A DNA stretch of 47,142 nucleotides, from IMG/VR virus record IMGVR_UViG_3300005733_000001, positions 1 to 47,142 of that record; one strand, written 5' to 3'. This DNA is from a virus. The position numbers were made by a program, and so were the translations under genes. Positions 1 to 47,142 of the stretch are shown piece after piece. Position 1 is the stretch's first letter; the number at the start of each line of letters is the position of its first letter. Below the pieces are notes generated by a model. That model was not told the DNA's origin. It did no database searches and saw only the letters and a list, made by a program, of their open reading frames with translations.

Positions 1-74
1 GATTTTGTTTCCAAACTCATCATTAAATCTAAAGGTAGATATGTTTTATTCCCGCATTTCTCACACTCTATTCT
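1..74. repeat. 74-bp terminal direct repeat, left copy
   Basis: Bases 1-74 are identical to 47069-47142. Reading the sequence as a circle of 47,068 bp closes a continuous 67-codon gene, so this is either the overlap left by a circular assembly or a short terminal redundancy. Its shortness favours an assembly overlap, but that is inference. Confidence 0.95.
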
Positions 75-80
75 ATTCAT
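1..80 (-). CDS. junction-spanning CxxC protein, N-terminal part
   Basis: This is the start of a gene that crosses the join of the circular genome. Its ATG (80-78) overlaps the stop of the upstream 84-residue gene (ATGA) behind a GGAGGCAGGGGA ribosome site. It runs off base 1 and continues at 47068, ending at 46945, for 67 codons in all. The N-terminus has CEKCG, a CxxC pair that could bind zinc, and the middle is a short helical, charged stretch. The function is not recognised. The codons are AT-rich and CpG-containing, unlike most of the genome. A small regulatory or host-takeover protein is a guess only. Confidence 0.8.
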   Translation of the reverse strand, partial: MNRIECEKCGNKTYLPLDLMMSLETK

Positions 81-331
81 TCCCCTGCCTCCAGTTTCTT
101 TTTTTCTGGAAAGTCACTTGGCTCAATGCCAAGGCTTTGGATCTCAACAATTGCTGCATAAGTTTTGAATGCATCAAGAAAAGATTCAACTTCATCTGGC
201 ATGACAGTGATGCAGTTGTTGTCCTCAAGTCTCACAACAAGTTGTCCTGTGCTCATGCCTGACTTCACACAGATGATCCTCTCAAAGGGGATGATCTCAT
301 TGAATGCTGGAGAGATCCAAAAACTTATCAT
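77..331 (-). CDS. hypothetical protein (84 aa)
   Basis: Small soluble protein of unknown function. Its start (331-329) overlaps the stop of the RuvC-like gene as ATGA, and its own stop overlaps the next gene's start the same way, so it is translationally coupled on both sides. It ends in LEAGE, a terminus shared with the 96-residue protein at 46658-46948. In both, the DNA encoding that terminus (CTGGAGGCAGGGGA) is also the next gene's ribosome site. No domain recognised. Confidence 0.7.
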   Translation of the reverse strand: MISFWISPAFNEIIPFERIICVKSGMSTGQLVVRLEDNNCITVMPDEVESFLDAFKTYAAIVEIQSLGIEPSDFPEKKKLEAGE

Positions 332-900
332 CTCTGCCTCCCATAGTAAGCAAGCAAGAAGGCATCCACAATTCCATCATGAGGCACTCGGCACTTTGGA
401 AGGACTGCATTGAAGTCTCCCTTGAGTCTCTCATAAGCATTGAGAGATGTTGCTTTTGTGTCCACTGATGACTGCTTCACTCTTTCATTTTTCTTCTGTC
501 TGAAAACAATATCACACTCCATCCAAATATCTTTTTGCCAATCTCTTGGTGAGATCTCATTCCATTCAAGCTGCATTGCTTTGGCGATCCCTTCGATCAC
601 TCCAGCTCCATGACCCATCCTAAAATTGACATTGGTGCTCACTCCAAACATGGGGGCAGCCTTCTCACAGAAGATCAATGGAGAGTGAAATTGAAAAAGA
701 AAATCAAAGAGAGCAGATCCATCAACTCTTGTCTGAGTCTTTTGCTGTCCTTTCTTCTTTCCCTTTGTGTGTTTTGATTTTAGTCTTTGTTCGATTGTGG
801 GCATCTTCATCTTATCCAAGACAACTCCACTTGAGCTTATCGCAACAAGTCCTCCACTTAGGCCAGGATCAATCCCAACAATTACTTTTTCTCTGGACAT
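328..900 (-). CDS. RuvC-like Holliday junction resolvase
   Basis: Predicted RNase H-fold endonuclease that resolves branched recombination or replication intermediates before packaging. The 190-residue product opens with GIDPGLSGG, the first acidic motif of the RuvC family. Downstream are a glutamate in FCEKAAP and a C-terminal HDGIVDAFLLAYY carrying the last aspartates. The ATG at 900 was chosen over longer in-frame starts because GGGGGCTCA precedes it and the motif then falls at residues 9-17. The gene overlaps the end of a small membrane-protein gene and is coupled to the next gene by ATGA. It fits the recombination module further along the operon. Confidence 0.85.
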   Translation of the reverse strand: MSREKVIVGIDPGLSGGLVAISSSGVVLDKMKMPTIEQRLKSKHTKGKKKGQQKTQTRVDGSALFDFLFQFHSPLIFCEKAAPMFGVSTNVNFRMGHGAGVIEGIAKAMQLEWNEISPRDWQKDIWMECDIVFRQKKNERVKQSSVDTKATSLNAYERLKGDFNAVLPKCRVPHDGIVDAFLLAYYGRQR

Positions 901-1043
901 TGAGCCCCCTTCAGTTCTGCAAGATAGTTGAGATCTTTCTCTGCCCTCTTGATCAGAATAGTTTGAAAGATGATGACTGCACAAAAGATTGCAATCACAA
1001 TTGTCTTGAGCGTTTCAAGATCTGACTCTTGTGTCCTTGTCAC
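882..1043 (-). CDS. small single-pass membrane protein (53 aa)
   Basis: A short gene between the ParB-like and RuvC-like genes. Its GTG start (1043-1041) overlaps the ParB-like gene's stop as GTGA, and the stop at 884-882 lies 19 bases inside the resolvase gene. The product has a charged N-terminus, one strongly hydrophobic helix at about residues 14-31 (TIVIAIFCAVIIFQTILI) and a lysine-rich tail. The start-stop overlap is the main support. No family is recognised; an inner-membrane peptide is likely. The ribosome site is weak, consistent with coupled translation. Confidence 0.6.
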   Translation of the reverse strand: MTRTQESDLETLKTIVIAIFCAVIIFQTILIKRAEKDLNYLAELKGAQCPEKK

Positions 1044-1753
1044 TTTTTGCTCGCTTTCTTTTTGGCAGCTTTCTTTTTAGTTTTCTTCTTCTTAAGATTC
1101 ACAGTCTTTGTTTTCTTTGCAACTTTGACTTTGGGATTCCCCTTGAAGTTCTTAAGAGCAAAGATCAATGCTTGGGCCTGGCTATCAAGGCCTTGCTCTC
1201 TCATGATCGCATCAAGTTTTTGATCCACAATGAGATGTTCTTTTGTCGTGTACACAAAGATCACTTTTCTTGTGTTGCCAAGATCAATAGACTCTTCAGA
1301 CAAGTTTGTTGAGCTTCCATCTCTTCTTTTTTTCTTTGGAGCTGCTTCATCAGGATCTTCAAGAAGAGCATTGAATTCTTTGTCTGTGAATCCTGCAAGA
1401 TCAAGACTGCCTCCAAGATCATCAAGCTCAAGGACAAGATCTCTGAGCACATCATCATCCCACTCAGCAATGTCTCCAGTCTTGTTGTCCTCAATGTTGA
1501 GTCTGATGAATTCTGCTTCACTCATTTTCTTCTGCCACACTGGGATCTTTTTCATCCCAAGCCACTTGGCAGCTTCAGTCCTTGTGTGTCCAATGCAGAT
1601 CCTCTTATTCTGATCTACGACAACAGGCTGGATGAATCCATTCTCTTGGATGGACTTTGCCACTGCCTCAATTGCCTTGTCATTTTTTCTTGGATTCTTG
1701 TCATAAGGAATCAGATCCATTGGATCAATTTCAATCTGCTTCATGCCTTTCAT
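1040..1753 (-). CDS. ParB-like protein 1 with lysine-rich tail
   Basis: ParB/sulfiredoxin-fold protein of 237 residues. The N-terminal half shows the phage ParB-like pattern: LIPYDKNPRKND, then GFIQPVVVDQ, ICIGHTR (GHTR box) and NIEDNKTGDIAEWD. The last ~35 residues are almost all Lys, Thr and Ala and should bind nucleic acid. The start at 1753 follows AGGGGGCAGA. It is paralogous to the protein at 2597-3211, sharing the order of motifs and the C-terminal ALxFALK.FK stretch. Such proteins in phages are annotated as ParB-like nucleases or as partners of methylases and PAPS-reductase-like enzymes. No partition genes accompany it, so plasmid partition is unlikely. Confidence 0.8.
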   Translation of the reverse strand: MKGMKQIEIDPMDLIPYDKNPRKNDKAIEAVAKSIQENGFIQPVVVDQNKRICIGHTRTEAAKWLGMKKIPVWQKKMSEAEFIRLNIEDNKTGDIAEWDDDVLRDLVLELDDLGGSLDLAGFTDKEFNALLEDPDEAAPKKKRRDGSSTNLSEESIDLGNTRKVIFVYTTKEHLIVDQKLDAIMREQGLDSQAQALIFALKNFKGNPKVKVAKKTKTVNLKKKKTKKKAAKKKASKK

Positions 1754-1769
1754 TCTGCCCCCTGTTGTT

Positions 1770-2081
1770 TTATTTTTTGTGTTTACTTAAAGTGTCTCTG
1801 ATTAGTTTTTCAGTTGATGTTGCTTGAATTGGGAAGAGCTTCAATCCCAAAAGTTTGAGCTGCTTGTGATCCTGACAATTGGGATCAGTCCCATGAAGCT
1901 CCCATCTTTTCTCAGTTGAATTCCAGATCCCTCCCCATGCCTTGATCTCTTCTCTCAGATCATAAGTGGGCCCATCAACAACATAGTCTCTTGTGTTGAC
2001 TGGGATGAAGTCATCATCAGTGCTCAATCCCATGCTCTTTGAAGAGCTTGAGCATTCCGATGTGTTCTTGTTTTTCTGCAT
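1770..2081 (-). CDS. hypothetical protein (103 aa)
   Basis: Small protein with a Ser/Lys-rich N-terminus and a compact C-terminal half containing YDLREEIKAWGGIWN and KRWEL. This loosely recalls the short DUF5710-type fold (a GAxWD...W pattern), but I am not sure of the match. The start at 2081 is preceded by AAGGAAAG at good spacing; a later ATG at 2033 is possible. It overlaps the end of the upstream 124-residue gene by 65 bases, which is long even for this compact operon. Confidence 0.6.
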   Translation of the reverse strand: MQKNKNTSECSSSSKSMGLSTDDDFIPVNTRDYVVDGPTYDLREEIKAWGGIWNSTEKRWELHGTDPNCQDHKQLKLLGLKLFPIQATSTEKLIRDTLSKHKK

Positions 2082-2391
2082 CTTTTTCTTTCCTTGTTTT
2101 TCTTGATTCAGTGATGAAAAGTTCTTTGTCATAAGAATAGAACTTTCCTTCTTTTGCTTCGAATGGCCAAAGCCTATCTTCTGGATGCGCCCTCTTCTTG
2201 ATCCACTTGATCGCTTCAAACTTAAAGCGAGGGAAGTCATTCTCATGAAGAAAGATCTGGCAACAGTAAGGGAATTCTTGAATCCTAAGAATGACAGAGC
2301 AATTCTCTGGCATAAGATCCAAAACTTCATCAAAGAAGATGCCCTGATGACTCTCCCTCTCTGCTTCCTTTTTCTGTGAATACAACGGCAT
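2017..2391 (-). CDS. hypothetical protein (124 aa)
   Basis: Not recognised. The product is mixed and highly charged, with DFPRFKFEAIKWIKKRAHP in the middle and an acidic/basic C-terminus. The ATG at 2391 is supported by AGGGAG five bases upstream; the frame extends further back only through a TTG. It overlaps the end of the preceding 86-residue gene by 62 bases and the next gene by 65 bases. The frame carries the genome's usual GATC-rich codon pattern, which favours real coding. Confidence 0.6.
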   Translation of the reverse strand: MPLYSQKKEAERESHQGIFFDEVLDLMPENCSVILRIQEFPYCCQIFLHENDFPRFKFEAIKWIKKRAHPEDRLWPFEAKEGKFYSYDKELFITESRKTRKEKDAEKQEHIGMLKLFKEHGIEH

Positions 2392-2590
2392 TTTTCTCCC
2401 TATCAATTCTTAATAAAAAGAATTGTCTCCCATTGGTAGTGTAATTGTCAGGATAGTGTGTGACAAAAGATCCATCAACACACTTCAGCATCATTGCCTT
2501 TATTGTTGTTATTAAGTAATTCTTGTCTTTGTAGATCAGGAGTGCTCTTAGTGTCACATTCCTGACTGTGAAAGTCTGATTCTTTTCCAT
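2330..2590 (-). CDS. hypothetical protein (86 aa)
   Basis: Small protein rich in beta-type residues (FTVRNVTLRALLIYKDKNYL, then RQFFLLRIDREKNAVVF). The ATG at 2590 follows GTGAGGATTC, six bases downstream of the stop of ParB-like protein 2. The C-terminal ~20 residues overlap the next gene in another frame. Function unknown. Confidence 0.65.
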   Translation of the reverse strand: MEKNQTFTVRNVTLRALLIYKDKNYLITTIKAMMLKCVDGSFVTHYPDNYTTNGRQFFLLRIDREKNAVVFTEKGSREGESSGHLL

Positions 2591-2596
2591 GAATCC

Positions 2597-3211
2597 TCAC
2601 TTTGCTTCTCCCTTTCTTATGATTGGATCAGCACTTGCCTTGAAAGGCTTAAGAGCAAAATGAAGGGCCTCTGCTGTTGTCTCAAAGCCTTGGGCCTTCT
2701 TAATTGCCTTCAGTTTGTTTGAGATGATCCTGTGATCCTTTCCTGAGAATTTAAAGCTCAAAGATCTGATCACTTCATCTTGATCAATTGTATCACCTTC
2801 TGGGATCTCAGTCTTGGCTCCAAAGAGTCCATCAATCTCTGAATCAGAAAAACCTGGCACAGAGATGTCTTTGAGATCTCCAAGGATCTCCATGCAGGCT
2901 TTCAGCTTCTTCTTGTCCCATTTTGAGATCTCTGCTGTCTTATTGTCTGCTAAGTTAAGAGCAATAAATTCATCTTCTGTGAGATCCTTTTTGACAATGG
3001 GGACAAGATCCATTGCAAGCTCTTTTGCAGCGAGCCATCTCGTGTGTCCTGCACAGATCCTAAGATTCTGATCAACTAGAATTGGGACATTGAATCCAAA
3101 GTCCTCAATGGATGCAATGACAGCATCCACTGCTTTCTCATTCTTTCTTGGATTGAGATCCCAAGGGGAGAGCTTATCTGGAGAGATCCACTCAACTTCA
3201 ATTTTTTTCAT
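2597..3211 (-). CDS. ParB-like protein 2
   Basis: Second ParB/sulfiredoxin-fold protein (204 residues) in the same operon. It shows KLSPWDLNPRKNEKAVD, GFNVPILVDQNLRICAGHTR, then NLADNKTAEISKWD and PGFSDSEIDGLFG, in the same order as in protein 1, followed by a shared C-terminal region (ALHFALKPFK). It lacks the long lysine-rich tail of protein 1. The start is the ATG at 3211, preceded by GGAG; a GTG two codons earlier is also possible. It overlaps the end of the 55-residue gene by 14 bases. It may act with protein 1 as an adaptor or nuclease pair; the activity is not predictable from sequence. Confidence 0.8.
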   Translation of the reverse strand: MKKIEVEWISPDKLSPWDLNPRKNEKAVDAVIASIEDFGFNVPILVDQNLRICAGHTRWLAAKELAMDLVPIVKKDLTEDEFIALNLADNKTAEISKWDKKKLKACMEILGDLKDISVPGFSDSEIDGLFGAKTEIPEGDTIDQDEVIRSLSFKFSGKDHRIISNKLKAIKKAQGFETTAEALHFALKPFKASADPIIRKGEAK

Positions 3212-3365
3212 CTTCACTCTCCTGATCTTCTTCTTTTTGAATGATGTGCTCTGATAAGACTATGAGTCCATGAAGTATTGCATCAAGAGAATCCTCAATT
3301 GTCCTATTGTAGTCATCCTCCCAAACTCTTCTCAATTTTTGAGCACTGGCTCTAAGTTTTTCCAT
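3198..3365 (-). CDS. small helical protein (55 aa)
   Basis: A short gene between the ATPase and ParB-like protein 2. Its ATG (3365-3363) overlaps the ATPase stop as ATGA and the frame stays open to TGA at 3200-3198. The product is predicted helical and acidic, with KLRRVWEDDYNRTIEDSLDA then LHGLIVLSEHIIQKEEDQ. It could be a small accessory of the ATPase upstream. The start-stop overlap and the normal GATC-rich codon pattern are the evidence; no family is recognised. Confidence 0.6.
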   Translation of the reverse strand: MEKLRASAQKLRRVWEDDYNRTIEDSLDAILHGLIVLSEHIIQKEEDQESEDEKN

Positions 3366-4204
3366 CAATCATCCTTCTTTTGTTTTCTTTGGGCCCGGCC
3401 AAAGTAGTCTCTATTCTTAAAAACTTTATTGATCACATTGAAAGGGACTTTGGCATCTCCAACATAAGCCCCCTGCTCATACTTGAGCGCATACCATCCA
3501 GCCGCTTCTTCATGGTGCCGATACTTGGCAACTCTTAGGCAGATGTAGATCTTGTCCTCAGTTGTGAACTTCTGGAGGATGTACAGGTATTCTGTGTTGA
3601 GAGGCAATTCTTTTGAGCCTCTGATATCTTCTGAAGTGATCACTTTTCCATAGTTGTCTGAGATGTTTGATTGAGTGTGTGCCACATAGAGAATTGATTG
3701 GGGATGATGTCTCTTTGGGAAGTCTCTCAAGAATTCAGCAGCTCTGTTTTGTCCAGTGATCCCAAAGCGTGAATTGTAAAAAGCAGAAGTTGTGACATTG
3801 TCGATGACAATCAGATCTGCTCCAGACTCTTCTGCCATCTGTGTGAAGTACTCAAAGAAGTCTGATTGATTCTCTCTGATCTCTTGCAGGATCTCTTTCT
3901 CTTCAACAAAGACAAGATTCCTTAAGACTGTTGAGTCCAACTTGTTGATCAGTCCCTGATACTCTCCAATCGTTTCTTCTGAAAGCCAGAGAAGGACTTT
4001 CTTGTGTCTTGCAACTTCAGCAACAATGCACTTGATCAGTGTGGACTTCCCACATCCTGTTGTCCCAAGCACTCCATGAAGCGAGCCAGGCCTAAGCCCA
4101 TAGTGAGCTTTCAAAAACTCATAACGAGATCCAAAGACTGTTGAGACTCTTTGTTGCTCTTGAATTTCAATCTCTAAGTCAGAGACTGCCTTCTTGATGC
4201 TCAT
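3365..4204 (-). CDS. RecA/RepA-fold ATPase, probable replicative helicase
   Basis: P-loop ATPase of 279 residues in the AAA_25/RepA-like group, which includes hexameric phage helicases. Walker A is GTTGCGKST (about residues 47-55), preceded by RPGSLHGVLG; Walker B is LIVIDNV; a sensor-type VAHTQSN follows. The C-terminal part contains a run of short beta-type stretches. The start overlaps the stop of the replication-protein gene (ATGA), so the putative initiator or loader and helicase are co-translated, as in many phage replication modules. A DNA-repair ATPase is the alternative. Confidence 0.75.
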   Translation of the reverse strand: MSIKKAVSDLEIEIQEQQRVSTVFGSRYEFLKAHYGLRPGSLHGVLGTTGCGKSTLIKCIVAEVARHKKVLLWLSEETIGEYQGLINKLDSTVLRNLVFVEEKEILQEIRENQSDFFEYFTQMAEESGADLIVIDNVTTSAFYNSRFGITGQNRAAEFLRDFPKRHHPQSILYVAHTQSNISDNYGKVITSEDIRGSKELPLNTEYLYILQKFTTEDKIYICLRVAKYRHHEEAAGWYALKYEQGAYVGDAKVPFNVINKVFKNRDYFGRAQRKQKKDD

Positions 4205-4635
4205 CCAATTGTCTCCAAGGCATCATCAAGTCCAGAGAATGCATCTTTTGTCAGTGCCTCTCTTGGTTTTTCATTTAAGTAAGATTCAAAATGCCTTGCA
4301 GAGAAAAGAGTCTCAGGCCTTAGATACTGATCCATCACTGGATCTCCTTTCCAAGCTTCACACTTTGTCTGGATCACAATCTTGAAGTCCTCAAGTGTTG
4401 CTCCATCTGAGATCCTTCCATTGATGAGAGTGAGTGTTGCTTTTGCTTTTGCTGAATATCTTTTCCCAGTCATCTGATTCAGAAAGAGGATCACATCCTT
4501 GGCAATCTGCTCTCTCACCTTAGGATCTCTTTTTGCTCTGCTTGGGATCTTCTCTCCAATCACAAGCTCAGTGCTTTGGGAGAAGAAGATCTCTTCTCCT
4601 TTTTCTTTGGCCTCTTTCAATGCGATCATCATCAT
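4201..4635 (-). CDS. replication protein with Phg_2220-type C-terminus
   Basis: Probable phage replication initiator or helicase loader. The C-terminal ~90 residues carry the Phg_2220_C pattern: LNQMTGKRYS, then DFKIVIQTKCEAWKGDP, YLRPETLFSARHFESYLNE. The N-terminal winged-helix part usual in such proteins is short here. The chosen start is the ATG cluster at 4635, with AAGGA about 13 bases upstream. The open frame extends back to 4713 through the end of the exonuclease gene, so the start is uncertain. Its stop overlaps the helicase start (ATGA). Confidence 0.7.
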   Translation of the reverse strand: MMMIALKEAKEKGEEIFFSQSTELVIGEKIPSRAKRDPKVREQIAKDVILFLNQMTGKRYSAKAKATLTLINGRISDGATLEDFKIVIQTKCEAWKGDPVMDQYLRPETLFSARHFESYLNEKPREALTKDAFSGLDDALETIG

Positions 4636-4675
4636 TGAGAGATCAAGATCCTTTATTGATTGATTGAGTGTGAAT

Positions 4676-5257
4676 TTAATTCTCAAAATTAAGCTCCCCT
4701 GTGAAAGTCCCAAGACCTTTCTTGATGTTGCAATAAATTAGGCCACAAGCTCTGGCATCAGAGAGGGCATCATGGTGATCCAATTCAATTCCATAGTGAT
4801 CTGCAAGTGTGTTGAGTTTGTGATTGGGAAGATCCTTCAGATTCTTTCTGGCCAGGCTCAGAGTTGATTCAGTCTCCTGTCCAAATAGGTCATAGTAATG
4901 AGGCTCAAGATCTTCCTTCATGAAAGTCATTCGAAGCCAAGCAGGATCAAGATTCCCAGTCCCATGATAGATCAATGGAATTGGATCTTGTGAGATCTCT
5001 TTTGTCCAAGCATAGATCTCTCTGAGCACTTCTTTTCTTTCTGGGAATTGAGAAGCTTGCCAATAAGAGATCCCATGGACTGCTTGGGCTCCTTGAGTGA
5101 AGTGCTTTGTTGAATAGGCCTTAATGCTCCATTCTTTTTCTCTTCCAAGAGTGAAGTCATCTAAGATCTCACACATGGCCCACTTGATGAGATCTCCCCC
5201 GATCTTATCAAAGGATGTGAATTCTCCATCACTGGCAATTCCAATTGGCTTTTTCAT
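4676..5257 (-). CDS. DnaQ-like 3'-5' exonuclease
   Basis: RNase T/DnaQ-family exonuclease of 193 residues. It has the DxE motif (ASDGEFTSF), the VHGIS motif typical of exonuclease motif II surroundings, an IYHGTGNLD segment, and the closing HHDALSDA (HxxxxD). It would remove 3' ends during replication or recombination. The ATG at 5257 was preferred to the one at 5341 because it forms an ATGA overlap with the upstream gene's stop and follows GGAGTGAG. Confidence 0.8.
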   Translation of the reverse strand: MKKPIGIASDGEFTSFDKIGGDLIKWAMCEILDDFTLGREKEWSIKAYSTKHFTQGAQAVHGISYWQASQFPERKEVLREIYAWTKEISQDPIPLIYHGTGNLDPAWLRMTFMKEDLEPHYYDLFGQETESTLSLARKNLKDLPNHKLNTLADHYGIELDHHDALSDARACGLIYCNIKKGLGTFTGELNFEN

Positions 5258-5685
5258 GCTGCTAGTCTCACTCCATGAACTCTTTTTCTTAAGATCTTCT
5301 GCTGTCTCTTTGATCCGTATTTTTTTCTGAAATAGAGACATCTTTCATGATTAGTCATGGAGAAGCCTCTTTCTTTAAGTGCATCTTTCTCAATATCAGA
5401 AAGGCACTTGGGATCAAGATTGAGATATTTTGTGTCATTCTTTGCTGTGAAGGATGTTTTTAGCCAATTGTTATAACTGTGTCTTTTTGATCTGCTCCAT
5501 GATGAAGATCCTGATGGAGCCCCATGCATGGACAATCTTTTTTTGATGTTTGATCTCAAGAGCATTGCTCTTTCCCTCTCATCATCTGTTGGCTTTGTTT
5601 TTGTGAAAGTCCTCACAAACTTTGAGAAGTCTTTTTTTAATTCCTTTAGTGTTGCAATCTTTTTAAAGTCTCTTTTCCAGCTCAT
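5254..5685 (-). CDS. basic hypothetical protein (143 aa)
   Basis: Strongly basic protein, rich in Arg, Lys and Ser (SSWSRSKRHSYNNWLK in the middle, QQKILRKRVHGVR near the end), consistent with nucleic-acid binding. A cysteine and two histidines are scattered but no HNH or zinc motif is convincing. The start at 5685 follows GGAAA and lies within the last 23 bases of the methyltransferase gene. The stop overlaps the exonuclease start (ATGA). Function unknown. Confidence 0.65.
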   Translation of the reverse strand: MSWKRDFKKIATLKELKKDFSKFVRTFTKTKPTDDERERAMLLRSNIKKRLSMHGAPSGSSSWSRSKRHSYNNWLKTSFTAKNDTKYLNLDPKCLSDIEKDALKERGFSMTNHERCLYFRKKYGSKRQQKILRKRVHGVRLAA

Positions 5686-6688
5686 TTTTTTTCCTTTCCC
5701 AATTCAAGATCTCTCTTCCGATCAATTCTGGGATCTGTGGGACAACTGCGTTCCCTAGTTGTTTGATTCTTTCTCTTCTTATTTTTTCTGTGCCTCTGGG
5801 AGCTTTGTCCAGTCCTTTGGGAAGCCCATCATCCACTCCACAAAGCATGGATTCAACTTCCCACCGATGACTGAGACAAGAGGAGGCTTCTGACCACCAC
5901 TTTTGTTTTTCTTTCTCGGAGGCAAAGGGCTTCCAGCATCGAAGGTTGTTGGAGTTGGAAGGCTCTGGAATTTTCCCAGAGCTGCGGCCAGGCTCATCCC
6001 CCCTATATTTGAATTCTTTTGACTCCTTGCTTGGTGAGTCTTGAAAGCTTTCTTTGTGTCTGTGTCCTTGAAGTCCCTTGCTGAAGGAGTTGGAAGGATC
6101 AACTCCCCTGAGTGTGCCAGTGCTTCCAGACTCTTTTTCTTTTCCCCTGTTTTGGGATGAGTCTGTGTCCAATATCTTGCTGCTGTTGGAGTTGGGAGCA
6201 GGCCATGCGATGATGAAGATTCTTTCCCTGAGATGGGGAGCACCAAGGGAGCGAGCACTGACAATGTGCCACTCTCCCACATACCTGATCGACCATAGAT
6301 CTTTGATGACTGTGGCAAGACCCTTAGAGCGCAGATTGGCAACATTCTCAATGAGAACGTATCTAGGCTTAACTTCTTTAATAAGCCGAAAAAATTCTTT
6401 CCATAGTCCAGATCTTTCACCTGTGATTCCCCTTTGCTTTCCTGCTGTTGAAATATCTTGGCAAGGGAACCCCCCTGCGATGAGAGAGATGTCTCTAATT
6501 CCGTTATTGTCCAAAACTTTTTTGCTGAGATCCTTCACGTCATCGAAGCAAGGGACATCAGGCCAGTGCTTGGCAAGGACTTGCTGACAATGGGGATCTT
6601 GTTCACAGAAGGCAACTGTCTCCATGCCTGCTCTGTCGAGTCCCAAAGCAATTCCCCCAATGCCAGAGAATAGATCAAGGACTCTCAT
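5663..6688 (-). CDS. C5-cytosine DNA methyltransferase
   Basis: SAM-dependent enzyme methylating cytosine C5 in a specific DNA site, probably protecting phage DNA from restriction. Motifs run in order: I DLFSGIGG (residues 4-11), IV GGFPCQDIS with the catalytic Cys, VI IENVANL, VIII HLRERIFIIA, a Ser/Asn/Lys-rich target-recognition region, and IX/X KQLGNAVVPQIPE. At 341 residues the length is normal. The start at 6688 forms ATGA with the preceding gene. The stretch has more CpG and less GATC than its neighbours, suggesting recent transfer. No cognate restriction enzyme is visible. Specificity cannot be read from the sequence. Confidence 0.92.
   Translation of the reverse strand: MRVLDLFSGIGGIALGLDRAGMETVAFCEQDPHCQQVLAKHWPDVPCFDDVKDLSKKVLDNNGIRDISLIAGGFPCQDISTAGKQRGITGERSGLWKEFFRLIKEVKPRYVLIENVANLRSKGLATVIKDLWSIRYVGEWHIVSARSLGAPHLRERIFIIAWPAPNSNSSKILDTDSSQNRGKEKESGSTGTLRGVDPSNSFSKGLQGHRHKESFQDSPSKESKEFKYRGDEPGRSSGKIPEPSNSNNLRCWKPFASEKEKQKWWSEASSCLSHRWEVESMLCGVDDGLPKGLDKAPRGTEKIRRERIKQLGNAVVPQIPELIGREILNWERKKNELEKRL
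5779..6420 (-). other. overprinted +1 frame inside the methyltransferase gene
   Basis: A 213-codon open frame, one base out of register with the methyltransferase, has protein-like motifs: GRSGMWESGTL, GLLPTPTAARYW, ILPTPSARDF and GGKLNPCFVEWMMGFP. I recognise these as features of proteins annotated as phage DNA methylases. The frame's SGKESSSSHGLLPTP is the out-of-phase reading of the real motif VIII region. It has no good ribosome site of its own. I do not call it a gene; see the finding. Confidence 0.45.
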
Positions 6689-6936
6689 TGGATGTGATCC
6701 CTTGTGCATTCAAAAAGTTTTCTGTTGAGAGTCTCATTCCCATTGATCAACTCTCCCAAGCAGGAGTGATTCATCATCATGATCTCTTTCTCTGTGAATG
6801 CCTGGCCTTTTGATCGAAGGACTTGAGCCACTTCTTCAAAGACACATTCAATTGGGACAATGACAAAAAGTTTTTCTTTCTTTGGGGATGAATCTGTCAG
6901 TTTATTGATTCCCCCTGCTGCCAATTCATTGCTCAT
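6685..6936 (-). CDS. hypothetical protein (83 aa)
   Basis: Soluble small protein with KLFVIVPIECVFEEVAQVL in the centre and a mainly helical C-terminus. The start at 6936 follows AAGGGAATAGC. The stop overlaps the methyltransferase start (ATGA), so it may affect methyltransferase translation. No family recognised. Confidence 0.65.
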   Translation of the reverse strand: MSNELAAGGINKLTDSSPKKEKLFVIVPIECVFEEVAQVLRSKGQAFTEKEIMMMNHSCLGELINGNETLNRKLFECTRDHIQ

Positions 6937-6937
6937 G

Positions 6938-7255
6938 CTATTCCCTTATTTTTAAATGATAGTAATAGTGAATTGCTCTTGCACAGGCCTTCTCCATTGT
7001 GAAGTCTGTGACTGTAAAATTCACACCAATGAAAGAAGTTTTTGTCCTTGCTGCAACATCAACTCCCACATTGGTACAGATCCACTTACCAGTGATCTTG
7101 GAGAAGATGATGTGCATTGTGAAAGGCAATTTTTCAATTGCACTGATGATGTTTTCTGATGACATAGGCTGGAGAAGATACTCAAGCCCAAGAATGTCCT
7201 TCAGTGTTTTGTCTAAGACTTTTGAGTCTTGAGAAAAGATGTCAACTTTGGCCAT
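6938..7255 (-). CDS. hypothetical protein (105 aa)
   Basis: Small protein of unknown role containing FTMHIIFSKITGKWICTN and a C-terminal KACARAIHYYYHLKI. It lies directly after the terminator that follows the SSB-like gene and is two bases from the next gene. The AGGGG-type ribosome sequence before ATG 7255 is GGGGGCTCACACAC. No domain assigned. Confidence 0.65.
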   Translation of the reverse strand: MAKVDIFSQDSKVLDKTLKDILGLEYLLQPMSSENIISAIEKLPFTMHIIFSKITGKWICTNVGVDVAARTKTSFIGVNFTVTDFTMEKACARAIHYYYHLKIRE

Positions 7256-7274
7256 GTGTGTGAGCCCCCGAAAA

Positions 7275-7302
7275 AAAAGGGAGAGCTGCCCAACTCCCTT
7301 TT
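7275..7302 (-). terminator. Rho-independent terminator after SSB-like gene
   Basis: Nine-base stem AAAAGGGAG (7275-7283) with CTCCCTTTT (7294-7302). Read on the minus strand it is followed by an uninterrupted U run from the A tract at 7271-7278. It ends or attenuates transcription of the SSB/Sak4 block before the downstream genes. Confidence 0.75.
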
Positions 7303-7352
7303 GATGCCCCTTAAGTGGCAGCTTTTGTCCCCTTTAAAAATACGGCAATACT

Positions 7353-7832
7353 TTAGAAGGGAATATCATCTGCAGTGAAGTTGTTTTCTTGGGCCTGCTG
7401 TGTGTGTGCAGGAGTCTCAGGATTCTTTTTGGAGAAGTCTCCAACATAAGCTCTGAGATCTATTCCTTGAAGAGTTTTCACTTCTGATGGATCTAATTCT
7501 TTTCTTGAGTAAGGAAGATTCACAAACTTAACTTCATCATAGACCTTGCCTTCCCAAGTCTTATCTTCAACAACAAGCTCAACTTCAGTCCCTTTCACAA
7601 GGGCAGCATCAGTGTTGAGATCTGCAGCAGATCTTCCTTTGAAGCCAAGCTTGCAAAGAGTCTCCATTGTGTACTCAGTTGCTCCCCCTTCAAGCCAGCC
7701 TTTCCAGAAAGCTCCATTGTCAAAATTCATCCAAGCATAGACCTTTTTATTCTCTGTGATCTTGCATCCCCAAGCCTTAAGCTTTGTTGGATGGATGCCT
7801 GCTCCAAGTCTTTTCTTTTTTTCTTCACTCAT
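7353..7832 (-). CDS. single-stranded DNA-binding protein-like (ends DDIPF)
   Basis: Probable ssDNA-binding protein of 159 residues. The C-terminus ADDIPF matches the acidic tip by which bacterial SSB recruits partners, preceded by a low-complexity Gln/Asn/Thr linker (THTQQAQENN). The body is beta-rich with conserved-looking aromatics (VYAWMNFDNGAFWKGW; WEGKVYDEVKFVN), in line with an OB fold or a DUF669-type protein. It sits one base downstream of the Sak4-like ATPase; SSB and Sak4 commonly pair in phage single-strand annealing modules. Confidence 0.7.
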   Translation of the reverse strand: MSEEKKKRLGAGIHPTKLKAWGCKITENKKVYAWMNFDNGAFWKGWLEGGATEYTMETLCKLGFKGRSAADLNTDAALVKGTEVELVVEDKTWEGKVYDEVKFVNLPYSRKELDPSEVKTLQGIDLRAYVGDFSKKNPETPAHTQQAQENNFTADDIPF

Positions 7833-7833
7833 C

Positions 7834-8745
7834 TTAAATCACCTTTGTCTTTTCCAAGATTCTATTCAATGCGAGCCTTAGAGTGTTTGTGTCTTTTTTG
7901 TGTTTTGTTATGTAGTCAGTCATTGTTGTTCTTGTTTCATCTTCATCAATCTTTTTGATCGCTTCCTTACACTGCTTGAAAAGACTTTCTGCTGTCTCCC
8001 CTGATGCCTGATCAATGTAATTTTGAAGAAGAGAGAAGCCTTGTGATTCATCCATGACAATCTTTGAAGGAAGTCCAATTCTGTTCTTAGCATCAAAAGC
8101 TGCTTCAAGATTAGTGTGAAGCACTCTCTCATCAACATCAATGGCCTTCATTCTGTTTGATTGCTTGTCCTTCTTGAGCACAGTGTCCTTTCTTGCAAAG
8201 AGAAGCATCTCAACAGATTCTTTGATGAGATCTGAAGCCTTAGCATGAAGCTTCATCTCATAGCGATCATAAGGCTCATTAAGATAAGGATCATTAAATC
8301 TTTTCACTTGGGCATGAGAAAGGAGAATCACATTCATTCCCTTGTTGAATCTTAGATTGTCCAACTCTTTGAGAAGCACTTCCCAGTAGGACAATGCCAG
8401 GCCGTAGCCTCTCCCATATCCTATCTCTTCAATTGATTTTTTATCTTCATCTTTTGCAACTTGATCATGAATGAAGATCTCAATCTTATCAACAGTGTCC
8501 AAGCAAACAGTCTTGAAGTCATGAGGCTCACTCTGAAGCTCTCTGAGAAAGTTGATTGTATCTGCCCAAGAAGAAAGATTCACTCTTGTTGTGTCTATGT
8601 TTTCAGTTGATCTCTCAGCATCACCAAAGATGACTGCTGGAGCTGTTGCTGCAAAAGTTGACTTTCCAATTCCTGACATTGAATAGAGTGCCAGAAAGAC
8701 TGGACTTGAAACTTTTCCCTTCTGTGCATTGGCCAATAAGCTCAT
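7834..8745 (-). CDS. Sak4-like RecA-fold recombination ATPase
   Basis: P-loop ATPase of the AAA_24/Sak4 type (303 residues). Walker A is SMSGIGKST (about residues 22-30), followed by PAVIFGDAERS; Walker B is TVCLDTVDK; NVILLSHAQVKRF is the sensor strand. Sak4 proteins stimulate strand annealing together with an SSB, and an SSB-like gene lies immediately downstream and a YqaJ exonuclease on the opposite strand, making a full recombination module. The start overlaps the HTH gene's stop (ATGA). The C-terminal ~80 residues are helical and charged. Confidence 0.8.
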   Translation of the reverse strand: MSLLANAQKGKVSSPVFLALYSMSGIGKSTFAATAPAVIFGDAERSTENIDTTRVNLSSWADTINFLRELQSEPHDFKTVCLDTVDKIEIFIHDQVAKDEDKKSIEEIGYGRGYGLALSYWEVLLKELDNLRFNKGMNVILLSHAQVKRFNDPYLNEPYDRYEMKLHAKASDLIKESVEMLLFARKDTVLKKDKQSNRMKAIDVDERVLHTNLEAAFDAKNRIGLPSKIVMDESQGFSLLQNYIDQASGETAESLFKQCKEAIKKIDEDETRTTMTDYITKHKKDTNTLRLALNRILEKTKVI

Positions 8746-8939
8746 GACTTTCTCCCCTTTCTCTTTCTGAGAATATATGTGTTAACTTCCCTCTCCCTTG
8801 AGAGAGGGATCTTTCCTGTTCTGATCCATCTGTGAATTGTTGATGTGCATCCAATGTTGAGATCCATTGCAATCTTTGGAGCCCCAAGCTTTTTCTTAAG
8901 CAGGCCAAGATTGGCAACAAGTTGTGAATTAGACATCAT
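8742..8939 (-). CDS. small HTH DNA-binding protein
   Basis: Sixty-five-residue protein with a Cro-like helix-turn-helix: KKLGAPKIAMDLNIGCTSTI then HRWIRTGKIPLSRE, followed by a basic tail. It is the first gene of the leftward operon and borders the divergent 8940-9074 region, so it is a good candidate for regulating both directions. The start at 8939 follows AGGGGGACACA. No partner repressor, integrase or excisionase is visible, so a lysogeny role is not implied. Confidence 0.75.
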   Translation of the reverse strand: MMSNSQLVANLGLLKKKLGAPKIAMDLNIGCTSTIHRWIRTGKIPLSREREVNTYILRKRKGRKS

Positions 8940-9074
8940 GATTGTGTCCCCCTGATTTTTAGTGTGTGGTATTTTGTGCAAGTGTTATCTGTTTGCAATC
9001 ATCACTTTTCATTCTGGCTCTGACAAGATAGTTTTTTGAAAAACTTTGCAATTCATTTAATTTTGGAGGACTTG
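8940..9074. promoter_or_regulatory. divergent intergenic control region
   Basis: About 135 bases between the leftward HTH operon and the rightward exonuclease gene, AT-rich with strong ribosome sites at both edges. Both promoters must lie here, but I could not choose convincing -35/-10 pairs. The HTH protein is the likely autoregulator. Confidence 0.5.
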
Positions 9075-10058
9075 ATGCAGACTGTTGGACTTGATCAAAA
9101 CACTTTGGCCTGGCTTGAAGCAAGAAAAAAATACATAGGGGGATCAGATGTCCCAAGCATCATGATGGCCTCACCATGGAGGACTGTTCATGAACTTTGG
9201 GAAGAGAAGCTTGGGATCTGCACTCCAGATCATGCAGACAAGGCTTACATCTTTTGGAAAGGACACAGGATGGAGGACATTGCTCGGCAAAAGCTTGAGC
9301 TGCAGATTGGCTTTGATATCCCTCCACAAGTAATAAGATCCCAAGTCAGACCCTATGCTCAAGTATCTTTGGACTGCTTCAATGAAGAAGAGGCCTATGT
9401 TGGAGAAGTGAAGTTCATGGGGAAAGCTGATTGGGAGCTACTTAGGGAGTTTGGAGAAGTGCCTGAGAAGTACATCCCTCAAGTCCAATATCAACTTCTA
9501 TGCACAGGATTCAAAGAGCTTCACTTCATCGGGATCAACAATGATAAGAAGCTTGCAACAACTCTTGTGAAGCCAGATCTGGAGATGATGAAGAAGATCA
9601 TTGCTCACTGTGACAAGTTTTGGGATCTTGTCCAAAGCAGGACTCCCCCAAAGCAATTCCAGCAGGACTATAAATTCCTGCAGAGAGTCCAAGCAAAGAA
9701 GGATCTCAATCGAATCTTCAGAATAGACAAAAAGATTGGAGAGCTCTTTGAAGAAAGGGAGAAGCTCCAAGACAGTGTCCTTAAGGCCGCTAAGAGTACT
9801 CGCATGGCCTTTGAAAGAAAGATCATGATCAATGTGTCACACTTTGATTCTCAGGAGGATCTGAAGCTTATCACTGAGCTTGATGACACACATCTGAAAA
9901 ACATTGGCAGATCCATCCAATCAGATCTAAAATTGATAGTAATTAAAAACAACAGAAAAGACATCAAGGGGGCTCCAAGTGTCAAAAAAGCAAAGCGCAG
10001 AAGAAAAGCTAAAAAAAGAAGTGGCAGATCTAAAAAAGCAACTCAAGGAAAAGGATGA
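9075..10058 (+). CDS. YqaJ-type viral recombinase exonuclease
   Basis: Lambda-exonuclease-fold nuclease (327 residues) that resects double-stranded ends for annealing recombination. The N-terminus reads WLEARKKYIGGSDVPSIM, the usual YqaJ opening. The catalytic acidic/lysine region is YVGEVKFMG (D/E-x-K type), with GHRMEDIARQKLE upstream and VQYQLLCTGF downstream. ATG 9075 was chosen because GGAGGA lies five bases upstream; an earlier ATG at 9036 lacks this. The last ~30 residues are extremely Lys/Arg-rich and overlap the next gene for 80 bases. Confidence 0.85.
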   Translation: MQTVGLDQNTLAWLEARKKYIGGSDVPSIMMASPWRTVHELWEEKLGICTPDHADKAYIFWKGHRMEDIARQKLELQIGFDIPPQVIRSQVRPYAQVSLDCFNEEEAYVGEVKFMGKADWELLREFGEVPEKYIPQVQYQLLCTGFKELHFIGINNDKKLATTLVKPDLEMMKKIIAHCDKFWDLVQSRTPPKQFQQDYKFLQRVQAKKDLNRIFRIDKKIGELFEEREKLQDSVLKAAKSTRMAFERKIMINVSHFDSQEDLKLITELDDTHLKNIGRSIQSDLKLIVIKNNRKDIKGAPSVKKAKRRRKAKKRSGRSKKATQGKG

Positions 10059-10278
10059 TCTTCTATCTCAAGGAAAGACTCTTGTGGCAGATCTAAGAGC
10101 TGAAGTTGAGGCACTCCAAGCAGACTCTCCAGATCTTCAAAGTCCTGTTGCTCTTGGTGAGCTACAATTGGAGATCATTGAAGAAGCTAAGAAGATCACA
10201 AAGAATGAAGTCTCTTCAGCTTATGATCTTTGTGTGAAAACAAAAGAGCTGATCAAAATAGAATCATTGCAAGCTTAA
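9979..10278 (+). CDS. coiled-coil protein (99 aa)
   Basis: Acidic/basic alternating protein, probably a long coiled coil over the first ~50 residues (EEKLKKEVADLKKQLKEKDD, then VADLRAEVEALQ). It begins at GTG 9979 behind AAGGGGGC, inside the exonuclease's basic tail, with both frames coding over 80 bases. It may be an accessory or scaffold for the nuclease. It is followed at once by a bidirectional terminator. Function not known. Confidence 0.65.
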   Translation: MSKKQSAEEKLKKEVADLKKQLKEKDDLLSQGKTLVADLRAEVEALQADSPDLQSPVALGELQLEIIEEAKKITKNEVSSAYDLCVKTKELIKIESLQA

Positions 10279-10286
10279 CAAAAAAA

Positions 10287-10308
10287 AAGGGGAGCACTCG
10301 CTCCCCTT
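10287..10308. terminator. bidirectional terminator between convergent operons
   Basis: Perfect nine-base stem AAGGGGAGC / GCTCCCCTT with loop ACTC. The A tract at 10279-10288 gives a clean U run for leftward transcripts ending the late operon. The plus-strand side has a weaker T-rich flank for the exonuclease operon. Confidence 0.85.
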
Positions 10309-10332
10309 CTAAAATCTTATCTTTATTTTTTC

Positions 10333-11013
10333 TTAACAAACAGTGCAGATATTCTCTTCAACATCTAAGACATCATTCAAGAATGCTGGATCAATATCAA
10401 GATCCTCTGTCCCTAGTCTGACATAGAGATCAATGGACTGATCATTGGCCACTCTCAATTGAGAGACATCGGTTGTTGATAGCGTGACCTTAAGATGTCC
10501 ACAGACTGCTTCAACAACTTCGATCCCAGAGACTTCTTCTCCCTTTGTTGTCTCAGTGACTTCAGCAGTGATTGGAGATCCTCCATCTGCAAGATCTGAA
10601 TCAACAACAATAAGAAGGGCCTGCTCTCTTTTCCCATCATTCCCTTCAAAAGAGACATCATAAGAGTTGAGTCCAGTGTCAGCAACAACAACTCCAGAAA
10701 GTTCATGGAGAGCATTTAAAGCAGCTTGAATTGCTGCGGCCCCTGAGTCATGTGCAAGCTCTGTTGTGACTTCACTTTGGAATTGGATCTTAAAATTCCC
10801 AGAGTCAGCATCCTTAAGATCAAGCTTTTGGATCTCATCAATCCCTGTTGAATTGGGGGCATACTTCACAATACATCCTGAGTCTGTTTGGATTGAGACT
10901 TTGATCATTGATTGTGTTGAAAGATTTTGTGGCTTCCCTTCTTCATCTTGGACAAAGAGATCAAAGATCTTTCTTCTTCCTTTCTTAACTTTTATTTTTC
11001 TTTCATCACTCAT
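10333..11013 (-). CDS. hypothetical virion-region protein (226 aa)
   Basis: Last gene of the late operon. The product is beta-rich and acidic with few cysteines except a C-terminal ENICTVC. Segments such as SGVVVADTGLNSYDVSFEGN recall phage fibre or decoration domains, but I cannot name a family. Its start overlaps the previous gene's stop (ATGA). Position after the fibre-like genes suggests a virion appendage or accessory protein; this is inference. Confidence 0.65.
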   Translation of the reverse strand: MSDERKIKVKKGRRKIFDLFVQDEEGKPQNLSTQSMIKVSIQTDSGCIVKYAPNSTGIDEIQKLDLKDADSGNFKIQFQSEVTTELAHDSGAAAIQAALNALHELSGVVVADTGLNSYDVSFEGNDGKREQALLIVVDSDLADGGSPITAEVTETTKGEEVSGIEVVEAVCGHLKVTLSTTDVSQLRVANDQSIDLYVRLGTEDLDIDPAFLNDVLDVEENICTVC

Positions 11014-11501
11014 TGTGTCCTCACTTGTTTTGAATTCTCTTGAGAATTTATTTTTGATTGGTCTGATTGTACTTGAGCAGCAAGATCTGGATCAACTACT
11101 CTCACACTCTTTGTGCCAGGATCTTGGATCTCAACTTTGGATCTTGAAGATCTTGCCTTGGCAATGATTCTGTCTCTGACTGTGACAATGATTGGCTCTC
11201 CTGATGTTGATCCTGCCTCTCTTCCAATCACAACTGTCTTTGGGCAGTATTCATCAAGAGCTTCTTCAGTAAGCCCTGCATCAAGAAAGACTCTATAAGT
11301 CACAGTGATGAAACTTTCATCAGGCATGGAAAGTGTGTCATTGAAAAATCGGCCATCTCCCTCATCTGTTAACTGAATTGGAGATCCTGTGATGTTTGAT
11401 CTGTCAGGCCTTAGCACTTCTGCTTGGACAAAATAAGTCTCTCCATCTGGGCATTCCAGATGAGCAACAAGTGGGATGTCTTGGCCTGGCTCTATGTTCA
11501 T
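11010..11501 (-). CDS. hypothetical virion-region protein (163 aa)
   Basis: Start at 11501 overlaps the stop of the membrane-protein gene (ATGA), excluding a longer in-frame extension. The N-terminal part looks like a beta-sandwich with DIPLVAHLECPDGETYFVQA, then ITVTYRVFLDAGLTEEAL; the end is polar and Gln/Ser-rich. This resembles small Ig-like phage proteins but is not assigned. Coupled to the genes on both sides. Confidence 0.65.
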   Translation of the reverse strand: MNIEPGQDIPLVAHLECPDGETYFVQAEVLRPDRSNITGSPIQLTDEGDGRFFNDTLSMPDESFITVTYRVFLDAGLTEEALDEYCPKTVVIGREAGSTSGEPIIVTVRDRIIAKARSSRSKVEIQDPGTKSVRVVDPDLAAQVQSDQSKINSQENSKQVRTQ

Positions 11502-11743
11502 TTTCTTTCTCTGATCTGATTCCCAATCTTTTGAAGGACTGGAGTGATTGTGATTGGCCAAAACAAGTGGCCCATTGTGAAGCCCATTGCAAAAGTGAAA
11601 GCAGGATATGAGTGAGCCCACACTCTCATTGTGTGAGAGATTGAGGCTTCAGTGCCTCCTGCATTTATAGCATATACATCATATACAGCGATCACAACAA
11701 TGATCACAAGAATGAGTGCAGATGTTACCTTTTTGATCTTCAT
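11498..11743 (-). CDS. small membrane protein, candidate holin
   Basis: Eighty-one residues with two hydrophobic segments: TSALILVIIVVIAVYDVYA (residues ~7-25) and FTFAMGFTMGHLFWPITITP (~49-68), and a basic C-terminus (QKIGNQIRERK). This is holin-like in size and topology, but lysis genes here are scattered and a second candidate exists at 15780-16079. The start at 11743 follows AAGGAGATAAGC. Confidence 0.6.
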   Translation of the reverse strand: MKIKKVTSALILVIIVVIAVYDVYAINAGGTEASISHTMRVWAHSYPAFTFAMGFTMGHLFWPITITPVLQKIGNQIRERK

Positions 11744-11753
11744 GCTTATCTCC

Positions 11754-12635
11754 TTAGATTGTGAATTCTCCCACAAGATATTGCTCAATGGAAGCTCCCC
11801 CTAGCTGGGATGGAGTCTCTTTGAGCCATGGATCTGTGGAGTTTGCAGCTTGCTCAATTGCAACTGCAACTTTTTTTCTTCCAAAGTTTGGATCATTGAA
11901 GTCTGTGACAGAGCTTGAGCTTTCAATAAAATTCTTAAATTCAGACTCATGCCTATCAAGGAAATCTCTTCCAATCAGAAGGATCTGTCCTTGACTGTAA
12001 TTATAAGGAGCAACTGACATTGATTCAATCATCAGTCCCATTGTTGGAAGCTGAATCCCATTCACAATGTTTGCTCTTCTTCTCTTCCCTTCTTCAATCT
12101 GACTGATGGGATTGTGTGTGTAAAATTTAGTTGTGATCTTTTGGTCTGGAAGTGGATTCCCAGACTCATCCATCCAAGTTCTGACCGTTGTTCTTGAGAT
12201 TGCAAAGCCAAAAGGATCTCTGATGTAGCTCATCTCTGTTTTCAAAACAAGATCTGTCATGTTCTGATCTGAAAACCAATCAACTCTGAGAAGCTCCCCT
12301 TTTGTGAAAACTCTATGGGGAAAAAGATTGGGGGATGGATGTATTGTGTAGTCAATATCTTTGAAATCTGCCTCATTGAAAGTGTCACTTACAACACTCA
12401 TGATCTTTGCTTTTGATTGAGATCCTGCAGAGTGAGCTGAGACAATCCCATCAAGAATCTCTTTTTCTAGTGTTGAGATATTGGCCTTGAATAGAATTCT
12501 TAGCACATCTGCTTTTGCAGTTGCCTTTGAGATCCCAACAAATATCTCTGAGTTTGTGATTTGTGAATTGAGAAGAGCGAGATCAATTGTTCCATCAATT
12601 GTGTCATTCTCTATTGAGTAATTAAAATCATTCAT
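11754..12635 (-). CDS. hypothetical virion-region protein (293 aa)
   Basis: Unrecognised. The N-terminal ~90 residues are helical (ATAKADVLRILFKAN; EKEILDGIVSAHSAGSQ). The middle is beta-rich and contains LLRVDWFSDQNMTDLVLKTE and DPFGFAISRTTVRTWMDESG. It is coupled by ATGA to the upstream appendage gene. Likely a tail-appendage component given its place after the fibre genes, without firm evidence. Confidence 0.65.
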   Translation of the reverse strand: MNDFNYSIENDTIDGTIDLALLNSQITNSEIFVGISKATAKADVLRILFKANISTLEKEILDGIVSAHSAGSQSKAKIMSVVSDTFNEADFKDIDYTIHPSPNLFPHRVFTKGELLRVDWFSDQNMTDLVLKTEMSYIRDPFGFAISRTTVRTWMDESGNPLPDQKITTKFYTHNPISQIEEGKRRRANIVNGIQLPTMGLMIESMSVAPYNYSQGQILLIGRDFLDRHESEFKNFIESSSSVTDFNDPNFGRKKVAVAIEQAANSTDPWLKETPSQLGGASIEQYLVGEFTI

Positions 12636-13330
12636 GAGACTCTCCAGACTTCAATTGTGCTTGCATACATTCTTGATTGTCTTGATGATGATGCAGGCCT
12701 ATAGGAGAGGTCAATTGTGTGAGATCCCACAGAAAGATTTTGTGCATACCTCAAAAGATTGTTTTGAATCCTTTGATCAGTCCCTTGATCTTTTGGCTCA
12801 ATCCTGATCTGTTCTCCCAATTGGACTCCATCCAATTCAATGATCACTCTAATATCATTGGAGGCTGAATTGTGTCCCCAATAAAAATCAGCATTGATCC
12901 GATACTCATTCACTGCTGCATCAGATCCAACATCAAAAGTTAAGCTGCTATAAATATCAAAAGAGTTGCCTGTTGTTGTTTCATTGGCCTCCTTTAAAGA
13001 TCTCGCAAAGTCTTTTCCATAGTGCCTATTGGCCAGGCTTTGAAGAGCTGTCTGAATATTGGAAGCTGTGAGCTGATTGGAATTGGAGTCATCAAAAAGA
13101 AGATCCTGAGCAGAAAGCTGCCTCCAGTCACTCACTCCTGTCCCAAACTTCTTCCAGATCAAAGTCCCTTGTGCAGAATTTTGAATGTAAAAAGTTGAGA
13201 CTGGAAGATCATTCCCAATTGGGGAAGATGGCCCTCCAGTAATGAAAGGCCCTTCAATGAGATCCCCACTGTCATCTTGATTGATGATCAGTCCTTCTGG
13301 AATCTCAAGGGCCCTGTCTTTATTGAACAT
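12632..13330 (-). CDS. tail appendage/fibre-like protein (232 aa)
   Basis: The N-terminal third has a motif common in phage appendage proteins: a hydrophobic residue followed by WKKFGTGVSDWRQL, with a preceding PVSTFYIQNSAQGTLI. A similar module occurs in the next protein upstream (EFYQKKTNVGDSSDWVPF), so the two are related adhesin-type proteins. The C-terminal domain looks like a beta jelly roll (FYWGHNSASNDIRVIIELDG; SVGSHTIDLSYRP) possibly binding a surface glycan. Function inferred from context. Confidence 0.65.
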   Translation of the reverse strand: MFNKDRALEIPEGLIINQDDSGDLIEGPFITGGPSSPIGNDLPVSTFYIQNSAQGTLIWKKFGTGVSDWRQLSAQDLLFDDSNSNQLTASNIQTALQSLANRHYGKDFARSLKEANETTTGNSFDIYSSLTFDVGSDAAVNEYRINADFYWGHNSASNDIRVIIELDGVQLGEQIRIEPKDQGTDQRIQNNLLRYAQNLSVGSHTIDLSYRPASSSRQSRMYASTIEVWRVS

Positions 13331-13332
13331 GA

Positions 13333-14643
13333 TTAGAAGAGAGTCTCAATTCTTTTTGCGTAGACATTCACACCACCTGACTCAGTTGATGCAACTCTCA
13401 GTCTCATCACTTGAGCTGCTGCAGCTCCATTGAGATCCACAGAGATTGAGGCATTGAAGTTTGATCCTTGCTTCAAGATCTTTGAGATTGAGTCATCAAC
13501 TGATGAAGCATCTGCTGCTGCATGGCCGTTATGCCCTGCAAAGATGATGAAGTGCTTTTTGTTTGCTGGAGTTGCTTGCTGCTCCACAGTCACTTGCCAT
13601 TGAGCATTGGTCACATTGTCTACAAGCACACTGTCAATTGTGGCTTCAGTTGTGACTCCTGCTGAAGAGCTTTTCCCTCTTTGTCTTGTAAGCTCTGCAT
13701 CCACTTCCTTAAAGAGTGCATTCTCAGTTTGAGCATCAGAAAGGATCTCTCCTTGATCCATTGCTCCCTGATCAGTTGAGTTGACTGGCCTTCCAGAGAG
13801 TGTGACTAAGTTTGCAACTTTTGTTTTCTCAAGCTCTGCATCTGTCTCAAGAGACTGAAGTGCTTGCTTTGTGTTTGAGTTGTCTGGAATGATTGATCCA
13901 GTGAATGTCCCAAAGTTTGTTGATCCCTGAGCAACTCCTGTGAGTGTTGTCAGACTTTCTTGATTGGCGGCAATCTTTTCAATTGCTGATTCAACAGAGT
14001 CTGCTGCAGTCACTGTCCCATTGGTCTTTGTGAAGCCTGATGAGAGTGCAATGCCTGTTGCAAAGTTCCAATCAATATCTGAAAGCTTAACAATGATGCC
14101 ATCAGAGAAAACAATCATTGCTTTGTTTTCTCCTCCATCTGGATCTGGGAGATAGTGATCAACAATGAAAGCATCTCCATCAACAAGAGCAGTTGCTGCT
14201 GCAAAAGTCACATCATCTCCTGCAACATTGGTGATCTCAAGAAGAGTTGGAGATCCTGATGAATCACTTATGACATAGTGACCAACAACAAAGTCAGATG
14301 GAGAAAGTTTTGTCCCATCATCATCAGACATTGGATTGACAACAACATCTCTTGTCCCAATTGCAATTGTGTCATCTGTTGAAACGTCAACAAGCTCTGG
14401 CCTCCATCTTGTGACAGTTGATCCTGATGCAAAAGGCACCCAATCAGAGCTGTCTCCGACGTTTGTTTTCTTTTGATAGAATTCACCAGTCCCAATTCTT
14501 GTGTAAGTAGATCCGATTGGGGCAGCGGCCTGATCACCAAGTCCATCTGGAGCTGATGTCCCAAAGAGATAGTCAACATAAGTGTCACTATTCTCTAAAT
14601 ATATTCTTAAGCCTTTTTCTATTCCTTCTGGTTGTCTGCTCAT
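13333..14643 (-). CDS. tail fibre-like protein (436 aa)
   Basis: Largest of the distal appendage genes. N-terminus: GSTYTRIGTGEFYQKKTNVG then DWVPFASG. The middle is rich in Asp, Gly, Thr and Val with repetitive beta strands (ITNVAGDDVTFAAATALVDG). A helical or coiled stretch follows (ESAIEKIAANQESLTTL; TDAELEKTKVANLV). The C-terminus is a compact beta domain starting near KKHFIIFAGHNG. This order (attachment, shaft, tip) suits a receptor-binding fibre. The start follows GGAGGAAGC. Confidence 0.65.
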   Translation of the reverse strand: MSRQPEGIEKGLRIYLENSDTYVDYLFGTSAPDGLGDQAAAPIGSTYTRIGTGEFYQKKTNVGDSSDWVPFASGSTVTRWRPELVDVSTDDTIAIGTRDVVVNPMSDDDGTKLSPSDFVVGHYVISDSSGSPTLLEITNVAGDDVTFAAATALVDGDAFIVDHYLPDPDGGENKAMIVFSDGIIVKLSDIDWNFATGIALSSGFTKTNGTVTAADSVESAIEKIAANQESLTTLTGVAQGSTNFGTFTGSIIPDNSNTKQALQSLETDAELEKTKVANLVTLSGRPVNSTDQGAMDQGEILSDAQTENALFKEVDAELTRQRGKSSSAGVTTEATIDSVLVDNVTNAQWQVTVEQQATPANKKHFIIFAGHNGHAAADASSVDDSISKILKQGSNFNASISVDLNGAAAAQVMRLRVASTESGGVNVYAKRIETLF

Positions 14644-14652
14644 GCTTCCTCC

Positions 14653-14994
14653 TTAAAGTGTAAGCCTAGTATAACTCATTCTTAGATTGTAATTCTCGTT
14701 ATTGGTCACATTCATCTCAAAAGAAGATCCATTGACTTGGGCATCAATTGCCAAGTCCATCCCTATCCCAATTCTGTTTGTGACTGTTGAAAAGACAGAA
14801 GATCCATTTTTGCTGACTGTGAATTCCATCTCTTTTGTGATGTCGTTGTCTGTGTTGAAAAAAATGATGAAGTATTTTAGTGCTTTGAATTTTGACAGAT
14901 CAATGGACTCCACAACTTTCTGAGATGTGGGATCAATTGTTGCTCCCTTTCTGGAGCCCCAAGGGAGTCTCTTTGGGATCTGTGTATCTGTCAA
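14653..14994 (-). CDS. hypothetical protein, TTG start (113 aa)
   Basis: Begins with TTG at 14994, overlapping the lipoprotein gene's stop as TTGA and preceded by GGAGATCTCGAAA. The product is beta-rich (ALKYFIIFFNTDNDITKEME; NYNLRMSYTRLTL) and of unknown function. It sits directly before the fibre-like gene and may be a small fibre-associated or assembly protein. Confidence 0.6.
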   Translation of the reverse strand: MTDTQIPKRLPWGSRKGATIDPTSQKVVESIDLSKFKALKYFIIFFNTDNDITKEMEFTVSKNGSSVFSTVTNRIGIGMDLAIDAQVNGSSFEMNVTNNENYNLRMSYTRLTL

Positions 14995-15347
14995 TTTCGA
15001 GATCTCCTGCTTTTTTTTCTTTTCTTCTTTGTGATCTCTCTTCTTACATTCTCAAAGAAGTCAGATAGGTCAACATAGTCTCCTGACTTGTAGCCAATAA
15101 CATCATGGCACTCTCTAATGTCAAAGACTTGATCCTGTCCAACAGATCCAATGTAATCTTTTGAGTGCCTATAAGATCTTGAGAAGCAGGCTGACTCTTC
15201 CATGTTGATGCAGATCCTGTCCCCACACTCTTCAGTGATTAGTCTCACATTGAATTGTCTGAGATCTCTGATCTCTGGACTGTTGCATGAGCTAAGGAAG
15301 CTTACTGAAAGAATCAGACTGATCTGCTTTAGTCTTTGCATTCTCAT
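14991..15347 (-). CDS. putative lipoprotein (possible outer spanin)
   Basis: Starts at ATG 15347 directly behind AAGGAGGCTC. The N-terminus is basic, then ISLILSVSFLSSC, a lipobox with cysteine at about residue 21, so the mature protein is probably an anchored lipoprotein of about 98 residues. The exported part has four further cysteines (EECGDRIC, ESACF, RECHD) and a very basic tail (KKKRKKSRRSRN). The 56-base overlap with the preceding gene recalls Rz/Rz1 pairs, but the cysteine-rich body is not typical of an outer spanin. Confidence 0.6.
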   Translation of the reverse strand: MRMQRLKQISLILSVSFLSSCNSPEIRDLRQFNVRLITEECGDRICINMEESACFSRSYRHSKDYIGSVGQDQVFDIRECHDVIGYKSGDYVDLSDFFENVRREITKKKRKKSRRSRN

Positions 15348-15492
15348 GAGCCTCCTTTTTCTTTTTAGAATCTTTTTTTCTTTTTCTGTTTTCATTCCAT
15401 TCTTTTGCATAAGTTATGAGGGCCTTGCCTGCATCAATCAGCAAAGGCTTGATCAAGTAAGTGATGATCATCTGTCCAATTTTTGCAAGCAT
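15292..15492 (-). CDS. small amphipathic/basic protein (66 aa)
   Basis: Starts at 15492 behind GGAGGGACT. An N-terminal hydrophobic or amphipathic helix (MIITYLIKPLLIDAGKALIT) is followed by a Lys-rich helix. It may associate with the membrane. Its end overlaps the lipoprotein gene by 56 bases, an arrangement seen in spanin gene pairs. Assignment as inner spanin is speculative. Confidence 0.55.
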   Translation of the reverse strand: MLAKIGQMIITYLIKPLLIDAGKALITYAKEWNENRKRKKDSKKKKEAHENAKTKADQSDSFSKLP

Positions 15493-15526
15493 AGTCCCTC
15501 CAAACTTTTCAGACCAGGCCTAGTGC

Positions 15527-15754
15527 CTAACCTTCTTCTCCATCAATCTTGTCAACAAGATCTCCAAGAGCTTCTCTTGCTTTCCCTTCTAAGGCAGCAA
15601 AGATCATGTCATCATAAGTGTTTTCAGTTGCCTTCACTAATTCCTTAACAACATCAATTGCAAGCTCTGCAAGATTCCCTGCTGCATCTTCAGCAACATC
15701 AAGACCTCTTTTCTTGGCCATCTCAACAAGTGCTTTTTTCATTTCTGGATTCAT
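15527..15754 (-). CDS. small helical protein (75 aa)
   Basis: Entirely helical-looking, Ala/Glu/Lys-rich protein (VAEDAAGNLAELAIDVVKEL). The ATG at 15754 follows AGGGGAATTAAA. It lies among lysis-type small genes. No motif recognised. Confidence 0.6.
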   Translation of the reverse strand: MNPEMKKALVEMAKKRGLDVAEDAAGNLAELAIDVVKELVKATENTYDDMIFAALEGKAREALGDLVDKIDGEEG

Positions 15755-15779
15755 TTTAATTCCCCTGTGTTATTGCTCA

Positions 15780-16079
15780 TCATTGAGCCTTTAAAAAATA
15801 GGCAACAACAACAAACAAGATCCCTTGAAAGAATGTGAATATTGCTGCAAGCCATTTATTGTTAGTCTTAAGCTCTTGGATGTGCCTGTCATGGATGACT
15901 TGAGTTTTCTCATGCTTCTTATGATCATCTTTAACAGTCTTAACTTCAGTTTTGATGACTGCAACATCCTCTCTGATCTCTGTGAGTTGCATTGTGCTAT
16001 TTCTGAGATCATGGAGGGAGGATCTGATGTGCTCCATGTGGCCATTCCATTCTTCTCTTTTGATATTGTCATCAGACAT
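15780..16079 (-). CDS. XhlA-like holin/haemolysin-type protein
   Basis: Ninety-nine residues with a long coiled coil (LTEIREDVAVIKTEVKTVKD, then HKKHEKTQV) and one C-terminal membrane helix (WLAAIFTFFQGILFVVVAYF). This is the layout of XhlA-type proteins, which assist holins during phage lysis. The start at 16079 follows AAGGAGACAAGG. It is a better lysis candidate than the two-helix protein at 11498, although the amidase lies far away on the other strand. Confidence 0.65.
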   Translation of the reverse strand: MSDDNIKREEWNGHMEHIRSSLHDLRNSTMQLTEIREDVAVIKTEVKTVKDDHKKHEKTQVIHDRHIQELKTNNKWLAAIFTFFQGILFVVVAYFLKAQ

Positions 16080-16095
16080 CCTTGTCTCCTTTGTC

Positions 16096-16830
16096 CTATT
16101 CTAAGATCTCAAGGAGATCTGCTTTCAATTGTGCATAAGCAGGATCTGCCACTTCCCCGATCAATCTCTTGGCCTTTTTAAAGCGGCATTTCACAAGGGC
16201 ATCCTGAATAGATCCAAAGGCAACTTCAACTGCATCATTCTGAGCTTCAGTGTTGTCATCCATAGATCCTGAGATGTAACTGAGAGAGTCAGAGCACTTC
16301 TGCCTTTTGACTTGTCCCTTTGTTTTCTTTGCTTTCTTGGCAGCTTTCACTGCTTGAGCTGTATCATAAGAAGCTTTAAGATCTGGATCTTCAACAACAT
16401 GGAAGCGGCCTGATCCAATCATGGGATAAGTTGTCTTTGTGCAATAAACTTCTTCTGATCCTTCATCCAAAACTTTGACAGCTACTTCATCAAGGTCACT
16501 GCAAACTTTTGCAGCAAGCTTATCCTGACAATCTTCTGCAATTGTTTTTGATTCATCAATCTCAGTTGTTGCAGGATCATCTGCAACTGCAGAGCAAGGC
16601 TCTGATTCTGACTTTGAAACAATTGGGGAGTCATAGTCAGGTTTTAGGATCTCTTCCTTTTTTGCTGTTTTGCAATTGAATACCTCTTTGATAGGGATGC
16701 AATCTGATCCACAATCTGAGATCTTGAAATATCTTTTTGCATCACACTTTGTTGATTCAGACTCTTTGATGTACATCTTTGCTGAAGCAGTTGTTGAAAT
16801 AAATAAAATAAATAAAATAAAAAATTTCAT
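16096..16830 (-). CDS. exported cysteine-rich protein (244 aa)
   Basis: Clear Sec signal peptide: MKFFILFILFISTTASA with likely cleavage after ASA. The mature protein has about ten cysteines (KCDAKRYFKISDCGSDC, FNCKT, EDCQDKLAAKVC), consistent with disulfides in the periplasm. A basic Ala/Lys stretch (AVKAAKKAKKTKGQVKRQKC) lies in the C-terminal half. An exported, non-structural protein inside the tail operon is unusual. The start follows GAGGTAATAT. Function unknown; periplasmic or envelope action is inferred. Confidence 0.7.
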   Translation of the reverse strand: MKFFILFILFISTTASAKMYIKESESTKCDAKRYFKISDCGSDCIPIKEVFNCKTAKKEEILKPDYDSPIVSKSESEPCSAVADDPATTEIDESKTIAEDCQDKLAAKVCSDLDEVAVKVLDEGSEEVYCTKTTYPMIGSGRFHVVEDPDLKASYDTAQAVKAAKKAKKTKGQVKRQKCSDSLSYISGSMDDNTEAQNDAVEVAFGSIQDALVKCRFKKAKRLIGEVADPAYAQLKADLLEILE

Positions 16831-16833
16831 ATA

Positions 16834-18567
16834 TTACCTCTTAAAAACACAGTAAATAGACCGATCGCCTGCTGCTGCCCCGCCAGTTGTGGAAAGGAAG
16901 GTAGTTGATTGAATCTGTGTTGGGTTTGTAATGTTATCATGACTCAAGTTGCACACAGTTTGCGAAATTCCAAAGCCGACTAATGGTGATTGTGTTCTAG
17001 TGCATCCACAAGAAACCATTTCTCTCCCCGAAAATTTTGAATTTAAAATATATTGTAAGTGCTCCGTTGCTGGATTTGCTATGGATGAAATCCATTCACT
17101 ACAGCCAACGCCGTAAGGATTCCCTGCTGTATCAGTAGTACACCCGACAATGTCAACTCCAGATTCAATTGGAGTTGCCACTTGATTGGCAACAAACAAC
17201 TGCAAAGATGGAAGCTTGAAGTCTGACTCTTGCTTTTGACAATGAATGTAAAAAGGGCCTGCTGTGGCAGTGCTGCCCCCATCTGTCCTAACAAAAAAGT
17301 TCACATCTGTTATGGCATTGGAGAAGAAAACATCATAAGCAGGATTGGCCCCGCTTATCTTGCCGCTTGAGCAGGCAAGTGGAGTTGTTAGATTCAGAGT
17401 CCCAACAAGGGCGCATCCAAGTTGACCACTTGACTCTGTGCAGTTCCCATTGATCCAATCAACATTTTCATTGGTCACTGTCCCATTTGATTCAATTCTT
17501 GCACTGAAAGAATTTATAATTGTGCTTTTTGATGGAGAGCTTGCAAAAAGATCCAGACTGCCAACTGCATCAGCACCTTGTTTTGTGATAACTATTGAAA
17601 AGTCTTTATCTTCAAAAGTTGCACCATTATCTGCTGACCTTATTTCAACAGAATTGGTGCTTATATTTACTGGATTCATAAAGGTAGCAGCTATGTTTCC
17701 AGATTCAAGGCTAACCTTTACGGATGGAGGCACAGTGAAAACTCCTGACTTGAAAGTCACTAAAACTACTCCAAGACCTGTCCTGTTAACACTATCAATA
17801 AAATCATTTTGTTGACTTATGATTGATGCAGTACCATTGTTTTGAATTCTTGCAGATCCAACATTGACAGTCTCACCTGAGACAAAGCCCTTGTTGCTTC
17901 CAAGGTAAGCCTTGTCAAAATCAATCTGTCCTGCTGCCTTTGCCATCAGTCTCATCTTCAATTGAGATCCTGATGATGGCTTTGGGAAGGTTACTGTGGG
18001 AGCCTTGTCCCAATCAAGAATGTTTGAAAGTGAAGAAGAGACAATCACTGTTGAAGACCCACTTACAATTTCAATGTCCCAAGATCCTGAGCTTGAAGCG
18101 TAGCGAACATCTGCCATCATTCCAAAAGTGAAATCATCTGGAATTGTTTGAAGATCTGTCTCAACATACTGGCCTGCACCTGTCGCAACAAAACGCCCAA
18201 AGGAAGCATCTCCCTCGATTGAGTTTGTGAAGGACTCTTTTGTGAAAGTCCCTCCAGAGTTTGTCCAATCACTTGGGGGAGTCCCATCTTCAAGACTTGA
18301 GTTGGAGATCAGATTGATTCCCCCTCCAGATCCTGATCCAGATCCTGATCCAATTTTCTTTGTGATCAATCCTCCATCATTAGAGAATTCAAGCTCACCT
18401 GTTGTCTCATTGGATCTGATAAAACGATTGGGCCCAAAGTTGATCACCTTGTCAGCACTTGAGCCTGGCCTTCCAAGATTCAATTCATCGCTTGTGATTT
18501 TGGCAGCTCTCACATTGAGTGAAAGAAAGACCAAAACAAAACTTAAAAATAAAATAATTTTTTTCAT
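16834..18567 (-). CDS. exported fibre-like protein with jelly-roll domain (577 aa)
   Basis: Signal peptide at residues 1-21 (LFLSFVLVFLSLNVRA) precedes a fibre-type segment (SADKVINFGPNRFIRSNETT, LEFSNDGG). A Gly-Ser linker encoded by GGATCAGGATCT repeats follows, then a carbohydrate-binding-like beta domain (NLISNSSLEDGTPPSDW...). Several beta modules and a cysteine-rich C-terminal third (CTESSGQLGCALV, GCSEW, CGCTR) complete it. The DNA for the last ~200 residues is CpG-rich and GATC-poor, unlike the N-terminal half, so the tip looks swapped in. Either it is a secreted adhesin or the leader serves an unusual fibre. Confidence 0.7.
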   Translation of the reverse strand: MKKIILFLSFVLVFLSLNVRAAKITSDELNLGRPGSSADKVINFGPNRFIRSNETTGELEFSNDGGLITKKIGSGSGSGSGGGINLISNSSLEDGTPPSDWTNSGGTFTKESFTNSIEGDASFGRFVATGAGQYVETDLQTIPDDFTFGMMADVRYASSSGSWDIEIVSGSSTVIVSSSLSNILDWDKAPTVTFPKPSSGSQLKMRLMAKAAGQIDFDKAYLGSNKGFVSGETVNVGSARIQNNGTASIISQQNDFIDSVNRTGLGVVLVTFKSGVFTVPPSVKVSLESGNIAATFMNPVNISTNSVEIRSADNGATFEDKDFSIVITKQGADAVGSLDLFASSPSKSTIINSFSARIESNGTVTNENVDWINGNCTESSGQLGCALVGTLNLTTPLACSSGKISGANPAYDVFFSNAITDVNFFVRTDGGSTATAGPFYIHCQKQESDFKLPSLQLFVANQVATPIESGVDIVGCTTDTAGNPYGVGCSEWISSIANPATEHLQYILNSKFSGREMVSCGCTRTQSPLVGFGISQTVCNLSHDNITNPTQIQSTTFLSTTGGAAAGDRSIYCVFKR

Positions 18568-18575
18568 GTTGTCCC

Positions 18576-19142
18576 CTATGCTCTTATCTCAAAGATTGAA
18601 GTCAATCTCATCTGGCCACTGTAAGTTGTCCCAGTAAGATCATCAGTTGTGTACTGTAATTGTGCAGCATCTGTGTCTGCATCATCAATGGAAAAGATCA
18701 CTCCTGAGTCATTGAAGAGTGACATTGATTCCTGCTCCCAGTCATCATCTCTTGAGTTGTAGCGAGAGATCAAGATCCCTGCTTCTTGGACTGATTGAGT
18801 GTCAGTCTTTCTCTCAATGTAGTAAAAAGCCACCTTGCACAAAGCAACAGACTTGTTCATGAGAAAACCAGTCACATCAAGTGGGCCTGCGTTATTGTCA
18901 AGAGACTGAGTAAGTGGAGTCTTGATTCCCCCTCTCAATGCAAGCTCAAGAAGAGCCTCCCAAAGTTGTCCCTCTTGAAGCTTATCAAGAGTGAGTCCCA
19001 TCTCTTCAATTGGCTTGATGATCTCTTCCTGTACATTGTTGAGCCACTCATCACTGACAACTGTTGCAGGTACTGCTGTGCCAGGATCTCCTTCTGTGAA
19101 TCTGTTGCCAACTGTGGCTCCATCTGAATCAATTCTAAACAT
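18576..19142 (-). CDS. tail fibre N-terminal-type protein (188 aa)
   Basis: The opening (FTEGDPGTAVPATVVSDEWL, NNVQEEIIKPIE) is a common pattern at the start of tail fibre or collar proteins attached to Mu/P2-like baseplates. The rest is a beta-rich domain with KVAFYYIERKTDTQS. It is only 188 residues, so it may be a truncated fibre or an adaptor with the shaft supplied by other genes downstream. The start at 19142 follows AGGAGGCC. It sits directly after gp48. Confidence 0.7.
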   Translation of the reverse strand: MFRIDSDGATVGNRFTEGDPGTAVPATVVSDEWLNNVQEEIIKPIEEMGLTLDKLQEGQLWEALLELALRGGIKTPLTQSLDNNAGPLDVTGFLMNKSVALCKVAFYYIERKTDTQSVQEAGILISRYNSRDDDWEQESMSLFNDSGVIFSIDDADTDAAQLQYTTDDLTGTTYSGQMRLTSIFEIRA

Positions 19143-19151
19143 TCTGGCCTC

Positions 19152-19775
19152 CTATAAATCACCAAAAGTAAAAAGTGCAATTGAATGAGCAGGCTTGTGC
19201 TTGTTGATCAAGCATTCAAGAGTTGCATTGGAGACTGTTTGAAGCCTGTCCCCTGCTCTTCCAGATCCTGCTCTGAATCTGAAAGCCTCTGTTGATGGAG
19301 CACTAACGATGAAAGCAAACTGCCAGTCACCATTTGTCAGCCTATCTCCTGCTCTTCCTTGGCCTGCTCTGAAAGGGGGCTGATCCTCAACTGTGATCAG
19401 ATCAATATCAATCCCAAAGTTTGAAGCAAGCTTCTGGTAAAAAGCTTTATTTTGTCCCCCGATAGTCGTTAAGACTTGGATGACTCTATCTCTTCTTTGT
19501 TGCTCTGTCAGTGATTCTGGAGATGACTCACAGTCATCTGGAAGTCCCAAGAGTCTCTCCCAGTCTGGAAGAAGTTCACTTGTTGTATCAGGAAAGACTT
19601 CATCTATAAACTGAAGGGCCCTGTCCTCAACTCTGCAAGGCTCAACTGCAAGTGAATCAGAAAGTTTTCTGATGTTCGAACTTGAGTCATGGATCAATTG
19701 CCAAGCCCATCCTCTTGGAAAGAGGGATCTGACAATTCTTTGGAATTTTTTAACTCTTAAGGAAGAGCTGCCCAT
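19152..19775 (-). CDS. Mu gp48-like baseplate/tail protein
   Basis: DUF2313/gp48-family protein (207 residues) that closes the baseplate next to baseplate J. The N-terminus LFPRGWAWQ and EVFPDTTSELLPDWERLLGL are typical. It carries two copies of an RAGxGRAGDRL motif (about residues 130 and 165), a feature of this family that I take as a structural repeat. It overlaps the gp47 gene by 19 bases. Confidence 0.88.
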   Translation of the reverse strand: MGSSSLRVKKFQRIVRSLFPRGWAWQLIHDSSSNIRKLSDSLAVEPCRVEDRALQFIDEVFPDTTSELLPDWERLLGLPDDCESSPESLTEQQRRDRVIQVLTTIGGQNKAFYQKLASNFGIDIDLITVEDQPPFRAGQGRAGDRLTNGDWQFAFIVSAPSTEAFRFRAGSGRAGDRLQTVSNATLECLINKHKPAHSIALFTFGDL

Positions 19776-20860
19776 GTTATTGTCCCCAGTGTCACAATCT
19801 CTCCTGATGATGGGACAATGTTTTCAACTGCCCCTCCATTGATTGCTGTGATCTGATAGTCATCTAGTCCAACTGCAATCCCGATTGCAGTCCTTATGTC
19901 TGAAAGTAAAATTGTACCTGTGTGATTCTCACTTGGGGACTTGTATGCTCCTGCAGGAGCTGCTTCTCTCACCATGAGATCTTCTAGCTCTGCAGTGATT
20001 GCATCTTGCACACTTGCATTGTTAGGCTTGATTGAGATGTCCAGTGTTGCTGCTGCTTCAGTTGGAGCAAAGACAACAGAGTCTGCAGTCACTGGCTTGA
20101 ATTCATCAACTGCGGCCTGCACTTCAGCAACTTTTGGAGCTGAAGGAATGATTGGATCTTCTGCATCTTCAACAAAAGTCACATCAACTGTGCCTGCCCC
20201 TCTGTTAAGAGGCAAGACCCAAGCTCTTGTGACTCCAGCAACTCCAAGAGCTGTCTGGACATAGTCATTGGCAGATCCCCCAAGTGGAGGGAGTTGAAGT
20301 CTGTTAACAAGTCTTGATCTTAGTGACTCATCTGATTCTCTGTCCTCACCTTCAACTGCTGTGCTTGATACTGATGCAGCAGATTCAACATTGGAGATTG
20401 GGGAAAGAAGAGAGATCTCTTCAAGATCTGCAAGATTCCCATCATCACCAGCATCAACTGCAACAACTTTCCCTGAGAATGTGCCTGCAGCTCCTGCAGT
20501 GACTTCTGCATCAAGAGTGTACTGAGCCCCATCACCTCTTTGAAAAACTGTGGCAACAGGTACTGAGCCAGGCCCAGTGAAAACAATATCAATATTTAAT
20601 TCTGCAAAAGTTGCTTCATTCCTAATGACTCCCCAAAACTGACTCCATCTGTCCAAGTACTCCTGCTCTGCTGTGTCAGGAAAGACTTGCTCAGAGTAAA
20701 AATCAAGGAGTCCGAAAAGAAGATGAGCAAGTCCTGCAAGTGCTCTTGATATAACAGAGATGAAAGATCTTCTTAAGACATTGGTGATCCCAAGGCCTCC
20801 CTTGATATCTGTCTCAACTCTTCTCTGAAGTTGTGTGAGTGTCGGCCTTTCAAAGGGCAT
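19757..20860 (-). CDS. baseplate J (Mu gp47-like)
   Basis: Baseplate wedge protein of 367 residues. Family marks: FPDTAEQEYLDRWSQFWGV, ESDESLRSRLVNRLQLPPLG and GVAGVTRAWVLPLNRGAGTV, followed by the domain near TLDISIKPNNAS. Together with gp46 and gp48 it forms the wedge that triggers sheath contraction. It directly abuts the gp46 gene. Confidence 0.93.
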   Translation of the reverse strand: MPFERPTLTQLQRRVETDIKGGLGITNVLRRSFISVISRALAGLAHLLFGLLDFYSEQVFPDTAEQEYLDRWSQFWGVIRNEATFAELNIDIVFTGPGSVPVATVFQRGDGAQYTLDAEVTAGAAGTFSGKVVAVDAGDDGNLADLEEISLLSPISNVESAASVSSTAVEGEDRESDESLRSRLVNRLQLPPLGGSANDYVQTALGVAGVTRAWVLPLNRGAGTVDVTFVEDAEDPIIPSAPKVAEVQAAVDEFKPVTADSVVFAPTEAAATLDISIKPNNASVQDAITAELEDLMVREAAPAGAYKSPSENHTGTILLSDIRTAIGIAVGLDDYQITAINGGAVENIVPSSGEIVTLGTITWAALP

Positions 20861-21316
20861 CTAAAGTCTCCTGATCTCTTGTGATTCCCAGATCACTTGG
20901 AATCTTGTTGACTCCACATCATCTGGCTTCACAATTTCAATTGTTGTGTCCATTTTTGAATTGGATGAATAGACAGATGATGCATTGATCTCTTTTGCTG
21001 CTCCATCTTCGATCATCCAATCAAGTGCTTCTCTGCAAAGCTCTTCAGATCTTCTTAAGATCTCAACTGTGACTTTTTCTCTTTCAATTGTCCAAAGTCT
21101 TGATCCTATTTTGTCCTGTGGGATCTCTGGGATCACATCTCCCCACCAGCCTCTTTTTGATCTTTCAAGATCTGGAAGCTCTTCATCACTCACTCTTCTG
21201 TCTGTGAAGAGAGAGATTGCAACTGCTGTCTCAAGTCCATTGTCTGCAGCAAGATCATCATTGATGACTTCAATGTCAAAGCAGTTGTCTACTAAATTTA
21301 GAGCGATGTCACTCAT
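20861..21316 (-). CDS. Mu gp46-like baseplate protein
   Basis: GP46-family protein (151 residues): ETAVAISLFTDRRVSDEELP and RGWWGDVIPEI, then KIGSRLWTIEREK are the classic stretches. It is a baseplate wedge component. The start overlaps the stop of the small gene upstream (ATGA). Confidence 0.9.
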   Translation of the reverse strand: MSDIALNLVDNCFDIEVINDDLAADNGLETAVAISLFTDRRVSDEELPDLERSKRGWWGDVIPEIPQDKIGSRLWTIEREKVTVEILRRSEELCREALDWMIEDGAAKEINASSVYSSNSKMDTTIEIVKPDDVESTRFQVIWESQEIRRL

Positions 21317-21582
21317 TCAATCTTTCCTGTTAAGTCAAAGGGGGCATTGTTACCTAGTCCACTTAAAGGAGTGCCTCCAAGATTGAAGGTGCCTGGCTGG
21401 ACTTGAAAGTCTGCTGCATCCATTTTGATTGATCCATTCTCTTGGATCTCTTCTATGATTCCATCACAAAAAGCTTCAAGACAAGCATCAATAAAACTCT
21501 GCTCTGCTGCAGTGAAGTTTGGATTGCAAGCGGCAATCTTTGTCTTGATTTTGTTTTTCATTGAGGCTTTTGTGAGGGCCAT
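21313..21582 (-). CDS. small baseplate-region protein (89 aa)
   Basis: N-terminal helical region (LTKASMKNKIKTKIAACNP, FTAAEQSFIDACLEAFCDGI), then a Gly-rich tail (FNLGGTPLSGLGNNAPF). It lies between the gp45-like and gp46-like genes, where related phages often keep a small uncharacterised protein. Possibly a spike tip or hub accessory, but unproven. Confidence 0.65.
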   Translation of the reverse strand: MALTKASMKNKIKTKIAACNPNFTAAEQSFIDACLEAFCDGIIEEIQENGSIKMDAADFQVQPGTFNLGGTPLSGLGNNAPFDLTGKIE

Positions 21583-21584
21583 TC

Positions 21585-22133
21585 TTACACCTTAAAAGTT
21601 TTTAATTTATCAATCACTGTTGTCAGAGCTGCCTTTGACACAGCACTCTTTGGCTGTGGCCCTAAGGCCGTAACATTCAAAGCATCCCTGCTTGTTTCAA
21701 AGTACTCAATCAAAACTGAGATCAGCTCATGAGATGAGTTGTTGATCTCAATCTTCTCAACAAGTCCTTTCAGATTGTCCTCATTGAGCCAAAGAAACTT
21801 TCCTTTCTTATTGTACAATGCAGAGTCACCTTCACTCAATCCCTTTAGCCTAAGATCTCTCTTTTCTGTGGCAATGATGATCCCATGATCACGATTCCCC
21901 CCAATTGATAGCATGACACACTCTGTCTCAGATGGGGGATAGGATGTGAATCCAAAGTGCTGGAAAAGCTCTGTCTTGTCCTTTGTTTCATCTGCCAAAA
22001 GATTGACGCTGGTGAGCTGGATATCCTTATCAGCATTGACTGCTGTGATGATCCCCCTACCGATCATAAGATAGACGCTGTTCTTTATTGGCTTGATCAT
22101 CTGCTCAAAGATCCTGACAATCATCTCCTTCAT
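21585..22133 (-). CDS. Mu gp45-like baseplate spike protein
   Basis: Baseplate assembly protein of 182 residues matching the Mu gp45 type: GRGIITAVNADKDIQLTSVN near residue 25 (OB-fold start), then HFGFTSYPPSETECVMLSIG and DHGIIIATEKRDLRLKGLS. Gp45 trimers form the membrane-piercing central spike. The start overlaps the gp44-like stop (ATGA). Confidence 0.85.
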   Translation of the reverse strand: MKEMIVRIFEQMIKPIKNSVYLMIGRGIITAVNADKDIQLTSVNLLADETKDKTELFQHFGFTSYPPSETECVMLSIGGNRDHGIIIATEKRDLRLKGLSEGDSALYNKKGKFLWLNEDNLKGLVEKIEINNSSHELISVLIEYFETSRDALNVTALGPQPKSAVSKAALTTVIDKLKTFKV

Positions 22134-23257
22134 TCTGCATACCCCACTTGATCAAGAATTGAGCTGTTTTTCTTTGGCACAGTCTCAGAGAATTCAAAAG
22201 AATCCTTCCTGATGAGATCCAGAGTCACTGATCTGCCTTGATCATTGAGCTTGTAGGAGACAGATCTGATCAGAAGATCCTCCCTGATTCCAATTGACTC
22301 TGCTTTGAGATTCACAAGCTTGTTAACATCCCAGAGATCCCCATTGGCCTCTCTCCAGTCAACAACACTCACACTGCAAGAGAAGCTTCTTGCAACTCCC
22401 AATTGAGCCTCAAACTCTGCTCTTTTCTTAGCTCCATCGTTGTCAACACTCTGCTCACTTATGATTGTCTTGGGCCTGAATCTTCTGACTCCAGCATCAA
22501 TTGCTGTGCCTTTGTTTTGAGTTGCATCAATAGCACTACCAAGGAGGCCAGGCTGCTGTCCCTTAACAACATATTGACTGAATCTTTGGGACTCATCAAA
22601 AGTTGCTCCAGTGACTTTCACATTGATTCCCTCAACAAGATTGGTGACTGCTCTTCTCTTGGCCCTTTTGTCCAAGATTAGATTCCCATGTGTTGAGGTT
22701 AGAAGGATCAACTGCTTTTGTTTTGCAGCTCTGCTGATCGCATCAAAGACAGTCTCACCTTGTTTGACTGTGAATTTTTCAAAGGCAGATCCAACATCCA
22801 CACCATAAGGATTCAAAACTTTGAGCCCAAAAGGATCACAAAGCTGCTTGGCAATCTCATCAATTTTAAGATTGTTGAATTCTGAAGATCCTTGATGACT
22901 GCAATCAATAAGATCTGCAGTCTTGTCTCTTCCTTCAATTGTGATGTTGCGAGTGTCTGCTGAGATACTTATTGAGAATCTGTCCACATAGCCCTCAAAG
23001 ACTGCGGCCTTCCCAATGTGACAATGAATTCTGTCCCCTGCCTTAATTTCAAAGTTGGAATTGGAGATCTTCCACTTGTCAGTGATCACAATGGAGAAAG
23101 ATCCTGTGAGATTCATCAAGTTGCGAGTGATTGAGACATTTTTGAATCCATCAAAGACAAGATTGTTGACGTAAAAAGTTGCTGCATCTTCTTTGAGTGT
23201 GCCTCTATCGAAGGGAATTCTTGGCCTGTGTTTGACCTTTGGAGAGTCACTAGGCAT
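22130..23257 (-). CDS. Mu gp44-like baseplate hub protein
   Basis: Hub protein (375 residues; gp44/phage late-control D relatives): FDGFKNVSITRNLMNLTGSF, ITDKW, AGDRIHCHIG..VFEGYVDR, then ITIEGRDKTADLIDCS and KFTVKQGETVFDAISRAAKQ. These blocks are diagnostic for the family that anchors the spike to the tube. It overlaps the gp43-like gene by eight bases. Confidence 0.9.
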   Translation of the reverse strand: MPSDSPKVKHRPRIPFDRGTLKEDAATFYVNNLVFDGFKNVSITRNLMNLTGSFSIVITDKWKISNSNFEIKAGDRIHCHIGKAAVFEGYVDRFSISISADTRNITIEGRDKTADLIDCSHQGSSEFNNLKIDEIAKQLCDPFGLKVLNPYGVDVGSAFEKFTVKQGETVFDAISRAAKQKQLILLTSTHGNLILDKRAKRRAVTNLVEGINVKVTGATFDESQRFSQYVVKGQQPGLLGSAIDATQNKGTAIDAGVRRFRPKTIISEQSVDNDGAKKRAEFEAQLGVARSFSCSVSVVDWREANGDLWDVNKLVNLKAESIGIREDLLIRSVSYKLNDQGRSVTLDLIRKDSFEFSETVPKKNSSILDQVGYAE

Positions 23258-24437
23258 CTAGTACCTCAAGGACTTTCCCTTTTTTGATCAGGGATGGATC
23301 TCTGATGTCATTCCTGTCTATGATGTCCTGTTCATTGTCGATTGATTCAAAAAGATCATAAGCCAGGACAAGCGAGTTTGTGTCATCCTCAATTGTGATC
23401 TCTTTGATGTTTGGAAGATCTGAATCAATATCAGGCACAGCTTCAATGAGATCTGCTTTCAGATCTGCCAATGATTGAAAGACTTCAGTGCCATCATCAA
23501 GAGCAAGCTGATCTTCAAGTGTGTCTGCAATTTCATCTCTTCCTTCTTCTGCATCATTCAAGCTCACAAAGTCTGCTGTGATGATCGCTTGTGTTGCTTT
23601 GATTGCTGATGATCTTCTTAACAGGTTGTTAAGTGCATCTTGATTGAGCTTCTCCTGATCCTTGATTGGAGTGCCTCCTGTGACATTGGATTCCCCAAAG
23701 CCAAAAATATCTCCAAGTGCTTTTGTTTTCTCTTTGTCTCCTGAGAAGGCATCAGAGAGAAGATCAAGAGAATCAAGAAGCCGAGCAGCGAGCTGATCAG
23801 GGGCTTGGAGCAGATCATTGATCTCAGCCTCAAGATTCCTTGTCTGAAAAGCCAATTGGGTTATTGCATCAGCAACATCCCCTGCCTTTCCAACTGTGTT
23901 ATTGAATAGAGTTGTTGCAGCAGAGACTCCATCTCTTGCTGATTGCACAGCACTTGCTGGAAGTCCTAAGATTGAAAAGTCTTTTTCAAAATCTTCCTTA
24001 GTTTTGACGAGTGCATCTTCTGCTGTTTGATTGAGAAAAGCTCCTTTATCATTGGCACCTTTTGGGAATCTGTCATCCCCTGCCTCAACAAAGCTTGCAG
24101 AGAATTTTGCAATTGCTCCCTCAAGATTAGATTCTGAAATTGTTACTGTCCCCACTTGGACAATCTGAGATCCCCAAAAAGGATGGATCAATTCTCCAGA
24201 TCCTGATTGTTGAAAAACTCTAACAAGATCCTTTTTTGTCTCAAAGTAATCATCCCCAAGGACATGACCTTCAATCTCAAAGCTGTCTGCTATTCTCCCA
24301 AGATCTTCTGTGAAAGGCTTTTCTCTGTTTGGGAATTCATGAAGGACTCTTCTTCTCCCTGTCGTATAAGCAGAAGTATCAATGAAAAATTCAACTCCCC
24401 TAAATGATCCTTTTCTTAGGTTGTCTTTCCATGCCAT
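23250..24437 (-). CDS. Mu gp43-like protein (DNA circularisation N domain)
   Basis: The N-terminal DNA_circ_N-type domain is clear: FRGVEFFIDTSAYTTGRRRV, LHEFPNREKP and DLGRIADSFEIEGHVLGDDY. Despite the domain name, in Mu-like phages the product is a tail/baseplate protein placed between tape measure and hub. The C-terminal half is long, acidic and helical (395 residues in all). The start overlaps the tape measure stop as TGATG. Confidence 0.88.
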   Translation of the reverse strand: MAWKDNLRKGSFRGVEFFIDTSAYTTGRRRVLHEFPNREKPFTEDLGRIADSFEIEGHVLGDDYFETKKDLVRVFQQSGSGELIHPFWGSQIVQVGTVTISESNLEGAIAKFSASFVEAGDDRFPKGANDKGAFLNQTAEDALVKTKEDFEKDFSILGLPASAVQSARDGVSAATTLFNNTVGKAGDVADAITQLAFQTRNLEAEINDLLQAPDQLAARLLDSLDLLSDAFSGDKEKTKALGDIFGFGESNVTGGTPIKDQEKLNQDALNNLLRRSSAIKATQAIITADFVSLNDAEEGRDEIADTLEDQLALDDGTEVFQSLADLKADLIEAVPDIDSDLPNIKEITIEDDTNSLVLAYDLFESIDNEQDIIDRNDIRDPSLIKKGKVLEVLDA

Positions 24438-26260
24438 CAGATTGCTCCTGTCATTGCTTCAATGAGGCCTTCTCTGTCATCGGCAATGATCCTTGTGCCT
24501 TGCCTGTCTCCAGTGAAATCAATTGCAAGTCTTGCTCTTGTCTCTCTTGCTTTGTTTTCTTTTGAAGTGTCCAAAGCATTTTTTGCACTTGTTGCCTTGC
24601 CGCCTGGCTGCTGGATCTTGAATCCTCTGGACTCAAGCTTGCCATCAATAAAGTCAGAATCAACTCCGAAGAGTGTACTGAGTCCAACAAGTTTCATGGC
24701 CCAGTCAACCATGTCTTTCAATTGTTGAATTGGATCTGTGAAAAGATCTGCAAAGAATCCTTTGATTGGCTCCCAGTTTTTCCAGATCAGAAGTCCTGCT
24801 GTTGCAAGAGCAGCAAGCAGTGCAATGTAAGGAAGAAGTGCAACATTGGAAAGGCCAACTGCAAGAGTGAACTTCCCCCATGCTATTGTCAGAAGTCCCC
24901 ATCCTGTGACGATACTTGGGATGATCGCAATTAGTGCTCCAAAGATAACAAGCATTGGCCCAAGCACAGCAGTCACTCCTGCCAAAATGACTCCCCATTT
25001 AAGCATTGTTTTGTTTGTTGTTGTAAGCTCACCAAGCCACTCTGTAAGTGACTTAACGATGTCAACAATTCTATCTTTGAGCTTCTTACCACCAAACTCA
25101 GTGTTAAGAATTGAAAGTTGAAGCTCTGTGAAAGCTGAATTTAATTTTGTGAAAGCACCGCCAAGATCTTTCTCCATGATCTCTCTCATTCTTTTTGCTG
25201 TGCCATTCGATTTTTCAAGAGCCTCAGTAAGTCTCTCATAGGAGTTTTTCCCATCAGTCCCAATCTTTGTGATCTGATCAAGAAGCTCTGCTCCCCCTGC
25301 AATTGCTCTTTTTCCGAAAAGCTCATTCAAGATTGCAAGCTTTTTTGCTTCTCCGATATTCTTATCTTTGAAGGCCTTTCCGAGATCTGCAAAAATAGAA
25401 TTCAAGTTTCTCATCTTTTTAGTTGTTGGATCAACTGCCTTCACTCCAAGCTCTCCAAGAAGCTTTTTTGCAAGTGAAGCAGGAGCTGTCATCTTGAGCA
25501 TCATGTTATTGAGCTGAGTCCCTGCAACAGATCCCTGAAGTCCGATATTCCCCATTAATCCGATTGCAGCAGAAGTCTCTTCTATGCTCAGGCCATATTT
25601 TTTGGCGATGGGGGCAGCCTTGGACATTGTCTCACCCATCATTTCAAGATTCACGTTTGAGCTTGCTGTTGTTGCTGCTAAAACATCGGCAACTCTTCCC
25701 ATCTCTTTTCCTTCAAGTCCGAATGCCCCCATGATGTTTGAGGCGATGTCTGCAGTCATCCCAAGCTCTGTTGTTGATGCTGCTGCAAGATTGAGAATGT
25801 GCGGCATTGATTCAAAGATTTTTTGTGAGTCAAAATTTGCCTGGCCTAAGAAGGCCATTGCTTCAGCAGCTTCAGTTGCTGAGAATTGAGTATCTCGGCC
25901 AAGATCTCTTGCTTGTTTTCTGAGATCTCCCATTGATTTTGTTGTGAATTTTGTGACCGCTTCAACTTTGTTCATGCCTTTTTCAAACATGATTCCAGTC
26001 CTGACAGTCATTGCTCCAAGAGCAACGATGGGGGCAGTGAGTCCGAGTGTTGCAGTCTTTCCTGCAGACATCATTCCCCTGCCTGTTTTCTTGAGTCCTC
26101 TGTTGACTCTTTCCCAATCACGATTGAATTTTTTTGATTCGATTGAAGCTCTTCTTATGCTTTTTGTCAGCTTGGGAAAAGTTTTGGAGACTTTGTTGAC
26201 AACTCTGGACATCTTGTCTGTTGCTCTCAGTCTTAATTTTGCATCAGCACTTCTGGCCAT
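24437..26260 (-). CDS. tail tape measure protein
   Basis: Length-determining protein of 607 residues. It has a basic helical N-terminus, then the TP901-type conserved core: GMNKVEAVTKFTTKSMGDLR, LGRDTQFSATEAAEAMAFLG and AAIGLMGNIGLQGSVAGTQL. Hydrophobic segments near residues 435-500 (MLKWGVILAGVTAVLGPML; LLPYIALLAALATAGLLIW) probably enter the host membrane during DNA delivery. The start follows GGAGACAGGCA. At 607 residues and about 1.5 Å per residue it predicts a tail near 90 nm. Confidence 0.93.
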   Translation of the reverse strand: MARSADAKLRLRATDKMSRVVNKVSKTFPKLTKSIRRASIESKKFNRDWERVNRGLKKTGRGMMSAGKTATLGLTAPIVALGAMTVRTGIMFEKGMNKVEAVTKFTTKSMGDLRKQARDLGRDTQFSATEAAEAMAFLGQANFDSQKIFESMPHILNLAAASTTELGMTADIASNIMGAFGLEGKEMGRVADVLAATTASSNVNLEMMGETMSKAAPIAKKYGLSIEETSAAIGLMGNIGLQGSVAGTQLNNMMLKMTAPASLAKKLLGELGVKAVDPTTKKMRNLNSIFADLGKAFKDKNIGEAKKLAILNELFGKRAIAGGAELLDQITKIGTDGKNSYERLTEALEKSNGTAKRMREIMEKDLGGAFTKLNSAFTELQLSILNTEFGGKKLKDRIVDIVKSLTEWLGELTTTNKTMLKWGVILAGVTAVLGPMLVIFGALIAIIPSIVTGWGLLTIAWGKFTLAVGLSNVALLPYIALLAALATAGLLIWKNWEPIKGFFADLFTDPIQQLKDMVDWAMKLVGLSTLFGVDSDFIDGKLESRGFKIQQPGGKATSAKNALDTSKENKARETRARLAIDFTGDRQGTRIIADDREGLIEAMTGAI

Positions 26261-26271
26261 TGCCTGTCTCC

Positions 26272-26436
26272 TTATTTTTCAGCCTTGACTGTCTCTTCCA
26301 AGATCTCATTCCAAAAGTAGATCTCATCAACAGTCATCTCATCAAGTGCATCAGGTTGAAAGTGAAAGCCTCTGGCCAAGGCTCCCAATGCAAGTCTCCA
26401 ATCTCTTGGCCAGTTTACATGAAAGCTGAGAAAAAC
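26272..26436 (-). CDS. frameshifted C-terminal extension of tail assembly chaperone
   Basis: Downstream of and overlapping the chaperone gene, the -1 frame is open to TAA at 26274-26272 and encodes WPRDWRLALGALARGFHFQP followed by ALDEMTVDEIYFWNEILEE, a credible small domain. It has no start codon or ribosome site of its own. The likely slip site is G_TTT_TTC at 26430-26436, just before the zero-frame stop. Mu gp41/gp42 and P2 E/E' make an equivalent -1 product. Slippage itself is inferred. Confidence 0.7.
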   Translation of the reverse strand, partial: VFLSFHVNWPRDWRLALGALARGFHFQPDALDEMTVDEIYFWNEILEETVKAEK

Positions 26437-26696
26437 TCTGCGGCCTTTGCTCCATCTTTCATGCTTAACTCATCAATTAAAGAATCAGGCTCTCCAGCAA
26501 GATCTCCCACAATCTTCAGCATGTCATCCATCTTTGGAGCTGCAGGCAATCTTCTTAGATGTTTTGTCTTTGGCTCTGTTAGATTGAGAGAGTCAACTTT
26601 TCTCTCACCATAATTGAAGGGAGACTCAAGTGGGAGGATGTACTTCCCATCTTCTGTCCTTTTTAGTTCTTTGACATTCAGTTCTTTTTCTTCCAT
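26415..26696 (-). CDS. tail assembly chaperone (Mu gp41-like)
   Basis: Ninety-three-residue chaperone that loads the tape measure before tube polymerisation. The body contains YILPLESPFNYGERKVDSLN, LRRLPAAPKMDDMLKIVGDL and LIDELSMKDGAKAAEFFSAF, the pattern of this short tail-chaperone family. The start at 26696 follows AAGGGGCTTGAA. It lies between tube and tape measure, its standard place, and its 3' end carries the frameshift signal. Confidence 0.8.
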   Translation of the reverse strand: MEEKELNVKELKRTEDGKYILPLESPFNYGERKVDSLNLTEPKTKHLRRLPAAPKMDDMLKIVGDLAGEPDSLIDELSMKDGAKAAEFFSAFM

Positions 26697-26715
26697 TTCA
26701 AGCCCCTTGAAAAAG

Positions 26716-26733
26716 GGCCCCCAATCGGGGGCC
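26716..26733 (-). terminator. terminator hairpin after tail tube gene
   Basis: Perfect seven-base G/C stem GGCCCCC / GGGGGCC with loop AATC (as read on the plus strand), followed on the minus strand by CTTTTTC. It sits between the tube and chaperone genes and would lower transcription of downstream genes relative to the abundant tube and sheath. Confidence 0.75.
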
Positions 26734-26748
26734 ATATTTAATTAAATT

Positions 26749-27105
26749 TTATCTGATCTCTTCTGCAGAAAGTCCTTCAAAGCGAGCTGTGATCTCTGCC
26801 TGCTCAGTAGTCCCCGACCCTTCCCCAGCAAACCATGCTGAATTTAGGGCTATGATCTTACCATTGTTAAGCTCCAGCGTGATTGTCGCATCAGTTAAGT
26901 TAAGAAGCTCTGTCATGTTAAGAGTCCCAGTGTCTGTGATCACACCTTCAATGAAAGGCACCTGAGGCTTTTCAGAATAGCCATGTACAGAATCACTTCC
27001 AACAATTGCCTCCCTCATGCCTTGACCAAGATTGAATGTCCAATCACCTTTGGCTCTATATTGAGCACCGTCTGCTTTAACAAAAATTTGTCCACCTAAT
27101 TTCAT
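26749..27105 (-). CDS. tail tube protein (Mu gpM-like)
   Basis: Tube subunit of 118 residues, matching the Mu M/Tail_tube family: GGQIFVKADGAQYRAKGDWT, then YSEKPQVPFIEGVITDTG, with beta strands TITLELNNGKIIALNSAWFA and a C-terminal TEQAEITARFEG. It directly follows the sheath gene in transcription order, as expected. Confidence 0.92.
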   Translation of the reverse strand: MKLGGQIFVKADGAQYRAKGDWTFNLGQGMREAIVGSDSVHGYSEKPQVPFIEGVITDTGTLNMTELLNLTDATITLELNNGKIIALNSAWFAGEGSGTTEQAEITARFEGLSAEEIR

Positions 27106-27124
27106 TTTTTTCTCCTTCTAATTG

Positions 27125-28597
27125 CTACAGTAAAAACTGGAAGCTGGTGCCGATAACTCTTAGTTGATTGACTAGGTCACAAGGGAGCAGGAAGTCCATT
27201 CTGTTTGGATCACTTACATTCCTTTCAACAATAAGATCTTCTTTGAATTGATCTGCTCCCTCAACAAGGGCCAGGCTTTCCCACTCTCTGAATTTTTTGA
27301 TAGCTTCAGCTCGACCTAGCGACACGGTCATGATTTTCTGGCCTTCGCTATAGACTTTTGAGTCTTGGCCAAGCTTATGACGAGGATATTTACCAAGCAT
27401 ATAATTTCGCCAATCATAACGAAGATAAGAAAGAGTCAGAAGAGTGTTAAGATCCAAGTAAGAAGGATCTGCAGCTCCTGCATTGTTTGTTTGATAAGTT
27501 GTGATCTCTCTTTCAATGATCACTTTTCCAGAGACAACTTTGTCTGTTGCAATCCCATTGAAGAGAAGAGTGTTGCGATCCTCCAAAGACAATTGCTCAT
27601 CTTCAGATTCTGCTTGGGCTCCAATCACTTCAAGATTTTGAAAAGGCCTGGCTGGATCAATCTCACCAGCAGTTGCCACAACTCCAACTTTTCTTGAGAT
27701 CTGAAGGGCTCCATGCTCTGGGCCTCCAGCTCTGTGCATGACTGTGAATTGGGAATTTAGTCCAGATCCAAAAGTCACAAGATTGGCAAAAGAGTCTTTC
27801 TTGTAATAGAAGCAGAATCCATCATTTTGTCTTAAAGGCCCAAAGCGATCAGCAAGCTCTTGCTCAATCTCACCTCTGTTGCCAGAGTCATTGAATGCTG
27901 AAGCCATAAGGATGTACTGCTTATCGTCTAAGGAAGCAAGAGCAGTTGTAAGATCAGGCTGTCCAGATCCTCCACTCATTGCAGTGATTGTTGATGTTAG
28001 TCCTGCAGGAGTCTCATCATCAGATTGATAGTTGACTCTTAGGTCAATATCATTCCCAGTGATTCCTTTATTTTTTGCAGTGAAGTTGACCAAAGATGAA
28101 TTCCCTCCATCAACTGCTGCAGTCACAAGAAGATCAGCATCAGCAGTCACAGCAGCGATCAGTGCTGCTGCGATTGAGTCTGTTGTCTGAGAAGCAGTCA
28201 CAGCGATTGAGACTTTCTTTCCTGCGATGTAAAAAGCAACAACTCCAGCACTTGTTGGGACAGTATCAATTTCAATTGATCCTGCTGCTGCAACTGAAGC
28301 TCCAGCATCATCCACGGCCATGCAATAAAGTTGTTGGACAGTGTTTGCTTCTCTGAATGCCTTGGCCATGTGAGAAAGAATTGATCCTTGTCCAAAAAGA
28401 GCATCAGCTTCTGAAGCACTTGATGACATAAGACTCACTGACTCATTGGCAGCAGATCCTGCAGCGAGCTTTGGCCCAATTAGTAAAATGTTGTAAGGCT
28501 GTCTCTGTGGGCCTTGGATTGCTTTTGTGTTGTCAAACTCAGCATAGAGAAAAGGAACTCTGATTGCTGAAGGGACTTGATTGAAGCTTATTGTCAT
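27125..28597 (-). CDS. contractile tail sheath (Mu gpL-like)
   Basis: Sheath protein of 490 residues. Family marks include IRVPFLYAEFDNTKA, QPYNILLIGPKLAAGSA, ALFGQGSILSHMAKAFREAN, and the C-terminal half with FQNLEVIGAQAESEDEQLSL and LTLSYLRYDWRNYMLGKYPR. An internal domain (about residues 105-205) with fibronectin-like strands is an insertion common in this family. This gene shows the virion to be a myovirus. The start overlaps the DUF2635 gene by four bases. Confidence 0.94.
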   Translation of the reverse strand: MTISFNQVPSAIRVPFLYAEFDNTKAIQGPQRQPYNILLIGPKLAAGSAANESVSLMSSSASEADALFGQGSILSHMAKAFREANTVQQLYCMAVDDAGASVAAAGSIEIDTVPTSAGVVAFYIAGKKVSIAVTASQTTDSIAAALIAAVTADADLLVTAAVDGGNSSLVNFTAKNKGITGNDIDLRVNYQSDDETPAGLTSTITAMSGGSGQPDLTTALASLDDKQYILMASAFNDSGNRGEIEQELADRFGPLRQNDGFCFYYKKDSFANLVTFGSGLNSQFTVMHRAGGPEHGALQISRKVGVVATAGEIDPARPFQNLEVIGAQAESEDEQLSLEDRNTLLFNGIATDKVVSGKVIIEREITTYQTNNAGAADPSYLDLNTLLTLSYLRYDWRNYMLGKYPRHKLGQDSKVYSEGQKIMTVSLGRAEAIKKFREWESLALVEGADQFKEDLIVERNVSDPNRMDFLLPCDLVNQLRVIGTSFQFLL

Positions 28598-28857
28598 GAT
28601 TCTTCCTCCTGATCATTTTGCTTGATAGTTTTGTTTTTTGTTTTCTTTTTTGGAGAAGGATCTTTCTTGGGAGAAGGATCAACTTTTGGAGAGCTCTTTT
28701 CACTCTCTTCAATCACCTCAACTGCTCCCTCCTTCAATCTTCTGATCCAGTAAGCACTTTTGGCAACTTCTTCCCCTTCAGCATTTAAGAATGAACTTGA
28801 AAGAGGCTTTGGCACCTTCAGTCCTTCTTTTGGCTTAAGTTTGAATCTTTTTGTCAT
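28594..28857 (-). CDS. DUF2635-type protein (Mu gp38-like)
   Basis: Small protein just upstream of the sheath gene. The N-terminus RFKLKPKEGLKVPKP followed by YWIRRLKEGAVEVIE is the DUF2635 pattern. The C-terminal third is a Lys/Pro/Ser repeat (SPKVDPSPKKDPSPKKKTK). Its role is not known in any phage I can recall; position and size agree with Mu gp38. Confidence 0.78.
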   Translation of the reverse strand: MTKRFKLKPKEGLKVPKPLSSSFLNAEGEEVAKSAYWIRRLKEGAVEVIEESEKSSPKVDPSPKKDPSPKKKTKNKTIKQNDQEEES

Positions 28858-28859
28858 TA

Positions 28860-29426
28860 TTACTCCTGTGGTAATTTTAACACATCTTGTGCATCAATTT
28901 CATCATCTTCATTGTCCAGATCCCAATCTGTCCCCATTTTTTTGAAAGGGACAAGCTCATCATCACTGATTCCTTCTTCTGTGTAATACTCAAGATTGTA
29001 AGTGAGCTTAACAGATCCAACAGGACTGAATCCTTCCCCTTCAGTGTCATAGACAACTGAGTTGAGATCAAGCTGATTCAGCAAACAATTGGGATCTTTT
29101 GGGCCTTGAAGAGTCTCAAACTCTTCCATTGAATCCTCAACACATTGAGCCAAGTCATCAAGCTCATCAGCAAGATCATTGTCATCATCTGCTGTTGTGA
29201 TGCATTCAAGCTCAAGGGAAAGAATTCTTTGATATGATTTTGGGGAGTGATCATTCCGATCAACGCCCTCTGTCTTTGGATAGATTAGAATTACTGGAAG
29301 GGCTTCATGCTCAGTTGGGATTGATCTTCTTGAAAAGATATCATCTCCAACATTCAAGATCTTTGACCTTTTGAGATGACTCTCAATTGCCTTTCTGATC
29401 TTTTTTCTTTTTGACTCTCTGCTCAT
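28860..29426 (-). CDS. tail terminator/neck protein (gpU-like)
   Basis: Probable tail terminator of 188 residues: ALPVILIYPKTEGVDRNDHS, then RILSLELECITTADDDNDLA and LDDLAQCVEDSMEEF match the usual alpha/beta layout of such proteins, including the extended acidic C-terminus. The start at 29426 follows AGGAAGATC. The position between head-tail joining and sheath genes supports the call. Confidence 0.75.
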   Translation of the reverse strand: MSRESKRKKIRKAIESHLKRSKILNVGDDIFSRRSIPTEHEALPVILIYPKTEGVDRNDHSPKSYQRILSLELECITTADDDNDLADELDDLAQCVEDSMEEFETLQGPKDPNCLLNQLDLNSVVYDTEGEGFSPVGSVKLTYNLEYYTEEGISDDELVPFKKMGTDWDLDNEDDEIDAQDVLKLPQE

Positions 29427-29745
29427 GATCTTCCTTGTGCAAGAAGAGAGAAGCTCCCCCTTGTCCATCCTCTCTAACATCTATGATGCTATAAGTGAGA
29501 TTCCTGATCTTCACTTTGTCCCCTGCTTTGGGATGGATCTTGATCCTGTGAAGATTGATTCCGAGCACTGGCTGATTGGATGAGATCAGTTGCTCTGTGT
29601 CTGCATCTATGGCCTCATAGTCATTGTCAAAGATTCCTTTGATCTTGTAGCGGCCACCTTTATTGGGGAGCAGGAGGACATCTTCCCCAAAGACAGAGGT
29701 GCATGATTGCAAAATCTTATCAACTCTGTCCCTAAAATCAATCAT
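29383..29745 (-). CDS. head-tail joining protein (FII/Phage_attach-like)
   Basis: Beta-barrel connector of 120 residues. YKIKGIFDNDYEAIDADTEQ then VLGINLHRIKIHPKAGDKVK, and LTYSIIDVREDGQGGASLFL fit the lambda FII-type attachment proteins. It has a basic tail. It overlaps the next gene by 44 bases and lies just beyond the terminator that follows the decoration gene. Confidence 0.78.
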   Translation of the reverse strand: MIDFRDRVDKILQSCTSVFGEDVLLLPNKGGRYKIKGIFDNDYEAIDADTEQLISSNQPVLGINLHRIKIHPKAGDKVKIRNLTYSIIDVREDGQGGASLFLHKEDHEQRVKKKKDQKGN

Positions 29746-29763
29746 TGATGTCCTTCAAAAAAA

Positions 29764-29788
29764 AGCCCCTCCCAAAAAGAAAGGGGCT
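29764..29788 (-). terminator. terminator hairpin after decoration protein gene
   Basis: Seven-base stem AGCCCCT / AGGGGCT with an 11-base loop. Minus-strand transcription then meets a run of eight U residues (A tract 29757-29764). It is inside the late operon, between the abundant capsid/decoration genes and the low-copy connector genes. Confidence 0.78.
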
Positions 29789-29810
29789 CTTAAACTTTTT
29801 ATTTTTTTTC

Positions 29811-30158
29811 TTAGCTATAAGAAGGGCCTGGGCCTGGCTTACCACCGATCATGACTTCAACATCATCACCAGAAAGAGCGGCCTTGGTAACAATACCAAG
29901 AGCAAAGTCTCCTGTGGTAGTTGCAACAACAGTTTTCCCTGTTGCATCATAGTCCACTGCTTGTCCTACCGCATAAGCATTCCCATCATTGGCAAAGCGT
30001 TTCACTCCAGAGATCTCATACTCATTCTCTGCGGCAGCATCAGCACTTGATACTGCAACTCCAACAAGTCCAGATCCTAAATCATAAGGCTCACCACTTA
30101 CTGAGGCTCCAGCTTGAGCAACAGTGATTGTGTGTCCACTATAAACTTTATTTTTCAT
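29811..30158 (-). CDS. DUF2190-type capsid decoration protein
   Basis: Ala/Gly/Val-rich 115-residue protein of the DUF2190 group, found beside the major capsid gene and associated with capsid cementing. Blocks: SGHTITVAQAGASVSGEPYD, GLVGVAVSSADAAAENEYEI, and FALGIVTKAALSGDDVEVMI. The ribosome site GGAGAAAAAA is strong, as needed for an abundant protein. Confidence 0.82.
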   Translation of the reverse strand: MKNKVYSGHTITVAQAGASVSGEPYDLGSGLVGVAVSSADAAAENEYEISGVKRFANDGNAYAVGQAVDYDATGKTVVATTTGDFALGIVTKAALSGDDVEVMIGGKPGPGPSYS

Positions 30159-30175
30159 TTTTTTCTCCTATGATT

Positions 30176-30193
30176 GGGGGAGATCACTCCCCC
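30176..30193. other. hairpin in leader of decoration gene
   Basis: GGGGGAG / CTCCCCC stem with loop ATCA between the capsid and decoration genes, 18 bases before the latter's start. It has no T tract after it on the minus strand, so it looks more like an mRNA-stabilising or processing structure than a terminator. Confidence 0.5.
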
Positions 30194-30218
30194 TTCATTT
30201 TTAAAAATTAAAAACTAA

Positions 30219-32297
30219 TTAGACCCCAGATGACTTATAGAATCCTCTCCAATCAAGTACCTTTGCAGCAAAGTGATATTTAATCTTGATCTTCATTGCA
30301 TCAGTTTCAAAGGCAAGCTTTGTCTCAATGCTTGGAGTCTCTTGTCCTCTAAGTCTTGCGATCTCAATCATCTCAAGTTGAGAGACATTGGCCATCAGAT
30401 ACCACTCAGTAAGTGATGCATCATCAAGTCTGATCTCAGAGATAGGAGTCAATCTTCCTTTAAAAGGATTCACATTGGAATCTAATTGAGGCACTGTGCT
30501 CCCAAGGAATTGCTCTGCAGCAGTTTCAAGTGAAGCAGGCACTACCATATACACAGGAGAAAGATCAAGCTTGGCTCCATCTAGTCCCAACTGTTTTCTC
30601 ATTTTTTCACGGCCAGCACTTACAGCAGCAACAGAGATTGCTCCTGTCCCAGTGTTAGAGTGAGCACCTGAGAAGAGAGCATTCCCATCTCCCATGAGTG
30701 GATTGCTTGTGATCTGTCCCCAAACAGTGTTGGACTCAAGATCTCTGGCTCTTCTTCCCATTTTTTCAGCAAGTCTTAAGAAAGCACCAAGATCATCGTT
30801 GATCAAAAGCTCTTCAGAAACTGAAATCATGCGGCCAAATTTTTCAATCTTATACTGCTCTTTCCCTTCTGAGATTGTCCCTTCTTTATACTCACCTTTC
30901 TCATTTACTTTGAGAAGGCTTGGAGCATCTCCAAACTGAGTTGATTGAATTGTCTTGAAATCAGACACAGTTCTTGAAGTTGTGAAAGGAGCAAAAGTCT
31001 GTGGTCTTTCAGCATAAGAAGCTTGAAGGGACTTGTTAGTCACATCAGCAAGAAGGAAAGGGAAGTCACTTGAAGAGTGATTCCTTTGTCCAAAGCCTTC
31101 AGCATTTTTCCCAATTGCAAGTCTTGCAACTTCATGATTGGAGAGATCTCTCACATTGATGCCTTCAGATTCCATGAATCTTCTTGCAGTGTCGATGATG
31201 TTGTGACCGCAAAACTCACGGGCCCCATCAATCAGCTCGGCTCTTGATCCATGCTGATGATCTATAGCATTGGCACAGGCCTCTCTTCTTTTTTGTTCAT
31301 TGTCCATTGTTACCTCAACATTTAGATTGGATGTTTTTACTTTCTCATCTCTTTCTGCAATTGCATTGATGACTTCATTTTTTGCATCTTCAAGAGATCT
31401 TTTCTCACTGATCAATTTTGACACAAAGTCCGAGTCTAAATCAAACTTTTTGCAAAGAGATCTGATCCCATCTCTTCGATTGGCCTCATCTTCTTGGCCT
31501 TGGGAGATCAATGCAGCTCTTTCAGCTTCAAGATCTGGAGTCTCTGGAGTCTCTGGAGTCTCAGGAGTAACTTCTTCCTTAACCTCAAGAGATCTGATCT
31601 CCTTTTCCCATTCATCATAACTTTTTTCTTCTTCTGAGAATCTCTTCTCAAACTTTTCAACATCTTCAACATTGAGAGATCTTGCCAGAGCAATCAAAGC
31701 TGCAACTTGTTCTGTGTTCATGTCATCCTCCTTTTGTCTGACAGATTTTTCTTCTTCTATTTCACATTCGTATGATTCAACATCTTCTGATCTTACTTGT
31801 GCCTTGTGATCTGCTGGGATGTTAACAAAAGAAAGCTCATGTGGAGTGTATTTTGTCACTCTATAAGTTGGGATCTTGTCCCCTTTCTTTGTTACATCTT
31901 GGACTTTGTCCAAAGAATATCCCATTGAGATATTCCTGATGACTCCAGATCTGATGTCCCCGATTAGACCTTGAAGCTCTTCTCTTTCACTGAATCTGAT
32001 TGTTGCAGATCCAATTCCATCTTTCACTTCAGCTCTTTCAACAACTCCAATGATGTCATTGAGATCTCTGTTGTTGTGATTGTTGAGGACTGGTGCTCCA
32101 TTGTTGAGCCTTTCAAGATTGATTGCTCCCCTTTTTGTGGACAGCTCTTCCATGTAAGGCCCACTGAAAAAAGAAGATCTTTTGACTGTTGCTCCTGTTG
32201 TGAAAGTGACATCAACAGTCCTTGCATCTTCATTGAAGCTGCTTGGCTGGAAGCGAGCTTCCAATTGATTGGGCTCAAGCTTCATTGTTTTCTTCAT
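30219..32297 (-). CDS. prohead protease-major capsid fusion
   Basis: A single 692-residue reading frame joins an S78-type prohead protease and a HK97-fold capsid. The protease part holds NHNNRDLNDIIGVVERAE (catalytic His region), then SGVIRNISMGYSLDKV (catalytic Ser region). A long charged delta-like linker (~residues 175-320) has three PET repeats (TPETPETPETPD). The capsid part runs from about residue 330 and includes KVNEKGEYKEGTISEGKEQY and GQITSNPLMGDGNALFSGAH. Start ATG 32297 follows GGAGACAATA. Confidence 0.92.
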   Translation of the reverse strand: MKKTMKLEPNQLEARFQPSSFNEDARTVDVTFTTGATVKRSSFFSGPYMEELSTKRGAINLERLNNGAPVLNNHNNRDLNDIIGVVERAEVKDGIGSATIRFSEREELQGLIGDIRSGVIRNISMGYSLDKVQDVTKKGDKIPTYRVTKYTPHELSFVNIPADHKAQVRSEDVESYECEIEEEKSVRQKEDDMNTEQVAALIALARSLNVEDVEKFEKRFSEEEKSYDEWEKEIRSLEVKEEVTPETPETPETPDLEAERAALISQGQEDEANRRDGIRSLCKKFDLDSDFVSKLISEKRSLEDAKNEVINAIAERDEKVKTSNLNVEVTMDNEQKRREACANAIDHQHGSRAELIDGAREFCGHNIIDTARRFMESEGINVRDLSNHEVARLAIGKNAEGFGQRNHSSSDFPFLLADVTNKSLQASYAERPQTFAPFTTSRTVSDFKTIQSTQFGDAPSLLKVNEKGEYKEGTISEGKEQYKIEKFGRMISVSEELLINDDLGAFLRLAEKMGRRARDLESNTVWGQITSNPLMGDGNALFSGAHSNTGTGAISVAAVSAGREKMRKQLGLDGAKLDLSPVYMVVPASLETAAEQFLGSTVPQLDSNVNPFKGRLTPISEIRLDDASLTEWYLMANVSQLEMIEIARLRGQETPSIETKLAFETDAMKIKIKYHFAAKVLDWRGFYKSSGV

Positions 32298-33720
32298 TAT
32301 TGTCTCCACTGTTGTTCACAGAAGAAGGCTCTGTCTCTGCTTTTGCAGATCCCTGCATTGTGCCTCCTGTGGTAGTATATCTTGGATCTGAATCCAGAAT
32401 CAACTTATCTTGATCAGCTTTCTCATTGTCCTTTTTGATCTGCTCATGGACAGCATCAGCATCATCACCAAAAGATTCAATCACTTTTGATCTTGAAGTG
32501 AATCCAGCTCTCACTGCATCCTTGGCTGCTCTGATCTCTTTCTCTGGATCAATAAGATCTCTTTTCGGTGCTATGTAGTCAAAAGTCACAAGTGATGCAT
32601 CAAGTCCATTTAATTCTGCAAGGAGCTTATAGTCATCAGCAATCTCTTTCATGAAGTGATTGATCATGATTGTCTTTCTCCATGAATCAAAATTCTTATG
32701 CTCTTGAATCCATCCCATCCTTCCAGATGAGAAGTTGACTTCTGAAAAGTCTGAAGAAAGGGACTCATAAGAGATCCCAATTCCTGTTGCAATTTTTCTT
32801 TGATTTGTTTTTGTGAAAACTTCAAAGTTTTCTGTCTGTGGGGGAGAGGCAAAGTCTATGCTCTTGCCAGGCGGCAAGTGTTCGATCAGGCCGGGGACAA
32901 GTTTTTCTCCCAAGTCACTCTCATCTTCACACTCAACATCTGAAGAGAGATCTCTGACAAAAGCAACAAAGAGTGAAGCAATTTTTTGCTTGAGCAACTC
33001 TCCATCCATGTAATCACCAAGATCTTTCAAAGCAATCATCACAGGGGAAAGCCAAGGGACTCCCCTTTGTTGGCCTGGCCTGTCGCATCTAAAAAGATGA
33101 ATGATCTGTGATTCTGGGATGAAGTTTGAATTGAGGGATCTCAATGTGTGAATTGATGAAGCAGGATGCTGCTCAAAAATGTGATAGCCCACTCTTCTTC
33201 CAGATGGATCAAACTCAATCCCCTGTAAAATGATATTGCCTTTTGTCTCAGCATTCACTGCATCAGTGTCCAAGAAGTCTGATTCAAGGACTTGATATTG
33301 AATTGGGATAGGGCCTCTTGAGAATCTTCTTCTCACAAGCACTTCTCCACTTTCAGCAACTGCTTCAATAAGTAGCTTTTGCATTGCTTTCAGATCACTT
33401 CTTCCTTCAAAATCAAAGGATGTGCTCTCAGTCCATGACTTAAAGAGCTTCTTGTGAGTCTCACTTGGATCATTCCCAATCTGAGTTGCAATTCCTTTCC
33501 CAATTACTCCATTGGAGATGACTGAGATTGCTTTGGCGGCATGAGCATCATTCCTTCTGAGATCTCTTGATCTTTCTCGAAGCCAAGGAAGATCTCTTTT
33601 GAGGGCTGAATTGGCATCACCTGATGGAGTATTCCATCCTGATGTCCTTCTTCCTTGGGAAGCTCCCTCATACTTTCTTTTTTTTGTTTTATTTTTTGAA
33701 TTGAAAGGCCAAAATTTCAT
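32275..33720 (-). CDS. portal protein (lambda gpB-like)
   Basis: Lambda-family portal (481 residues) forming the dodecameric DNA channel. Marks: LKRDLPWLRERSRDLRRND, AHAAKAISVISNGVIGKGI, YQVLESDFLDTD, IIHLFRCDRPGQQRGVPWLS and SYESLSSDFSEVNFSSGRMG. The ATG at 33720 overlaps the gpW stop as TGATG; a TTG two codons upstream is less likely. Its 3' end overlaps the protease-capsid gene by 23 bases. Confidence 0.93.
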   Translation of the reverse strand: MKFWPFNSKNKTKKRKYEGASQGRRTSGWNTPSGDANSALKRDLPWLRERSRDLRRNDAHAAKAISVISNGVIGKGIATQIGNDPSETHKKLFKSWTESTSFDFEGRSDLKAMQKLLIEAVAESGEVLVRRRFSRGPIPIQYQVLESDFLDTDAVNAETKGNIILQGIEFDPSGRRVGYHIFEQHPASSIHTLRSLNSNFIPESQIIHLFRCDRPGQQRGVPWLSPVMIALKDLGDYMDGELLKQKIASLFVAFVRDLSSDVECEDESDLGEKLVPGLIEHLPPGKSIDFASPPQTENFEVFTKTNQRKIATGIGISYESLSSDFSEVNFSSGRMGWIQEHKNFDSWRKTIMINHFMKEIADDYKLLAELNGLDASLVTFDYIAPKRDLIDPEKEIRAAKDAVRAGFTSRSKVIESFGDDADAVHEQIKKDNEKADQDKLILDSDPRYTTTGGTMQGSAKAETEPSSVNNSGDNNEENNEA

Positions 33721-33959
33721 CAGCAAAGATCCTTGTCTGTTTGAATCTCAAGTCTTGTGCCTCCAAAGAGGCCTTTCTTTTTGGAAGAGCAGACTCCAAG
33801 AGCCTTCTTCATGATGTCTCTGATCTTGAGCATTTCATTCAAAGATCTGTACTCAACTTCTTTGTCTGAGTATTTTACTCTAAGAGCACCTTCTGCAATT
33901 GCACACTCCAAAGCATTCAGCTTTTCAAGTGTGAATCCTTGAGTTGATTCTTTTCCCAT
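33720..33959 (-). CDS. gpW-like head-tail joining protein
   Basis: Seventy-nine residues matching the lambda gpW family: LEKLNALECAIAEGALRVKY then VEYRSLNEMLKIRDIMKKAL are near-consensus, with a variable C-terminus. It joins the head to the tail after packaging. In this group the gene sits between terminase and portal, as here. Confidence 0.88.
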   Translation of the reverse strand: MGKESTQGFTLEKLNALECAIAEGALRVKYSDKEVEYRSLNEMLKIRDIMKKALGVCSSKKKGLFGGTRLEIQTDKDLC

Positions 33960-33968
33960 GTGCTGTGG

Positions 33969-35915
33969 TTATCCCCAAAAGTCTGAGACTTTCTTTTTTT
34001 TCTTCTTGGATCTCTGATCCATTTTGTCTTGCTTCTTATTTTCTTTCCTTTTTAGCTTTGATGCAACTCCTTTTTGAGATTGGAGCCTATCCCATCCTGA
34101 CTCATTGAGCCGATCAATGCCAATGATTGCTGAGACTGCACGATTGTACACATAGAGATCCAAGATCTCATTCCTTTCTCTCATCTTATGCCAAGCAATC
34201 TTTGCAAAGCCTTTGTTGTCTTTTTCAACTCTTCTCTCTTCTGCTGTAAGCTGAAGGAAATACTCTTCATCATACTGGGGAAAGTGGATGAATCCTTTTG
34301 GGAATCCATCCAAGATGGACTCTGGAGCCTCTTTCTGGAGATCCCCATAGATCTCAGTCTTGATCAAGTTGACTCCCACTGGCCAGATCCTGATCCCTCT
34401 CCTTATCTTCTTTCCTGTGATCTGACTCTTCAAGTCAACAGAGCTTGGAGTCCCAATCATTGTCTGAAGATCTGATCTCCCTTTCAATGGAAAGACTCTG
34501 GATGGATCATACCTCCTGCAAAAGTTATAGACTGACTGTGTCGCAAAGCCTGAGTCAATCCCACACTTCATGATCCCCATTTCAATTCCATCAACATTGA
34601 AAAAAGAGCTCTCCAAAAAATTCCCCAAGTCATCCCAAGTGGAGTCATCACTTGGCTTACCTGCGATAACCTTATGCTCAATGCTCCATCTCTCTCTGTT
34701 GCGAGCCCATCCCATAACTTCACACTCAAGGCGATCACCTTGGACATCGACTGCAGCAGTCAAGAAAACAACTTCCCTTGGGACAGTCCCAATTGCATAC
34801 TCTTCTCTTCTTGAATAGAGTGCATCATGTTGGGGCTTCTCTCCCTTTTCCTCATAAGGCTCACCAAGCACAGTGTTGACAAAGGCCTTCTCCTTGTCTG
34901 GATCTCCATCTGTTTTCACAAAGTCTTGGGCAGCTTCTTTCCAAGAGTACCATCCAAGAGGGGAGTAAAGTGCATTCAAGTGAAAGCCAGGCGTGGGGGA
35001 TCTTGGATTCTCTGGAATCCACTCTCCATGTGAAAGCATTTTTGTCTTATGATGTTCTTGGATCTCTTCTCCACAGTGCTCACAAAAGTAAGAAGCCTTC
35101 TCAACAAGAGAGAATCCATCTTCATCTCTAAGCTCAGATCCATCTTCATTCTTTGCAACTTCAAAAGAGATCTGCTCCCATTTTAGTTTTTGTTTTTCTT
35201 TGCAATGGGGACAAGGCACATGAAAGAATCTCTGATCTGATGCAATGAATTCTTTGTGAATCTTTGATCTTCCTTTGAATGTTGGAGTTGAGCAGAGAAA
35301 AGCTTTTCTTTTTGAGAATGTCCGAGATCTTGCTGACACAAGTGAGATTGGATCTCCCTCTCCCTCAACATCATCTGGATAAGCATCAATCTCATCTAAG
35401 AAAAGGAATCTTGCAGGCACAGATCTAAGACCTGATGCACTATTGGCCCCTGTCAAAACAAGAGCCCCTCCATCAAAATTTTTGAATCTTGCTGAAGATC
35501 CTTCTTTTCTTCCCTTATGATTTTGAATTTTTTCTTTGAGGACTGGAGTGTGCTCTATCAATGGAGTGATTCTTAGTTTTGTGTTGGTCATCACATCTGG
35601 AAGTGAAGGCCACACGATCATGCAAGTGCCGGGATCTTGATCTATGATGTAGCCTATCCAATTGTTGCCACACTCTGTCCCTCCAACTTGTGCTCCCTTT
35701 TTAAAGACAACTTTTTTTGATCTGTCCATGTGAGAAAGACAGTCCATGATCTCTTTAAGATAAGGAGTCCGAGCTGTGTCCCATCGACCAGCTTCTGATG
35801 AAGTTTTTCTTGGAAGGATTCTGTGCTTATCACTCCACTCTGAGACAGTGAGGATCTCTTTTGGCTTGATCCCCTGCTTGAATGCATCTTGAAAAACTTT
35901 GAAAGCGTTACTCAT
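33969..35915 (-). CDS. terminase large subunit (GpA family)
   Basis: DNA-packaging ATPase and nuclease of 648 residues, lambda GpA type. The N-terminal ATPase shows VSEWSDKHRILPRKTSSEAG, KKGAQVGGTECGNNWIGY (Walker A-like) and ARFLFLDEIDAYPDD (Walker B). A zinc-like CPHC...CEHC pair lies mid-protein. The nuclease part begins at about VFLTAAVDVQGDRLECEVMG, with DSGFATQSVYNF later. The C-terminus is Lys-rich. GpA relatives cut cohesive-end (cos) sites, so a cos is expected upstream. ATG 35915 has GGAAG six bases upstream. Confidence 0.94.
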   Translation of the reverse strand: MSNAFKVFQDAFKQGIKPKEILTVSEWSDKHRILPRKTSSEAGRWDTARTPYLKEIMDCLSHMDRSKKVVFKKGAQVGGTECGNNWIGYIIDQDPGTCMIVWPSLPDVMTNTKLRITPLIEHTPVLKEKIQNHKGRKEGSSARFKNFDGGALVLTGANSASGLRSVPARFLFLDEIDAYPDDVEGEGDPISLVSARSRTFSKRKAFLCSTPTFKGRSKIHKEFIASDQRFFHVPCPHCKEKQKLKWEQISFEVAKNEDGSELRDEDGFSLVEKASYFCEHCGEEIQEHHKTKMLSHGEWIPENPRSPTPGFHLNALYSPLGWYSWKEAAQDFVKTDGDPDKEKAFVNTVLGEPYEEKGEKPQHDALYSRREEYAIGTVPREVVFLTAAVDVQGDRLECEVMGWARNRERWSIEHKVIAGKPSDDSTWDDLGNFLESSFFNVDGIEMGIMKCGIDSGFATQSVYNFCRRYDPSRVFPLKGRSDLQTMIGTPSSVDLKSQITGKKIRRGIRIWPVGVNLIKTEIYGDLQKEAPESILDGFPKGFIHFPQYDEEYFLQLTAEERRVEKDNKGFAKIAWHKMRERNEILDLYVYNRAVSAIIGIDRLNESGWDRLQSQKGVASKLKRKENKKQDKMDQRSKKKKKKVSDFWG

Positions 35916-36414
35916 CCTCATCTTCCAGAAAGTTCAATTGGGGATCTGCTAAGGAAGAGAGGGCCGTGTGCAATTCTTTTGATAAGATCTGCCTGATGTT
36001 TTCAAGATCATTCTCTGCTGCCAAAACAGGAGCAAGCTTGTCTGCTATGCCCATGACTTTGTCTCTTGTGATCCTTCCAATCTCTTGAGCGGCCTTCCTT
36101 ACATCGGCAACATTGCAAAGCTTCTTAGCTTTTTGATCATAAGAAAGTTGAGCGAGCTTGGCCTGATAAGTCTCTTTGGCAACTTTGGCTTTGTGAAGAG
36201 AAGATCCAAGTCCTTTGTCTCCATGGAGGTGAGCATTGGAATTGTTTTGGGAAGTTCTTTCATCCCAAAGCTTGTCTGCAATTTCAGAATCAATCTTTCT
36301 TCTTGGAGCATGACCTTTGACTGCCTCTGTGATTTTGCCTTGTCTGATAGCATCACTCACAGCAGCTTGGCTGACTCCCTTGTGTCTTGCATATTCCCTT
36401 ATCCCCATCAACAT
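35908..36414 (-). CDS. terminase small subunit (Nu1-like)
   Basis: One hundred sixty-eight residues with an N-terminal winged HTH (GIREYARHKGVSQAAVSDAI, RQGKITEA) for site-specific DNA recognition and a helical C-terminal part (LHKAKVAKETYQAKLAQLSY, ITRDKVMGIADKLAPVLAAE) for binding the large subunit. It is the first gene of the late operon, bordering the 770-base noncoding region that is the natural place for its binding sites. The start at 36414 follows AAAGGGG. Confidence 0.85.
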   Translation of the reverse strand: MLMGIREYARHKGVSQAAVSDAIRQGKITEAVKGHAPRRKIDSEIADKLWDERTSQNNSNAHLHGDKGLGSSLHKAKVAKETYQAKLAQLSYDQKAKKLCNVADVRKAAQEIGRITRDKVMGIADKLAPVLAAENDLENIRQILSKELHTALSSLADPQLNFLEDEDE

Positions 36415-37181
36415 TCAAAAGCCCCTTTGTGTTGATCCTCTCAGTCTCCCAGTGAGCCAAAGCTGTGTCAATTTTTTGATCAAAACTCCAAGTCAAATTT
36501 ATTTCTTCTATGATTTTAACACATTGTCTAATGTTTTGACACGAATTGCAAAGTGCTGAAATTATTGAAAAAAACGATCAAAACCTCGAGCAAAGCCGCC
36601 TGCCCCCCATTTTAGGGGGAAGAACCTATTGAAATCATTCAGCTTTCTTTTCTCTTCTAAGTAGCTGATTGTGCGATGACTGTCAGAATCTTAACACTTG
36701 TTTTGACACGACTGTCTAAAGAAAAAGCATAAGAGTGGATCAATTAGATCTGGACATGGATGTCCTTATTGATCCACACTTATAGTGTCGGTTAGTTCTA
36801 TTTTAGATCTATCCATTACATTCAATCAAGCTTTTTACAGATCTTTGAGCTTATGATGAATCAAGAGACTGAGCATGGAGCATGAAGCTCACTGTGGGGG
36901 ACAGCACAGGATAAGCAAAGCCCGTTGTTATTGAAAGGCCTCTGTATTAGTAATGCACACACTGCACACACAGTTAAGCATGAGGGAGGGAGAGCCAGAG
37001 TGACCACGTTAAGGCATCACCATAGATGCAGGCTTTATAAGAGCGTTTTGTCAGGCATAGGCCATCTGACTTAGAAGGACAATGATCCCCAATAACCGAT
37101 CCCAAAGTGTCCTTGAAGCGTGATTTTTAGCTATTCTTGGTCTTTGACTATGTGCCACTGGGAGGGAGGGGAATGGCCTTG
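36415..37181. other. noncoding control region, candidate cos/origin
   Basis: About 770 bases with no convincing gene, upstream of terminase. It holds a nested palindrome (36735-36777), a CCCCC-ATTTTA-GGGGG hairpin (36604-36619), and two copies of GTTTTGACACGA (36533-36544, 36700-36711), each preceded by TTAACAC. It has many more CpG than the flanking genes. This is the expected place for a cos site, for terminase-binding sites and for the late promoter. Confidence 0.6.
36735..36777. repeat. nested inverted repeat
   Basis: Outer ten-base arms GTGGATCAAT / ATTGATCCAC enclose an inner hairpin GGACAT-GG-ATGTCC, with asymmetric spacers of 7 and 2 bases. Perfect arms in a noncoding region suggest a protein-binding or replication element. 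Confidence 0.75.
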
Positions 37182-37385
37182 CTATGTCCTTGGCTCTTCT
37201 TGTTGGATGTATTTAAGACCCTCGTAAAAAGCCAAAGATCTAAAAAGTCCTCTTTTTTCAATCTCATCAACAAAGAAGATCACAAGGCCTTCAACTTTCG
37301 ATCTTGTGTGTACATCAATTGATGACTCTGGGCATGAATCCTCAAGTGTGTCAGATAGCTGTCTTATAAGTTCTCTTCTTAGCAT
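37182..37385 (-). CDS. hypothetical protein (67 aa)
   Basis: Small acidic protein with SDTLEDSCPESSIDVHTRSK in the middle, followed by a hydrophobic-charged helix (VEGLVIFFVDEIEKRGLF). The start at 37385 is preceded by TTGGGAATCT, a modest ribosome site. It stands alone between a hairpin terminator and the noncoding region, so its reality is less sure than for operon genes. Confidence 0.5.
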   Translation of the reverse strand: MLRRELIRQLSDTLEDSCPESSIDVHTRSKVEGLVIFFVDEIEKRGLFRSLAFYEGLKYIQQEEPRT

Positions 37386-37402
37386 AGATTCCCAAGTGAA
37401 AA

Positions 37403-37423
37403 GGGGCAGGATCTCTTAGCCCC
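37403..37423 (-). terminator. weak terminator downstream of gpZ-like gene
   Basis: Five-base G/C stem GGGGC / GCCCC with an 11-base loop, followed by TTTT on the minus strand. It lies after the gpZ-like gene and before the 67-residue gene. Confidence 0.45.
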
Positions 37424-37510
37424 CGATTTCAAACGTATTAAATAAAGATTTTTAAGATCCCAAAGATCTTCTATCAAAGTTCTTTTTGGAGCTCTCCAAT
37501 ATTGTAATTT

Positions 37511-38128
37511 TTACTTAACTTTTTTCACTCTGGATCTTGAGGCAAAGTCTGCAAGCTTGTCAGATCTGAATTGAAGGAAGCGAGTGAATTCCTTATTGAA
37601 TTCGAACAAAGCAAAGCCCATGATTGATTGCTTGATCACTTTCTCTTGTGTGAATGTGTGAGCCAAAGAAGGCACACCTTGCTTCTTGAATCCATCCCCT
37701 CTCTTGCCTTTAAAGACTTGAGTTGTGTTCTTTTTCTGGATGAATGCTCCCTTGAGCTGGATCTTCTTTCCCCTGTACACTGTGGCAGAGAGCTTCCTTC
37801 TTCTTTTGACCTTGATGCCCTTCTGTTTGATGATCCCTTTTTGACCTGAGACAAAGTCCAGCATTGGGATGGGCCTTGCAGAGAAGATGACCTTGGCTTC
37901 CATGTAAGGAATTGAAGATCCTTTTGCTTTGATCATCTTCATCCTTGATGCATAGAATTTTTTCTGCTGCTTGTTATATTTTGTTTTGAGGATCTTGATC
38001 GCATGATTGCGAGTCTTTTTCACTGAATGATTCAATCCGACCTTCACAGCTTTTGAGATCTCTTTTGATCCAAGCTGAAGCATCATGTCACCAATTGCAT
38101 CAATGTTATGGGAGATGTCTATGTCCAT
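37511..38128 (-). CDS. gpZ-like minor tail protein
   Basis: Two hundred five residues, strongly basic. The N-terminus (ISKAVKVGLNHSVKKTRNHA, IKILKTKYN) fits the opening of the lambda minor tail protein Z family, which acts at tail completion. FYASRMKMIKAKGSSIPYME follows. It lies outside the late operon, upstream of the noncoding region. The ATG at 38128 lacks a clear ribosome site; a GTG at 38194 would place a hairpin inside the gene. The start is therefore uncertain. Confidence 0.7.
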   Translation of the reverse strand: MDIDISHNIDAIGDMMLQLGSKEISKAVKVGLNHSVKKTRNHAIKILKTKYNKQQKKFYASRMKMIKAKGSSIPYMEAKVIFSARPIPMLDFVSGQKGIIKQKGIKVKRRRKLSATVYRGKKIQLKGAFIQKKNTTQVFKGKRGDGFKKQGVPSLAHTFTQEKVIKQSIMGFALFEFNKEFTRFLQFRSDKLADFASRSRVKKVK

Positions 38129-38146
38129 GCTTTGATTGTAATGCAA

Positions 38147-38174
38147 AAGGCCCTTCCATGAAAGAAAGGGCCTT
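38147..38174. other. hairpin in gpZ-like gene leader
   Basis: Perfect nine-base stem AAGGCCCTT / AAGGGCCTT with a ten-base loop, 19 bases before the chosen ATG. Minus-strand reading is followed by TTTTGC, so it could attenuate transcription, or control translation by sequestering GGAAGG. Confidence 0.6.
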
Positions 38175-38381
38175 ATAAATTTAGCACACACCACACTGAC
38201 AGTCTTTGCTCTTCCTAAGCATAAGCCTGCCAGCTAAGGGAGAGAGAGAGGCAAACCGTTGGATAGCTCATTCCCTATGATTCAATTGTCTCATTCTTTT
38301 TCGACCAGGCTCAAGTGCAATTGACTCACTTTGTCTGACTTTTTTCTGCTTTTGGCCTATGATGAAAGAAAAGGAGACAAA

Positions 38382-39137
38382 ATGAGAAGATTTTTCAGAG
38401 CAATCAAGAGAGCAGTCATGAAAGTGATTGGGGGAAAAGCAAGAGTGAGACATTCATCAACAGTGCCTGTGAAGCCCATAGATGGGGCTGACAGAGTTGT
38501 GATGAAGGGAGCTAAAGTTGCCTTCGTTGTTGGACACAACAAGCGAGCACAAGGAGCACAGAGCTTCACTTGGTATGATGAGACTGGAGTGCCAAAGAGT
38601 GTGTCAGAGTTTGATTACTGGAGCGAGAGATTCAAGATCATTCAAGACAAGCTTCACAAAGATCATTCCATCTATGTCCCAATTCTTTTTAGACCTGAGC
38701 GTGGGGGCTATGGCCATGAGTGTGACACAGTTGCAGAAGAGCTTAAGGAGATGGGGGCTGATGTCTCAATCCATGGGCATTTTAATGCAGCAGGATATCA
38801 TGTCTTAGGATGTGAATGTCTTATCCCAGAGACAGCTTCTCCATTGGACAACATGATTGCTGACTACATCACAGATCTTCTCAATCGAGATCTGGGCTTC
38901 AAAGAGCGTGGCGATGATGGAGTGAAAGAAGTCCCAAAGAAGCACAGGGGATCTGGAATGCTCTATGCTTGCAAGGCTGAGGGGATCAAAGCATCAATCA
39001 TCTTTGAGCCTGCCTTTGGAGATGTTAAGAATGCAGAGAGCAAGATCCTATTTCAAGCTCCAGAGAAAGTAGACAGAGTCATGATCAACACAGTGATTGC
39101 TGTTGTTGAAGGTAAGCTCAAGGATCTTGATTCTTAG
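38382..39137 (+). CDS. N-acetylmuramoyl-L-alanine amidase (endolysin)
   Basis: Amidase_3-type zinc peptidoglycan amidase of 251 residues. AFVVGHNKRAQGAQ carries the first zinc His, an early Glu follows in the helical region, VSIHGHFNAAGYHVLG carries the second His, and SIIFEPAFGDVKNAES matches the conserved catalytic Glu stretch. The N-terminal ~20 residues are a basic amphipathic helix (RRFFRAIKRAVMKVIGGK) that may bind envelopes. The start follows AAGGAGACAAA. It is the only lysis enzyme seen and is transcribed opposite to the late operon. Confidence 0.85.
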   Translation: MRRFFRAIKRAVMKVIGGKARVRHSSTVPVKPIDGADRVVMKGAKVAFVVGHNKRAQGAQSFTWYDETGVPKSVSEFDYWSERFKIIQDKLHKDHSIYVPILFRPERGGYGHECDTVAEELKEMGADVSIHGHFNAAGYHVLGCECLIPETASPLDNMIADYITDLLNRDLGFKERGDDGVKEVPKKHRGSGMLYACKAEGIKASIIFEPAFGDVKNAESKILFQAPEKVDRVMINTVIAVVEGKLKDLDS

Positions 39138-39167
39138 GTTATATGACCTAATTTATAGGTCAAAGAA

Positions 39168-39200
39168 AGGGAGAGGCTGATGCTACTCATGCCCCTCCCT
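39168..39200 (+). terminator. terminator after amidase gene
   Basis: Ten-position stem with one mismatch (AGGGAGAGGC with GCCCCTCCCT) and a 13-base loop, about 30 bases after the amidase stop, followed by CTTGAT. The weak T tract makes this moderate. Confidence 0.55.
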
Positions 39201-39206
39201 CTTGAT

Positions 39207-39256
39207 CCAATTGCTTTGGAGGCGTTGGATCAGGATCTCCCAATTGCTTTGGAGGC
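39207..39256 (+). repeat. two orphan copies of the CCAATTGCTTTGGAGGC leader
   Basis: Seventeen-base exact direct repeat at 39207-39223 and 39240-39256. It contains the GCTTTGGAGGC core used as leader by the genes at 39.8-44.3 kb, but on the opposite strand and without a following ATG. Confidence 0.85.
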
Positions 39257-39523
39257 TTAAGAGAGATCCTTATAATATCTTATCAAGCTTTCAACTTCAT
39301 TCAATTCATTTTTAAGTCTTTCAATGTGAGATCCAAGATCTCTTTTCTTATCTCTTGCTTTGTTGTGAAAGTTCCATTGCTGATGTCTCTTATGTCTTTC
39401 CATGAGCACATCTTGGAAGTCACACTGCTTGGACTGGATCTCAACTGAGTCTGAGATCTTGGAGAGTCTTTCTTCTAGGTAGATGAGCAGTCTGTGATCC
39501 ATGTTGTCATTGTCTAAGCTCAT
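39257..39523 (-). CDS. coiled-coil hypothetical protein (88 aa)
   Basis: Charged helical protein, RLLIYLEERLSKISDSVEIQ and HIERLKNELNEVESLIRYYK, probably coiled coil. The start at 39523 overlaps the previous stop (ATGA). Unknown function. Last gene of the early-type cluster. Confidence 0.6.
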   Translation of the reverse strand: MSLDNDNMDHRLLIYLEERLSKISDSVEIQSKQCDFQDVLMERHKRHQQWNFHNKARDKKRDLGSHIERLKNELNEVESLIRYYKDLS

Positions 39524-39783
39524 AACTGATCCCTTTCAAACTCAAAGGAGAGTAAGATCAATTGAATGTCATCATCAGTCAGTCCAGTGAATGAGATCCC
39601 ATCAAGATCATTGGCCGTTGAATACTCTCTGAATTCAAAGTCATAGTCCTGCTCTTTTGAGACAAAGATTGCATCCTCTCCAGAATAGAGTGAAGCCCAT
39701 CCTTCTGCATTGACACAAAAGACAGTGCTGTCATCTATCTTGTGATCCTCTCTGAATTTTTTCATCTGAATTTTTGTCATCAT
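39520..39783 (-). CDS. hypothetical protein (87 aa)
   Basis: Acidic soluble protein (VNAEGWASLYSGEDAIFVSK; FTGLTDDDIQLILLSFEFER) with no recognised family. The start follows GGGAGGCTGAT; a second ATG is adjacent. Coupled to the next gene. Confidence 0.6.
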   Translation of the reverse strand: MMTKIQMKKFREDHKIDDSTVFCVNAEGWASLYSGEDAIFVSKEQDYDFEFREYSTANDLDGISFTGLTDDDIQLILLSFEFERDQL

Positions 39784-39794
39784 ATCAGCCTCCC

Positions 39795-39968
39795 TTATGA
39801 TGCTTTTCTGATTGAGTCATGAGTCAGCTCATACTCGCAGTTATTGATTGTGAAAAAGTATCTGTCCTTGTAAGTGACAAGCTTTGCCTTATAGATCTTG
39901 TTGTTGATCTTAACAAAGACAATGCTCCCCCAAATTGATCTTATCGTGATTGCAGTATTGTTTTTCAT
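39795..39968 (-). CDS. hypothetical protein (57 aa)
   Basis: Small beta-rich protein (SIWGSIVFVKINNKIYKAKL; RYFFTINNCEYELTHD). The ATG at 39968 follows the shared leader (ACTTTGGAGGCACTC), which rules out the longer upstream frame. Unknown role. Confidence 0.6.
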   Translation of the reverse strand: MKNNTAITIRSIWGSIVFVKINNKIYKAKLVTYKDRYFFTINNCEYELTHDSIRKAS

Positions 39969-39994
39969 GAGTGCCTCCAAAGTCTTTCATGATT

Positions 39995-40017
39995 GGGAGT
40001 GAGCCAGGCCCACTCCC
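39995..40017 (-). terminator. hairpin downstream of PP-loop protein 1
   Basis: Seven-base stem GGGAGTG / CACTCCC with a loop containing GGCCTGGCT (minus-strand reading). It lies between the PP-loop gene and the 57-residue gene. No U tract, so a processing or Rho-dependent signal is possible. Confidence 0.5.
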
Positions 40018-40025
40018 TATTGTTC

Positions 40026-41021
40026 TTAGTAACCGTTTGAGATGCAGTGTCCATTCTTGAAGTCATACTCTTTCAGATCTTCAAGGCTCCAGTCTTTGAA
40101 CTCTTCAAGTGCAGATCTAAGCTCTTCGATCAGTGTCCCTTTTCTTCCAAGGGCTGTTGAGTTTGCTGCTCCCTTAGCTTCTTGAATTGGGGCCCACTTG
40201 TTAAGCTTATCTCTTTCATGCTTTGCCCATTGGATGAAAGAAGATCTGTCCTCAAGCCACATCAACACAAGAGTCTGCTTGGTGATGTTAGGACAAAACT
40301 TACACATTGAAGGCCCACAAGCTCCCCATGGAGTTGATTCCATGAACTCAATGCAGTCCATGCGGCTCATTCCAAGATCTGTGATCAATGGGAAAGTCTT
40401 ATCAATTGCAGACCACCAAGACTCTTTGCCTGTTGTCTCTGCTTTCTTCATTCTGTTTTCTTCTCCAACTGCAAAGCCAATCATCATCTCAATTTTTGTT
40501 GTGGACTCAGCAAAGGCCACGATGTTTTTCTTTCCATGAGACTTTTCTTCCTCTCCCATAAGCTCGGCACAGAAAGCATTTAAGAATCTGTAGATAGGCT
40601 TGATCTTAAGATTGTCAGTGCATGACTTGTTAGATCTCATGGCCAGGCTGTGAGTGTTTGAGTATCTGATTGCAAGAGCTGCCCAAGCATCAGAGTGAAA
40701 GCCATAAGTAAGATGATCAGTTGATCTCCCTGCTTCTCTGTGGATCTCTCCAACAAGAGGATGAGCAAGATGAATGAACTTGATCCCATAAGCAGCACAA
40801 AGATCTTTGACCTTCCAAGCATGAGCATAGACATCATCTCTCTCATTCCCAGTGTCAGCAAAGATCATCATGAAAGATCTTCCATCAAGCTTCTTAAGAG
40901 CAAAGTCTTTGTCTGTTAAGAATTTATAGAAGATAGCTGTTGAGTCTTGGCCCATCCCAACAGACTCAATGCAGAGTCCATTTTTAAGAGCGTTTTCTTT
41001 TTTCCATATTAAGTGATTCAT
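40026..41021 (-). CDS. PP-loop ATP pyrophosphatase / PAPS-reductase-like protein 1
   Basis: Adenine nucleotide alpha-hydrolase-type protein of 331 residues. The P-loop SVGMGQDST lies at about residues 20-28 and a MIFADTGNERDDVYAHAWKV block matches this superfamily. A cysteine cluster CGPSMCKFCP (CX4CX2C) sits near residue 235 and could hold an Fe-S centre. Such proteins activate a substrate by adenylation for sulfur or amide chemistry. Here the substrate is unknown. It has its own promoter cassette (41022-41147) and the shared leader. Compare the second PP-loop protein at 42782. Confidence 0.75.
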   Translation of the reverse strand: MNHLIWKKENALKNGLCIESVGMGQDSTAIFYKFLTDKDFALKKLDGRSFMMIFADTGNERDDVYAHAWKVKDLCAAYGIKFIHLAHPLVGEIHREAGRSTDHLTYGFHSDAWAALAIRYSNTHSLAMRSNKSCTDNLKIKPIYRFLNAFCAELMGEEEKSHGKKNIVAFAESTTKIEMMIGFAVGEENRMKKAETTGKESWWSAIDKTFPLITDLGMSRMDCIEFMESTPWGACGPSMCKFCPNITKQTLVLMWLEDRSSFIQWAKHERDKLNKWAPIQEAKGAANSTALGRKGTLIEELRSALEEFKDWSLEDLKEYDFKNGHCISNGY

Positions 41022-41147
41022 GATTGCCTCCAAAGCGTTTCAATAACCTTATCTTATTCCAACTCAGATCCAGTCCAAAAAGCAATGACTTAGGGGCTCA
41101 AAATAGATCCCCCAAAGCCTTTTTCTGCCCACAGAATGTGGCAATTT
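41022..41147 (-). promoter_or_regulatory. promoter-leader cassette D (before PP-loop gene 1)
   Basis: Read on the minus strand: a short TGCC...GGCA stem-loop, CCCCAAAGC-complement block (GCTTTGGGG), TAAGTCATTG, TTGGAC (41078-41073), 16-base spacer with TCTGAGTTGG, TAAGAT (41056-41051), AAGG, then GCTTTGGAGGCA and ATG. Same order and spacing as cassettes A-C. Confidence 0.7.
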
Positions 41148-41150
41148 AAG

Positions 41151-41441
41151 TCATTTCAACTGCTTACCAACATCAATCCATCCCTCTGAATAGGTCACTC
41201 TTAAGATCCTCCAATTGATCCTATAAGTGGATGACTTGGCCTTGGATGCAGATCTCAATGCTCTCCTTGCAGACTTCTCATCATGGTAGACTGTTGCTTC
41301 ATTGATCCAACTGCAAGGCTGAATCTTTCTGTTTTCTCTGTGTGAAAGAAAGCGATCCCAACTTTCAGCATGAGGACTCTTGATGTCATACATGACATAG
41401 AATCTGACATACTTTTCAAGAGTGCCATCATCATTCATCAT
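41151..41441 (-). CDS. hypothetical protein (96 aa)
   Basis: Begins at 41441 or 41438 (tandem ATGs) overlapping the previous stop, behind GGGAGGGG. The product has KYVRFYVMYDIKSPHAESWD and SWINEATVYHDEKSARRALR, basic and helical-beta mixed. A nucleic-acid-associated role is plausible but not shown. Confidence 0.6.
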   Translation of the reverse strand: MMNDDGTLEKYVRFYVMYDIKSPHAESWDRFLSHRENRKIQPCSWINEATVYHDEKSARRALRSASKAKSSTYRINWRILRVTYSEGWIDVGKQLK

Positions 41442-41632
41442 CCCCTCCCTTCTCTTTCTTCTGTGATCTTTCTCCATGCAGAGTGAAGCATCTTCATCTG
41501 AAGATCTCTTTGATCTGACTCTCCATGTTCACATTTTTGATCATTGTAATAGTTGTTTAAATCTTCACAAGCAAAGTGAAGCTCTTCCAATTCTTTGTCT
41601 GTGAGATAGAGAGATCTTTTTTTCTTTTTCAT
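41438..41632 (-). CDS. hypothetical protein (64 aa)
   Basis: Small acidic-helical protein (YLTDKELEELHFACEDLNNY) with a basic start. The ATG at 41632 follows the variant leader CACTTGGAGGCAGTG. Unknown function. Confidence 0.6.
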   Translation of the reverse strand: MKKKKRSLYLTDKELEELHFACEDLNNYYNDQKCEHGESDQRDLQMKMLHSAWRKITEEREGRG

Positions 41633-41654
41633 CACTGCCTCCAAGTGAAAAGAA

Positions 41655-41673
41655 GAAGGGGCCAGGCCCCTTC
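41655..41673 (-). terminator. terminator after zinc-ribbon gene
   Basis: Seven-base stem GAAGGGG / CCCCTTC with loop CCAGG (plus-strand reading), followed on the minus strand by TTCTTTTC. It separates the zinc-ribbon gene from the next. Confidence 0.65.
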
Positions 41674-41677
41674 ATGA

Positions 41678-41911
41678 TTAGACTATGACTGTAAGATCCT
41701 TTGAGTAGATGTGCTCGAAGCCTTTGAGTAGATGAGAAGTTGCTTTCACTTCTCCCTCACAAGCAAGGCATCTTCTGTCTTTGATTGTGATCCCAGATTG
41801 CTTCTTGAAGTGAGAGACAAGCTTGCACTTCTCACACTTGGCCTTCACTTCCCATCTTTCTTTTGTTTGTTTTTCTTTTGCATAAGTGTAGATAAATTTT
41901 GATTCTGTCAT
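41678..41911 (-). CDS. small zinc-ribbon protein (77 aa)
   Basis: Start at 41911 fixed by the shared leader GCTTTGGAGGCAAC; the longer open frame upstream is excluded. Two CxxC pairs, CEKC and CLAC, about 18 residues apart form a probable zinc ribbon in a basic protein (FKKQSGITIKDRRCLACEGE). Likely a nucleic-acid or protein-binding early regulator; inferred only. Confidence 0.65.
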   Translation of the reverse strand: MTESKFIYTYAKEKQTKERWEVKAKCEKCKLVSHFKKQSGITIKDRRCLACEGEVKATSHLLKGFEHIYSKDLTVIV

Positions 41912-41982
41912 GTTGCCTCCAAAGCTTATTGAGTCTTGATCATGCCTGATCTTGATTGGGGCTTCCATGCCCCTTGTAAGAA

Positions 41983-42291
41983 TTACACTGTTAAGCAAAG
42001 ACAATTGAAGAAGTGATTGGCATCATCCCAATCAGACACATTCAAGATCACTGCATCACTATTCTCACCAAAGATCAGGACATCAATCACTTCAGATCCA
42101 TCTGTGAGCTTCTTGATCAAAAGTGCATGGCCATGATCATGAGTGTTTTGGATCTTATAACCTTCAAAGCCATCATCGAGATCATCAAAGTCTTGATCAC
42201 ATAGAACAGTAGTCCCAGAGATTCTGTTGACTTCTTTTTTGATCTTCTCAACTAATTCTGCAAACTTTTCTTTTTTCTGTGTTGCTGCCAT
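41983..42291 (-). CDS. acidic hypothetical protein (102 aa)
   Basis: The ATG at 42291 follows GCTTTGGAGGCAAAA. N-terminal helix (KFAELVEKIKKEVNRISG) and an acidic body with GFEGYKIQNTHDHGHALLIK and DAVILNVSDWDDANHFFNCL. The alternation of strands and Asp/Gly turns suggests a small alpha/beta fold. Not recognised. Confidence 0.6.
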   Translation of the reverse strand: MAATQKKEKFAELVEKIKKEVNRISGTTVLCDQDFDDLDDGFEGYKIQNTHDHGHALLIKKLTDGSEVIDVLIFGENSDAVILNVSDWDDANHFFNCLCLTV

Positions 42292-42355
42292 TTTTGCCTC
42301 CAAAGCGTTTTTCTTATTGGGCCAGGCTGATGCACTGGCCTTAATATTTTTTTTC

Positions 42356-42631
42356 TTATGATCTTGATGTGAAGTTGATCACAGTTGGCTCTCTCTCTTT
42401 TGTGATCTCTGGGAATTGCTCACAAATAAGATCCACTTGCTCATCATTGATGAAGTAGCTGTCAACTCTCCAGAAATTTCCAAAAGCATCTTCTTGATCT
42501 TTCTTAACAAGAGTTGCAAGTCCTGCTGCAAGAAGCTTTTTTCCGATTCTTACAGTTGTTCTTCTGTATTCTGCTTTAATTGTTACTGTGAATCTTAGTG
42601 CTTCAATCTGTCTTTCAGTAAGTGTGATCAT
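42356..42631 (-). CDS. hypothetical protein (91 aa), possible winged helix
   Basis: The sequence ITLTERQIEALRFTVTIKAE then TTVRIGKKLLAAGLATLVKK looks like the helix-turn-wing of a small DNA-binding protein. The remainder is WRVDSYFINDEQVDLICEQF. It is preceded by promoter cassette C and the shared leader. A regulatory role is plausible; the fold is only suggested. Confidence 0.6.
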   Translation of the reverse strand: MITLTERQIEALRFTVTIKAEYRRTTVRIGKKLLAAGLATLVKKDQEDAFGNFWRVDSYFINDEQVDLICEQFPEITKEREPTVINFTSRS

Positions 42632-42763
42632 GTTGCCTCCAAAGCAGTTATTGTTTTCTATGTCCTAATATTAAGCCCAATCAGATCAGATCAAAAATTC
42701 AATCACTTAGGCTCTCCAAAACTGCTCCCCAAAGCTAAAAAGTGCCTCCCAATTGAGGCACTT
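42632..42763 (-). promoter_or_regulatory. promoter-leader cassette C with terminator
   Basis: Minus-strand order: stem-loop AAGTGCCTC / GAGGCACTT (42740-42763) followed by U4 terminates the PP-loop 2 gene, then GCTTTGGGG (42735-42727), CCTAAGTGATTG, TTTGAT (42695-42690), 16-base spacer, TAATAT (42673-42668), then GCTTTGGAGGCA and ATG 42631. Confidence 0.75.
42740..42763 (-). terminator. terminator after PP-loop gene 2
   Basis: Perfect nine-base stem AAGTGCCTC / GAGGCACTT with a six-base loop, followed on the minus strand by TTTTAGC. It ends the upstream gene just before cassette C. Confidence 0.8.
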
Positions 42764-42781
42764 GCTTTTGATTTTAGTGAC

Positions 42782-43627
42782 TTAGACTGCCATGCTCCAC
42801 TGCTCTTCTGAGAGATCCACTCCCTGCTCTTCAAGGATGTCAGCAATTGAGATCCTCTGCTCTGGCTTCGTCTTAGTGGCCTTCTTATACTTGAAGCTTG
42901 TTGAGATCTTGGCTTCAGCTTCCATGTAGGCCTTAACAATCTCAGGGGCTCTCTCAGCAGCAATTGCAATCTCTTTGTTGCTTGAGAAGATGCAGATGGC
43001 ACATGAGGCTCTTGAGACTCCCCAAGAGTAACAAGGATGCACAGGGGCTCCACTCTTCTCAATTGCTTCCCACACTTCAGTCTCAAGTACTTTCAAGATC
43101 GGGCTCCACTTAACAACAGTTCTTGATCCATCCTTTCTTGTGTTCTTAGGATCAGGCCTCCATGATTCAAGATTGGCTCTTTTGATTGACTCTTCAGCTC
43201 TCTCTCCAATCATGACAAGGACATTCCCCTTGAGGCTTCTTGCAAACTTATCAATTGGCCCAGTCTTAAGAATTGAAGTACACCAGCGATTGGCCATATC
43301 TGGCACCATGTACTCCTTTTTCTCTCCAGTCTTTCTGTCGATTCTCTCTGATGTTAACTGATCAAGGAATCCTTTCTCTTTTCCATTCTTATCAACTGCG
43401 ATCACAAAGATTGGCTCAACATTGAAGAAAGCACATTGAGCTTTCACAACTTCTTTAGTCTCTTTCCAATCAATATCAATCACTGCATGGACATAGTGAA
43501 AAGTAGTGTTGGGAAGTTCTTTCTTAAGTCTCTCAGCTTGGATCATGAGAAGAGTTGAGTCCTTCCCTCCTGAGATTGATACGATGATGTGGTCTGCTTG
43601 TGTGTAATTGTTGAATGATGTTTTCAT
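42782..43627 (-). CDS. PAPS-reductase-like PP-loop protein 2
   Basis: Clear phosphoadenylyl-sulfate reductase/DndC-type domain: SGGKDST at residues 19-25, WCTSILKTGPIDKFARSL, GERAEESIKRANLESWRP, and the end CYSWGVSRASCAICIFSS with C...CxxC. The latter cluster resembles Fe-S ligands of DndC-like enzymes, but no full dnd or ssp set is present. It is distinct from PP-loop protein 1. ATG 43627 follows the shared leader, excluding the longer frame. Roles in DNA or RNA modification, or in sulfur supply, are possible. Phage homologues are of uncertain function. Confidence 0.82.
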   Translation of the reverse strand: MKTSFNNYTQADHIIVSISGGKDSTLLMIQAERLKKELPNTTFHYVHAVIDIDWKETKEVVKAQCAFFNVEPIFVIAVDKNGKEKGFLDQLTSERIDRKTGEKKEYMVPDMANRWCTSILKTGPIDKFARSLKGNVLVMIGERAEESIKRANLESWRPDPKNTRKDGSRTVVKWSPILKVLETEVWEAIEKSGAPVHPCYSWGVSRASCAICIFSSNKEIAIAAERAPEIVKAYMEAEAKISTSFKYKKATKTKPEQRISIADILEEQGVDLSEEQWSMAV

Positions 43628-43656
43628 AAGTGCCTCCAAAGCGCTTGTTGTTAAAA

Positions 43657-43848
43657 TTAAACCCAAGTATTGTTTTCAGATCTGTAAAAAGATCTAGTTT
43701 TCCCATCTTGATCTCTTATGATCACAATATTGTTGAAGCCTTTCCCTGCAGCACTTGCAAGCCATTCGTTAAGCTCATCAATGTTGTTGAGGTGTTCTTT
43801 GTGAGAAAGTGTGTTGTTGAGATTTTTTTTGAAAACTGTGTAAGTCAT
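43657..43848 (-). CDS. hypothetical protein (63 aa)
   Basis: Small protein (TVFKKNLNNTLSHKEHLNNI; FNNIVIIRDQDGKTRSFYRS) of mixed alpha/beta type, unrecognised. The ATG at 43848 follows promoter cassette B and the shared leader GCTTTGGAGGCACTT. Its end is within 30 bases of the next gene's start. Confidence 0.6.
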   Translation of the reverse strand: MTYTVFKKNLNNTLSHKEHLNNIDELNEWLASAAGKGFNNIVIIRDQDGKTRSFYRSENNTWV

Positions 43849-43970
43849 AAGTGCCTCCAAAGCAAGTTATGCCCTTATATTAGACCCAATCTGACACAGT
43901 CCAAAAAACAGGCATTTAGCCTGGTCAAAATACTTCCCCAAAGCAAAAAGATGCCCACACTTATTGGCAC
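43849..43970 (-). promoter_or_regulatory. promoter-leader cassette B
   Basis: Minus-strand order: TGCC...GGCA stem-loop followed by TCTTTTTG, GCTTTGGGG (43944-43936), GGCTAAATGCC, TTGGAC (43904-43899), 16-base spacer with TCAGATTGGG, TAATAT (43882-43877), AAGGGC, then GCTTTGGAGGCACTT and ATG. Confidence 0.75.
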
Positions 43971-44067
43971 ACATCAGGAGAAGCTCTCAGAGCCCCTCTG
44001 TGGACTGGCCTGATGAATGTGATGTCTGAGATGGGGAGAGTGACTGGGAAGGGAGAAGGCCAAAAAA

Positions 44068-44086
44068 AAGGGGCTCAAGGCCCCTT
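44068..44086 (-). terminator. terminator after 71-residue gene
   Basis: Seven-base stem AAGGGGC / GCCCCTT with loop TCAAG, followed on the minus strand by U8 (A tract 44062-44069). It ends the gene starting at 44308. Confidence 0.85.
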
Positions 44087-44092
44087 CTGTTA

Positions 44093-44308
44093 TTACTTCC
44101 AATTGGAGAAGTAGTCTCTTCTCTCTGCTCCTCTGAGCCCCTTCACATCAGCATTGTGATTGAGCATGATCTTTCTCTCTTCCCAAGAGCAACAAGTCAG
44201 TTCTTCTCTGTTGTAGATCTTTTCTTTTTTCTCTCTCTTAACAGGAGCGATCTCTTTTTTCTTTTCTGGACTGTTTAGGAATTTGTCTAAGTAGCTTTCT
44301 GTTGTCAT
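44093..44308 (-). CDS. basic hypothetical protein (71 aa)
   Basis: Lys/Glu-rich protein with two adjacent cysteines (EELTCCSWEERKIMLNHNAD) and a C-terminal LRGAERRDYFSNWK. The ATG at 44308 follows the shared leader GCTTTGGAGGCAAAC and cassette A. First gene of the leftward early-type cluster. Function unknown. Confidence 0.6.
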   Translation of the reverse strand: MTTESYLDKFLNSPEKKKEIAPVKREKKEKIYNREELTCCSWEERKIMLNHNADVKGLRGAERRDYFSNWK

Positions 44309-44426
44309 GTTTGCCTCCAAAGCAGTTATCATTAATAAGATATTAGGCCCTTTCTGTTTATTTCAAAAATTCAATCACTTATGGCCTGGCATAGGTCTAA
44401 AAACTGCCCACAATCTGTGTCTGTGG
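44309..44426 (-). promoter_or_regulatory. promoter-leader cassette A
   Basis: Minus-strand order: CCACA/TGTGG stem-loop (44408-44426), ATAAGTGATTG, TTTGAA (44367-44362), 16-base spacer, TAATAT (44345-44340), then AACTGCTTTGGAGGCA and ATG 44308. The GCTTTGGGG block is degenerate here. Confidence 0.7.
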
Positions 44427-44438
44427 TATTCTGGATCT

Positions 44439-44678
44439 ATGAGAAGGCTTCTCCCTGCATTCCTTTGCTTCCTGCTTGTGATCTATCATCCCAATCAAAA
44501 GACATCTGAGATCAAGATCTATGAGCTTACAGTGAAAGAAGATCTGATTGAGATTGTCTGTGCTGAAGGAGTCAGTGAAGCAGAGTGTCTTGGAGGGGAG
44601 AAAGAAAAAAGAGAGATCACTTCAGTCTCTTGGGAAGAGATTGAAAACTTTGTCATCAAAGGGCCTTACTCTTTTTAG
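44439..44678 (+). CDS. small exported/membrane protein (79 aa)
   Basis: A plus-strand gene among leftward genes. The N-terminus is RRLLPAFLCFLLVIYHPNQ, a short hydrophobic segment fitting a signal or anchor, followed by a soluble part (YELTVKEDLIEIVCAEGVSE). The ribosome site before ATG 44439 is poor (CTGGATCT). It converges with the 47-residue gene, overlapping four bases at their stops. The codons follow the genome's GATC-rich pattern. Function unknown. Confidence 0.5.
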   Translation: MRRLLPAFLCFLLVIYHPNQKTSEIKIYELTVKEDLIEIVCAEGVSEAECLGGEKEKREITSVSWEEIENFVIKGPYSF

Positions 44679-44818
44679 TCAGGCTCACCACAGGGCTCAT
44701 AGTCAAACTCTTCAGAGTCATCATCATAGTCACCTTCTTGGAATGGCCCATCAGCTTCAGACTTTTCTCTTAGTTTTCTTTTGAGCTTCTTCCAAGAGGG
44801 AGGGGGACTCTCACTCAT
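44675..44818 (-). CDS. acidic small protein (47 aa)
   Basis: Begins at 44818 inside the last codons of the phosphoesterase gene. SPPPSWKKLKRKLREKSEAD then a strongly acidic tail (EGDYDDDSEEFDYEP). An SSB-like or inhibitor-like acidic tail is visible but no family is assigned. Confidence 0.5.
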   Translation of the reverse strand: MSESPPPSWKKLKRKLREKSEADGPFQEGDYDDDSEEFDYEPCGEPD

Positions 44819-46151
44819 GATCATCTTCTCTTTCTCTTTGATAGTAATTCCCATCAATGACAGTCCATCCATTTTGAATTGAATGAATCTTTTGAAAGAC
44901 TTCATGAGTCTTGGCATTGATGATCACTTCAAGAAAGCCAGTGCTCCATCCACAAAGATTGTCCAAGTAAGAAGCATCCTTTGAATGCATAGCAGGAGTC
45001 TGACTCCATGAATGAACTTTCCCCATGTGTGTCACTGGATCAAGATAGACGAATTCTTTCAACTCTCCCAAGTGGTGATGTCCATGGGATCCTGACATGA
45101 CTTTGAGCCTTTTGTCAGGCAAGTGAGTAAAAACAAAACAATCAAAATATATTTGATAATTTTTCTTAGCTTCATTGTTGAGATCCTTTTTTGAAAAGGC
45201 TCCAAGATCAAACTTTGATGCCCAATTGATCTCATACTTATCAAGGCCAAAGATGTCTTTGAATGAGAGTCCCATGACATCAGACAAGAGGATCTTAACA
45301 TTGGGAGTTGCATCTGCAAGAAGCTTGAGAAGTCTGATCTCATGATTGCCACAGATAAGATCTATCTGGGCATCAGGACAAGCAGCTCTCAAGGGAGCAA
45401 AGACTCTCTCTCTGACAAAATCGAACCTTCCTACGATGTCATAGGATCTTGGATCAACTGTGTATCTTCCAAACTCCAAGAGATCAAAGATGTCTCCATT
45501 GAGGACAATGACATCAGGCTGCTTCCTTGCACACTCTGCAATAAAAACAGAGAGGCTGAATTCACAGCACTCTCTGTCATGCAAGTCTGACATTGCCAGA
45601 ATTGTTTTGATGTGAAAGGGGGATGGGGCTTTTGTGTGTTTGTTGTAATAAGGCAGGACTTCTCTTTTGAAAAATTCCCTGTAATGATCAAGGCTCACTG
45701 CCTTTGCTTGCTGGACTTCTATCTTGTGCTGAGATCTAAGAAGCTCAAGTCCGGCCTGGCGTTTGAATTCTTGGAAAGAGCCAAAGTGAAGGCTCCATGT
45801 TGAGTCAGAGAATGATCCATGCTCTCTGTAAAACATTCGAGTGATTGTCTTTCCCCAATTGTCCTGTTGGACTCTTCGAAGATCTTCAATCATCTCATCT
45901 GGAGTTGCATTGGGATCAAACTTCTTAAGGTTTTCAGAAAGAAGAGATCTCTGTGATGGGGAGAGTGATTTTTTGAATTCAATCTCTGCTGCCTCTTGGA
46001 AGGCAGTCCATGTCTTAAAATGTTTTAGGATCTGTCTATGTGGAGCAAAGCCCAAGATCTGTGAGAAGGACTCTCTTGAGATCTTCTTCTCAGGATCTTC
46101 GAGATTCCTTTTGATGTCCACATAGTGTGTGAGCAATTCCTTTGCTGTCAT
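44811..46151 (-). CDS. metallophosphoesterase with N-terminal HNH-associated-type repeats
   Basis: Calcineurin-like phosphoesterase domain from about residue 185: ILAMSDLHDRE (D-x-H), VIVLNGDIFDLLEFG (GDxxD), LICGNHEIRL (GNHE) and VMSGSHGHHHLGEL (GHxH) give the full metal-ligand set. The N-terminal ~150 residues contain repeated short helical units (HFKTWTAFQEAAEIE; HFGSFQEFKRQAGL) like those seen beside homing endonucleases, probably for DNA binding. At 446 residues the fusion is longer than usual phage phosphoesterases. Substrate unknown; a nuclease or DNA-end enzyme is plausible. Confidence 0.8.
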   Translation of the reverse strand: MTAKELLTHYVDIKRNLEDPEKKISRESFSQILGFAPHRQILKHFKTWTAFQEAAEIEFKKSLSPSQRSLLSENLKKFDPNATPDEMIEDLRRVQQDNWGKTITRMFYREHGSFSDSTWSLHFGSFQEFKRQAGLELLRSQHKIEVQQAKAVSLDHYREFFKREVLPYYNKHTKAPSPFHIKTILAMSDLHDRECCEFSLSVFIAECARKQPDVIVLNGDIFDLLEFGRYTVDPRSYDIVGRFDFVRERVFAPLRAACPDAQIDLICGNHEIRLLKLLADATPNVKILLSDVMGLSFKDIFGLDKYEINWASKFDLGAFSKKDLNNEAKKNYQIYFDCFVFTHLPDKRLKVMSGSHGHHHLGELKEFVYLDPVTHMGKVHSWSQTPAMHSKDASYLDNLCGWSTGFLEVIINAKTHEVFQKIHSIQNGWTVIDGNYYQREREDDHE

Positions 46152-46218
46152 ATAAATATTGTAGCATAGGAATCAGGAAGATATTGCCTGTTGAGTCATG
46201 AATGTCAAAGCTCTGACA

Positions 46219-46473
46219 TCATCCTGAGACTTTGACTGTTGATCCATCTCTGAAGTCTGTGATCTCAATATCTGCTTCAGTTTCAATCCAGACTCTTGCT
46301 CCACATGAAAGAGGATCTTTGGGATTGATCACTCTGGACTCTCCAAGGATCTTGACCTCATGGCCATAGTAATTCCCATCTTTTGTTTTCACTGTGACAC
46401 AGGGAAGCTTGGCTCCCTTGATGTTCTTTTTGATGTTGATCTGATTCACATGAATCTTCTTCAATGAGCCCAT
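46219..46473 (-). CDS. hypothetical protein (84 aa)
   Basis: Beta-rich small protein (LPCVTVKTKDGNYYGHEVKI; RVWIETEADIEITDFRDGST), behind CAGGGAGGCTCTTGG. It overlaps the 66-residue membrane-protein gene by 13 bases. Not recognised. Confidence 0.65.
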   Translation of the reverse strand: MGSLKKIHVNQINIKKNIKGAKLPCVTVKTKDGNYYGHEVKILGESRVINPKDPLSCGARVWIETEADIEITDFRDGSTVKVSG

Positions 46474-46661
46474 CCAAGAGCCTCCCTGATCTTAGGATCA
46501 CTAAAAACAATCAAGAAAGAATTCATGGAAGCGAGCGCATAAGCCGTTGCGAGTAAGGCCCAGACTGGATTCTTTTTCTCAATTGAGAGGTTGATAAAAT
46601 AGTGCAAGAAGTAAGCAACAACAGGAAGGAGAAAAAGATGCAGCATTGTTTCATCACTCAC
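46461..46661 (-). CDS. small membrane protein (66 aa)
   Basis: Starts with GTG 46661 (GTGA overlap with the previous gene's stop) behind GGAGGCAGGGGA. Two hydrophobic segments: MLHLFLLPVVAYFLHYFINL and WALLATAYALASMNSFLIVF, with a basic spacer. Holin-like or membrane regulator by topology, but the position says little. Unknown. Confidence 0.6.
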   Translation of the reverse strand: MSDETMLHLFLLPVVAYFLHYFINLSIEKKNPVWALLATAYALASMNSFLIVFSDPKIREALGWAH

Positions 46662-46948
46662 TCCCCTGCCTCCAGTAGTTTTATTTTCTCTAGGGCTTCA
46701 CATAACTTGCATTTACATAATGGTTCGATACACCAGTGTGTTGTGCAATACTCCACCGCCTCCATAAGAATAGCGTTTTCCTTCTCAGCCTTCTCTAGTT
46801 GAGAGGTGAGGGTTTTAACTTCCTTGTTAATCGCTTGAATCATTTTTGCTATTTCATCGGTATGTACAAACATACCTTCTTTATTCTCAATAAAATGTAA
46901 ATCATCTCTATCTAAATAATCGCTATCATTAATAATTAACTTACTCAT
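46658..46948 (-). CDS. coiled-coil, cysteine-rich protein (96 aa)
   Basis: N-terminal globular half, then a coiled coil (VKTLTSQLEKAEKENAILME), then CTTHWCIEPLCKCKLC, a possible metal site, and LEAGE. The stretch LTSQLEKAE is encoded by the same 29-base DNA found in the preceding gene. Composition is CpG-containing and free of GATC, unlike most of the genome. The start at 46948 follows GGGAGGGGGA and overlaps the junction gene (ATGA). Unknown function. Confidence 0.65.
   Translation of the reverse strand: MSKLIINDSDYLDRDDLHFIENKEGMFVHTDEIAKMIQAINKEVKTLTSQLEKAEKENAILMEAVEYCTTHWCIEPLCKCKLCEALEKIKLLEAGE
46784..46812. repeat. 29-bp direct repeat, copy 1
   Basis: Exact match to 47041-47069 (CTCAGCCTTC...GAGGTGAGGG on the plus strand). 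Both copies are in coding frame and encode LTSQLEKAE in adjacent genes. Confidence 0.9.
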
Positions 46949-47142
46949 TCCCCCTCCCTATTCTTAAAATATTCACGGGCGGTATAGCTCGGCTCCATGT
47001 AGTGAGATGGTTCCCTATCCCTTATATAAACTAACGCTTCCTCAGCCTTCTCTAGTTGAGAGGTGAGGGATTTTGTTTCCAAACTCATCATTAAATCTAA
47101 AGGTAGATATGTTTTATTCCCGCATTTCTCACACTCTATTCT
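46945..47142 (-). CDS. junction-spanning CxxC protein, C-terminal part
   Basis: Continuation of the gene starting at base 80. This copy holds codons 3-67 and lacks only the first two codons. The middle is a coiled-coil stretch (LETKSLTSQLEKAEEALVYI) and the end is YTAREYFKNREGE. The stop (46947-46945) overlaps the next gene's start as ATGA. The unbroken frame across the join is strong evidence that the molecule is circular or was circularly permuted. Confidence 0.8.
   Translation of the reverse strand, partial: RIECEKCGNKTYLPLDLMMSLETKSLTSQLEKAEEALVYIRDREPSHYMEPSYTAREYFKNREGE
47041..47069. repeat. 29-bp direct repeat, copy 2
   Basis: Second copy inside the junction-spanning gene, ending where the 74-bp terminal repeat begins. 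Confidence 0.9.
47069..47142. repeat. 74-bp terminal direct repeat, right copy
   Basis: Exact copy of bases 1-74. It lies inside the junction-spanning small gene, two codons short of that gene's start. Confidence 0.95.

Follow-up and report, generated by a model that had tools for sequence, protein, structure and literature searches.

The window analysed here is the whole stretch of 47,142 nucleotides at positions 1 to 47,142 of the IMG/VR phage record IMGVR_UViG_3300005733_000001, which is classed as linear. A protein family search identified a lambda-type terminase and portal, a head protease and a tail sheath among its products. The gene block considered below spans 44.4 to 39.15 kb; we assume, from the type of its genes and their position, that it is expressed early. 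Genes are referred to by their start positions, and the following genes and terminators frame the block:

44093-44308, minus strand: gene behind cassette 1, 71 aa, no family
44068-44086, minus strand: stem with a T8 run behind it, terminator of gene 44308
43657-43848, minus strand: gene behind cassette 2, 63 aa, no family
42782-43627, minus strand: PAPS1, PAPS-reductase-like
42740-42763, minus strand: intrinsic terminator after PAPS1, upstream of cassette 3
42356-42631, minus strand: gene behind cassette 3, 91 aa, no family
40026-41021, minus strand: PAPS2, PAPS-reductase-like, behind cassette 4

A preliminary description had proposed that four repeated promoter-leader cassettes precede the genes starting at 44308, 43848, 42631 and 41021, and that these genes are unrelated. 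Both points hold: the starts are as described, the genes are unrelated by blastp, and the repeats are real, far beyond chance. The minus strand carries four copies of the promoter core, an ungapped 42-nt segment running from TAAGTGATTG to TAATAT:

44340-44381, minus strand: cassette 1 promoter core (box, -35, -10), before gene 44308
43877-43918, minus strand: cassette 2 promoter core, before gene 43848
42668-42709, minus strand: cassette 3 promoter core, before gene 42631
41051-41092, minus strand: cassette 4 promoter core (TAAGAT), before gene 41021

In leave-one-out tests with a matrix built from the three remaining copies, left-out copies 1-4 scored 33.6, 30.1, 41.7 and 30.5, whereas the best non-cassette site in the 47-kb window scored 6.2 to 8.4 across the tests. 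When the -35 and -10 columns were masked, the same comparison still placed copies 1 (21.0 versus 13.9) and 3 (29.1 versus 13.2) clearly above, copy 4 barely above (15.9 versus 15.4) and copy 2 not above (12.5 versus 13.0). Core identity among the window cassettes is 0.62-0.81; identity is 0.80 in the box (0.30 when shuffled) and 0.56 in the spacer (0.26 when shuffled), values that 0 of 20,000 shuffles reached in either case.

The individual parts that had been listed for all four cassettes are less uniform. GCTTTGGGG is present in three of the four (missing at 44308), TAAGTGATTG is exact in two, GATTGGG is exact in two, and AAGG directly follows the -10 element in two. The distance from box to -10 is indeed constant, but a spacer of exactly 16 hangs on the hexamer chosen (15 or 16): the best TTGACA-like -35 elements in the window have 4-5 of 6 matches at spacing 15, and the fixed-register hexamers at spacing 16 have 2-3 of 6. 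The -10 element matches TATAAT at 4 of 6 positions in all cassettes. Compared with sigma-70-type promoters (TTGACA, 16-18 nt, TATAAT), the cassettes thus combine a weak -35 with TAATAT, and we infer that their cores are promoters of host type with a conserved upstream box. As for the stem-loop ascribed to each cassette, 42763-42740 is a clear intrinsic terminator, but the structures at 44426-44408 and near 43.98 kb are not as strong, and the one before 41021 has no T-run.

The leader, originally presented as a part of the cassette, is found in all four but also before genes 43627, 42291 and 41911, which have no promoter. It is a block-wide signal, a feature that the preliminary description had missed:

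44312-44323, minus strand: leader GCTTTGGAGGCA, cassette 1
43852-43863, minus strand: leader GCTTTGGAGGCA, cassette 2
43631-43642, minus strand: leader GCTTTGGAGGCA before PAPS1, without promoter cassette
42634-42645, minus strand: leader GCTTTGGAGGCA, cassette 3
42295-42306, minus strand: leader GCTTTGGAGGCA before gene 42291, without promoter cassette
41914-41925, minus strand: leader GCTTTGGAGGCA before gene 41911, without promoter cassette
41025-41036, minus strand: leader GCTTTGGAGGCA, cassette 4
39972-39983, minus strand: leader ACTTTGGAGGCA, one mismatch, before gene 39968

Seven copies in the window are exact, three of them lacking a promoter cassette, and one carries a single mismatch. 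GCTTTGGAGGCA contains a Shine-Dalgarno sequence. According to folding prediction, some structure may form in the leaders of cassettes 2 and 3.

The block closes with three stem-loops:

39232-39270, minus strand: SL1, 10-bp stem, loop TTAAGCCTCCAAAGCAATT complementary to the leader
39203-39232, minus strand: SL2, 8-bp stem, loop CGCCTCCAAAGCAA complementary to the leader
39160-39202, minus strand: SL3, terminator stem with U-rich tail (UUUCUUU), closing the block

The stems of SL1 and SL2 are perfect, and each loop carries GCCTCCAAAGC, the exact complement of the leader; an 11-nt complement of the seven exact leaders is present in both. On the block strand, the leader complement CCTCCAAAG occurs in the window only at the block end, in the interval that separates the last gene from a convergent gene of endolysin type. 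GCCTCCAAAGCAATTGG is likewise confined to the block end, with an expected count of 0.02 even when two mismatches are allowed. The region folds at -50 kcal/mol, compared with -31 (sd 3.3) for shuffles (z -5.7). The loop core CUCCAAA is predicted to be unpaired with a probability of at least 0.84. Within the loops, the 11-nt complement is partly closed: its first two letters are predicted to pair with its last two (unpaired probability 0.03-0.16), so that seven letters are left open. The loop was first noticed by eye; later scans used fixed rules, but their target was chosen after the fact. A search of 293 loci (3.7 Mb) turned up no further locus in which a loop matched at least two same-strand leaders over 11 nt. 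It should be noted that for any loop containing CCTCC some complementarity to leaders is inevitable. A further loop target at 33764 was rejected, as it lies inside a coding sequence and is no leader. Rfam covariance models gave no matching family, and weak matches at the terminator, far under gathering scores, were discarded. A search by eye for a promoter of the antisense RNA's own found only a weak TTGAAT-16-TAAGAT within the last gene, and none is claimed.

With moderate confidence, we propose that the block is a phage regulon consisting of plug-in promoter-leader cassettes together with an antisense RNA, located at the end of the last transcript, that would block the shared ribosome-binding site. 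The four cassettes would supply a promoter and the common leader, and further genes would carry the leader alone. The last transcript would end in the two stem-loops holding GCCUCCAAAGC, followed by the terminator, and this 3' end, acting either as a processed RNA or as part of the mRNA, could base-pair with seven or eight leaders, masking the Shine-Dalgarno sequence and thereby preventing initiation. With four promoters and at least two terminators, after gene 44308 and after PAPS1, the block would be split into several transcripts, most leaders would be carried by transcripts other than the one that ends in the loops, and pairing would occur largely in trans, which could result in negative feedback or shut-off. 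We infer transcription, the existence of the RNA, its pairing, repression and timing from the sequence.

The relatives L301, L302 and L303 were reached with PAPS1 and PAPS2 as queries, and L306 with the metallophosphoesterase gene (44811-46151). The terminase retrieved many relatives, among which PAPS2 was found only in L301 and L302; the portal protein retrieved none. The best cellular terminase match was a Bdellovibrionales contig (49%), and searches of about 290 genomes of the phylum of this contig, and of about 290 genomes of the class of an alphaproteobacterium, detected no related block. A leader-only scan of viral contigs returned scattered single matches and was dropped, and one candidate relative, L037, was rejected, its repeats sitting within a repetitive gene.

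The analysis was sequence-based throughout, with a loop-leader pair in three genomes (the window, L301 and L302), and at this level leader and loop changed together in L301 and L302. The leaders read GCTTTGGAGGC in the window, TTTGGAGGTCATC in L302 and TACTTTGGAGGTGC in L301. In L302, the last gene of the block is followed by a loop with GATGACCTCCAAAGA, and the leaders read TGGAGGTCA, giving matches of 13, 13, 12 and 10 nt for four genes. L301 has one target leader, that of PAPS2 (TACTTTGGAGGTGC), and the loop GCACCTCCAAAGTAA, located after PAPS2, matches it over 14 nt. Matches between own loop and own leader thus measure 11-12 nt in the window, up to 13 in L302 and 14 in L301. Since leader and loop both differ between the genomes, the match does not merely reflect shared ancestry of unchanged sequence. 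The duplex of a leader with its own loop is lower in energy than that with either foreign loop for every leader in the three genomes. Own pairs reach -22.8 to -24.6 kcal/mol in the window, -19.1 to -24.1 in L302 (including the weakest own pair, -19.1) and -26.0 in L301, compared with -16.1 to -20.0, -11.9 to -16.2 and -18.4 to -20.3 kcal/mol, respectively, for foreign loops on the same leaders. As in the window, a terminator stem with a U-rich tail comes after the loops of L301 and L302, in the direction of the block. In L302 the hairpin stem is short (7 bp), and the folding advantage of its region over shuffles is only moderate (z -2.1). The last gene has its stop codon inside this hairpin in L302 and inside SL1 in the window, so the RNA would most simply be the 3' end of the last mRNA.

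As in the window, the genes of L302 run from the metallophosphoesterase and a divergent small gene through a cassette and PAPS1 to two small genes, another cassette and PAPS2, but L302 has one cassette where the window has cassette-gene-cassette-gene. The PAPS genes are orthologous, whereas the small genes are entirely different. The first L302 cassette scores 18.4 by the window matrix, the best of that locus (next 7.1). The two L302 cassettes align with each other over 100 nt with a score of 91, as against 18-35 with the window copies, and their core identity is 0.74, as against 0.43-0.64 between L302 and the window. Because the L302 copies resemble each other more while the PAPS genes follow orthology, the cassettes evolve in concert within a genome, via copying, conversion or a co-evolving factor. 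L303 has PAPS1 only, without cassette or loop, and in L306 the metallophosphoesterase and divergent gene are followed by packaging genes, the block being absent. A gene swap with its breakpoint at cassettes was seen in a single comparison. Upstream of the second L302 cassette and of window cassette 2 there is a shared 14-nt stretch; it surpasses what shuffles give, but its shortness precludes further conclusions.

The preliminary description had likened the cassettes to the PeSL elements of T4-type phages, which the citing paper PMC4503421 presents as an early promoter plus stem-loop repeated between small genes and associated with gene shuffling. The parallel covers the window cassettes only: here too, a promoter-like element and a stem-loop are repeated between small, unrelated genes, with possible shuffling. 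The window, however, is not of T4 type (lambda-type terminase and portal, tail sheath), its -35 matches are weak, it has only four copies, and it adds a shared ribosome-binding leader with matching antisense loops. Its four promoter-like copies are accompanied by one strong terminator, the others being weaker, and shuffling has partial support from one insertion bounded by cassettes and from concerted evolution, in few relatives. That the repeats are kept mainly as recombination sites for shuffling small genes is possible but on the whole doubtful, and would be compatible with an antisense-controlled regulon. The cassette-gene-cassette-gene arrangement facing a single L302 cassette, the concerted evolution and the complete difference in small genes fit this idea, but several genes carry the leader only, and no wide spread was seen: among 2.9 million viral contigs, a degenerate cassette pattern matched the contig of L302 (twice) and one unrelated sequence in two contigs (L323 and L326, rejected). 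We give similarly limited weight to the possibility that a phage transcription factor controls the block through box and spacer as its operators, which would also be compatible with the regulon. Box and spacer are conserved past sigma-70 needs and the spacer differs between genomes, but no regulator was found among the proteins searched.

Two further explanations concern the loops. It is unlikely that the loops match the leaders by accident, without regulatory meaning, and that the cassettes are no more than common promoter repeats. Single 11-nt matches of a loop to one leader do arise by chance, a few dozen in 3.7 Mb, but the window combines two loops with seven targets each, L302 has four targets of 10-13 nt and L301 a 14-nt match, and genome-specific flanks are matched in all three genomes. 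Very improbable is a functional opposite strand, on which stem-loops showing GCUUUGGAGGC would mimic the leader and soak up a leader-binding regulator: such a mimic would likewise change together with the leader, and the loops are met by a convergent gene in the window (endolysin-type) and by an other-strand gene in L302, but the U-rich terminator tails fit only the block direction in all three genomes, and L301 lacks a convergent gene, its next gene running in the same direction.

Returning to antisense control of the shared leader, we tentatively suggest, with rather less confidence than in the regulon itself, that the leader serves as an address tag. Any gene gained behind a cassette or leader would fall under one promoter type and one antisense RNA, and tag and RNA would co-evolve between phages as a lock does with its key, which might leave relatives unresponsive to one another's RNA. 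If true, one RNA would control the whole block through a repeated leader, newly gained small genes would come under control at once, and the leader/antisense pair would be a portable and directly testable one with three natural specificities. A repeated leader in a phage also merits a search of the rest of that genome for its complement.

The proposed system works like two known kinds of antisense RNA and is a member of neither. The alpha-r14 (NfeR1, 'cuckoo') sRNAs of alphaproteobacteria have three hairpins with an invariant CCUCCUCCC and act on several mRNAs (PMC10746234). The window shares with them tandem hairpins, the same anti-Shine-Dalgarno motif unpaired in each, and several targets. 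Whereas alpha-r14 has bacterial targets, the loop here is matched to the leader of the phage itself and varies along with it; instead of three hairpins with CCUCCUCCC, there are one or two with CCUCCAAAG, and no Rfam match was obtained. C4 RNA, found in P1 and P7, uses sequences likely located in loops to bind the region surrounding the ant ribosome-binding site (PMC12197685). In the window, too, loops are complementary to the ribosome-binding region of the phage's own mRNA, but the target is common to seven or eight genes, whereas C4 targets one mRNA (ant), and the C4 Rfam covariance model found no match in the window. The sar RNA of P22 and OOP RNA of lambda are small phage antisense RNAs that lower phage gene expression, and C4, sar, OOP and aQ are each described with a single phage target (PMC12197685). 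Unlike the window, where a repeated leader would be paired, sar and OOP are described there with one phage target each and no repeated leader.

Two PAPS-reductase-like proteins assigned to the same PHROG are encoded in one block of the window (40026-41021 and 42782-43627, both on the minus strand), and they share 56% and 73% identity with their orthologs in L302, a related viral locus. The metallophosphoesterase encoded at 44811-46151 (minus strand), which bears a homing-endonuclease-associated repeat domain (PF18780), is conserved at 60-70% in L302 and in two further related loci, L301 and L306. A small plus-strand gene with a hydrophobic start (44439-44678) lies divergent to cassette 1, the promoter-leader unit preceding the gene at 44308, and visual inspection picks out its counterpart in both L302 and L306.

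In L302, the second cassette (L302:11717-11772) also contains, in inverted form, the conserved upstream box of the window cassettes (CAATCACTTG), immediately 5' of the ribosome-binding site.

Two further repeats were observed in the window. An inverted repeat at 36729-36783, with 19-nt arms (89%) separated by 17 nt, adjoins the small terminase gene on its upstream side and is a possible operator or packaging signal. The end of the window carries a 40-nt direct repeat (46784-46823 and 47041-47080; 90% identity, separation 257 nt).
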